Source: Hirudo medicinalis (taxonomy: Eukaryota > Annelida > Clitellata > Hirudinida > Hirudinidae). From it: a stretch of DNA of 64,000 bases. Positions 1 through 64,000 of this stretch are shown here, one piece after another. The translations under genes were made by a program, and so were the position numbers. The stretch covers positions 64,569-128,568 of the forward strand of contig MPNW01000036.1 in NCBI GenBank assembly GCA_011800805.1, written 5' to 3'. Position 1 is the stretch's first letter. Each line of letters begins with the position of its first letter. The notes under the pieces were generated by a model that was not told where the DNA came from, did no database searches, and worked only from the letters and a program-made list of their open reading frames with translations.

Positions 1-45
1 ATTTGATGTCCGATTAAACAAATGCAAATAAAAATATTAACTGAC

Positions 46-2715
46 AGATGATGAAGAAGTCAGGAAGTCCCTGATGATGGCACTCTCTGCTATGGCAACT
101 GTTGCACATACTGGAAATAATCTAATTAAGTTCTAATAGCTAAAATTATTTTTTCACATTGAAATGTAGTAGTGCTGTTCTAAACGTTTATATCATTGTA
201 TCTTAACATCCTGGGACTTACCAGTAATATTATAACAATACTTATAAAATCAGTCGAGATGATTCGGATGAGCTCTTGCCACAAAGAATTTAAGAATTAC
301 AAACCCTTTTCCAGATATTGTTCAAGGCCTCTCCTTCTAGTGTCAAGCTGTTGTTCACTTAACTGAAATAATTTCTTGCCTAGAATAAGCATATTTTATG
401 TGATTTGAGAATGTTAAGACAAAAATTATAAATTCAATATCAATATATTACCTATTGGCATAATAAACAAATTAATCAACACACAACTTTAACAACTTAA
501 CAATATATAATCAAATTTATATTTGATTTATTTATTTATCTATTATGAAACTGTAAGAAGAATCAAGGCCACTTAACCACTTTGGACACAATGAAAACTC
601 AAAAAAACCCCAGATAAACAGAAACAAGAATATCAGTGATGATGAAAGAGAGAAAACTGTAAGAAAGGAAAATATCAGTGTTGAACACATAGGATTAAGC
701 TTAAGCGAGATGTGGACTTATTTATAATACAAAAACACCAAGTTTGGCAAACACAAATTATTGTTACTAATAATCATTAATTTAGAATTAATAAATAAAT
801 ATTTAAATAAAATTAGCAAATATTTTAAAGATGGCATGAGAAACAAACACAACTTATGAAAGCAAAAACAAACAATTGATAATTCTAGGAGAAAGTTGGA
901 GATTCAAACCAAATGACCCCTTCAACTCATGAAGTGCAATCCAAATGGTTGCAGACACTCCCAATTTCCAATGTCTAAAACTTTGAACTAATCAAAGCCA
1001 AATTCGTGAGTAATAATAATAGTCTCACTAATCTGACAAATTTTCTATTGATTGAGCGAGTAAATTATTCAAACCATCCAACTGAGTCATTGTTAAAAAG
1101 GTTATTAATAGTCTTATAAAAGATATGATGAATACTTTTTTTTTATTTATTATCAACTTATATTATAATGCAGCACTATATATGATTGGTTTTAATGCAT
1201 ATGTCCCAAATTTCTGAATTTAATACTGTGTGATAGTTCAAAATACAGCCTTGATCAGTTCAATGTTTTAGTTTTGCTAAAATTTAAGAATGTCTGCAAC
1301 CTTTTACATGAATTGCATTTTGTCAATATTGCTTCAATCCCTGCCAAACATAAACCCCCAATAAATATATTTCTGAAACATATTTGCAGAACCTAATAAT
1401 TAAAGCAACAGTTAAACAGTCATTTCTTGTTTACCAGGCAATTTAGGGAAGTTGAAGTCGTGGAACTCCTGTCTTAAAAGTCCATGAAGTCTATAAAACT
1501 CACTGTATCTCCTTGAGCAGAGGTGCCTTCCTGCCATGTAGATGTTAAATACCTGTAATTGTAATTTTATTTCATCTATTTAGTGCCACAAGCAGATAAT
1601 GCAATATTTTCAGCTGCCAATTATAATCATAATAATCTTTTATAATTATTATCCTCTACTACACAAACCGTGTATTTCTGACCATTGCCATCAATAATAA
1701 ACTGGTAATCTGGCACAGTTATAGGCAGAGATCTCTTCTCTGAGTAATCAATGATAGAATGACATGAGGAATCATCACTATCATCAATGATGTCTGCACC
1801 TGATCTGTGTGGCACTGATATCACTAGGAGAATAAATCAACAAACTTTAATAATTATGGTGACCATGAAATAGCTAAATAGCTATGCTAATGATATTAAA
1901 TATATATTTGTGGTCACAATAATTGAAAATAGTTTAATCACGCTAATTAGCTCAGAATTGTTCCTGCATGTACTGGTAAAAGCAACTATTGTACTGTGTC
2001 ACGTTCGCACCACATCTTGCACTGCTGCAAATGCCTTTGGGAAGGAGCTTGGGAAGGTTAACAAAGGGACCTCTGGGGCTTTGCTTGTGGCACTATATTA
2101 CATTTACAATCCAAAACAAAACCTGTGAGGACAAGTTTGTCTCCACCAGACTTGATCAGATCAACAACCTGTTTATGTGTTGCCCCCTCCACATTGATGC
2201 CATTACTATATGAAAAATCAAATAAATATGACTCAAAATAACAAGTACAAAATGCTGCCTAGACCTAGAGAAATAAATTTATTTAATAAATATACTGGCA
2301 CTGAACCGGAAAAGTCCAGCGCGCCATCACACAATGGCAAGATCAAAAAAAAGTAAATAAAGCAAAGTAAATATATACCAAATTATCTACAATCTGCAAA
2401 CTTAACTAACAAATCCAGCATCACTAACACTTCTAAGATCCTGTCTCCTTTTAGCACTCCAGCTCGATCGGCCGATCCATTTTTCAGCACAGCACTCACA
2501 TGCTGCATAGGAGCATACAACTCGCCATTGATACTCCTTAGTTGCCCCCCTTCGCTCACTTGGCCACGAACATTAAATCCAAAACCAGTTTCAGATTTCT
2601 CTATTACAACGACTCTTGCACTTTCATTGTTCGAAATTTTGCTGTTCTTCCGTATTCCGGAATAATATAAACCACATAGCCTTTCCTCGTCTGCATCTTC
2701 TCTAAACTCCGCCAT
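46..2715 (-). CDS. SNX27: Sorting nexin 27-like PDZ-PX protein (N-terminal part, cut by window edge)
   Basis: SNX27 is an endosomal retromer adaptor: its PDZ domain binds C-terminal motifs of membrane cargo and its PX domain binds PI3P to return cargo to the plasma membrane. Exons, 5' to 3' on the minus strand: 2715-2429, 2205-2123, 1823-1669, 1552-1435, 379-305, 110-46; phases agree at every junction. Residues about 35-125 are a PDZ domain with the family motifs [20 protein letters not shown] and GDRILEV; the PX domain starts near residue 150 ([16 protein letters not shown], then FPKLPG and [19 protein letters not shown]). About 261 residues are encoded; the end of PX and the FERM-like region lie left of the window. 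The ATG at 2715 was chosen because it follows an acceptable context and gives a short acidic leader; an in-frame ATG at 2727 would add four residues. The WPF of the vertebrate PX is KLF here. The gene is head-to-head with FBXO36. Confidence 0.93.
1985..2112 (+). mobile_element. SINE 3' part inside SNX27 intron
   Basis: The stretch carries the same order of motifs as the better preserved SINE at 25053: a degenerate B-box region, then 'gcactgctgcaaatgcc', then 'tttgggaagg' and a 'gcactatatta' tail. The 5' half is not recognisable. It ends about ten bases from the 3' edge of an SNX27 coding exon (2123-2205), so it sits immediately next to the splice donor. The assignment rests on by-eye similarity to the other copies in this window. 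Confidence 0.5.
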
Positions 2716-3004
2716 GACGACGAGCAAGTTCGAGTAGTGTCAAAAGAAGTATCAATTAAATAAAAATAAAAATTTTTATAAAATATTAAGTGAAATTGTT
2801 TAATAATAACCACTAGTTTTTAAATTATGTTTTAGTAAAGCCAATACAAGCTCAAAATAAAATAGTACCGATTTTTTTTTTTAATTTTAGTTCCAACAAA
2901 ATTAATTGTATAATAATCATATTTCAAAATTTTCTTAAAGGCAGTGACTGCGTCGTTATAGTTACTGCGTAAACGTAAACGCATAACTGTTCAAATAACA
3001 AATA
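2716..3004. promoter_or_regulatory. Bidirectional promoter interval between SNX27 and FBXO36
   Basis: Only 289 bases separate the SNX27 start codon on the minus strand from the first FBXO36 ATG on the plus strand. Both transcription starts must lie here unless untranslated first exons exist within a neighbouring gene. The interval is AT-rich with a slightly GC-richer core around 2940-2990 that contains CG dinucleotides. I see no clear TATA box. Shared promoter use is inferred from geometry only. Confidence 0.55.
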
Positions 3005-4745
3005 ATGTCCTGCATCATGTTCGAAAATGGTCTTTTGTTTTCTGATAGCAAAAGTTCGCCACCTCCTTATCAGGATTATCATCAAATATTAGTTTCAAAG
3101 AGCGAGGTTAGATCACCTGCACCTGAGTTATTTTAACCGAGGTTAGAACACTATATAGAAAATAAAATAATTAAATGCCAAAATTGTCGAACTTACGATA
3201 AGGTCATATTTCGCACCTGGAAAGTCACCCCACGCAAGGTCAAAGCTGCCCCAAACGAGACGAAAGTTTTACATAACGATTTTCCATATAGTCAGGAAAC
3301 AAAAAGTAAATCTTGCTTGTTATGCTAACTTTATGCAACGAAGTAATGAACATAAATTCATTTAGATGACATCAAGCGAGTCTTTGGGGGAAACGTTCTC
3401 GATTATGTCTACAACCTTGCTAAGGGTCAGATTGATTATTTACCCAGGATGCCAGAAAAGATCTTATTGAAGATAATATCTTACCTTGATCTTGGAGACT
3501 ATATTAGCATATCACAGACATCAAACATATTTCACAAGGTTATTCTTTATGTTTATATATCACATATATGAGATGCACAATGCACAACTTCATCACTTCT
3601 AGGCCTTAGAAGCATCATGAACTCTTCACAATAAACCCCTAGATAATAATAGTTGTCCCACAGCTTTGCAAAGATGAAGAGCTTTGGGAGAAGCTCTTCT
3701 ACAGACACCACAAGATGACACCTTGCATTGAACTGAAAGAATTGGCTGCCAAAACAAGTTGGAAATATCTGACTTTTTGCAACATACTACAGCTAAGGGT
3801 TAATTTTTTTAATATTTTTTTGTACCTTAGATGAATGACAATTAACATAATTGTTGTAAAAGCAGTAGCAGCAACAGCAACAAGAACATTGAACAATAAT
3901 AATAATATTAAGAAAATTAAGAAATTAAGAAAAATACTTGGCTGAATCAGCTTGATCCCTGGCAGGGATCCAGATCCAACCAACACATTTTTGAAAACTG
4001 TGACAATGACCTAACAATGTAAATAATAATTAATAATAATAATAATAATAATAACAGTAACAATAATAATAACAACAACAATAATATTAGTTCATTTGTA
4101 GCTGCATCTCAAATGTACACTCATCAAACAAATTCATACAATTAAAATTGTTGGCTTAAAAGTTCAAAACATGGACCTGATGCACTGTTTCCAATTTGAT
4201 TATACTAAGAATCTTGCCAAACATTATGTTAACAGGTCCAGTTATTGAAGCACATGAAATCAAAAGCAGGCACAGCAGAGGGATTAGGAGACATAGCTGA
4301 TGATTCTGCAGATGTCACCAGAACCTTTTCCACAATTTCTTTGAGGAGGACAATTGGAAATGAGCTAAACAATTCGTCCAAGGAAATCGGGAAGTTCATG
4401 GCCAACAATTCAAATACAACAGGCTCAGAGAGAAATACCTATCTGATGCCACTCCATTTCATCAAGAAGGGCATTCCTGCTCATCCAAAACCCATGATTT
4501 CAAGAACAAGCAGTTATGGGGAAAGCTCCAAAGGTTCAAGAACAAATGAAAGCATTATCAGAAATGAAAAATTGATGAAGATTTCAGAAGCCAAAAGCCA
4601 GGAAAAACTAAATGCAGATACAGACAGTGTTTTGGTTTTGTCTGCTAAGGGACGGTTGGACAGAAAACAAGAAAGAAAAAGAATGGAAGTCAAGGGTCAC
4701 ATATTTACCAAATGCTCACAGGAAGATAGCATAAATTCCCACTGA
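3005..4745 (+). CDS. FBXO36: F-box protein 36-like, with long C-terminal tail
   Basis: Probable substrate-recognition subunit of an SCF (SKP1-CUL1-F-box) ubiquitin ligase. Exons: 3005-3106, 3203-3305, 3366-3538, 3664-3798, 4236-4745; total 1023 bases, 340 residues plus stop. The N-terminus has the FBXO36 signature PPPYQDYHQILVSKSE followed by VIFRTWKVTPR; the F-box region begins near residue 95 with KILLKIISYLDLGD, SQTSN and LWEKLFYRH. Vertebrate FBXO36 is about 188 residues and stops shortly after the equivalent of LTFCNILQLR. Here the last exon adds about 165 residues rich in Ser, Asn, Lys and Arg with no domain I recognise. The ATG at 3005 is in frame with a second at 3017; I chose the first. 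Head-to-head with SNX27. Family call is firm; the tail is seen directly as one open exon after a good acceptor at 4234. Confidence 0.88.
4018..4092. repeat. AAT/AAC trinucleotide microsatellite in FBXO36 intron
   Basis: About 75 bases of imperfect AAT repeats grading into AAC repeats lie inside the last FBXO36 intron. Similar AAT/AAC tracts recur at about 6118-6139, 23888-23930, 24010-24080 and 38517-38565, so this is a common simple repeat of the genome. Confidence 0.9.
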
Positions 4746-6149
4746 TTATGATAAATGGCTTTCTGTTTGCTTGATATGTAATTAGATAGATTTCATGAGA
4801 TGGAATTGCAAAGTCCTATTGCTCATTCAACTCAGCTGCACACTAAATATCGCCAAGCACACATATTTTAAAAGTTATTTTAATTTTCTTTAAAAATTAA
4901 AGTCTGGTTTAAAAAATGTATATCATTGACTAAGTCATTGACATTAACTTTTTTTAAGTGGTTTGTGGCGAAGTTACCATATACATTAGAAAATAGAAAA
5001 TTCGAAACCTTGTTGTTATTTGCTTCTGCTTAACGCGAGCTCTGCTTTCTATCTATTGTCGTAATGTGTTTGTCCCACCGTTGGCGCTCTTTGCAGTGTA
5101 ATAATATGTTGCTGTCGCAAAACATGCCCCAGTAGACACTTCTACAAATTACAAATGGTCTGAATTTAGTGATAATGAGTCTGAGTGTTATTATAGTGGC
5201 GTTTGTTCAATTGGAAATTCAAGACTACTGTAAACTTGGGGGAAACTCATCAAAGGTTAGAATTATGAAAAATCCGAAGGGAACATAATCGTCAATGAGA
5301 AAGGGTTTTGTGCCAAATTCGCCAATAAAGCATTTGTATTTTCATTTGTTTATTTTTTAAATTCCCATTTCTGAGAACCAGGAAGCTTGTAAAAATTCTC
5401 AGATTTAAAGAAACGGCGAAGGGTGATCCTCAGTGCTAACCCGAATGGATTCTCACCTGTATTGAAGGGCTGCTTAATTATTTAGGTTTTATGGACGATT
5501 ACGCAAATAATCGTTTTTAAAATCAAAATTTTTGTAAACTTAAAAGTTTTGAACAGCAAATTCTATATGTTCTTCACTAATTAAAATGAAAGGCTTTTTA
5601 TTAAAAGTGCAAGGTTATTTATAACTCATGAATAGAAAGTTTCTGGAGCTGCAGCGAATATTCATCACCGTGATCTTCAGATGACTTCCCAAGCAATAGA
5701 TGAGTCATGCTGGACTCCGGCCTCCGCTAATTTATCATAATCGTTACTGCCACTGCCATAACCATTAAATCCTTTAATTCGAGTCCTAATTGTTTGAAAT
5801 ATAACTTATTATCTGTGGAGGCTTAGGTTGTTCCCTAGAACAATGACAACATTTTCTCCGCGAGATTCTGAGACGTGAATGTGCGTGAACATTCAAAATA
5901 AGGTATGAGTAGACCTCAATCGCAGACGTCTGCGGAATCATAATTTACCGCTGTGTCTGTATGTTTCAATCTTCGTCTAAGAGTTCTTGCTCTTTTTTTT
6001 TTGAGATTTCCTTCGCAATGGGAGATGTAACGCCCAATTAAAAATATTAAATCCGATCAAGCGCCTCTGAAATCGAATGCTTGTTACCACAAATTTTATT
6101 GGATAGATATATCAAACTATTAATAATAATAATAATAATTTAATTTATA

Positions 6150-6540
6150 ATGTGCCATTTGCTAGCGTCGGAGGCGCCTTGTGTCTTCGTTGGCTTCATG
6201 TTGGTGTCCTGAAGAGGTGGGTCTTCAGGTGACGTTTGAAGAGCTCCAGGGATGGTTGAGCTCTTACGAAAGAGGGGGTAATGCGTTCCAGACGCAGGAG
6301 AGGCATATAAGAAGCCTCTGTTGACGAGGGATGATTTGTGAACTGGTTGGCATAGTTGAATGGTGAAAGGAAAGATGGACGAAGACCAGTACGAGGTGAC
6401 GGAGAATGAATTGGTGGGATAGGGTGGATTGGGTGTCGCGAGAGTTCGATATGTCATGAGGGCGATTTTAAAGATGATGCGATTATGGATCGGTAACCAG
6501 TGCAATGGCTTCAGGCAGTCAGTGCTATTAAGATTAGCAA
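6150..6540 (-). mobile_element. Decayed CR1/L2-like LINE, reverse transcriptase C-terminal end
   Basis: On the minus strand a frame reads LKPLHWLPIHNRIIFKIA followed by a Thr/Leu-rich stretch and PPYP. This is the signature seen near the end of CR1/L2-clade LINE reverse transcriptases (LHWLPV..RI.FK). Downstream the match continues only after frame changes, ending with a motif resembling '..SLELFK..LKT', so the copy is broken. Related 3' ends occur at 18060, 46196 and 50270. Confidence 0.7.
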
Positions 6541-6984
6541 TGAATAATGTCATGTCCAACATTACTAGTAATATAATTAATTCAATGTCATTAACATTAC
6601 TTAAACTATTGAATGTTCAATGGGAGATTGTGGTTTATGCTTACTGTTAGTCCTAATGACTCCATTGCGCCTACGACGCTAAGCATGTTATGCCCTATGA
6701 ATTAACTATTATTTTGTTATTATTTACCAAGGTGGTGATGATTACCGCTCATTTCATTACCGCACTAATATAACAATAAATCTCACCAATCCAAGGATAT
6801 TTATTTAACCTTTTATTGTATTCTAATGAACTGTCGTTATCCCACGTGATTGATGTCCCAACTCGCGCTTCCGTCATATTTAAATTTATTTTCTTTCTAG
6901 GTTTTACTGAAGTTTTGAGAACATCAACCTCCCATAGCTTCAACCACAACAAACGTATATACTTCCAAATAGTCTAATTAACTC

Positions 6985-7030
6985 AATTTGGTCTTGGAAA
7001 AGCAAAAAAAGGTCGTCAGGTGACGTCCAT
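6985..7030 (+). repeat. Dispersed repeat, copy 1
   Basis: The core 'agcaaaaaaaggtcgtcag' preceded by 'ttggtcttgga' is repeated in the same orientation at 7668-7712 with a few changes. The two copies flank the hAT-type MITE at 7123-7488. No family is recognised. Confidence 0.6.
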
Positions 7031-7122
7031 GGTCAAGACTGCAGCCAGTTGGGAGGATGCACTCCAGGCTCTTTGTGACGAATTTTTATATACATTTCTG
7101 AACATATCACCACAGTTACATG

Positions 7123-7488
7123 CAGGGCCGGATTTAGGTTTGATGAAGTCCTAAGCTAATGATGGTAATGGGGCCCTTTATGTTTACTTCAAAAAGTCAT
7201 TTATTATTTCTTTTTGTGTTGAATATTTGTTATTTGGTAATTGATGGACTCAATACAAATTTTATCCAATTAATTGAACGTGAACATTTGAGAAGCTTAT
7301 TTATAATGAAATTATTATGAGCGCCCCAATTTATTTTTATCAAATTTTGTTAAATTAAAAAAAAAAAAGTCTCTCAAAAGAAAAACACTGTTGCTTCATG
7401 TAGGTTTTATTTCATTTAATTTTTTATATACCCAAAACAGCGGAGCCCTAAGCTGCAGCTTGTTCAGCTTATGTGTAAATCCGCAGTG
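7123..7488. mobile_element. hAT-type non-autonomous DNA transposon (MITE) with perfect target site duplication
   Basis: The element starts with cagggccggattta and ends with taaatccgcagtg, which are imperfect inverted repeats of each other. It is flanked by a perfect 8-base direct repeat, gttacatg, at 7115-7122 and 7489-7496. An 8-base duplication and CAG...CTG-like ends are hallmarks of hAT transposons. There is no transposase frame in the 366 bases, so it would depend on an autonomous relative. Confidence 0.85.
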
Positions 7489-7667
7489 GTTACATGAAAT
7501 AAGTTTTTAATAAGTTACTTGTGATTGTAATAAACATATATTCACAATATTATTGACTGTTATTACTCATAGAGATACAGGGAATTATTATACCCCACCG
7601 AGGGGGTGCTTTCACAACCCCCAGTAGCTGCACCCCTCACACTTACAAGCAACAAAGTTATAGAGTT

Positions 7668-7712
7668 GTAAATTTGGTCGTGGATAAGCAAAAAAAGGCC
7701 ATCAGATGACTA
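7668..7712 (+). repeat. Dispersed repeat, copy 2
   Basis: Same orientation as the copy at 6985-7030, sharing the 'agcaaaaaaagg' core with substitutions on either side. The following C-rich stretch (7713-7735) is not shared. Confidence 0.6.
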
Positions 7713-8896
7713 GTTGGTCACCCCCCAACCACAAAATCCTATATAACTCCCTGCAGAGATACTAGAACATCGAGCCATCAAAAGTTAGGCAAACAAATAG
7801 CTAACGACGCAGAAATAAGTCCTTAATTTCAAACCTGTTACAAATAATTTCGAAAATTTTGTGTTTCAGATTTTAGTTGAGAAGCTTGAAAATTGCAAAA
7901 AAATTGCAGATTGTACATATGCCTGGAGCACGCTGACTTATAAAGTCCACAACTGCGAAAGGGTCTGACACTGCTTTCTTAAAACTACTCATCCCACGCC
8001 GCTGTTAAGATTAAGAATAACCTTAGAAGCATTCCTTCTTCATTAAGGTGCTCTTAAGTCCATTGTATGAATGTATTATATCGCATCACATTGAAAATGG
8101 TTTGGTATTTAGAGCATATACTTCGAGACACAATTTAACAAAAATTTGAAAACTTATCAAATTTCAAAAGACATTTAAAGAGAACCTTGACATTGCTTTT
8201 TAGAATTGGTGAAAAAAAAATGTGTTCGTACCCGAACACACCCAAATCTAAAAAAAACAAACAAAATTTTACGGGTTTGGATGGACGAAAAATTCTAGAA
8301 ATCATGTATGACCACCAGCCAGACCACTGCAGTCGGGACGAAAGACCCCTTCCGGTTCGCTAGCGATAAATAAATGAATAAATCGCGGAAATGGCTCGTT
8401 ATCCTGTTACTTGAACGGAGCCGCAAGGAATTGCGCGAACTTCTATATTCTAAATTCTTTGAGTAGAGTAAATCCACGGATGAGGTAAGGAACGGGCATC
8501 TTCTAACGGAGAATAAATTCTAACTCCCCTTTAATTCGGAGGGATTACATCATCGGTTATTCTTTAGGATTTGAATTCAAATCCAACAGACAACCAATAG
8601 CATGCAAGATGATTGGAAAGCATGCTACATTTAAAACAAGCTAATTAAAATAGATTTTAATTCAAATTAATATTTTAAAATTATGTGGCTTTTCCCCAGA
8701 TGTTTTAAAAGCGTTAACCATTTAGGCGGTAATATCAAAATATTTAAATATTTCGCCTCCATAGCATGTTATTTTTGAGGAAATGTTTAAGAAAATATTT
8801 TGGACAAGCACCAATTATCAGCGAACAACGTAAACAAAAGAAATTTAAAAAGCATGAATGTACACCTCTACAGCTCGAGCCAGCAATCGGGGTTTC

Positions 8897-8904
8897 TATA
8901 AAAG
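8897..8904 (+). promoter_or_regulatory. Possible TATA box upstream of PKA-R
   Basis: The octamer tataaaag lies 910 bases before the PKA-R start codon. About 30 bases on there is 'gtttttcagtgtgag', compatible with an initiator. A spliced 5' untranslated exon would be needed to connect it. In AT-rich DNA chance matches are expected, so this is weak. Confidence 0.25.
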
Positions 8905-9814
8905 CAAGAAACTGATCATGACCAGAGTTTTTCAGTGTGAGACTTGCGATATTCTGTTAATCGTACATTACAGTGGAATCAGTTAATATCTAGTTTGTAT
9001 TTTCCAAGCTTCCACATTTATTTGAAGCTTATTTTAAATGCAAAATATACTGAACAAATATCTTAGAAAGGAGAAAGAATAAGAGTAAAAGTTTACCCCA
9101 ATAAAATAAGTTTTATTAAGTTTGCTTCGAAACTTCTGGTATTGAATTGGATCCAGGAGGATGAGGGATTTTTTTGGGCATTCTGTGATGATTTAAACCA
9201 AAATGCCCTTAGAAATCTTGTATCTTCCCGAAAAATTCTGATATGAATTAGCATTACTTTAAATGAACTTTCAGTAGCAAAAAATGTTTTAAACGAATTT
9301 GGGGAAAATTTTGTTACAAACATCGATGGTTAATTATAACCTGAAAATATCTTTATCTCAACCTCCGAGTCACAGTTTTCCAGTCAAGCAATCACTAACC
9401 AATTCATTAAAGAGAGGAAAACATTATAAGTGCTTGAAATAGTTGGTTGACATAATTTTCGTCATTGCATTTGAGAATGAATGTGTTCGTGACTCATTCC
9501 AAACCCGAATAAAAGTTTAATATATGTGGAATTTACGGCTGTCTGGCAAGATTATAAAGGACGAATATTATTAATTCTGATATTTATTAAATAATCATGC
9601 TAATGCTATTGAAAACAGTATAGAAAAACTATTGGGAAAACAGTAAATTTTGCTGTTACTCAGAAATGGAAATTATAAAAATAAAAAGTCAAAATCTAAG
9701 CTTCAAGCAAAAGTTCACTTAGATAAAGTTTACTTTTAAGTTGTTTGTGAGCATTTGAGCTTGAGAGTAATGCTCGGTAAATCCCTCACTAAATCTAAGT
9801 AGTGTTGCAGGATC

Positions 9815-12800
9815 ATGGATAAGTCGGGCAACTCGGAAATGAACCTAAATTTGGAGGATATCGAAATATACGTAAAGCAGCACAACATCCATCTGCATCT
9901 GAAAGATTGCGTTGTTCAACTTTGCATTGAAAAGCCCACGAATCCTTTTGCCTTCATCAGCGAATATTTCGAGAAGTTAAGCAAGGTTAAAACAAAGTTT
10001 TAAGTAAATATTAAACATTAATCGATTCTATATGTTGAAGAGATTACCCATTCTATTAAAACTATTCAAAGCTCAATATATGGAAACATCAGTGTTACAA
10101 TATCTGAATATGTATGAACAATTTTTTGCATCTGACAAGTCAATGTTTGTGATTTATTAAATTTTAGGGTATTGAGCTGCATTTTTAATTACAAGGTTTT
10201 ATTAGTTTGGTTTAAAGTTTGTTCTAATATTAGAATGAAACTTGATTTATGACCAGTTTGAAATTCATAGTATTACTGTTGTAAGACTTCTGAATGAGAT
10301 GATGTTTTTCTGAGTAGTATGTTTGCCTGCCTAGAATATGTTAAACCTGATAATTTATATCGCTTTGAACTCTAGAGAGATTTTGATGAATACTGTAATG
10401 CTAATTGTAATAGAGACTAAGTTTTTTGTTTCTGATATTGTCTAACATCCAGGAAATCTGGGAATTTTTAGCCAAAACTGAAACAAGTGGGTATTTTTTA
10501 GCTGCACTAAATATTAGATGATTTATTCACTTAGGAACAGGTCTCATTGTCAACTTCTCAGGCTTCAGTTGAGGATAGGGAGGAGGAATTGGCACAATAT
10601 CACTTGGGCCCTAACAAAAGAAGAGGGGGAGTCAGCTCAGAAGTGATAGCTGATCAAGATGCTTTGTACTATGTGAAGAGGGTGATTAATAATTTCTTAT
10701 TAATAAACCATTAAGCTTGACTGACAATTTTAATTTTAAAATACATATGCATATTTATCATTGTGACAATAATGGATTGATTCTAGTTGGGGCTGCCGAG
10801 ATGGTTAGGGCTAGCTATTTTTTATAATCAAATGCATAGTTAATTAATTAATATTATAATAATATTACTGCCATATCAAGGGGCCTGCCTGGGTTTTAAA
10901 AACCCGTTTTTGAGCTGCTTTCCCGTTACCGAATCGATATAACGTAAGGGCCCAAAATTTCTGTCCTGACCAACTGCAATGATAATTATGGAGGAAAAAA
11001 TGTTTGCTAGTAAGGCATACAAAGTATAGATATGTTTTGTGATTATAACCACACTTTTGCAATAATTTGACTAAGCCAATTTTTAAAAATAGTATTGATA
11101 TCAACCAATTATGAGCTTATATTATTATGACTTGTTTTTTTTTTAAATTTTTTTTGATAAAAAATAAAGATGGACCACAAATTAAGAACCCTTTGCTGTA
11201 TAAAAAAAAAGCTTTTTAAAAACATGCTTTTATTTCACCAGCCTAAAAATGCATAAAAAATGAGAAAATAATTTTTTTCGATCTGAGACATATAAAAGGG
11301 AGGAGGGAAGAGGAGGCAGTAGTTCATTCAAGGGGGGCTTATGAGAAACCTCTGTTGCTGAGAGGTGACATTTCTTCTGGTCTGAGTGCAAAATTGTGGT
11401 GGCTTGAATTTCAGGTGGTTCCCAAGGATTACAAGACAATGGCAGCTCTTTCCAGAGCTATTTCAAAGAATGTACTGTTCCTCCATCTGGATGAAAATGA
11501 AAGAAGGTGAATAATTTTTTTATTACTGAACTAGTCAATTCTTTTAATTGTTACATTTAATTAATTATATCATTTGGTATTTAATCATATCATTGGCATC
11601 TCTTGTCAATGTTTATTCATCCTGAAGCTGGTGCGTATCTGTTATTATCAAACATTGTAAAAGCAATCCTTAACTTTTAATTACTTTTCTATTGTTAACT
11701 AAATTACACCTATTTATTCATTTAAATCTTCAATTAATTTACAATTTTATTTATTTATTGTCAACGAAATGAATGGTCACCAGTGACCACTAACAAATTT
11801 GTAGAGATAATGAAAACAATAAATAAGAAAATAGGGTGATGTAGAGATTGACAAGGAACAATGTAATCATTGAATTAAAAGATGCTTATTATGGTCAATT
11901 GAAGAGATACAAGATTGGAAGTACGGTAGGGTCAACCACATGCTGATGATTTTGGGAATGATTTTCAGATTTTTATCTTAGTTTTGTTTTTTTTCTCCTA
12001 GTGACATCTTTGATGCCATGTTTCCTGTCCACAGACATGCTGGTGAAGTGATCATTCTAAAAGGTAAATGTTGTAACTTTTGAAAGGTAATCTAGTGTCT
12101 TAACTGATTTCAATCAGTTTCTCCATAAGTATTGATGAAACAACTCCATGATTCCATGAGAAAATATAAATGTTTTAATTTCATTTATTGCACAACCAGG
12201 ACTCAATTTAGTTTAAGCAAGATGTTCAAAAACATTTTTGCTCAGTTAATGATGATATTATATTGAATGATTAAACGATTACACATTGCATTGCCTATCA
12301 ATGCAATATATGAATATTTATTATATATGTCTTATAGTATTCATTACCAATTTAAGTAATTATTGTATATTTAGTTATATTGTGTTATTATGTTATTATT
12401 CATTTCAGGTGATGAAGGAGATAACTTTTATGTCATAGACCATGGAGAGGTGGAGGTAAATAGTAAGCTCGGCTAATCATGGCAAATGAACATATTGTGT
12501 TTCTGCTCGTAACACTCGTAATGTTCAGTGCTAATAACTTAGCTTGCATTGTCTCAAATGCCCTTGGGAACTGGTTCTACACAAACGGTTGACCCAACAC
12601 CCTGCTAGGGTAGCTTTCTTCATAAATATATAAACACTAAAGTAATCTTTGATTCACTTGTAGGTAATTGTGGATGGCAAGCTTGTGAACACCATTGGTG
12701 AAGGAGGAAGCTTTGGGGAATTAGCCCTCATATATGGAACTCCCAGAGCAGCTACTGTTAAAGTAGTTTATTGATTTATTTATGATATTATCTATCACCT

Positions 12801-14303
12801 GCTCATCTTAATGCACATGAATGAATGACTGATTGTGCAACAATCCCCACATGATTTTAGGAGCTTTGTGATGGATCACATTTGTGTGAATGAATATTAT
12901 CACTAATAAATGATTGAAGAATTTCATTACATAATCCTTTAACATTTAATAATATGACACAATGTAAATTATAAAACTGATTGTCATCATTTGTTTCTTA
13001 CACTCATTGCTAGGCAAAAACAGATGCCAAGTTGTGGGGCATTGATCGAGATTCTTATAGGAGGATTCTCATGGTATGATGATGGTGACTTGTCTTGACT
13101 ATGATGGATGGAATAATTAGTGTTGGCAAAATGTTTGCAATGGTGATAGTGGTAGTTGTGAAAATGAGGGTGGGGAACCTCCTAAGAAAAATTGAAGACA
13201 TTATTACAGAATTTGCCACATTATGGAATTTTGGATGGTAAATTCCAACTATATAAAAAATCTTTGATTATCTGAAAAAATGATTTCGTTTTCTTTTAGG
13301 TTTATATTTAATTCTTGATTATAAGCAATCGTGAAATTAATTTTATGATTCCAGGGAAGCACAATCCGCAAGAGGAAGATGTATGAGGAATTCCTATCAA
13401 AAGTGTCCATTCTTGGTTTGATTCATCATTTGAGTATTGAATGATCTGCATTCTCAATAAAATGATAATATTATGCTATAGCAGATCTTGAATACCAAGA
13501 TTTCTAACTGATTTTAATGATTGTTTAATGTTATTTTAATCTACAAAGAGAGTCTAGACTTGTGGGAGAGAAACTCTGTGGCAGATGCTTTAGAGCCTTG
13601 TGAATTTGATGATGGTCAAGAAATCGTTCGACAGGGAGAACCAGGGGAGGAGTTTTTCATCATTCTTGAGGTCAGTCTTTTAGTTGGAACATCTTGCCTT
13701 CCCTCACTAGCTATGGATAGTCAAATAGTTGATAAAGACTTGTACATACTCTAAGGTAGTGCTTACTTTATTTGAGAGCTCTCTCATAAAACTATTTAAC
13801 CTGTCTGAAATATTATCTTAAAAGCAAATACTATCATCACTGCAGGGTAATGCTATTGTGTATCAGAAAAGCTCTGACAACTCTGATCCAGCTGTTGTCA
13901 GTCGTCTCGGTCCGTCAGATTACTTCGGTTTGAATCCTTTAATTGCTTTCTAACCGATACATGATCAACCTGACAAATGACCAACAACATTATTCAGATT
14001 AATAGAATAATTGCAAATTATTGATCTGAACAGGTGAAATTGCACTCCTGTTGGATAGGCCCAGGGCTGCCACAGTTGTTGCTAGTGGTCCTCTAAAGTG
14101 TGTCAAGATGGACAGAGACAGGTGACTCCTTAAAATTTCTTAAGCCTCCGATCTCCAATATACCATGCTCTTGAACCGGATGCACAGGTAGAATTTTACT
14201 TCATTTCAAATTTTTCAGGTTTGAAAGAGTCTTGGGGCCATGCTCTGACATCATCAAGAGGAATATATCTCGCTACAACAGTTTCGTGTCGCTTTCTGTC
14301 TGA
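9815..14303 (+). CDS. PRKAR1: cAMP-dependent protein kinase regulatory subunit, type I
   Basis: Inhibits the PKA catalytic subunit until cAMP binds. Exons: 9815-9985, 10535-10681, 11415-11506, 12002-12063, 12409-12455, 12664-12762, 13014-13073, 13355-13415, 13549-13670, 13846-13927, 14034-14121, 14219-14303; 1116 bases, 371 residues (human RI-alpha is 381). Residues about 12-57 form the dimerisation/docking helix pair ([22 protein letters not shown]). The pseudosubstrate is RRGGV at 86-90, which has Gly at the phospho-acceptor position and so marks type I. Two cyclic-nucleotide-binding domains follow, each with an intact phosphate-binding cassette: [16 protein letters not shown] and [16 protein letters not shown]. 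The C-terminus NSFVSLSV is family-typical. The Cys equivalent to RI-alpha Cys17 is Ile16 here while the partner Cys (C37) is kept. Convergent with FBXW7. Confidence 0.97.
10785..10972. mobile_element. Probable hAT-type MITE remnant in PKA-R intron
   Basis: The left part 'ggggctgccgaga' and right part 'gggcccaaaatttctgtc' resemble the two ends of the element at 34459-34628. Ends and target duplications are too decayed to set exact borders. It lies between the second and third PKA-R coding exons. Confidence 0.4.
12470..12635 (+). mobile_element. Diverged SINE copy in PKA-R intron
   Basis: The stretch 'cactcgtaatg', then a degenerate B-box area, then 'gcattgtctcaaatgccc' and 'ttgggaa' follows the same order as the SINE at 25053. 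It lies between PKA-R exons 12409-12455 and 12664-12762 on the sense strand. Identity is moderate and the tail is unclear. Confidence 0.4.
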
Positions 14304-15152
14304 GGGTCACCTTGGGGAGTTTCATGTGCATCTTCATTCATAATACAAGGTGTGCAACGGAGGAGTCTGCAGTATTTCATATTTTGTCCACCACCCCTGG
14401 CATCCAGATGAACTCTACTAGGGGCTATAGGGCTAATAAGGGAACACAAAACTAGTAACACACACAGTTGTATGATTTTTCTCTTATGATTTAGTGCTTT
14501 TTAGCCTAGAGTTTGTATTGTTCCGAAAAAAATTGAAGATAAAGTCGAGCAAGGTCGCCCACGATTCGTCATATAACTCGAAACAGCCCCACTCCAACCC
14601 TAACCCAAATCCAGGCCTCTGATTCTACGCCTCATAAATTAATATTATTATTATTAGTTTAATTTTTCCTTTTTGGGGGTTATCCATAAAATATGGAGTG
14701 ATTGTTGCTTTAAGACCACTGTGCTCTGTAAAAGCATGAGCATTAGAGATTCTCAAACAAAGGTTGAGATATTAGACAAATTACATTGTTCACGAACGTT
14801 CCAAAGACCATGTCGGTAGCTTAACAAATTATGAGGCCAAGGTTTACAAGGAAAAACTGTTACAATTTAGCAGAAACTAAAATCTAAGAGGGATGAGAAT
14901 TCAGAAGTTAATTACACAATAATGAAAAATTGTAACTTTAAAGAAAATGCAAAAACAAAAATCTTTGTTCAGTTATGCCCAATCAAGGAAACAAATCCTC
15001 TTGTTCTTTTGCCTCAGAATGAGGGCTGACTTTCATTTACAAACAAGCAGTAATTTCTGTGGGATATTGTACAAATATGAACAGAAAACAAAATAAGAGG
15101 AGGAGAAAGAAAAACAGAATCAATGTTTGAAAATTGGTAATGGTGAAGGTGA
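14304..15152. other. Convergent interval between PKA-R and FBXW7
   Basis: This 849-base stretch must hold both 3' untranslated regions because the two genes end toward each other. I see no canonical AATAAA that is clearly placed for either gene, and no other gene or repeat. Confidence 0.6.
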
Positions 15153-18100
15153 TCACTCCCTGACAACAGCAACTGCAGTGGAAGACTGCTGGTTTGAATC
15201 CAGAATATCCTGAACGTCAAAGTCAATGACAAGGAGCTTCGTTTCTTCGGTGCCATTCCGACTACCGACGGCGCAGACGAGCTTGGTGTTGTTGCATCGA
15301 ATCCTCCAGACAACGCCTCCACTACCTCCGCTCTCCAGTGCCACTAGGTTTCTTAAGAACTCACCAGTCTTCAAGTCCCATAGCTTCACTGTTCCATCAT
15401 CTGAGCTGGTGATGATGAGTGTGCCATTGAACTGCAGGCAGGTGACGGCACTTTGGTGCTTGTTAGGTCCTGAAAATTAATGTCACAATTCCTAAATTCA
15501 TATTAAAGCATAATTTTTCACAATGGTTAAAAATAAGTTAAAGACTTGGCTTGCAAGTTAGCTTGGAAGGCTGCATTCCTGCATGCAATTATATAATATA
15601 TTATATAGAGGCGTATTATCATTTATTTACACATCAAATACGATGGGCCTTTTGTGACCTTGCCTTATGTCCACGACCAATGGATGAACTTCTAACCTTG
15701 TAGTGTCTGCAGACACTGTCCTGTCATGATATTCCAAACTTTGACAGTGGAGTCAGCATTTCCTGAGACAAGGATGTTATCCTTGAGCTCCATGCCACTG
15801 GTGAGAGACTGGTGGCCAATGAGGGTATGAACACACACACCAGTCTCAGCATTCCACACCCTAATGGAGGTGTCCAGGGAACCACTTACTATGTGGGTCC
15901 CATCAAACTAGAAAAGGAAATCGAGGAGCTATCATTTGCAAATTATTACATGTTCATGCCAAAATTATTCCAGTCAATTTTTAAGCTTAAAATTGCAAAC
16001 TGATTACATATGATTTGAAGTATGAATGAATGCTGTTTAAATGTCTTCCCAGTCATGGTTCATCTCTTTATTGAAACAACTGAAAGTTCTGATAGACATC
16101 CCCACCTGCAATGAGTAAACTCTGTTGGTGTGACCAGCGAGTGTTTGAAGACAGGTTTCTGTTTCAGGATCCCAAATCTTGACCATGTAATCGTAGCCAC
16201 CACTGATGACCCTATGGCCATCATACTGTACACACCTTACAGCCGCCACATGTCCTATGAGTATGTGCAGGCACTGGCCTGAGTCGATGTCCCAGACTCT
16301 GAGTGTCGCATCTCTTGACCCGCTAACAACCCTGTTCAAATAAATATGAGAAGCAATTGATGGATTAATGCAAAGTGCATTTTTAATTTTAATGCAAAGT
16401 AAATTTTATAAAGCAGACAAAGAGCGTTTCTTTATTTGTATTTTTAGTAGAGACTGACTGAATTTTGGCTTTAGTGCCGAAAGTTGCCATGTGATCATTT
16501 TCGCTGTAGTTTCAGCTATTTTTGGGTTTAGGTGATTTAGGTCAAAAGTATGACCTGTGAGTGTTTTAAGACAGGTTTCTATTTCGGGATCCCAAATCTT
16601 GACCATGTAATCATCGCCACAACCATAACAATCAATATTCAACCTTTTATTGTGGAGGTGCATGCACCGGACAGTGGATGTATGGCCATAGAGTGTATGT
16701 TTGCACTGCCCAGTGTCGGCATTCCAGACCTTGAGGGTTCGGTCTGTTGACCCGCTAATAATTACTGATCCACTCATCTGGGATGACCAGACACCTCCTG
16801 TGTGGCCTGTTAGAGTTCTCAAGCACTGTAATTCAAATGATTATGATCTTCAAATTTTGGATAAGTTACCTCCAAACCATTTTAGAAATGGCATTTTCAA
16901 ACTTTTACAAATTCCAAAACAAGTTTAACTACATACATATACCATTAAACATTTACAGGAAGATATAATAATTGTGTATTTAATGTCCAACTCTTGTCAA
17001 ATTTAAGCATTTGCCTCATTACCATTTTGAACTTTAATAATGAAATATCCAACCCTGCCAGTAACAGAAGACCACACTTTCAGGGTGTTATCATCTGAAC
17101 CACTAACAATTTTGTTTCCAGAAAACTCCAGACACGTTATTACATGATCATCATGTCCCTTCAGAACCTTAGGAGTGAATCAAGAATCTTACATTAATTA
17201 AAGAGTAAATTCGTATAACACATAGTGAAATTATTATCAGATTTAGCATTATTGTAATAACAAGCTGATAAAATTTCAAGTCAATACTTAAATAACCTTG
17301 CAAATGTGCAGCATTAAATAGAGCAATTATTAAAAGAATAACTAATCTCATGAATCTTCAATTTATACATTTATAGAATAATGTTAGAAGCATGTTATAT
17401 CTAAAGTCTAAGTAATGATAAATTGATGAAGATATTGGGCAATGATAATAATAGCTATTATTAAATTCTATCGGTTACTAAATTTGTCGTCTTTCAAAAA
17501 TAACTCAAGACGAACCTTTGGGGTCCTGATAGATGTCCTCCAATTGTATTCAATTTGTTTCTGCCGGAGATAGAGAGCCTTCCAAGCATTTTTATCCCCA
17601 CGTCCTGTGTGGGCTGACTTCCCCCTTCTGCCTGAAGGATAAACCAGGGCTTCAGTTACGCATTCCTCTTGGCACTTCTCCCTCCAAAGCAGATTGTCTT
17701 CAGCAAGGGAGTGCCAGTAGGTGCATGTCTGAGCTGCTCGAAGCAGGTCTTTTGGGTCAAGGAAGGACAGGACGTAGAGAGCTAACTGTGATCGAAGGGT
17801 TAGATACATTTATATATTTAAGAGACAGGTAGGTAATTGGAATACCACCAAGTTTAACAAGATCAAAAGTTTTGCATGTAGAATTTTTTATGGTTTAACA
17901 AAATGGGAACTAAAACTTTGCAAAAAATTTTATTAAAATAAAAGAGTACATCTAAAACCTAACATTTAATTTGTTACTAAATACTTAAATTGCCTATTAA
18001 AATTCAATTAACATCACCATCATCATCATCATTATTATTATTATTAACATCAATAAGACTTCTGCACTTGCTCTCTTCAGTTTAGCACATCTATCTTTAT

Positions 18101-21100
18101 AATCCATTCCCCCCCCCCCCAACTGCATACAAAATAATTCAGTAAGGCTTATCCTCCTCAATCTCTCACTAGCCCTAACTACCCGAAGCAACTACACTGG
18201 ACGCCCATCAACAATCGCATCACCTTCAAAATCACGCAAGTCGCACCTCACGATGGCCAACCCACCCTACCTCTACCATCTCGTTCATTGCTTCCATTCA
18301 TCTTTCACCATTCACTTAGATCAATTAGGTTATTAAATTGAGTGGCCAAGGGAAAGTTGGGTGGGATAAGTGGGTTGCTAGGTAGGCAAAGGTGTTTGTA
18401 AAATTCGAAATCCTTTATCCAAATTAGGACATGATGCTCACAACATTGTATGACTCTATAAACAGTTCAAACATCACAAACCACAACTACAAAAATAATG
18501 AACCTCTTTAGGGAGGAGAGATATGAAATCCCTCTGGAACTGTGGCTCAATAACTTGCATGACATGTCTCACTTGGGTCGGATCACATAGGGTCATGAGT
18601 TCATCGAGGGCCAGCAACTTTTCAGCATGTCCCCATCCCTGAATAACAATAAGGAATAAAAGAACATTTATTGACCATAATCAATTCCTTTGCGATGTTG
18701 TTTTCATCATTTCTTAGGCGAATGTAAGCAATCTGGCTCCGACCAACGATGACATACCGACAACAAAAATATTGAATTTTATAATACTTAAAATTGAATT
18801 TTGTATTAAATACATTTTTATTAAAGTCAATGTTAATATTTAGAGTCAAGTGACCTTCCTTTACATAACTTTTGCAATTAACAACATAAAGACACTATTT
18901 ATTCAAAGTCACTAGCCTGAAAAGTGTTCAGCCAACCATGAAGTTCGGGTTGTGGATTTTTCTTTGAAGGGATTCTTGACTTTTTGCAAACAACTTGGCT
19001 TGAAAGCGACTCAGATGGTTCTCCACAGGCCTCATCACTAAGAAAACAATAAAAATACAAATGGTCATAAAAGGTCAAAAGCTCAGCCTTAAATAAAAAT
19101 GTTTAAAGTAACATTTAGGCATTTTTATCAAATATTTTATGTAACATTATGCATCTAAACTCTTTTCCTTTCAGAGCATGTAATACTAAGTCTTATGAGC
19201 ATGTCAGAATTGCTGAAGGAGCTATTGAAAAGCAAAGGCCTTCACTGCTCAGTCACCAATACCCAGGTAAATAGAAACTGGCAAACATGGCAGTCACTCA
19301 TTCTGCTCTGGGGCAAAATGATGTTCCAAAGTGGATGGTAGTGAACATATATGCAGTTGTACATTTGACAACTTTATAAGTGTCAAAAAATGGTAATAGA
19401 TTACATCCAGCATAATCCAGTGACCAGGGCATACAGCTCCTGCTGCAAGGTTACAACAGTTGTAAGAATCTTACTTTTTTTTCAGTTATCTGAAAAACTA
19501 CATTTTGCTCAAAGTTTTAGTTATGTTATACTTCCATTCACTTAATAATATTTCAGTAGGAAATAGTTTAGTTAAATTTGAATATCAATGAAACTCTATG
19601 CAAAATGTTTTGGATGAGAGGCAATTCAAAGATTAAGGATGATTTCTCTTCCTGCACAGGAAATAATATTTTGTCAAAAGTTTCATAAAGTCCGGCTACC
19701 ACAATAATTTTCTACATACCAAGAACAATGTTAAATAACATTTTCATTGATTGCTTGTTAGTTAGCATAAATGGGTTCATGAAAATGTCTTAGCAAAATG
19801 GAGAAAGGACAAATAAACTTTTCTAGTTTATTTGAACTTTTTTGAATTTTTTTACAGAACTGTACACATAGGCACTAATATTTCCCATTCTAAATATGCA
19901 AGCAAAACTAATGATCAAGCAAATATTATAAGCATAATAAGTGAATGGAGTTTTGATGTACCTTCCACTGATGAGTCCACCATCTATTGTTGCATCATGC
20001 TCATGCTCAAATTCTCCCCTTATTGAACTGCTCTCAAGCTTCTGCTTCTTCTAGACATCAATGAAAATTGAGATTCAGCACCAATACATTCATGATATAT
20101 TTATAATATCTTATTTATGATGGAAAATTCAATTGTTAAATGATTGTTTCATTTCTGAAGTCAAATTTAAGAGCTACATGATTTGATAAAATCACATGAT
20201 TCTTGTTTAATGAACACATGTGTTAGTGGTCCAGTGGTCCCTTGTGGATTGAAACAAACAAATAAAAAATGCAAATAAGTATATTTAATTCTCAAAAGTT
20301 TGAAACCATATTCATCTGATCATCTCAAAGGCTCAAATAACTGTTCCCAACAAACTTCACACAACACATACATTCTAAACATTTAAACTGAAGAATACTA
20401 TGAAAATCACATTAATACTGCCAAAACAGAATGATTATTACTTAAGCAATAACCCACCCAATGTCTCTCCACATTTTCCATGGAAACTGGAAGTTTTGAT
20501 CTGATAGAGGAACCAGGTAAGAGGTTAGAGATGGAAACCTCCTCATTCTGATTGGTTGAAATGACATCAGTTGAGTCTACTTCCACAGATTGTTTGGTCC
20601 CTTCTGATTGGGCACTATGTGAAGAAGAGATGTGATTGGATGATGAGCTGTTAGAAGTGTCACCAGATTGGCCAACAACATGCCTTTTGCTCGATCTGCT
20701 CCCCTCTCCGAAGACTAGGAACAAATCGAGTTTTATGTCATTCGGGGTTTTTTCTGTTTCATCGCTCGATTGCCCGATGGATTCCCGATTGGTCAGGTGG
20801 ACTTTGTTTCGAGACCTTCTATTGGTGGATATTCTGGAGTTAGATTGAGTGCGACTTTGTAGTCTTGAAACGGTGGCTTTGACTGGCTCTTGTTGGTGGC
20901 GAGAGGACGATCGGGTGGCGATGTCATCAGAGGGGTGTTTTCGTTTCAGGGAGGACCTTGAAACAGCGGAACTCCGAAGAAATCTATAAGTAACAACAGG
21001 CATAAATAATGATTGTTTGGCATAAAATATGAATTGATATATCGTAATGACAAACTTATCAGGTCCGAGTAACTCAATTAATCCCGAAAAGTAATTCTTG

Positions 21101-21864
21101 AGGCATAATGACAAAAAATGAATAAGAATTCACCTAAAGTAACCATTAATATTTTCTGGAAATCAGAAAAGAGTGAATATTTTCCAAAGTAATGACACAC
21201 AATGACACTCTTGGAAATGTGGACCATTTACAACAAACTCAATATGTTTAACAGATATTTTTCGCCAAAATGATTGACTTTGTATTGGGCGTGGATGTTT
21301 TTTCCCAGATGGCATTTTACTTTTCCAACTCATTTAGGAAATATAGATAATGATGAATCCCTGACAATTTTCTAGTTTGATTGACACTTTTGAACTTTGC
21401 AGTTTGTGTTTTAAGACAATTTTTAGGTATTCTTCAGAGCCATAAATATTAATTGCTGATACTAATGACACTAAACAATGACTCAACAACAATAGTTGTG
21501 ATAGGGGTGACCTGGTGGATGGAGTGGAGCTATTGGTCCTGTGCCTTGCAGGAGCTGTCATGTGCTTGCAGCTGAAATAACACTGATATTTCTCCACAAA
21601 TGATCTGCCAAGCCTTGGAATGTGCCCCAAGTCCTCTATAGACTTGAATCCACCCAGTTTCTAATGAAATTTATAGAAATTTTAAGAATCAAAACATTGG
21701 TATTTTGCTGGTTGTCCACAAAAAAGCCACAAATAAGGATTTGGCAAATTTGTACTTACTTTTCTGGCATTAATGATAGTCTCTGCTCTCACTTGACCAA
21801 TACCATTAATTGATTTCAAATCATCTAAACTTGCAGTATTCAAATCAAATTTTGGGTTGTCCAT
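15153..21864 (-). CDS. FBXW7: FBXW7/Cdc4/archipelago-type F-box WD40 protein, with predicted HhH N-terminus
   Basis: Substrate receptor of an SCF ubiquitin ligase that degrades phosphodegron proteins such as cyclin E, Myc and Notch in other animals. Exons, 5' to 3': 21864-21760, 21660-21512, 20983-20458, 20050-19962, 19037-18917, 18638-18504, 17785-17516, 17167-17054, 16825-16644, 16331-16106, 15907-15697, 15469-15153; 2445 bases, 814 residues. From about residue 315 the match is unmistakable: dimerisation segment ([38 protein letters not shown]), F-box ([20 protein letters not shown]), then eight WD40 blades. The three degron-binding Arg of human FBXW7 (465, 479, 505) are present in [19 protein letters not shown] and AVRCVQYDG. 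The first three exons give a helix-hairpin-helix, then a Ser/Arg-rich region; they join in phase but are not a known part of FBXW7 (see findings). The intron after 18917 starts with GC, not GT. Confidence 0.9.
16545..16640 (-). pseudogene. Duplicated fragment of an FBXW7 WD40 exon inside an intron
   Basis: On the minus strand this reads [20 protein letters not shown] and GHT, nearly the same as [20 protein letters not shown] in the real exon at 16331-16106. The copy lies in the intron directly upstream of that exon, immediately after the splice donor at 16644. It has no evident acceptor of its own and the reading frame runs into noncoding sequence, so I take it as a relic of a local duplication. 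Confidence 0.75.
18060..18300 (+). mobile_element. Decayed CR1/L2-like LINE 3' end in FBXW7 intron
   Basis: Fragments of the plus-strand translation correspond to '[15 protein letters not shown]' and '[10 protein letters not shown]' after frame shifts, matching the same reverse transcriptase C-terminal region as the copy at 6150-6540. A 13-base or longer C tract at about 18108-18120 interrupts it. It is antisense to FBXW7. Confidence 0.6.
21512..21864 (-). other. Exons encoding a helix-hairpin-helix (ComEA-like) domain
   Basis: Two exons (21864-21760 and 21660-21512) encode [30 protein letters not shown], then [20 protein letters not shown]. This is the tandem HhH pattern (LNTAS..DL..I.GIG...A..II..R...GGF.SIEDL) found in ComEA and the N-terminus of EEPD1, which binds DNA non-specifically. 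The ATG at 21864 has an A at -3 and G at +4. The second exon ends in phase 2 at a GT donor and fits the 20983 acceptor exactly. I placed these exons at the 5' end of the FBXW7 model. The alternative is a separate short gene whose transcript ends in the 20407-20983 exon (stop at 20407). Confidence 0.6.
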
Positions 21865-22934
21865 TGTCTCTAAAGAAACGATAAAGTTCAAATATGACTT
21901 CATGAAAATGACTTCATGAAAATTTACTTCAAGCTCACCTCTTCAAGCTCAAACTAGTATCCTTAAAAGTGGCTATGACAAACTGGGAAAAATAGAAAAA
22001 CTTAAAGCTTCATAGGAAGCTTTCACGATGTAAAATCCGTCGAGATGTAATCAGTTGAGTTTTTGATGGTTCAAGAAATGGTATCTATCGACTTAACGAC
22101 AAGAAACACTTGATTTGAAACGATAACAAGAGGAACAGCCGGTCGGGATCTCCTTGTAAGAAACACAAAATATGCCACAATGCCTGTTGACGACGGAAGG
22201 CAATGCCACGGTCCAAACCACCGCTAGAACCCTTTGAACCATAAATGTATTTTCATATCGTTTTAAAAAGTGAACTCTCAAACAGGCGGAGAAAGCCGCT
22301 CACAGAAACAATAATTGTTTTCAATGGCCTCGGACTGCGTTTAGCCGATAGCTAACGCATACAAATAATTTATTAGGTGGTGATCTATTTTTCGCTTTAT
22401 TTTTAATTAAAAAATAATTTTAAAGTTTAAACCTATTCTCGCATAAATGTCAGGATACAGAAAAAGGTGTTAACGCCGAACCCCAACCCCGTAGACCTAA
22501 AAACCACCAGACTCTGAAACGCTTTATTAGGGTCATAACCCCCACCGCCCGACAAACTACATAATGAAACAAGCAGGACCATCAAACGGAATCGTGATAC
22601 AAAATACAATATAAAAATTGAAATAAAAAAGAAAACATAGTCCTCACGGCAGCGCTGAGTATCGACAAATGCAGCAATTGACCACAAATACAACACAAAT
22701 GCAAAGTTGAGGCACATCAAACAAATAGCTAAATAAAAGATAGATTACGGCGCACACACGCACCCCATAAGGCACTGATTCGATCTTCCGGAGCTGGTCA
22801 TTACTCTAAATCTTTTCAAACTACCGAGATGAACAAGAACATAGAAAATGCAAACGACATGACACCACCCATTAGAGATTCCAGACTATGGTTTGAAATC
22901 ATAAAATTTTCTTCGAGCTTTCATTTTTTTCAGA
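21865..22934. other. Interval between SETD3 3' end and FBXW7 5' end
   Basis: Both flanking genes are on the minus strand. The interval must hold the SETD3 3' untranslated region and the promoter for the gene starting at 21864. A minus-strand AATAAA lies at about 22523-22528. An unassigned 95-codon frame (22433-22720) overlaps it. I see no repeat. Confidence 0.5.
22433..22720 (-). CDS. Unassigned hydrophobic small ORF
   Basis: A 95-codon frame with two or three hydrophobic stretches (near residues 3-18, 30-55 and 78-92) and a Gly-rich turn (SGGGGYDPN). I do not recognise it. It lies 215 bases downstream of the SETD3 stop on the same strand, so it may be chance coding in an untranslated region, a separate single-exon gene, or noise. 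Its GC content is a little higher than its surroundings, the only sign in favour. Confidence 0.2.
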   Translation of the reverse strand: MMCLNFAFVLYLWSIAAFVDTQRCREDYVFFFISIFILYFVSRFRLMVLLVSLCSLSGGGGYDPNKAFQSLVVFRSTGLGFGVNTFFCILTFMRE

Positions 22935-25900
22935 CTATTGGCATAGCTCTTGCTCAATTTCCTTGGCTTTATCAGACTCCAGTGTCAGCAGCTCCCCAAA
23001 AACCTTCACAATTTCATTGCAAGTAATTTTGTTGTTGGCTTCTTCAGATGGCTTGTTGGAACAAAGAATGGCATCTGTATCCATGACTTTTGAATCTACT
23101 CTTCTTGTGAAATCAATATGGTAACATCTATATATTCCACTGTCATTCAAGCAATGAGGTCCCACACATATGAAAGGATATGGCCCAACGTTGGCTTTCA
23201 TTTGATGGAACATCATCTCTGCAGCAGCATCAAAATCCTGAATATAATCTTGCAAGAAATTCACTTGTAGCTGACAGAAATTATAAAATCTTCTGAGAAG
23301 TTGCTTTTCTTCAACCCTCAGTTTGTAGATTTCTTGGAGATTACCTGAGCCGCAGTTGTAAAGTGAGTGAAGGTCCTGCTGGAAATCAAATTCCACTTTT
23401 AAGCGAGTCTAGATTTAATTATATGTAATATTAAAATCTAAAAATATAGCTGAAACCTAAGAATGATCGTTTCTGATTAAAAAAAGTAGTTGCAAAAATT
23501 CTTCTATTAACCATTATTAACTAAATAATATTACTACCTCTAGAGTGTTTCTGTAGCTTCTCTCTGTTAATGTACACCTACCCAGCAGGAACTTCCAAAC
23601 TTCAATTTCATGCCTGATAGAAACCCAAAGACACTGTTCTTCAAGGAGATTGAGGTCTCCAGGATTATCCAAGAACCTTTTGAGCAGTTCTGTTTGGAGA
23701 TTTCACGTGGTGTCTCACAAATTGAATGCCAATCACAAACCATCTCCACTAACACAATTTTAGCCATTCTATCACAAAATCAATCCACTGACGAACCTTT
23801 TGTCATGCAAAAGATCCTGACAAATGCCAAACATTTTGGCTTCAGGACAGCTCCCAGTTTGAGAAGGTATGGGCTGTGAAGAGTAATGGTAGTAACAGTA
23901 ATAACAATAATAAAACAGCAGCAACAATAAGTTAAACTAACACCTCAAGGCCAAGACATCTTAGAGCTTCAACTTTCATTGCATATGCAGGATCCTTTGT
24001 ACTGAGATCTGACATGAATAATAATAACAATAATAATAATAATAACAACAGCAACAACAACAACAATAATAATAATAAATTTAACAACATAACTTAACAT
24101 CAAAGCAGATCATAACCTAATTTGGTTCTTTTTGTAGAACTCCAGAATAGAAAAAGCTATTTGTGGAATATCACAATAACACAAAGTATAAAAGTTACCA
24201 TAAAGTGTACTAATAAAGCCATTACTATATTTGCCAAACAAAAAGCTTAAAATTTAATATCAAGTGCTTTATAAAGACTTTACATCTCATTTATTTACTT
24301 ACAAAATGCCAATCATTTGTGAAAATGTAATTTGACCTTAAAAAAATGGAAATGAAATAAATTAAACTTAATTATGCACTTAAAGAGGATATTTTGGCAA
24401 GTGTAATAATACTGATCTTTTCTGACAATGTCCATTTATTTGGGACGAACAATTGATTATCTAAGCAATGGGATATATAATAAATTATCAATTAGCAAAG
24501 TCTTGAGTAATTTCCAAATAGTGACGACGTTGAAAGCATAGAGTGGCACTTGGGAAACCGGTGCGGGATTCAGAAAAATTAATAGCCATTCAATAGGCCG
24601 TCATACAAATTACTAGGAGTTGACGTGACAAAGCAATTAGCTTCTAACAATCCAATTGTGCAAGCTCTCCTGAAAAAATCGTGACTTCCAACAAATATTA
24701 AATAAAAATTACTGTTCACAATATCGTTTAAGCCCAAAAGTGGTGTTGATTCTTCTGGTAGGCACAATCCCTTACAGAAGCTTCACCTGTTACTAGCAAC
24801 TGTGAAAGCTTATGCACGCTCTCTTTACATCACTTGTCACATTTTCCCCATTCTATCTATCACATGTTGTTGTCGTCATCACATTCTAGCAAGCTCATAA
24901 ATGGCAGAATTAACTTGATTACTTTGATTGTGTAATGACCGGACAAGGGTGTAACATGTGCGACGCTATTAAATGATGAAATTCATTGTTGTGTGTAATC
25001 AGAAGATATTTCAAGTATTTGGCATATAATATTTATTAACGCATTATAATGCGTGCAGGTTGGCCGAATGGGTTACGTTCCTGCATACGGCGGTAATGGC
25101 AACAGTCGTAATGTGCCGGGTTCGAAACCCAGCCTGCACTGCCGCAAGCGCCCTTGGGAAGGAGCGCTATATAAATGGTTAACCTCTGACGCTATGCATA
25201 TGGCGCTATATAAATGAAGTACACATATACACATAATGGCAGATTGAGCAATTGTGAGTCTATCTCCTCGATCAGGTTGCAAATAGAAAAAGGAGACCAA
25301 GTATGGAATACCTATAGGCACTGCCTTTGTTTAAGTTATTACTGCAGGAGTTGTATGGTGAAGAATTTATGATACAACTATTTAGACTTCATTAAGATTT
25401 TGATCTATGATTTATGTTTTGAACAGTTTAGTTAGTTATTTCGTCTTTGGGAATGGCTTGCCCGTGCCGCATTCATAATAATAAAAGCATAACAGCAACT
25501 GACGAATCTTAACGGCCAACTGTGAGGTGGGTGCATTTGGGATGATGTAACCCCCATATAGGAACATCTCAGATAGACTTCTGTCTCCATAGTGAATCAG
25601 TATCTAGAATAGTAGCAACAAATGTTATGCAAAGCAGTTAACAAAAACCAATTTATGATAACGCATTTTAGATAGATGTAACTGCAATATAAAATTTTAA
25701 CTATATTATGTACATTGTAATAACCTTTCATCATAGATTAACATAATAATGATGCTTAGCGATAAGTTAGTAAGATATTTTGTATAAATTGATTCTAATG
25801 CAGAAAATATCATGCCTGTTCCCCAGTCTTGAAATCCTTCATAGCTTCAGAATTAATTGACTCACTGCTATAGATGAAGGAGGTAGACACCTAGATAAGG

Positions 25901-28264
25901 GCAATAGCCTTGCTTTAATGAATCCCATAACAACAGTAACAATCATCAATATCATCTCCATCCAAACATAGCTTCTATTAACATTGATAACTATGTTATT
26001 TTCACAATAATTTTTAGCACCATCTCATCACCAACCTCTCCCCAAGTGTGATTGCACATGTCCCACAAAGGTATGAGAACAAACTCCTTGGTGCCGCTCG
26101 TATTCTCAATGGTGTTCTGTCTGGTCAAAGCTGTGCAGATTGCCCATCTTAAGAAAGTAAGTCGACTAATTAACACTGTTGGGCTATATCCAGATTACCT
26201 TACACATTTCTCTATATTGCACTAAGAATCATAAGTGGAAATACCAAAATCCATATATAAGTGATTCAGAAACACCACTAACTAACCAATTATTTTGAAG
26301 GTGAACAGTATGAAAATGATAAACTCCATAAGTAACTAGATACGAATTTTAATTGTATTTAGAGTTTTATTAATATTCACTCAATCAGCACCTGAAATCA
26401 TCAAAGCAAAAGTTCTTCATTGGCCAAAGCTTTTTTTTATCAGTTTCCCCCTATATTAAAAAAATAAAATTAATAGCTAATGAAAACTAATGATTACAAT
26501 TTATTGCAATGATGATCTAGACAAACCTCCATCATCTTGTAAATTTGAAGATATTGTGACAAAGCAATCTGATAGAATTTCAGTGCTTGGCCTGGTGATT
26601 GAAAAATTCTTAAAAATGGTCACCCATATCCAATTTAGTTATAAAAACTTTATGATAATTAGTATAATTTTTATAATTAAATTCAATTAAAACTTTATTT
26701 TTAAAATCAAATGCAACAGCAAAACATTCATAAAATTATTAAAGTTTGAATTACTTTGCAGAGTAGTGTCACACAAGAGTTCCATTTCCTCGGGCGTGAA
26801 GTACAACAGCATGTTATATTCGCTGGGCAGCGTATCTGATAAAGGAATCATAACAATTACTCAACCCGAGACACTGTTCAGCAGCATTAATTGCAAGTTG
26901 AAAAGCAGCTGAAATTGGATACCAACCCATGTAGGGCTTCCAGAAAGAGTCCTCTTTGTACATTTCGATAAGAAGGGCAAGTGCCAGACTCACCCCAGGC
27001 ATCAGGTTTAAGGTTTTGATCATTTTGCCTTGAGACATTAACTTACAATTAATAAATTTATTATTTTGTTAAACACATCCTTACAAAATTAACCAAATTT
27101 AATTTTGAGACATAGCATACAAAACACATTTTATGATTCTTAGATCAATCACAATCATTTTATGCTTTTTTAAAATAGAGAAACAATACATTAACAATAA
27201 TTATTATTGTTAATTATTTAGTCACATATTCATGGCATCAAATTTTTATAAGATTATATAAATAAAATAAACTGGCCTTACCAAATTCAGTTGTAAAGAA
27301 TGACTTTTGAGAGAAAATGAGTTCAAGAGGTATCTCAAGAAACTTCTGACCTTTCTGGAACCAAAAATGTAAAATAACTAAAAGCATTTGAAACATTCAG
27401 AATTCTAGAACTATCCTACCAATTGATTAACAATAAATATCAACATTCTTTTACCACAAAAACAATTTTTTTAACATAAAAATATGATGGCTGCATCAAA
27501 TAATAAAAACATCTTAGTAATCCGGACTCACAATTTAAACTCTGTTGAGGTACTAATGTCTCATAATGAATTTATTAAAAAGTAGCAATAATTAGACGTT
27601 AATGCCAACTTTAATATCTGTTGTCGCTTCCAGACCAAAGCCATAATCATCATATTGGGCAATAGTTACATAACTGCAGTCCACTTTGTGCTCTTTTGCC
27701 CACTTAAGCAGCTTGCTCATGTTAGCTGCTCTGTTGACTGGTTTCCTCACATAATCTGTTTCAGATAATTGCATATCAAAACAACAATTTGATATTTAGT
27801 AACATTACTTAGTGAAATCTGAAAAAAAAAAATTTTAAGAACTAAGTACCTTTCTGCAGTTCCATAATTGCACATATTCCAAAATGGATATCAGTAAAAC
27901 TCATGCACTGCTCCATTTTCATCCCTTAAAAAGTAATTGCAGAACATTCATTAATTGCAACAGTTCTTCAAAGCCACAAAAAGTGCATCTACTGGAGGGC
28001 ACGATTGTATGTTATACAGGAAGGCTGGGAAAAACTCAAAAAATAATTATTTTAGTTTTGTCAGAATAAATTATGTAAGGAAACAGTAGATAAATTTAAG
28101 GAAGGCCTAAATAAGTATGGCTAGCTGACCACTGCAAATAATTGCCATGTTATGCTGTTATAAGCAGCATCTAACAGCCGAGCATGATACTCACTATTAT
28201 CAAGCTCCAGAAGAATTTTAAGAACTTTGCTTCTAATTCTCTTTGGAATAATTTTGGTCTCCAT
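22935..28264 (-). CDS. SETD3: SETD3-like actin-histidine N-methyltransferase
   Basis: In vertebrates SETD3 transfers a methyl group from S-adenosylmethionine to His73 of actin. Exons, 5' to 3': 28264-28195, 27924-27850, 27755-27610, 27354-27282, 27028-26927, 26835-26755, 26591-26527, 26450-26392, 26147-26036, 25890-25816, 25603-25500, 24001-23942, 23873-23797, 23689-23538, 23408-22935; 1725 bases, 574 residues (human 594). The split SET domain shows YGFGLEATTDIK, FWKPYMG, DTLPSEYN, RWAICTALTRQN, the core IPLWDMCNHT (N256-H257) and ILIHYGDRS. The Rubisco-LSMT substrate-binding domain follows (LAFVRIFCMT, EIEVWKFLLGR). The exon ending at 25816 is followed by GC rather than GT. The first two exons are weakly conserved and are placed by phase. 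Tandem with FBXW7, head-to-head with the DPF gene. Confidence 0.92.
24010..24082. repeat. AAT/AAC microsatellite in SETD3 intron
   Basis: Imperfect trinucleotide tract directly upstream (minus-strand sense) of the exon 24001-23942, separated from the acceptor by fewer than ten bases. A second short tract lies at 23888-23930 on the other side of the same exon. Confidence 0.9.
25053..25240 (+). mobile_element. tRNA-derived SINE with nearly intact tRNA head
   Basis: Bases 25053-25139 fold as a class II tRNA-like unit: 7-base acceptor stem gtgcagg pairing with cctgcac, A box 'tggccgaatggg', long variable region, and B box 'gggttcgaaaccc' with one mismatch in the T stem. The 87-base length fits Leu/Ser tRNAs. 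A non-tRNA body follows (gcgcccttgggaaggagcgc, then 'tatataaatgg' twice). I call it a SINE rather than a gene because the body recurs at 1985, 12470 and (antisense) 42225. It sits in an intron of SETD3 on the opposite strand. Confidence 0.8.
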
Positions 28265-28735
28265 CCCTAGAACTTAAGAAAAATATGAAACCGTCACCCA
28301 GCACGTTCCTACTGCAATTGAACAACCTTGCAGCCGCGATAATATGACCTAATTGGTTTAAAATTGGTATAAAGTATAATTAAATAATTTCTGCACTCGC
28401 ACATCAAAAGATAATTGAAACAATGACATTGATGAACTCAACTAATTTTAGTTAATAAATTTAACGCAGCATTCAAAACATTTCAAATAGTGACAAATAT
28501 TTTAAAAATATCACTTTAATAAATAATTTATTTTTAATTTACCATCTACATATAATTTTATTACTATTCTTTGTTGTTTTTTTTTGCATTTTAAATGAGA
28601 GGATCGTAGGTTCTATATAAAAGAAACGGTCCTGGATTTGTTATTTCAGACCACCTGATGCGATCAGCAATATTTGGCGAACTATTCCAGAAATTCTGAT
28701 AAATATCAAGTCGAATAACTTGATTGCAAATAAAA
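28265..28735. promoter_or_regulatory. Bidirectional promoter interval between SETD3 and the DPF gene
   Basis: The two start codons are 471 bases apart on opposite strands. A good TATA element, tatataaaag, lies at 28614-28623 in the plus orientation, 112 bases before the DPF start codon, predicting a start site near 28645-28655 and a short leader. I see no TATA for SETD3. Confidence 0.5.
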
Positions 28736-31700
28736 ATGCCTGTATCTGATCAAATCTATCAGGAAGTGCTGGAAAATGTCAGAAGTTATAATTCTAGACT
28801 ATGCTCCGAGAGAAGACAAAGACTTCCATTTTTGGACTCGCAAACTGGAATCGCACAGAGTCACTGCAATCTGATGGTCCCCTACAGATACAGGGGTCCA
28901 GGTATAAATATCAATCTTTTGTTTTATTGTTTTATAGTTATTGTCATGTGTAAAGTGTTTAGTGTAAAGTGTAAAGTAATGTGTAAAGTAATGTGTTTAG
29001 TGAGTCTACTAAACTTGAATCAACATTGTGGTTTGTTTACGAACTTTAACATTAATTTTCTAAATTTAAAGGTCTGAGGTTTGGTCAACTCTATACTTAC
29101 CCCAGTCGTCGATGGAAGAAGAAATGTACATTGTCACTGCCTGATCTTCCACTTTGTACATTAAATCGAATCAAACTTCAAGAAATGGAAGGAGCTGATG
29201 GTGAGTCAAATAGAATTTAATTTTTCTAAACAATAAAAATGACTACTTTTATTTTCTGAAAATTTTTTAATGATTCTGATATCTGAACAATTTCATGATA
29301 AGGCTCAGGCCCTGGCTGTCTTTTGCCCTCTGTGCTGGATGGGAAGTCCTTGAACCCATCTGCAGTGATTTCCAGTATGAATAACGAGAGCGAGTGTGGA
29401 GGGAAGGATTCAGGAATGATGAATGATGACTCCTGCTCAGCCAATCAACAGGCTTCCATCATGGACTGGGATGACCAAAGTGATCTGCCAGACAATGGAG
29501 ACAATGACCGACAGAACTCAGACAGTAGTGACTATGAAGAGACCTATGTCAAAAGGAGAGGAAAAAGAGTGGAGGGAGAGGAGACAGAGGCAAGGGTGCA
29601 GCTCTCAAAGATCCTACCTTCAGAGGACCCAAGACATCAGTGAGTTTCTCATTGCCAGTAAATAATTAGGATTTGTGTGAATGGGAACAGTACATTTTTG
29701 TTTATCTAGTTACTTTAACAGCCCTTGTCTAAGTGATATTGTTCGGAATCAATTTCGGTTACAAAAAGGCATTTATTAAAAGAAACCAACAATAATAGCT
29801 GCAAACTAACCAGCAGATATCACATTTTGTAAAGAACTTTAAAATTATGTCGTTATCTTTAACAGAAGGGAATGGCTTCTGGAAAGGGAAGGAATCGCAA
29901 GGAGAAGGATGCAGATTCATCTGTCAGTGATAAAGACAAGCCTTACGCTTGTGAAAGTGAGCATGCCCGACGAAAGTCCCATTACAGGAATCGTCATATT
30001 TGTGATTTTCTGACTTCCTAGTTAGAGTTTTCTGATCGCTTATCAGAATGCTCATCTTTCATTCCTAATGCATTCAAGAATAGCCTAACTCTGAATTTCG
30101 TATGTAAACAGTTATTTTTATTATTCATTTAGTCCTTCCACTGAAAGCAAATATTGATTGAATGGAACTGGTTGAATTCTTTGTTGTGTTTTAAGACACA
30201 TATTGAGTTCTTATATTTTTATTCAGTCATGGAAGTGCATATCTCCTTAATTTAGTGGATTTTTGTATGCCTCACTCTCACAAAAATGTTAGATGAGAAC
30301 AAAATACAATATGAAATATACAGTCTGCCCAATGAGGTACAAGACTCGGCCTGGCCTATCGTACCACATGAGCCACTCCCATAACAAGATCGTACCTCCA
30401 GAAGAAGATGATCTACCAATTACCTACCACCAGGCCCCCAGACCGCATCCACTTCCTCCTACCATTGATTGTAAGGAGTGTTTTAAATGGTCTCCTGTGG
30501 GGATGGCTGGTGTAGATTGGCTATGGGAGGATGTATATACATTTTTTGTAAGATGATTGATAGTCCAGCATGTTTAATTATTCAACATTTTCTTGATTGC
30601 ATTTTGTTGAGCTCCTTTGAATTTTCATTTATTTTGAAATAGAAGGGTTTTTTCAATGATCACAGTGGTCTTTCTTCATAACATGATTTCTTCATGTTAT
30701 CAATTAAAATCCAAGGAGTTTTTATTTTTTTGCAAACTGACAAATGATTTATTTTTGTGAAAGTAAAAACAAGTCGAGGCATGACAACACCAGCCAATAA
30801 GAAACCACTCGTTCCCTCTTCATCATCGGTGGCATCTGTCCAGTCACATTTTTCTCTCCCTATGGCACCAACTCCTCTCCTGGCAAAACAAGGAAGCAAA
30901 TATTGTGACTTTTGTCTTGGGGATGAGAATGAGAACAAGAAGACAGGACTGAGGGAGGAGATGGTGTCCTGTGCAGACTGTGGGAGATCAGGTTTGTCTG
31001 CTTTTTTATTGCTAACATGGAATCATCTTGTGTTTTATATAAGCTCCAGGTATCATGCTTCTTCCAATGATAATTTTTTTTCATAATATTAACTTAAAAG
31101 TAGAGCTTGATTATTTGAATAAACTGCTGTACTCAACCTAGAGCCTACATTGTCTCTTGGGTGTCTTTGAGAATAAACATGACACAAATGGTCATGTGAC
31201 TTGGACACTATGCACATGGAATTATAAAATGAAGCATTTACAATAAAATTAGTGCCATCCGAGCATCATTACTGAAAGTTCTTAGGTATTCATAAGGTCT
31301 CACTATGCATCTTTTCTTTATTTCTAATGATTTAAGTTTCTAACCAATTAATTATCCTAGGTCATCCCAGCTGCTTGCAGTTCTCCTCTAACATGATAAT
31401 ATCCGTGAAGAAATATCCCTGGCAGTGCATAGAATGCAAGTCATGTGGATTATGTGGCACCTCTGATAATGATGTAGGACTGTTTGAAGCTTGATGTTGT
31501 TATTGCTCATATAATTATTTTTTGGTATGCTATTAATATTGCTTTTATATAGCTTTTCTTCTTTGTACTTGTAATTGCTGTGGCTGATCTAATTGCTTAG
31601 TTGCTACTTTCTTCAGTCAGAGTAACTGGTAATTTTGTTATTCAGGATCAGCTGCTTTTCTGTGATGATTGTGACAGGGGCTACCACATGTATTGCCTCA

Positions 31701-31959
31701 AACCACCTCTTTCTGAGCCACCCGAGGGTAATTTGGATGAGCTGATTGAATGTATCTAAAACCTCTGAATTGTTATTTATTTTCTGCAGCTATTATCATT
31801 TTAATGTTACTCAATGATTAAGCTCAGTTCAGATAATGCTGGTCGATATAAAAATTCATGGTTTTTGATTAATGATTACCGTCTACAGGAAGTTGGAGTT
31901 GCCACCTTTGCATAGTGGAATTTTATAGCGGCCACAAATCTGATAAAGTGGCGTCCTAG
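28736..31959 (+). CDS. DPF: DPF/d4 family protein (Requiem-like), BAF complex PHD subunit
   Basis: DPF1-3 proteins are subunits of SWI/SNF (BAF) chromatin remodelers and read acylated histone H3 through a tandem PHD finger. Exons: 28736-28901, 29072-29200, 29303-29595, 29866-29956, 30324-30470, 30764-30991, 31361-31473, 31646-31727, 31889-31959; 1320 bases, 439 residues. The Requiem N-terminal domain (1-98) shows [20 protein letters not shown] and [11 protein letters not shown]. Residues 100-220 are acidic and Ser-rich with a basic patch. A C2H2 finger follows near 224-245 ([20 protein letters not shown]), then PHD1 ([34 protein letters not shown]) and PHD2 ([26 protein letters not shown]). 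The end of the third exon is uncertain: donor 29595 keeps phase; a better-looking donor at 29638 does not. Confidence 0.93.
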
Positions 31960-33219
31960 ACTCAGATCAAGGAACCTGAACCTTGCAAGCTATTCAAAAC
32001 ATCAAATTTGTTTTTGTGTTGATGTTGGAAATCATATTATTTGGTGTTATATGTTATCTATTTATCTTCCTTGTTGTTAAGACCCAGAGCATTTTGTAGT
32101 CATTGGAATGACAATGTTTTCTGCTTTTTTTTTTACTGAGTTTCTCTTTGATGAACATTGCAGTAGCTTTGGCCAAGATATGCATATTCTGTTGATCTAA
32201 TACCCTCTTCCTACATCAATGTGTGATTTTGTTTTAACTTTGTTTAAAGTCTTTTTGGAGTTTTAATATATTTGATTGGGTAAATTTTGACTTTCTAAAA
32301 CTGATCTGATTTCAATTTTGGCCACTTACTTGAGTTTATAAGGTTTTGTGATACCTAGTGCATCAGTAGCCTAAGCATATTTTAAGCAGCATTATTCTTT
32401 ACATGCATAGTTGTAAATCATTAATAATAACAGTGGTGTTTGTGCCCCTCAGATGGTTGGTTCTTTTATTATCAATCGATTCATAAAGTGCAATTTCTGA
32501 TATAAGGATACAATTAGCAATATTGTTGTGGTCTTTAATGAATAACATTGACTGAATCTGGTTTGTTAGGTAGTAAGTGTAATGAGTGATTGGCCAAGCT
32601 AGGGTGAGGAAAGCACATCCCGTCGGACTGAAAATGTACTTAGTATTCAAGTTGTCAATTATGAAATTTGTATAATCGAGTGAACTCGACAATTGATGCC
32701 CACAGCTTTCATGCTGTGCGGCTTCTTTCATCATTTCAAACAATCCTCAGGTATGAAGCCTGAATGTGTTATCTTCTTTATTTTTATTAAAATGTGACGT
32801 AACATATGTTCATAATATTCGGGGCGGCATTTTCCAGGGGGGCAAACCTTTGCACATCCTGAGAAGATGAGCTCTTTTTTCTTCTCGCCAAAGGTGAGGG
32901 GAAAGCAACGGGAATCAGGGGCAGTGGCGAATGATTTTTCTGTAAAAATAGTAATTAGCTTTATGATTACTCATTTGCTAATGATTATATGCATAATGTA
33001 TATACTAATTATCTATAATATAAAGCAGAAAATACATGTGTATGTTTGTCTGTCCCAAGAATTCCCTTACGGTGAACGGCAGAGACTTTAAGTTTGCATA
33101 CGTCATGATCAATGCCATTCCTAGGTCAACTGTGCTATTTTCAACTCTCCAGTTTTCCAACTTTCACCATTTCCTAAGTGGCATACGAGCTTTAAACCCG
33201 ATTGCTTTTGAAATGGAGC

Positions 33220-33300
33220 AGCTTTGTGCTCCAGCATGGCCTAGTGTTTAAGACTGCCTCTGGCAATGGCAGCACGGTTTTGAGTACCGCTGCGGGTGTC
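33220..33300 (+). mobile_element. tRNA-like SINE head fragment
   Basis: A-box-like 'tggcctagtgtttaagac' and B-box-like 'ggttttgagtacc' are spaced about 45 bases apart, as in a tRNA-derived SINE. It differs from the 25053 family and no tail is visible. Confidence 0.4.
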
Positions 33301-33419
33301 ATATATTTGGATTTTGTTGTCTATGATATTCGGCAGTCCTTAGCTCTCCTTTGTTTTTCAGTTCGGCTTTTGTAAATAAACTCGGTTCTAAACATAACGT
33401 AGCGTAGTCGACATTTTCT

Positions 33420-33965
33420 CTGAACCTTGGATTGCCATCAGCCCTGGATGTAAATTCTTCTAATCTCGCAGAGGCCTGGAAACGATGGAGAAGTAAGTAT
33501 GAGACATATTTCAAGCTATGTGACAGAGACCAACTTTCCGAGCATCGTCAAGTTTCTCTTCTTCTGCATGCTATAACATATGTTTAACAGGTGAAAACAT
33601 CAATGCCATGTACTACGACATGGATTGGCACAATGCAGAGGACAAAACGAGTCACAAAATTGTCCTACAAAGATTCGAGGAAAAGTTTGCACCTAGGAGG
33701 TACGTGCTGGTTGAGAGATTCAACTTCAACGAATTGTCAAGGCGGTCAGGAGAACTCACCATTGATTTCCTGGGACGTTTGAAGGCTTCAGAAGGTCGTG
33801 AGTTTGTAAGGACGATTCCTGATCTCGACAAAAGAACAATATTAGCATCACAACTCGGTTCTAAACACAGCAGCGGGAGCACTGTCCTAATCACCCAGTT
33901 TTTGAGGGCAAGTAGCTGGCTGAATCTGAAGGACGTATATAATAACGGGATGAATAAAACAAATT
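33420..33965 (+). pseudogene. Relic of an LTR-retrotransposon (Ty3/gypsy-like) gag
   Basis: The translation shows the gag capsid pattern of invertebrate Ty3/gypsy elements: LAEAWKRWRSKYETYF, a hydrophobic helix LLLHAI, then after a stop and frame change the block RFEEKF..RR with VERFNF..R...ELTIDFL and an Arg/Asp-rich end. The stop near 33587 and the frame change break it, and no protease, polymerase or LTR is present. It is a fragment of an old copy. Confidence 0.6.
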
Positions 33966-34458
33966 ATAATTAAAAAAAAGAGTTTGATTATATGACTGGC
34001 GAAGCCGGTTTAAAAAAGCTAGTATATATATCTTTTCATAAGTAATATAATATAATATATGCATAGATATATTTTATAATATTATTATAGATGGATAAAT
34101 ATTATCTATATATTTACATAATATTATCTATATATTTACATTATTGTGGCAGTAATTTAGATGTTTCTGAATTTCCATTTAGCATTTATCAATTTTTTAG
34201 CTGTAATTTAAAAAAGTCTGACAGCGGAAGCATGTGCTTCCTTAAGCCTGGCCCTTACATTGTACAGTTTCTGAAATATCTTTTTATGGTGAATAAAATT
34301 TAAAAAATATATAGTGATTACATTACATATATTTATATATATATGATTACATATATTTATAAATATTGCCATTATAATAGCATACATAATATTAGTTGTA
34401 GCAGTTTGGAGCGAGCTAGTTGGCGAGCGGCCAGTTTTTCTTGCATGTTACAAATAAG

Positions 34459-34628
34459 CAGGGCCGCCGAGAGGAGGTGCCCAGGGGCCCGCCAAGTTTC
34501 TGGAGCCTGCCGGGTATTACAATATTAAAATTTCACAATCATGATCTTTTTTGCTATTCCAAATTGACATAACATAGGGACCTGTGGTCGCTCTGCCTAG
34601 GGTCCCGAAATTTCTGTCGGCGGCCCTG
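34459..34628. mobile_element. hAT-type MITE with 15-bp inverted repeats
   Basis: The 170-base element begins cagggccgccgagag and ends ctgtcggcggccctg; 14 of 15 terminal bases are inverted repeats. The flanks caaataag (34451-34458) and taaataag (34629-34636) agree at seven of eight bases, consistent with an 8-base hAT target duplication. No coding frame. Decayed relatives lie at 44425-44497 and probably 10785-10972. Confidence 0.85.
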
Positions 34629-35971
34629 TAAATAAGAAAACTATACAAACATAAAGAATGTCGAAGAAAAATATCGAGCCGCGTAAATACCGATATTGCC
34701 AGTGCAACAATGAACTAAAATTAATTCTTTCCATGCCAGTGAGTAGTTCCTTCAAAGTGCCTCGTAATTGCTGTAGACTGACTTAAACAATAATGAGAAA
34801 TTGCTTCTATAAATGTTTCCCGATTTCTAAAAAAAGAAAGTGTTATACGTATTTTGATAAACTTGAGGAATTTTCTTTTGAAATAAAACATAAAAATCAT
34901 TAATGTTACGATTATCTAGACATTTTATCAAAATGGTTGTATCATCTGCGTGACTAAATACTAAAAAAGGCAATGACAATGAAATAAGTCGTGACCAAAA
35001 CAAATACAAGGATGTCACGATGAGACCCAGGGAGGGAAATTGCGCAATCGCCCAGAGACATATTTTCTTGTTTGGTTCCGTTGACAAATAACACTTCTCA
35101 TACATTAATGACTCCTACGTCGTCGATGATATTTCGTAAGTCGTGTAAATGGACTTTTTAGTTATTTGCCATGTGATTCAGTGGCATTCTTCAAAGAACA
35201 ACATTCACGTTGCAGTCACGATTCAAAGGCCTGTAGCTTTTATTTGAGACAACCACAAAGAGCAGCCATCAGAATAGAGAAGTTGCCCATATTACAAAAT
35301 TAATAAAAATAAATATCTGTTCTCAATTTGACAAACCCCAATTTAAATGAAATTTGGCATGTCAATTAAGAATTGAATTGCGTCCTTAGACATTCGTGCG
35401 ATTTGTATTGAAATAAAACGATAAACACATGAGAAAGATTCAGGAAACATTTCGCACGACGAGATTAGTGCGCTCGTCACCATTGTCAAGCTGCGATGCT
35501 CAAGTGCTAAATATATACCGAATCCAAACCGATTCGTGAAGTCTAATCACTAGCCGAAGAGGATCTAGCTGCGAGTAGTTGATATATGTTGTTTTCCATT
35601 TAGAAATTGGAAATTTAGAGAAAAAGGTTTCGCCTGGAGCGAATGCCAAAGATACATTTTGACATTCTTCTTTAAATTAAGGTGCGTGGGTTTCGGAATT
35701 CTTTGAAATAGAACTTTGAATTTTAAAAGCGCTTAGCGTACGCATTGCGCGCGGTTAACTCTTTGGAAATGGCTTAATGTGAGTATGAAAGTGCTTAAAA
35801 TATGATGATAAAAACACGTCCAAATATACGAGATTGTTTTGATTTAAAGTGGATAAACGTTCAATATGTAACTAACGACAATGAATGTATCCCGCTTGCT
35901 AATTACGTCTGAAATTATTGGCGTGTTTGTCATTTTTGAGTACCAACCATTCGAGGCTTATAAAAGTTCCC

Positions 35972-38900
35972 ATGGCATCTCTGCGTTTTTGTTTAATCAA
36001 GGAATTTGGAAAAGCTTTTCACGGTTTGACAGCCTTCTTCATTTTTCTCATCATGTCTTGGGACTCTTTGATGGTGTTTTGCTTGCTTTCCGCCGCACAT
36101 GGTCAGATGGGTGAGTTCATACGGGATTATGAATATATGTTTGAATAAGCGTTATTACACGGAGTGATTATGCAACATTATTGAAATTTAACTAGGTTTA
36201 CTTTATTTAATATTTCAAAATTATGAAGTTAACATTTTTGAAAAAGAATTTCTGGATTATGGACATATATCGGATGACAATGCCGAATTTATTTGATCGC
36301 AGTTGCACTGCCATTTCCTAACTTTAATGAGTTACGCTTAATTTCATTAAAGTTTGTCATTATATCCAAAAAAGAATGGAACAAGCTGCTACCAAAAATT
36401 CGGCTGATACTATAATTCGAATAAATAAAGTGAGAATAATTATAGAACTGTTGGCGATAATAATAAACGCAAATAATTGGTTATGAAATACTAGCAAAGG
36501 CAAATAATAAGTCAATAATATGTAAATTGTTTCAATAGTGACAACAACTGAGTAGCATTAATGTTTAGTAAAACTTATTTTGAATTACATGAATCAAATT
36601 TTTAATTTTCTAGTTACTCCTTGCTTTGTTCCTTCTGACCAAAACTCCACTGCACCCAGGCCAAGGTCTGTAGGCCAGTATCCACCTAAGGGATCTTTGA
36701 GTGGCCAGCAAGGTGACCCTTGCTTTCCTTCCCAGGAAAAGGCCTGCAATCCTACATCATGTTTATATGGATTTGAATCCAACTCTATCTCTTGCAGTTG
36801 CAGATGCTTTGATCCGTGTGCCGCTAAGGTGGGCTGGGCGAGAAAATTTGTTTATTTTGTCCTTTTGCATTATAGATTTGTATGCACATCAATACAGTAT
36901 ATTGACATTTAAATTAATGATAAATGAAGTTTTTATTGGTTTTATTGCTGTTACCATTATTGTCTATAACAAATTGCTTGTAATTATTGATATAATTATT
37001 ATTAATAATTCATTTATAAACATTTAATCTCAATTTTTAATGTTGTTCTTACTTTCTCATAATATATTTATAATAATAATTATAATTACAATTATTATAA
37101 ATTATAATTATTTTATTACTTTCTCATAATTATAATATATATATACATGTATTTACATAATTATTTTTATATTATTTTTTATTATTTATAATTCATCAAG
37201 TCATATTATTATAAGTTATAATTATTATAATAATTATATAATATTTTTCTATAATTTATATATAATAAATAATAATATAACTAATATATTAATTATTATA
37301 ATATCATATAATTATAATAATATATATAATAATATAGAATTAAAATTATAATAATATAAGACATAATTATAATATAATTATAATATAATATAATTATGTA
37401 ATATATTATAATATATATAATTATATAATAATTTATAATATAATTATTATATTTATATATTTATTATTATTATTAATTATAATAATAATTTTTATATTAT
37501 TTTACAATAATATAATAATTTTAGAAATATATTGTAGGAAAGTAAAATTAAAAACGTAATATTAATTTAAATTGCTATAGAAATCGTTCTGAATAAATGT
37601 TCTGGAACCTGTATTTTCTCACGAACTAGAGAACGGTGCATTGATCGAGACATTGAAATTTGTTTATCTCAGAGTTGCAACGAAAACGAGAATTGTGTCG
37701 TCACGTCCTCTACCGACAACACCTTCTACGGCACCTGCACCGCAAAACCCGGTACCTTTCTTTTTTGCTTTATAAGTAAATGACTAAAAGAATTAACAGA
37801 CAATTTGAATGAATACATGATGATGACAGTCAACATTGATAAACAATGTGAATGTTACAACTGTTTTTAAATTGGAAATAAGCAAAGAATGATTTTGAAT
37901 CCACCTCTGTTTGGAAATCAATCCTCTTTGCATGCCTGACTTGTTTTGCTTTACTATCAGTGATGTGAGATCACTATCTAAAAGTCTTTACCGGTTTAAC
38001 AATCGCAATTGATTTAAGAATCATGATTGATTTTTGAGGGATGGTTTGTCTAACTCTTAATTATCCCTAATGGCTTTTTATTTCTCTTTTACTGTTCAAG
38101 TATAAATGATAAATGTAAATGGTAAGTAATCATTGCCTGATATCATTTTGATGATTCATTCTTCCCTTTCTTTGCAAACATTTATTTACAAAATATTATC
38201 ATTTTTATAAAATGGTTAAATATTGTCATTTTATTGGTGGAGTGGTCATTGTAATTGCATTTTTAGGACACATTCTGTTGCGATCGAGCCACAAATGTTC
38301 TTTCAACTATTTTTCCATTCGTCCGTCTTGAGTTCTGCTAAAATTGCTTATTCAGCCGTTTGTCCAAAATTGTTCTGCGGACTGCCAGAATGCAAGTTTG
38401 GATATGAATTAGACTCCAAGGGATGCCAGACGTGTGAATGCAAGAATCCATGTCTGGTGAGTTCTTCCATTATTGTACTAATGTTTGGCTAGGAGCTTTG
38501 CCTGTGCCATGACAACAGTAATAATGATGATGACAACAACAACAATAACAATAACAATAATTCAATGCCAGAACTTTGGTTGCCCCGCTAACTATACATG
38601 CCAGATGCTGCCCTCATCAAATGGAACCTCGATGCCCTCTTGTGTTGGTAAGTTGAAAGCATTGCCCTTGGTATTTAAGATCATTGCTATGGAGCTATTC
38701 TTAATGAGAAATTAAATATTTTTATGTCCTGGTTGCTACTTGTTGCCTCTGAAATTAAAATGGTTAAGTATATGATGTAAACATTACTGATTTTCAGCAT
38801 AGGGGCATCCTTATTAGTATAAACATTATTAATTATTTAATTAAATTATTCAGTTTTTAAGTTAGTTATTCATGCCAATGGCAGATTGTCCTAAAATGGA

Positions 38901-41900
38901 TTGCCACAAAGATGGGGTGTGTCCTCTAGGTCTGGCCAAGAATAAAGATGGATGTGATGTCTGTGAGTGCCATGGCTGTCCCTGCACCAACGACTGTATT
39001 TCAATGTACTGTCCCGACTACGCCATGGACGAAAAGACGGGATGCGATCTGTGCTCCTGTGCTGTGATTGATTGTGAAGTAAGCTCAAGAAATAATTCAT
39101 TCCTGTTGCTTATTCTTTGCTACAGTTGATAATATTATTAGTTTTACTATTGCTCAATTGTGGATTGACTTATTTTTTTATTTAGTCTAAATTATTAATA
39201 CTTTAATGATTATAATTTGTAATAATAATAACTATTATTAACATTGTTAGCTTTATCATTTATTTGATTTTTCTAGTTTATGAATTGATTTTGCTAAAAC
39301 TTATTGGCATAGATACAGATTATAATCAATGCCTTACTGATTTTAATTGAATTCTGCCTATTTCCATTCTGTTCGGAATGTATTTCATTGTTAGGTTAAG
39401 CTTTGGTTGGTGAGTCAAAAAATAAAAAACCCGTAGAATTTTGTAAACATATTTGCCTTGCCAATGATTGCTATCTATTTATATTTTTTAGTTTGAATCC
39501 CATCGAGATTTAATTATTAATTAGTCGATTGATTGATTGATTTATTTATTATATGAGGTGAGGGTGGGAGGACCCTCTGACCCTCTGATTCACTTGGAAA
39601 AAATAAATAAAATAAAAGAAACATAAGCCATTGGAGGTGAGAAGGGCAATGAATCAGCGTTTTGTGGAGTCTATTTAATCATTAGAAATCTTTTTAGGTC
39701 GTTCTGCGATTGTAAGTGTAACGAATTTTTTGTAACTGAAATTTTAGGGCAAGTGTGCCAGTGATGAAAAATGTGCGAAACAGTACACTAGACATAATAG
39801 AGTCTACGGAATATGTGAGAAAAAAGGTAAGCTTCTCATTTTTGTTGAATGATAGGTCTTGACCCCGAAGCTCTCTTCTAAGTGGTGAATTGATTTACGT
39901 ATAATACACGACCGGCTGTGATCTGTTTTCTATGTTGCATTGATTTTCTGATCATGCATTTTTTAGTCACTAAACATTCATTCCAATTCTTATCGGTTAA
40001 TGCGACCTTATTAATTTTATAATATAACCATTATTTGAATCACATTATTAATTTGTTTGTTGATAGTCAAATGTCCGGACTGTTCTAGAGTGCGTTGTGA
40101 CTATGGTTTCAAGTTGGATTCTACTGGATGTAACACTAAAGATTGCTCGTGCTACCAACCGTGCGAAGTCGGTCGATCTATTGATTACGTTAATTTGTCA
40201 ATAAGATTTCATGAAACTTTTTTTGTCGTCAGGGGAAATGCGAGGAAAATGAATACTGCCTGATGAGTGCCGACGACTGCGTCAACAAAACCGATTGTCG
40301 AGATGCTCCCATGCCTTACTGTAAAGGTGAGCCTCTTAAGGATTTTTATTGTGGTGATGATGAATATGTTGGTGAACATTTACATAAAGGTTTTTAATTT
40401 AATAGGTTATGATGTGATGTATCATTAATGGTATTAATATTGTTGATTTGAGAAAAATTATTGAGTATCTTAATAATCATTAGAATGTCCGAGCTTAAGC
40501 GGTTGCCAACTCGCTTCTTCTCAATGTTCGAACGGGTTAGCCAGAGATTCTAACGGATGTAACCTCTGCCAATGCCTTTGCCCAAATGCATCCTGTCCCT
40601 TGTACTGCGTGTACGGCAATGTCGTCGATTCGACGACAGGCTGCGAATCGTGCGAGTGCAAGCCTTCTCCTTGCGTGGTTGGTTGTTTCAATTCTTCTTT
40701 GTTTACAATAAAGTTTTTATCGATTTTTATCGAGCAGCAGTTTTTATCAAAGTTACGTCATCTCGACAAACGATCGCGTGCAGTTTTTCATTATCGTTCC
40801 ATGAGGGTGGCAATTGTTATTTCACTTATTAAAGTTAATCGGTGGTGTTGCATTTCTCATTAGATTTTCATTTCATTCTAATCATTTTGCTTATTTATTT
40901 ATGTTTTAGTCCAGTCAGTTATTTTTGCTGTTATTATTGACTTACAAGAACTTTCCCACAAATACAGGGTTTTACCTGCCCCTCAAATGAGGTCTGCAAG
41001 GCAGAGATGAATGCAAATGGAACTCATGTGGCTCGTTGCATGCCAAACAAACCAAGTAATGTGCCGACGTAATTTATCGGTCGTGCAACTTTAAATTTAA
41101 TGGCAAATTTAACTGGTGAAAACTCGAGTGATTTGGAATTAGACATCCTTTCCTGTACGTTATGCATTACATTGTACATTATAAACATTGATTTTTCATT
41201 TTGAATGCTAATTCACTGCCATTGTTTGCATTTGAATTAAGTTAGTAATGTTCGTAACTCTCTTCATGAATATGCTAATTAATTTTAGTTGATCCATGCC
41301 AGCCTACAAACTGTGGAGAGAAAAATTGCCTCATGGGTTTTGAGAAGGATTCCCATGGCTGTGTTCTTCCCAGCTGTACCTGTTATGAATTGTGCAAGGT
41401 AAATAAGCTTTATTATAAATCACAATTAAGCAAGAATATATGCAATGCTATTCGTAATTTGTATATGACATGCATCACATCATCAAATCCAACTTGTTTA
41501 TGCAATTGCTATTTTTGGTTTTTTCATTCAATATTTAAAATATCTAATCCCCACTATTCATTCTAAGAACGACACATGTCCTCCTGGCAGTGTATGCAAG
41601 ATAACAAAGGATGATTGCCTCAACGGCTCAGACTGTAGAGATGCCCCCATGCCTTACTGCGAATGTAGGCTTATTGATGAAATCATTTGAGTAATTATTT
41701 CAGCTTCACATACACAAAGTGACTTAATGCATTTTTTTCATATTTAAAATAAAAATAAAAATAATCTGGAAATGGCAGTAAAATTAATAATAATCCTTAA
41801 AGCCATCACTACCGTGGTGACTACCACGCCGAGAGGAGGGTCTTGTCCCTCGGTCACTTGCGAACCAGGATGTACAGAGTATTTAAGTCCGATCAGCAGG

Positions 41901-44900
41901 TGCCCTGCATGTAATTGCACGCAGGTGGATCCATGCAAGGTAACTTTACCTATTGGCACGATGCCAAATTTGAGAATATGACAAAGTTCTTTTGTTTATC
42001 AACGACTTAAACTCTGCAGTATTGTATAGTGTAGTTGCATCATTGTAGTTGTCATCGTTATTATGTTATTCCAATGCAATTCCTCCCAACTTATGAATCA
42101 GTAAGAGATCAATCCTACCGAGGCCTATCGAGCAAATTAATAATTAATAGCAAATTTTCTGTGGCTTTTATTCAGCCTATCATTTGAGTGCCTTGTTTAT
42201 CCAAATCGATTGTGAAGGCACTGCAATCACCCGACCATTTGGTGCGGGTGTGGGGCTCCCCTGGCAGTGCAGTCTGGCTTGCGAGCACGACACATTACGG
42301 CTAATACTTAAACTGCTTCGTGCAGAAATGCAACCCACTGAGCATCGCCATTTTATTATGTTAATTATAGGAAGCATTAAAAGGTTATTAATAATAACTT
42401 ATTATTGGACTATTTTCTTAGACTCATCAGTGTCCACAAGGGCAGATTTGTGTTGTTTCAAAGATATCTTGCAATGAAAGTATTGACTGCACTGGCTTGC
42501 CCTTATGCCTTGGTGAGTTGATAGTGAGAATGGTTTGAGTGGTCATAGATGGTTATGGCAGCTCTGAAATTATATTTATGGTGATGATAACGATACGTGA
42601 CAGATGTGACAACAACGAAAACAACTCCTCCAATAATATGTACCAGGCCTTATTGCGATAGTCCTTGCTCTATTGTCTCCAAGCCAAAAATGCCCTGTCC
42701 AGTCTGTGATTGTCCTGCTGACTGCAAGGTTTAAGCTTTACCCATATTTTTTCCCTTAACCTTTTTTTCACAACATCCACATCTTGTGTAATCTGTAATT
42801 ACATCTCCGTCGAAACCATTGGTAGTTTAACCATTATTACTAATACCTCCAGAACTCCACATGTCCTACCAATCAGACTTGTCAGATGGTGTCTCATCCA
42901 GGCTGCTTTCCACCCTGTCCCAAGATACCAAAATGCGTTCCAAGTATTTGAAATGCTAATTTTTAAATAAATTTTGGAAATATTTAAAAATTTATTATGC
43001 TTCAGAATGCTTATATATTTGTTGCTTAATTTCTAAATAATAACCCAAAACCTAAAATGATTCATATTAAATTATTCTTATTGACTGGTCATACTGTTTA
43101 TTAATCATAAGATATGAATATTCATCAATCTAATTTGCCTCATACATAGGTCAACCCTCATCCTGTTTCCAGGCAATGGTTGAAGGTGTATCTTGCCTAG
43201 ATATTCCCGTACTGCAGTATCGCTTCAATTCCTCGTTGCAGACGTGCGAGCCATTTTGGTACAAAGGTTGCCTTGGAAATGAAAACAGGTTGGAAGTTGA
43301 CGGAAGTTTCTATTTCAATATTATTAACTTGTTTGCAAACATCCACCCATAATTTCTTGTAACCCAGTGATGATGGCATGCATGTGCATGGTTGCTTGGT
43401 TCATGCAAGGTGCATGCATTGTGCTTGGTTGTATCAGAGCATGTTGAAATATTGACAATGCATAAAGCCCGTTTAGAATAGGCATCATTATGCAAATGGT
43501 TCGATATGTCAACGTCAATGATATATAATGCTGACGATAAATCCATTCATTTCATCTCATTTATTTATTTATCCATTATTCCTGATAGATTCTCTTCGAA
43601 GGAGTCCTGCCAGTCAGTGTGCAAATTGCAGTCCTATGCCTGTCCCTCTTTTCAGTGTTCCATAGACTGCCGCCATGGCTACAAGCTCGACTCGTCAGGA
43701 TGTCCAAAATGTGAATGCATCGACATCTGCGAGGTAAATAATTTTTTTAAGTAATAGTTTATATTCTTTATCACAGCAATATTTTTATAATAGAAAAGAT
43801 TTATAATCTCACGACCAATCACTTTAGGGCATCACTTGTGGCTCAACTGGTCAGCAGTGTCGAGTTCAGATGACAGCCTGTCCTGTCTCTTCCATTGGTC
43901 AGACTTTTATATCAAGTGATGGAAAAATCACTCCCTACTGCACCCCTATTGAAGTGCCAAAATGCATATGTGGTCCAACGACCTGTGAAGTCGTATGTCC
44001 TTTTGGCAAAGTCAAGGACTTTGTTGGTTGCGACACATGCAACTGCTTCGACCCTTGTGCCTCTGTCCAGTGCTCGGCCGGACAGCTATGCCAAATTGTT
44101 GAATATCAGAACTGTGAGAGCAAGTCATGCTCTAGTGCTCAGTGGGGAGTCTGCATGGATGCCTATGCAAAGCGAAACATCAGAATGAAAATAAATGCCA
44201 GCTTTGAGGTTTATGTCCTCGGGAGTCTCGAGTCTCTGACGAGAGAGGTTGTCGGTCAATTGTCCTCAAAGTATCGCGTGAGGAGAGAGCTCGTCTCTAT
44301 CACCAAGTTGGAGAAGGGAAGCATCCTCCTGACAGCTGATGTCCTCTATCAAAATTCAGAGATATTCAAGGCCAATGATGATCAGGTGAGGTTGGGGTTG
44401 ATTTGTTGTTATGAATTTACGTGGTTACGACAGAAATTTTGGGCCCCAAAAAATTGCCAGGCCTCCGGTCGCTCATCCCCTTCTCGGCAGCCCCGCCTCT
44501 TGATGATGACTAGTTATTAAGAAATAAATTATTTCTTTATCATTGTTATTTTTGTCTGTAAGTGAGTTTATCATTATTTTACATTGTCTTTGGTTCCATT
44601 TCAGACCAACTTCAACATCACTCTGGACAACCAGTCATATCCTGCCTTAATCTTGTCATTCAAGGATGAATCATCAACATGGACCACAAAACCCCCTCCT
44701 CAATTCTTCACCCAGGGTGAAGTCATTCTCACCATTCTCCTCTGTGTGCTTGTTCCCTTAGCCATTATTGTCTCAATGGTTGTCACCTACTTCATATGTG
44801 TGGTTTGTATTACATTTTTCATTTCATGATTCTATTTATGAACTTATGTATGTGTTAAAAGAGCTAGTCTGAATGAAAAATATGATACCAAGAATTAATA

Positions 44901-45377
44901 ATTATGTTTATTTTTCAGTTTTAATAATTCATTTACAAATAAATTTCTATTCTATTTTCTTCTCAGCATTGCAAGAGAAGGAGAGGAGGCTCCATTAAAT
45001 CGATTCTGAACACTTCCTCTTCAGAAATATCAGACTCCTTAGCAGCGCATAACAAAATCAAGGTTGTGATTCCTTACAGGAAGCTTAGAAAATATGTTTT
45101 AGCATTTTGAATATAAGTGTTAGGGAGTTCATTTTTGTGTTTTGCATTATGTCATACATCTTTATATTTCGCCATATATCAGATATGATCATTATTTTTA
45201 TAATTCTTATTATAATTATTATGCTTTAAAGAGATTTTCAACATTTTCTTAAAATAATTATGTCGTTTATGAAACCATTAGCATGAAGACGCGAAAGTAT
45301 GGAGCTCGTCTTCAAGTGGTAGTGGATCAGTAACCAAAGATCCGTCAAAAAGACCTATTAGTTTCACGGAAGCCTGA
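35972..45377 (+). CDS. Type I membrane protein with tandem antistasin-like, FOLN-like and Kunitz modules
   Basis: Twenty-three exons: 35972-36110, 36614-36828, 37673-37751, 38356-38456, 38572-38647, 38885-39078, 39748-39826, 40067-40167, 40233-40326, 40484-40677, 40968-41055, 41289-41398, 41568-41664, 41803-41939, 42422-42512, 42604-42728, 42853-42943, 43150-43288, 43589-43733, 43828-44385, 44605-44802, 44967-45062, 45282-45377; 3243 bases, 1080 residues. Order: signal peptide (ending near SAAHG), then about twelve antistasin-like modules (CxxxxCxxGxxxDxxGCxxCxC) alternating with small modules of the form CxxxxxCx(15-20)PYC that resemble follistatin N-terminal (FOLN) units. A Kunitz domain (residues about 675-730, FWYKGCLGNENRF) lies before the last two antistasin modules. 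A roughly 130-residue Cys-poor stalk, one membrane helix (near 988-1016), a CKRRR stop-transfer and a 63-residue Ser-rich tail ending FTEA follow. Likely a cell-surface protease inhibitor or ligand-binding receptor; I know no exact orthologue. The boundary at 37673 and the start codon are the least certain points. Confidence 0.85.
37020..37545. repeat. Extreme AT-rich low-complexity block
   Basis: About 525 bases of almost pure A/T made of short palindromic 'ataattataat' permutations, in the intron between the second and third exons of the antistasin/Kunitz gene. G or C occurs at only a few positions per hundred. It could form many hairpins and may be assembly-fragile. Confidence 0.9.
42225..42325 (-). 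mobile_element. Antisense diverged SINE copy
   Basis: On the minus strand 'gccgtaatgtgtcgtgctcg' and 'ccagactgcactgcc' follow the same order as the B-box region and junction of the SINE at 25053. It lies in an intron of the antistasin/Kunitz gene between 41939 and 42422. Confidence 0.45.
44425..44497. mobile_element. Decayed hAT-type MITE remnant in intron
   Basis: The left part 'cgacagaaattttgggcccc' matches one end region of the 34459-34628 element (reverse orientation) and the right part 'cttctcggcagccccg' matches its other end. It has lost the middle and lies 40 bases after the splice donor at 44385, so it would be translated if that intron were retained. Confidence 0.6.
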
Positions 45378-45584
45378 GTTGAACATTTGTTGTTTTTGCG
45401 ACCGCTAGCTGGTTGCTAACCTTATTTGCTTATGTTTGTATTTGTTTTCATAATTACAACTTGTTTATAATAATTTTGCGATGTTTTCTGTGATGACAGG
45501 AAGTGGGCTGTCGGTCCTGCTCGTGAATTTGCTAAACTCGTACCATTTTCACTTAACTTTGATTTCACTTAACTTTTGAGTGTA

Positions 45585-45915
45585 AATACCGAAAATAAGC
45601 CCTGTAATGTTACGGTGGTACCATAGTTACAACACGCGGTGATGCATTGTGTTATGAAATATTGATGTAATGCAATAACGGTTACATCAATTGTAATTGC
45701 CGCAAGTATTTGTAAATGACCAAGCGGGTCCTTTGTACGAGAGGTACGGTGAACAGCCGCTGTCGCTACAATGGTCAATCGGAGTAGGTGTTGGTTTGAG
45801 ACCATGCTCCTTTAACAATAATTGCTGCATCATATATGAATAAATGTGAGGGTAGATTGTTGTACATGAAAACATAAGACATCTCCAGAAAATAAGCCCT
45901 ACCTCGTCTTTCGGA
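45585..45915. repeat. Dispersed repeat with AAAATAAGCCCT motifs
   Basis: The motif aaaataagccct occurs at 45592-45603 and again at 45890-45901, the second within 'agacatctccagaaaataag' and 'cctacctcgtctttcggagc'. I recall this string from short DNA-transposon-like repeats that occur across many animal genomes, but cannot name the family. No inverted ends or target duplication were identified. Confidence 0.4.
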
Positions 45916-46195
45916 GCAAAAAGCAGCATATGGCGGTCTCAATTTGGGAAAAGCGGTATAAGGCAAAAACAGTTAAGTTTAGAAGGAAGGAAGAGATTGG
46001 CATTTCATGTTCCTCGTCGAGTCGCTGAGTGAAATTGGGACGAAATGTTCGAAGGGAGAGTTTATGGTTGAATTTCAAGATTTGTTCTGTTTAGTTTAGC
46101 GAAGGTAACCATACAGTCTGCACAATTTTAACAACAAAAGAAAATATGACCACGTCACTCCTCTTTTTTTTTCACTCCTCTCTTTGCATTTGCTC

Positions 46196-46420
46196 GCACT
46201 GCACATATTCCTGCTAGGCGCGGGCTCAGATCAGCAACCAGGGGCTCCCTTGTCAAATCATCTGCCCGACGTGCGATACTGGATGGCAGGTCAATAGATG
46301 TTGTTGGCCCACATATCTGGAATAGACCCCCCCTCGATTACCAACATTGATCCAGACGGATTTCACTCCGCCCTCAAAACCTTCCTCTTCAGAGAAAGCT
46401 TCCCTCTACATTAGTGGTAA
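46196..46420 (+). mobile_element. Decayed CR1/L2-like LINE 3' end
   Basis: Frames on the plus strand give SLVKSSAR, VVGPHIWNRPPLD and, shifted, FHSALKTFLFRESFP, the usual tail of CR1/L2 reverse transcriptases. Same region as the copies at 6150, 18060 and 50270. Confidence 0.7.
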
Positions 46421-47022
46421 GTCTTGAAGTTCTGTTGAACATACGCCACTCTAATCAAACTCTGTATCGTTATCGTTATAGTTCCAATTATCTGGTATAA
46501 AACGCACCAAACTATTTTTAGCTGCTTGTTTATAAGATGTTGTTGTTTTTTTTTAATATTTATCACTCATTAACGGTTGGTACATTTTGGTAGGTGCGAA
46601 AGGACTGTATTCAAAGTCAAAAACCTCTAGGGAACAAAAAAAAAAGTCATGAAAATTTGATGTATTGAGACCGCCTAGATCAAAATTTCGAGGAGTAAGC
46701 CTATGGTTTTTTTGTGGCTCTGCTCTACAGCATTTGCCATTCTTCCATACAATGTGACTATTGTGTTCGAGAATAAAAATTCTTTGGGCATAATTCCATA
46801 TATAAAAAACTCATTACTGTGAATTCCAAGACTCCGGTTGAATGTTCCAACTGTTGGTATCTATCTTTTTTCGACATGATAAATTATAATAAAAATATTT
46901 TTCTACCTCAAAAATCACTCAAATTTAATTGTTTAAATTTAAGAAGTTCAATATCTGAAAAGTGCTTTAGCAGTTGAGACTAATATAAGCTCAGAGTGAA
47001 CTTAACTTCAAGGGTGTCTAAG

Positions 47023-53328
<6,306 letters not shown>

Positions 53329-56300
53329 ACAAATTGGCCCAAATAGCTAATTAATCTGGTCTCAACATGTTCCCATTTTGTTAATAATCATTTTCAAGAT
53401 TTTACAACTTTAACATGATTTTTAATTAAATTTGTTTTTGTAAAAATTTTAGCAAATTGTGCAATATCAATGAAATCCACAAATTGTCGTGACATTTCAT
53501 CATTTATTGTAACAAATTTGCTTTAGGGAATTTCTAGTGATAACCTAGAAACGTTTTTGTATCTGTACTTACATGCCTAAGATGCCTTCCAAAATTTATT
53601 TACAATTCAGACTTTTATATTCTACAATAACGTTTTGTTTTCTTGAGGAATATAAGTCATGTTTTGTTCTACTGGGATCCCTTAAGCGTTTTGCTTAAGC
53701 TCGAGGGTCTCGTCGTTGTCCAGAAGTCGTTGTACTTAGCGATTTGTTTTCGATGTTAGTACACCGGGAGATTAGATGGATTGTATAATGACTTCGTGCA
53801 AGTAATTATTTATGATCACTTGTGGACCACCCTCGGGAGCTCTGATTATGCGACTCTATTAGAAATTCGTTTTCGTCCTTGTTATATTAGTACCTGATGG
53901 CATTTCAACCATCTTAAAAGTAGGTATGCTCATCAGCAGAGCTTGCCCGGCATAAATATAGTCTTTAGTATAGTTGAACGTTCGGTTCACTGTTAAGCAA
54001 CCATAAAGGCAATAAGGACGGATGGAGTGCATTTTGTGTTACAATTATTTATTTATCTTTTGAATGCAAAAAATCCAAACATTGTATATGAGAATCTCGC
54101 TAATATTGTAAAAATTCAGTCGGAAAAACTGATAATTATTGAAAGGATCGAAAAGGCGTCTGTGCGAGTAGTAGGTCTAAATGATATTCGGTATGAAGAT
54201 GTACTGGTTCAGAGGAGTTAATAGGTCAAGGGAGAGAGTTTCAAGTCCGTGAATCTTACGGCATGTTTTTGGAGCGATAAAGTTGATGGTGTCCGATAAA
54301 AAAATGGGGATGGAGGTGGTTCTTTCAAAGTAGAGAAGAGGCTTGGGTTAGGGCAGTGGCGTAGCCAAGGGAGGAGGGGGAAATGCCACTTGGTTGGGTT
54401 TTAATGGACATGTATCTACTTCTGTGGGTTGTCTGCTGAAATAATCTGCAACAGAGTTATTCAACTCATCGCCAAAGCGACTTAATTTAGCGAGTTTCTA
54501 GTCATTCCACGTGAGATGTCTGCTTGGAAACCTATGCTAAAGTTACAGTGATCTACTTCTACCAAGATATTTTAGGATCGGGGTTGAATTACTTCCACAA
54601 CATTTTCCAGATTTTCTTTAGATCAAAATAAAATGAAAGTTTTAAATTTTCAAGAACATGTTGGATTTACTCGCATTCCACAACCGCGAATTATCATTTT
54701 CGTGGAATCCCACCCGAGGCTTCTGCATAATTCTTACTTCATTTGTGTCCGATTCGCCATTCATTCAACTCCGTGATGTTATCTTTGAAGATCATCGAGT
54801 ATTCCACTGCATGAGAATTATCTCCTCAGATTGTTTCGAATATCACGAATAGTCATTATATTCGCAAAGCTTCGACTTGAAGTAAATATCGAATTACATT
54901 GCCTGCGCCATCATGAATTCAAAAGATTAATGAAAGGAACAAAGAAATGAATAGGACAAATTAATTGTGACGGTTAACAAAACCGGTTTCCATATGAATC
55001 TCGGTACATGATCATGAAGACGTCCGTCCAACGGGGATGACAAAAGTCGGTAAATACGTAAACTTTTTCGAAATAAACAGAGAAATAGTTTAATGTTAAC
55101 GAAAAACTATAACTATTAAAAGCGGAGTTAAAATTCAAAATTTGTCATTCGCAAACGAACCAATTAACAGCACTCACTCCGAACGACTTGTACCATAGGA
55201 CGATTTCGTCAGTGAATACGTTATTAAATTCCTCAAATTCCACTTCGCGGAGTACTTCGCTTTGCCTCAAACCAGTAATCACTCGTTTTACAGATTTAAA
55301 TGTTTTTTTTGAAGTTGTGCGAATTTGTTGCAAACATTTCAAACAAAAACGCAGCAAACCTTTTTTTTTAAATTTTCTCATCAAATCACAAACTTGAAAA
55401 TCTTCGTAAATTATGTTTGGCAATGAATATTGAGTTTTAAAGTCATAGTTTGTGATGTTAAACACTAAATTTATAGAAACTGGTCAAAAAAGTGTCGCAT
55501 AAATTCTATCTTGTTCATCTTCTCTGGCCTTCTTTGGATATGAAGAGCTAATTTTTGGTGCAGTTTAATCAGCCCACCTACTAATCTGACGAATCTCAGA
55601 GTAGCTTTGAAGGTCATTCTCGTGAGTGAATCTTCTCCAATTGAATGTATGTGACACTGTCTACGATGCTGATTATAATGACATGATGATAATGGTCATG
55701 CCATTGATAATTTATATGATAATGGTGGTAATTTTTATTATTTTATGGCCATGCTAAAGGCGGCAGCAATTATGTCCTTTTGCGCGAAATTAACACATGT
55801 AGTTACGCAGTCATGCTCTCGGCAAGTTTTATGAGCTGATTTTGGCATTTTGGCTCCGTAAACAGTAAAATTTAAAAATTTATGATATATTCTGCACATA
55901 TCATTTTTGTAAACAACCTGGACGTGCAGACAAACGGATGAATAGCTGGTGACTTGGAAAGTATTTAACCATAAAACTTGCACGCTATTCTTCAGTAGTA
56001 TATAAATCATAATGAATATTCAACTTTTAATAGGAAATATTAATTAAGCAACGTTGATTGTTCGCTGGTGTTGAGCTGATAATGCTGATCATTGACATCT
56101 CCATGATAACGATGATGCTAACAAGACTTTATTACACACTGCTTCAGATTCATACAGGTGATTACAAAACGGTAAAAGAACCTTAAGACACTAATAGTCC
56201 TACATCACATTTACATCTACCTAGATATCTATCTAACTATCTTTGAGCGTCTGGCTACGATATCCGTCGGTACCATTCAACGAACCTTTTCAAGGCTTTG

Positions 56301-57298
56301 TTAGGACACCCAGAATTCACTTTTCTTTTTATTTGTTGAGACATTTACCTGGCTTTGTCCCACTCACCTGCATTATATCGCTTGGTCATTGCTGAAATAG
56401 AAATTTTAATAAATAAGGTGTTAAATTCAATTAAGGTTTTTCGTTTGCTAGTTTCAGCATCTTTGTTATCATCACCATTGTTGGCATCATTATTTTGTTG
56501 TTGATGACACGAGTAGCCATAGCTGTTTCCCTTTCTAAATGTCGTCGTCAACGCAACTTCAGGTGGGAAGCAGGAGTTTATGAATATTAATCAGATAGCT
56601 AGCATGTGATTGACCGTAGGTGTCCCATCGACGCTGCGTTTTTATTTGCATATTTTCGCTTTAAATTTAGATTTTAAGTTTGATGTAACCTCGACTAAAT
56701 AAATTTTTGAATAAACTTTATCTTGAAAACAAATTGTAGTCATTTGTTAAGAATTCTTTACACAAATATTTATGAACATGCATTCACACATGCATGAAAA
56801 ACTCATAAAACATGTACGAATGCATGCACACGCAAGTACTCACTGTTAAAAGGCGCTTTGTAGAACATAAAAGTCCCAAGTACTAACTCCTTGCCTGCTG
56901 TAGACATAAGTTTGGATATGCTTTTGAGGTACGTGGTTTAACTGAGGACAATAAAAATTAATTATTAATACTTATTAAAAATTGAAATGTTTATTAATAA
57001 ATTAATTATTGGTAAAATTAATTTTTACTAAAGTAATTATGACAAGAAATAATGGCTATTTTTTAAATTGTCGTTTTTGCACCCGCTTTTGTCAAACGTT
57101 TACTCGTTCGTTTTCAGATTCTAGATCAGGATTGGTAGTAAAATTTCCTTTTTTCCGTTTGTGGACGTTCGAAAATATTTCTCCCCAGTTTTTTTCGGAT
57201 TAAATGCACCTCAGTTTCATACATTTAGAAAAGTAGTGAACAAAAAGTAGAACAAATCAAAAAGGAAAGTTACTTGTTGCGAATTTAAGGACTTCAAG
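53329..57298. other. Intergenic region between GBE1 and the ankyrin gene
   Basis: Four kilobases with no gene I can support. At 54357 'cagtggcgtagccaagg' resembles one end of common DNA transposons, with no matching partner. A perfect 7-base stem around a short loop, cttaagc/gcttaag, lies near 53682-53699. A 106-codon minus-strand frame (55145-55465) is lysine-rich and unrecognised. Confidence 0.6.
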
Positions 57299-60200
57299 AT
57301 GAAAAGTCAAAAAGCCAAATACGTGGTAAGATTATTTTTTAAGAAATTCTATCCGATTGTCGTGCTGGAGAGGAGTTTATAGTACGTGTCTATCTGCATA
57401 TTCAGTGATCTCCATTAAAGACGCAAGCAAATATCAGTTAAATTGCACTCGAAAATATCCAGCGATACCGAACAATCGAATTTATCCACTTATGGATTCA
57501 TTCAGACAGGCTAAATAATATTGGACCATACTGAACGATATAACAATTAATGGCTCCCGAAACCAGAATCCAACCGTTTCTTAATCTCGGGTATTTTAAT
57601 TCAATTTTCGATAGAACGAACCTGCGTATGTCTTCAACGTGTTTCCGGTTTCCTTGGAAACGGACGCTAGATGCAAGTTTAAGGATTATTATATTTATAT
57701 GAATGTTTGTTATATACACTATTTCGGCTTCTCAGTCTCATCGACATCACCATCTTTGATTCCCTTTAAATTGGCAAACTCAAAATTTTATTTATTTGAA
57801 CGAAGTTGGTCGGCCATTTTTAGTTCATCCACCAATTCATTCAGTTCTTCATTCTCTCACTCAGCCTGTTTGTACATTTGGTTTTAATTGGGTCACTCTT
57901 CTCAAATTCCAGAGATGTTGAATGTACATGAATGTGACTACAACCACCAGTCACTACTGCCACCATCTACATAATAGTAACACGGATCAAAAACCTAAGA
58001 ACCTAAGCTCAACATCCCACTGGCTAGCCCAAGGGAGTACCTGCAAACTGTACAGATATAATAATGGGGTAGATTGCGCAATCAAATTCGGAAAGATACC
58101 CCATGCCAAATGCCAAATGCAAATGAGAAGCCATTTCATTATGGGGAGTAAACAAATTATGAATTCTCTCAAAACCGCCAATTAGCATAACAATATTAAT
58201 AATTATAACCTTAATAGCAACAATCCTATCGGCCTTTTGAAGTTCCGAAGACTTGGTCAGCCACGTTTCCTGACACGGCGACATTCTTTCTTACTCAAAC
58301 TTTATTTAAAAAATCTAACAAATGCATTGATTAAGGAAAAATGGCTAAACATTTCATACTTTTTGTATACTTTTTATACTTTTATTCAGCTCAATGCGAT
58401 TCTTAATCATATTTATCGAAACTTCTAACAATAATTTAATAGAGTGAATCTTAATAAAGCGAACATCAATTGTTATAAAAATTTAATTCTTGTTGAAAAG
58501 CTCAAGTGCAAGCAAATTGTTAGCCTTGAAAGATTTACAGATTTTCTAGATTTAGTCACATTTGCGGTTGCTCCAAATTCCAAGCAGAACTATTGAAAAA
58601 TATTCGTTCTAATGCTTATATAATAATTACATCATTATTTAATAATGTTATTAGTTTTATGATTATAATTATAAAACACATTATAAACAAATCCCACAAG
58701 ATCCGACTCCATGTCCAATATTCCCTTCAGCAAATAATCACGCAAGTAATCGTTATGCAATAACTGGCATCAGGTATATTGCATGAGAGTGGTATTTCCA
58801 GGTAATACCACCCATTTGTTAACTGAATAAATCCAATTATAAATTCGACTTATATTGAGACACGTCGTTTATTACAATATCTTGACAAAAAAAACTAACA
58901 TGTAATGTTAGTTAAACAGTAATAGTTAAATCGGCATAATCAGTTATTCTGATTTTAAAATCATGAAATTAACTACCTTTAAGCTACTGGAGAAATAATT
59001 TCATTAGGCCATTCGAAATATTGATAAATTACCTACCACGATTTTTAATGACTACAGTTGATGGAATGGACAAGAGACGACGAGAAATTGATGGCAGCGG
59101 TTGAGAGGAACCAACAAGATAAAGTCCATAATCTTGTCGTCAAGAAAAAAGTGGACCCAACGAAAATCGAACCGAACAAAGGGCTTTCGTCGTAAGTCAT
59201 ATTTGTCTGTAAACAATAATAAAGAACAGCTTTGAGATGCTAATTATCGTCTTAATAAATGTGCTAAGCACTAGTTCGGTTGCTATAGTAACTATTAATC
59301 TATTATGATTACCATCAAACTTTCTTATGGTTCATTAGCAAATCTAGGCGACATTTGTATCGAGTTGAAAGATAGGAATGTTTGAATTTAATTAAACAAT
59401 AATGCAATTTTAAAATATAAATTAGCTGCTGGATCTGAATGTAAATTTAATTTTATAAAAATTACAGCCTGCTTTTTACTCATACTTTTATTTTTTCCAA
59501 AAACTCTGGCGATGAGATTTAACCAGTTTAACCCATTTAAAGCTGCTTCGTTAGTGACTTGATGAGCCATTTGTTGTTCTGTGACAAACCGAATGTGACC
59601 TCACACGTGAATATATTCACGAGGCCTTATTATAGGACTTGTTTGATAAATAAATCAATAAATAAATTATTTAATTAATAACTGATTTAAGCAAATGTTT
59701 CAAATATTACATTCTCATTGAATATCCAGCCTCCATCTCGCCGTAGATAAAGGCAACGCATCCATAGTCGACATTTTCCTTTCTCAGGGTCTCGGCTCAA
59801 GAATCGACACCAAAGATTTGGGAGGTAAGCTCATATCACCTGTTGTTATGGCTGAAGACATAATGGAGAAATAACCAAAACTTAAATATCGTCAAGGTTA
59901 TACGGCGACCCACCATGCTGCCAAAAGTGGACAATTTCCCATCCTACAAAAACTACTTCAGGTAACTTAAAGCAACGAAATTATGTTTAAGGGATAAATA
60001 TTCAGCAATTTATTTTTGAAGTTGACTTTTAATTTTAAATCATTGCTTCATTCGTATTTATTATAAAAAATGTTACTAAAGTCGGGAATACTTCAAAAAT
60101 ATATAAAACATAGTAAAATTCAAAGCTTCTCCTGCATAAGGCGATGCAAAATAGGCTCATAGTTGATGAACAAACATGATTTCATTTGAGTGCTATTTTT

Positions 60201-63200
60201 TATATTATTTGGTCTAAATCATCTCGTTAGGCAGCGGTTGTCAATCTACTGACATATCCAGTCTTCTAATCGGAATTAATTTATAGGAAATAAATTGTAT
60301 GCAAATCGTCTAGCATACTTTATTAAAACTGGGCAATTTGATAAATCTTGCTTTGTTCACCCTATTTACAGAAAATGACTCCATAAAAAAACATCATTTC
60401 ACTATCTCACTTAGGAATTGACTATTAATTAAGCAGCCAACATTCGATGCTTCTTTCAGCAAAAACCAAACCTCAGCGTGTTTGATCGTCAAATGAAATC
60501 GTCTCTTCACCATGCCTGTGAGGGAGGCAACATCGGATGTGTTCAACTTCTCCTGGCTGAAAACATATCCGTCCACTCCAAGGACAGGGTGAGGGATAAT
60601 TAAATTCAATTCATTTCTAATAAAAGAGGAATAATTCCATTTTATTATTTCGCAGGATGGTAAAACCTCACTCTGCCATGCGGCTGAAAAGGGCCAAGCA
60701 TCAATCTGCCGACTGCTTATTGAAAACGGAAGTGACGTAAATGAGGCTGATCGCGAAGGCCGTACACCCCTTTTATGGGCAGCCATTAAAAACCACCCAA
60801 CAGTATGCAGCTATCTCTTGCAGAAAGGTGCTAACTTGGATGCTACAGATAGCAGAGGTGACAGGAATTTTTAGTGACTTCCTATGATTTTGACATTAAT
60901 GATTTGTGATTGTTGATGAGTTTTTTTTATTACTATTACTATTAATATTATTTGTAATATTTTAAATATTATTATTATTATTATTATTATTGAGATTTAT
61001 CTGAATATTGAAGTGTAATTATTATGAATAACAATACTGAGGGACTCAGCTCTCAACAGCATTTTAACAAGCACTTTATCTTAACTCTCAAGTAGCAAAC
61101 TACGACTGCAAATGTCAAACATTTGGGGCTACGATAAAATGTTGTGTGCACACATTGGCATATTTAAACAAAATCTATAATCGGTTTTATAACTATTTTC
61201 ATTTAATACTAATCATTACACCAACAATTTTAATAGAAGTTATTAATCCATCGAAATTTGTCAAAAATTTGACCAAAAGGACATACAGCCACGTGGTACG
61301 CCAGAGGAAATAAAGACATTGAGTTGTTGAAAATCTTGCACCAGGCCGAAACAGGTTTGTGACATTTGATCATTTATGGTAAAATGTTTATGGTGCAGTC
61401 TCGCTGGTACTAATTGTGTCAGTAAATCAAAATTCTTGAAGATGAAGAGGAAATGATTTTCCTATGAATTTTTCACAATTTGCCATTCTCCCTTTGAATT
61501 ATCAGTCCACTTATGAATGGACAATTTCGCAAGCAGCAAAGTATCGGTTAGAAGTAGCTTAAAATGCTAAGAAAGACTTTTGAAAAAAGTACTATTAACA
61601 ATATTATTAGAGTCTTATAACAGGTCATCTGTTAAAAATTCTTTTAATTAATTGTTCTAAGTAAATATCATGCTATTCGTAAATTTCATTTTCAGCCTTC
61701 GATAATGAAAAAGGTGCCAAAAGAAAGAGTTTAGACAAAGAATCACTGGTGAGTAATTGTGTTTGTGAATTTAGAAAGTCATTTGATGCTTGGCCAATTA
61801 TGTCATGCAATTTAAGTAGCTTAACAAGCTACGTCGCGAAAACTCGAAAATGCAAACACTGAGTGGGCACAGGAATTCACTTTTATATTATTACATGATA
61901 TGATGCATAGTAAATGCATAGTTTAGTATAACTTAGCAGGATCATCCTTACGAACCGATCGGCACGGAGCTAGGAAGAATCGAAGATGATCCTTCACAAG
62001 AAGATACAGCTATGACAGGTCCATCTACCGCAGAACATCCGAAAGAGACAGCCCCTGTTGCGCCACCTCCTCGACCTCAGCGTCTCCCTCCTTTTACTGG
62101 AAAAAGTACCAGCTTGCTGGAATTAGGTAATGAAGAAGGAAGTACCATTGGTGAAAAACTTGGATTTAAGAGCGACATGCTGGCTGCAAAAGTGGAAGAA
62201 GATGTTGTGGACGCTGGCAAAAAGAAAAAGGCGTCAGCTAGATACAGCTTGAGTACTGAATTGACCTCGAATGTTCTAAAAGATGTCGATGAAAACGACA
62301 AGAAGGAAGAGAACGGTGGGTGACTCATTTTACTCTCCTTTTCATCCACCTTGATCATTAGTAAATCATTTCAAAAGATAGCAACTGGAATATTTACATT
62401 TAGCGAGGGAGACCATTTATCGCATAAAATGTGATTCATCCATCTTCAGCTAAGTAAACAGGTTGCTTCGAACGTTGAGCAATTTCTACTTCCACCGAGT
62501 GGAACGATCGAATAAAGAAATATATTACCACATACACAAAAGATATATATATATATAGTAGCTTTGGCTTAAAAATTAAATGTTTCAAGAAAGTCATTAA
62601 TTGAAAATTTAGACGTGAGACTATTCTTACATTTTAAACGGAAAGATAGAGAGATCTTGTTCAACGAATTGCTTTAATATGATTCAGGTAAGCTCGACAT
62701 TGGAGGCTTGAATTTCGGCTCATTCAGAGAAATGCTCGATGATGCTTTTCGAAAGAACAACCTTCTGGAAGAGAAGGACTGGAATGAAGTTGAAGTAATG
62801 GAGGATGTCAAGAGTGTGGTGGGTTTAATGATTGTTTTGGTGCACTTTTTGTCAATTATAAAAATGTTATAATCATGTGATTAAATAGCAACAATTAACA
62901 AATGACTAACAACAACAAGATCTTAAATGTTTCACATTAATTTGTTTAAGGACTTATCGCATGCCGAAGAACAGTCGGGAGAACTTAACAATGCTGTTAA
63001 GGCTATCCATGATTCCGAGAGAAAGCATGACATTGATCTTCCAAGCGTCACTGCTGATCTCATTAAAGACTCTGGCACTGGTAAGAAAGGTTCCTATACT
63101 CCCATGACTCCCGTTTCCGAAGCTTCGACTTCCATCACTGCCATTGCTGAGCTGAACGAAAAGGACATTTCGTTGCCTCGTTTCGATCTGAACGAGGATC

Positions 63201-64000
63201 CTCAAATCACCAAAGAAACAGAATTTGAGTATATTTCGAGAGAGTCAGCTTTGAATAATTCACTGGAGAAACAAAGAAATATTCCTTCTGTCCAAGAAAA
63301 TGGCGAATCAAACACCGTTTATGCCGGCATCTTGGGAAACAACTCAGAGGATAAATTGCTCGGGGAACATATCAAATTATTGGAGGAAGTAATTCACTTG
63401 CTTTCTAGCACATTTAAGTTTTAATTATATCCCACATTGAATTGTCATGCATCCTTTTGCTCTTTCTTCTGATTTATAGCACGTCGTAATTTTAAAACAT
63501 GTTTCGTTTACTTTAGTATTTTAATTATAAATGTTCTATTATTTTTTCTATTTACGTGGAATTTTAAAATTTATTCTACTATTTCTTGTCAGCTGAAGAT
63601 GGCACTGGAAAAGAGGAACGAGATGGAACTGGAAAAAATAGAACTCTTGGAAAGGATAAAACTAACTTCGAGAAGTCAAGAATGGGTAATGAAGGAGTTG
63701 GCTGAGGTGAAAAACACAATAGAAGACATCATTGACAGTCTCGCAGAAGGAAAATCGTCAGCAGCAGATGTTAAAAAGTTGCAAATGGATCTGGAAAAAA
63801 TCAACAGTCAGTTGGATTCTCTTCTCAGGCTTGAACTTGAAGAAGTAGACGATGTCCTTATCTACTCTCAGGCCCCAAATCCGGACAACCTTGAACTTAC
63901 CTCGAAGGTCACTCGCCTGGAAAAGGAAAAACAGGATTTAGCCTTGAAGCTAAAAGAGATTCTGTCTGAAAACAATCAACTTCACGATCAGGTAGTTGAT
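57299..64000 (+). CDS. Ankyrin-repeat/coiled-coil protein, RAI14/UACA-like (3' end cut by window)
   Basis: Exons: 57299-57325, 59058-59191, 59730-59824, 59897-59961, 60460-60588, 60656-60857, 61280-61354, 61696-61748, 61940-62315, 62688-62818, 62951-63388, then one starting at 63593 that may end at a GT at 63992 or continue. About 708 residues are encoded. The start MKSQKAK and then EWTRDDEKLMAAVERN mirror ankycorbin (RAI14: MKSLKAKF, then EWN..DDRLLQAVE). About six ankyrin repeats occupy residues 20-245 (SLHLAVDKGN, ATHHAAKSGQ, SLHHACEGGN, SLCHAAEKGQ, PLLWAAIKN, ATWYARGNKD). A linker with a Pro patch (APVAPPPRPQRLPPF) and acidic stretches follows, then a Glu/Lys-rich coiled coil from about residue 565. 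RAI14 binds actin at cortical structures; a cytoskeletal role is inferred. The first exon is only nine codons and lies 1.7 kb upstream; it is placed by homology and phase. Confidence 0.82.
57326..59057. other. First intron of the ankyrin gene
   Basis: At 1.7 kb this is the longest intron I infer. I see no recognisable repeat or regulatory motif in it; short overlapping frames at 57922-58284 on both strands have no homology I recognise. Confidence 0.5.
60930..60992. repeat. ATT trinucleotide microsatellite in ankyrin gene intron
   Basis: Runs of 'att' with the longest pure tract at about 60969-60990, in the intron after the exon ending 60857. Same class as the AAT tracts elsewhere in the window. 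Confidence 0.85.

Follow-up and report, generated by a model that had tools for sequence, protein, structure and literature searches.

A long cysteine-rich cell-surface protein of the leech Hirudo medicinalis with repeated antistasin units, one Kunitz domain and a membrane anchor

The window analysed here, a stretch of 64,000 nucleotides of Hirudo medicinalis DNA, contains a gene at 35972..45377 on the forward strand, to which all positions below refer, with 23 exons that join into a single frame of 1,080 codons followed by TGA and with GT-AG boundaries at all 22 introns. The gene is genuine, and its product is a long cell-surface protein, rich in cysteine, in which antistasin units are repeated and a single Kunitz domain is present. 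Exon 1 (35972..36110) covers the signal peptide region, judging from hydropathy, and translation probably starts at Met28 (ATG at 36053) rather than at 35972, because the related protein P0001 begins at the equivalent residue. P0001, a single frame of 1,044 amino acids inside a transcript-sized contig of 3,802 nt, matches the 1,080-codon protein throughout and in the same order, from the signal peptide to the C-terminus (82% identity, 98% query coverage). Searched against the genome of this leech, it gave 26 matches, of which 21 fall inside this gene, collinear and on one contig; exons 1 and 22 had no separate match of their own in this search, and the remaining five matches are weak, lie in the Kunitz range and are on a different contig. 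At the sensitivity of the P0001 search, the sequence evidence is that the gene is single-copy in the genome. The gene model of this leech was read from genomic DNA alone, and it could in principle be an artefact that fuses at least two adjacent genes, but the single frame of P0001 on one contig, the 21 collinear matches and the identical domain order of the Helobdella protein P0002 make such a fusion scarcely credible. The single open frame and the P0001 results thus agree with the initial annotation, which had proposed one gene.

Exon 2 (36614..36828; phase 1 to 0) holds, besides the N-terminal stretch, a solitary and degenerate antistasin C-half, recognised by eye, together with the C1 that belongs to the first full unit. 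The exons that follow come in pairs, the first member running from phase 0 to phase 1 and the second from phase 1 to phase 0: exons 3 and 4 (37673..38456) carry unit 1, the N-half and C-half of one putative ten-cysteine antistasin domain; exons 5 and 6 (38572..39078) carry unit 2, with an additional C-half in exon 6; exons 7 and 8 (39748..40167) carry unit 3; exons 9 and 10 (40233..40677) carry unit 4 and an additional C-half; exons 11 and 12 (40968..41398) carry unit 5; and exons 13 and 14 (41568..41939) and exons 15 and 16 (42422..42728) carry units 6 and 7, neither of which is recognised by Pfam. Exon 17 (42853..42943; phase 0 to 1) is an N-half whose partner C-half, from its sequence, is in exon 19, so that the Kunitz domain, residues 676-728 in exon 18 (phase 1 to 2) and the start of exon 19 (43164..43622), splits one antistasin unit. 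Exon 19 (43589..43733; phase 2 to 0) contains the end of the Kunitz domain and the C-half, and the first part of exon 20 (43828..44157) contains another full ten-cysteine unit and a final solitary N-half with no intron between them. A juxtamembrane domain (residues 876-985, exons 20-21; 44158..44706), a transmembrane segment at about residues 988-1016 (44713..44799) and a cytoplasmic tail that is basic and then Ser-rich (residues 1017-1080, exons 21-23; 44800..45377, with the stop at 45375-45377) complete the protein.

The initial annotation took nearly every ectodomain exon as one module and labelled the small cysteine-rich ones FOLN, whereas the "FOLN" exon and the antistasin exon that follows it appear to supply one half each of a single antistasin domain with ten cysteines, which would need an exon pair. 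The phase-1 intron splits the unit between C4 and C5, and the phase-0 intron lies just after C1, one codon past it in eight of nine cases and three codons in the ninth. In an alignment of 13 units, nine of the ten cysteine columns are invariant, while the rows for exons 15/16 and for exon 20 have C5 shifted out of register. A profile of the two-part units searched against the PDB has antistasin (1skz) as its top match (E 1.3e-4) and also matches hirustasin, bdellastasin, gigastasin and guamerin; one 1skz alignment spans both halves, C1-C10 with 1skz 8-54, and is weak (i-E 2.2), and the link between the N-half and antistasin is based on cysteine order and exon position. The unit profile was needed for this, as phmmer queried with 255 residues of the array gave no PDB match at E ≤ 10. 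SPARC chains, which are of the FOLN type, appear in the same profile search at E 2.8-7.8, and a distant relation is possible. None of the 13 units matched FOLN in Pfam at E ≤ 10, in a scan whose filters discard the majority of matches above 0.1, and the small cysteine module appears to fit the antistasin N-half at least as well as FOLN. The antistasin assignment itself is borne out: PF02822 scores 66.4 bits in the whole protein against a cut-off of 21.2, over eight stretches, and matches 11 of 13 two-part units at E ≤ 10. When the ectodomain outside exon 18 was scanned with Pfam as five pieces (E ≤ 10), each returned antistasin or nothing, the piece with exons 13-17 returning no family. The earlier figure of about twelve antistasin units holds by cysteine pattern: a script found 11 C-halves, to which the degenerate copy of exon 2 is added by eye, against the eight given by Pfam.

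The intron phases were described initially as strictly alternating, in a way that would explain how this receptor-like protein could grow. Alternation is found after exons 1-17 (1, 0, 1, 0 and so on to 1; 17 of the 22 junctions), which supports the proposal of symmetric exon pairs, but the last five junctions have phases 2, 0, 0, 0 and 0. The same phases also flank antistasin exons elsewhere and are not peculiar to this protein: nine other loci of this genome have 39 antistasin C-half exons, and for 37 of them the best acceptor is in phase 1, compared with 396 of 1,132 among control open positions with an acceptor; 31 of those 37 acceptors are placed precisely 2 nt upstream of C5. N-half exons whose phases agree were found in L024, L027 and L030, three of the eight loci searched, and not in L028, L029 or L031 with either filter, nor in L026 or L033; a phase-0 donor after the C-half is present in L024, L026, L030 and L033. 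The phase-1 start of the C-half exons at these loci argues that alternation is a trait of the antistasin family in this genome. It would represent an intron pair inherited with the antistasin domain (phase 0 after C1 and phase 1 between C4 and C5), which may have been multiplied through the duplication of symmetric exon pairs. In P0002, gaps take up 15 of the 26 residues that exon 7 encodes; this concerns one exon rather than a pair and counts against pairwise change. Exons 6 and 10 have the same length, 194 nt, and exon lengths suggest, without establishing, a block duplication of exons 5-8 to 9-12. Among 64 pairs compared by cysteine-fixed shuffles, uncorrected, the best N-half pairs are 9-13 (exon 13 shares 16 of 32 residues with exon 9) and 5-17, and the C-half pairs 4-8, 4-10, 4-19 and 2-12 outscore 6-10. 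Phase 1 before C5 and phase 0 after C1 could serve as a rule in the annotation of antistasin genes, where short exons tend to be overlooked, and the intron result shows why the 26-residue Pfam model spans just half of each domain.

Beyond the signal region, hydropathy shows one strong segment (residues 991-1009), in accordance with the single-pass, type I layout first proposed. P0001 and P0002 both have a transmembrane segment and keep K-H.D in the tail; the next relative, P0003, has no transmembrane segment in its sequence as analysed. Membrane anchoring of this antistasin is apparently unreported: the words "membrane" and "transmembrane" are absent from the main text of the paper on its Helobdella counterpart (PMC6719055), and the portions retrieved of papers on antistasin and transmembrane proteins describe no membrane-anchored leech antistasin (PMC7303139, PMC10674772, PMC3374290, PMC5824581, PMC5549309, PMC9464118). 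The juxtamembrane domain with its invariant Gly-Ser-Ile (Gly929-Ser930-Ile931; 44317..44325), present in all three leech-type sequences at the predicted turn between strands 2 and 3, is apparently unreported as well. Its predicted fold is beta-alpha-beta-beta-alpha-beta, from poor models (mean pLDDT 29 and 46), and structure comparison of such a low-pLDDT model leaves SEA tied with ribosomal S24e-type folds; the domain is possibly SEA-like. Pfam SEA has no match in this protein, the SEA family search of this genome gave no matches, with a control that also matched nowhere, and a profile of the juxtamembrane alignment returned just two unrelated PDB rows (E 0.11 and 1.1). Excerpts from PMC6954182 give the reported SEA cleavage motif as GSVVV or GSIVA, and the Gly-Ser-Ile turn might permit juxtamembrane cleavage and hence ectodomain shedding. 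A resemblance to the juxtamembrane stretch of P0004, a relative with a transmembrane segment, was noticed by eye and is not claimed as homology, because hhalign gave a probability of 0.1% with one column aligned, which does not exceed what 20 shuffles gave.

The Kunitz domain is not listed in the whole-protein Pfam scan; scanned alone, residues 671-733 match PF00014 at E 2.4e-16, with 60.1 bits against a cut-off of 21, as the initial annotation had anticipated. At the P1 position after C6 of the antistasin C-halves, Lys or Arg occurs in none of 11 here, in one of 11 in P0001 and in none of nine in P0002. At the other antistasin loci of the genome it occurs in 12 of 39, a weak contrast, since the other 27 also have neither, and a basic P1 is a trait of some inhibitory members of the family, not of the fold. 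Given that P1 has no Lys or Arg here, a role in surface binding or adhesion seems likelier than anticoagulation. Broad inhibition of trypsin-like clotting proteases looks unlikely from these residues, as the reactive-site positions carry no Lys or Arg and vary between leeches; inhibition of elastase- or chymotrypsin-like proteases would still be compatible with them.

On balance, we lean towards a type I single-pass surface protein built from duplicated antistasin exon pairs that acts as a CRIM1-like binding stalk rather than as an anticoagulant. Its ectodomain would comprise nine two-part ten-cysteine units, one of them split by the Kunitz domain, together with three additional C-halves and a final N-half, and would be followed by the possibly SEA-like domain, the transmembrane helix and the short Ser-rich tail. 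Such a protein may be placed on epithelial cells, as its counterpart is transcribed in proboscis epithelium, and may bind partners there as a stiff, disulfide-rich stalk. A bolder proposal, which we regard as tentative and on the unlikely side, is that the leech proteins and P0004 belong to an unrecognised conserved class of membrane-anchored epithelial antistasin-Kunitz proteins, in which an inhibitor array was turned into a tethered stalk for adhesion or the binding of ligands, and in which an SEA-type, self-cleaving collar permits shedding.

It is also conceivable, if rather doubtful, that the protein is an active protease inhibitor, tethered in the manner of HAI-1 (SPINT1), and that it guards epithelia by binding surface or gut proteases through its own Kunitz domain and some of its antistasin loops. 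The Kunitz domain is complete, with its six cysteines kept in this protein, P0001 and P0002, and HAI-1 chains, which belong to a type I membrane protein with a Kunitz domain and, to our knowledge, no antistasin array, are matched by profile through it. By eye, the residue after its second cysteine, P1, is Leu here and in P0001, which suits elastase- or chymotrypsin-like targets, and P0004, which has by eye a Kunitz-like N-terminus where Pfam lists no Kunitz, has Arg at that place. However, P1 is Gly in P0002 and thus varies between leeches, P1′ here is Asp, which is unusual among Kunitz inhibitors, and just five of the 11 C-halves have the canonical three residues in the C6-C7 loop, in addition to the P1 residues already described. 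It seems quite improbable to us that the protein is a precursor, held in the membrane, from which a salivary or gut anticoagulant is shed by a juxtamembrane cut that would free the ectodomain to act on the clotting factors of prey or a blood meal. The family does include known leech anticoagulants, Gly-Ser-Ile is invariant, and, in excerpts of PMC7303139, a single-copy "thrombin inhibitor"-like gene of H. medicinalis that matches a hypothetical protein (3e-140) and CRIM1 best could be an orthologue; the P1 pattern stands against it, and so does the fact that Helobdella, which is not a blood-feeding leech (PMC6719055), has a counterpart. The leech antistasin papers, in the parts retrieved, mostly treat the family as secreted anticoagulants. 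A single-copy, membrane-bound member that is also kept in a non-blood-feeding leech would point to an internal epithelial role of the family, and the secreted inhibitors may derive from the membrane-bound form or be its sisters.

The closest known system is that of Helobdella. P0002 is HELRODRAFT_192448 (90% query coverage; 36% or 41% identity, depending on the alignment), and we equate it by its protein number, 192448, with Hau-antistasin3, which Kwak et al. (2019) cloned and described as having six antistasin domains and one Kunitz domain and being expressed in the proboscis (PMC6719055). Both proteins have an antistasin array, a Kunitz domain, more antistasin, the juxtamembrane domain, a transmembrane segment and a short tail, but P0002 has six Pfam antistasin stretches, in contrast to eight here, and in its model the match to exon 7 is poor, as it is in parts of exons 10-11. 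Judged by the best named match, the shared domain order and the single copy, the gene appears orthologue-like to Hau-antistasin3. The initial annotation could name no family and considered the system undescribed, which the published counterpart contradicts; it had also named, as something that would refute its proposal, an established orthologue family with this architecture and a published function, and for the counterpart the architecture and expression are published, whereas molecular function is not, so that this applies in part. P0004 has ten antistasin stretches, a last N-half, a juxtamembrane stretch, a transmembrane segment and a basic tail. Within this genome, the antistasin- or hirustasin-like loci L024-L031 and L033 share the ten-cysteine unit and the phase-1 intron before C5, and differ in the residue after C6. 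The Theromyzon cocoon protein (Mason et al. 2004, 2006) has six repeats, each with an antistasin-like and an EGF part, a similar alternation at the protein level, but it belongs to the cocoon, and the excerpt of PMC12838937 that describes it mentions neither a Kunitz domain nor an anchor. The initial annotation gave the antistasins known from leeches and Hydra as secreted, a view that CRIM1 does not support: according to the part of PMC11922885 retrieved, this single-pass protein combines a transmembrane domain with four antistasin-like domains, and a search with P0004 returned Ciona CRIM1 (P0010). CRIM1 resembles the leech protein in being type I transmembrane, in its antistasin domains and in the shortness of its cytoplasmic tail. 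It differs in having IGFBP and six VWC domains, neither of which Pfam gave in the five pieces of the leech ectodomain, and the leech protein has a Kunitz domain.

The gene at 35972-45377 lies on the forward strand and comprises 23 exons, a frame of 1,080 codons and 22 introns, all 22 of which start with GT and end with AG. Out of 2,612 candidates, a protein search retained two relatives, P0001, the same protein from end to end, and P0002, the Helobdella robusta protein HELRODRAFT_192448, with the same domain order and anchor. P0001, a frame of 1,044 aa, comes from a contig of 3,802 nt labelled lgn, which we take to mean assembled sequencing reads; it shares 82% identity with the window protein over 98% of the query and also the C-terminal RPISFTEA. 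If its gene has similar introns, this contig is a spliced transcript, since it would be too short for a 9.4-kb gene that includes them. Searched against the leech's own genome, P0001 gave 26 matches, 21 of them in order on this contig, with no separate match for exons 1 and 22; the other five, weak and confined to the Kunitz range, fell on another contig (L034, G000:C421:28000-37900), which probably holds a cluster of Kunitz exons. At the sensitivity of this search the gene is single-copy. Together with hirustasin-like exons at other loci, the matches to these relatives indicate that the source animal is a leech. The continuous frame, the end-to-end relative and the collinear matches bear out the initial annotation in treating this as one gene.

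Translation probably starts at 36053 (Met28), because P0001 begins at the equivalent residue. Intron 2 (36829-37672) is very A+T-rich (GC 0.263 over 36001-38000), a composition that may make assembly and the mapping of short reads difficult there. Elsewhere, an open frame on the reverse strand (16406-16840) carries WD40 repeats (PF00400, E 2.7e-16) and is part of a neighbouring gene; it gave the sole above-cut-off match among ten frames scanned, out of 22 window frames of at least 110 aa. A Pfam scan of the whole protein under study found eight antistasin stretches above cut-off and again eight when the protein was cut into pieces (1, 2, 3, 0 and 2 per piece), and the Kunitz domain, scanned alone, was also above cut-off (E 2.4e-16). 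Hydropathy shows a single strong segment beyond the signal region, at 991-1009; the protein has 137 cysteines, and a pattern search of its ectodomain gives 16 N-glycosylation sequons.

The junction phases run strictly 1,0,1,0 after exons 1-17 and then 2,0,0,0,0 at the last five. The 16 further phase agreements would be very unlikely by chance if the junctions were independent, which they are not, because the exons are copies. In eight of nine cases the phase-0 intron lies one codon past C1, and in the remaining case three codons past it. All eight phase-1 introns follow C4 and precede either C5 or the Kunitz domain. Thus, the small-Cys exon encodes C2-C4 and the antistasin exon C5-C10 plus C1 of the following unit. 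A profile of 13 such two-part units (seven window exon pairs and the exon-20 unit, three from a further relative, P0003, and two from P0002) gave 11 PDB rows at E<=10, led by antistasin (1skz, E 1.3e-4) and followed by hirustasin twice (0.0019 and 0.0027), the toxin chain RhTx, matched to the N-half (0.015), bdellastasin (0.026), gigastasin (0.1), guamerin (0.23), SPARC/BM-40 three times (2.8, 4.4 and 7.8) and an eggshell membrane protein (3.6). One 1skz alignment spans both halves, and since that stretch alone reaches only i-E 2.2, the identification of the N-half draws more on order and exon position than on score. Pfam found no FOLN match in any of the 13 units; the small modules initially labelled FOLN can equally well, if not better, be read as N-halves (C1-C4) of a ten-cysteine antistasin domain.

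We also took ten other antistasin places of the genome, nine of which gave C-half exons by pattern (L032 gave none). Under a simple in-house splice scoring scheme, the best-scoring acceptor had phase 1 in 37 of these 39 exons, and in 31 it preceded C5 by exactly 2 nt, compared with phase 1 in 396 of the 1,132 random open positions with an acceptor in the same stretches (868 of 2,000 had none). Best donors were of phase 0 in 11/11 rows of L024, L026, L030 and L033 and in one of three of L027, the other two being phase 2; L025 gave phase 1 in 15/18 and phase 2 in three, and of the seven rows at L028, L029 and L031, five lacked a donor and two had phase 1. In the last three places (on C1178, C353 and C210) the exons are hirustasin-like; each 9.9-kb stretch holds two or three of them, and C6 is followed by Arg, Lys, Met or Phe. 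Among eight loci searched for N-half exons with a phase-0 acceptor and a phase-1 donor (L025 was outside this search), three turned up in L024, one in L027 and two in L030, whereas the remaining five gave none. The alternation described in the initial annotation is therefore correct, but ordinary in this genome, because the same phases occur at other antistasin loci; it is a family trait.

The accompanying argument, that the array could grow by symmetric exon pairs, still stands. Exons 9 and 13, and likewise exons 5 and 17, are more similar to each other than cysteine-fixed shuffles (uncorrected), and exons 6 (38885-39078) and 10 (40484-40677), both 194 nt, each hold a doubled C-half. That of exon 6 also occurs in the Helobdella protein, and the doubling is therefore, at the protein level, older than the split of these leeches. 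At L025 (G000:C620:23500-33400, reverse strand), where no fewer than 18 antistasin C-half exons form an array, two neighbouring copies of a symmetric exon are identical (75/75 nt, within a 127-nt alignment at 96.9%), which points to a recent duplication. Exon 7 has 15 of 26 residues gapped in P0002, and as the loss of one 0-1 exon alone would break the frame, the gene model for Helobdella, or else its introns, may need checking. The Kunitz domain, which contains a phase-2 intron, sits at a phase-1 intron position between the exon 17 N-half and the exon 19 C-half, as would be expected of a phase-1 module inserted between the two halves.

The residue after C6 corresponds to the reactive site of antistasin. 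It is Lys or Arg in 0/11 C-halves here, 1/11 in P0001, which is not independent of the window protein, and 0/9 in P0002; the twelfth C-half (exon 2), outside this pattern count, has Asn by eye. The corresponding counts are 12/39 at the other loci, 3/13 in P0003, 0/10 in P0004 (another relative), 2/31 in P0005, 3/9 in P0006, 3/8 in P0007 and 1/4 in Ciona CRIM1. By eye, the residue mostly differs between the window protein and P0002, and the Kunitz P1 is Leu in the former and Gly in Helobdella. Given this rarity of Lys/Arg, the unkept residue and the Kunitz P1, we lean slightly, for the statement as a whole, towards a protein that acts in binding or adhesion at the surface of the feeding-organ epithelium, rather than one that inhibits trypsin-like proteases. 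The anatomy of the protein is much surer than its role.

The juxtamembrane stretch is predicted to run strand-helix-strand-strand-helix-strand, the SEA order, and Gly-Ser-Ile is kept in 3/3 proteins at a predicted turn matching the place where SEA domains are reported to be cut (PMC6954182). Its SEA identity is not established; the models are poor. A profile search added P0003, with two Kunitz domains and 11 antistasin stretches and no transmembrane segment in the available sequence, and P0004, of 688 aa, with ten antistasin stretches, a transmembrane segment at 644-662 and a Kunitz-like start by eye only; hhalign found no match between its juxtamembrane part and the leech one. A search with P0004 gave seven rows including itself, and among the six others hydropathy indicated a transmembrane segment only in Ciona CRIM1. 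P0005, of 1,198 aa, has 31 antistasin C-half patterns and neither a transmembrane nor a signal peak by hydropathy. The anchored layout is thus present at least in leeches and in one further source, that of P0004.

The initial annotation rightly spotted a real gene, but misread it in part. Kwak et al. 2019 cloned Hau-antistasin3 from H. austinensis; they describe a protein with six antistasin domains alongside a single Kunitz domain (without showing those data) and report expression at stages 9-11 in the oral precursor and proboscis (PMC6719055). We take its protein id, 192,448, to be HELRODRAFT_192448, that is, P0002, so an orthologue with the same domain order had already been cloned; by word search, "membrane" and "transmembrane" are absent from the main text of that paper. 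A single-copy "unidentified thrombin inhibitor" gene of Hirudo medicinalis, with a hypothetical protein and CRIM1 as best hits (PMC7303139), may be this orthologue; "transmembrane" occurs in that paper only within a reference. A leech cocoon protein has been described with six antistasin-plus-EGF repeats (PMC12838937). We found no report of a membrane anchor for the leech protein in the accessible portions of the open-access literature searched. What is noteworthy in the window protein is thus the anchor and the juxtamembrane collar, the orthologue having been cloned before and the exon pattern being shared across the family. Even so, contrary to the premise that known antistasins are secreted, anchoring is not new in itself, as CRIM1 is described as carrying antistasin domains in a membrane-anchored protein (PMC11922885), just as the window protein does.
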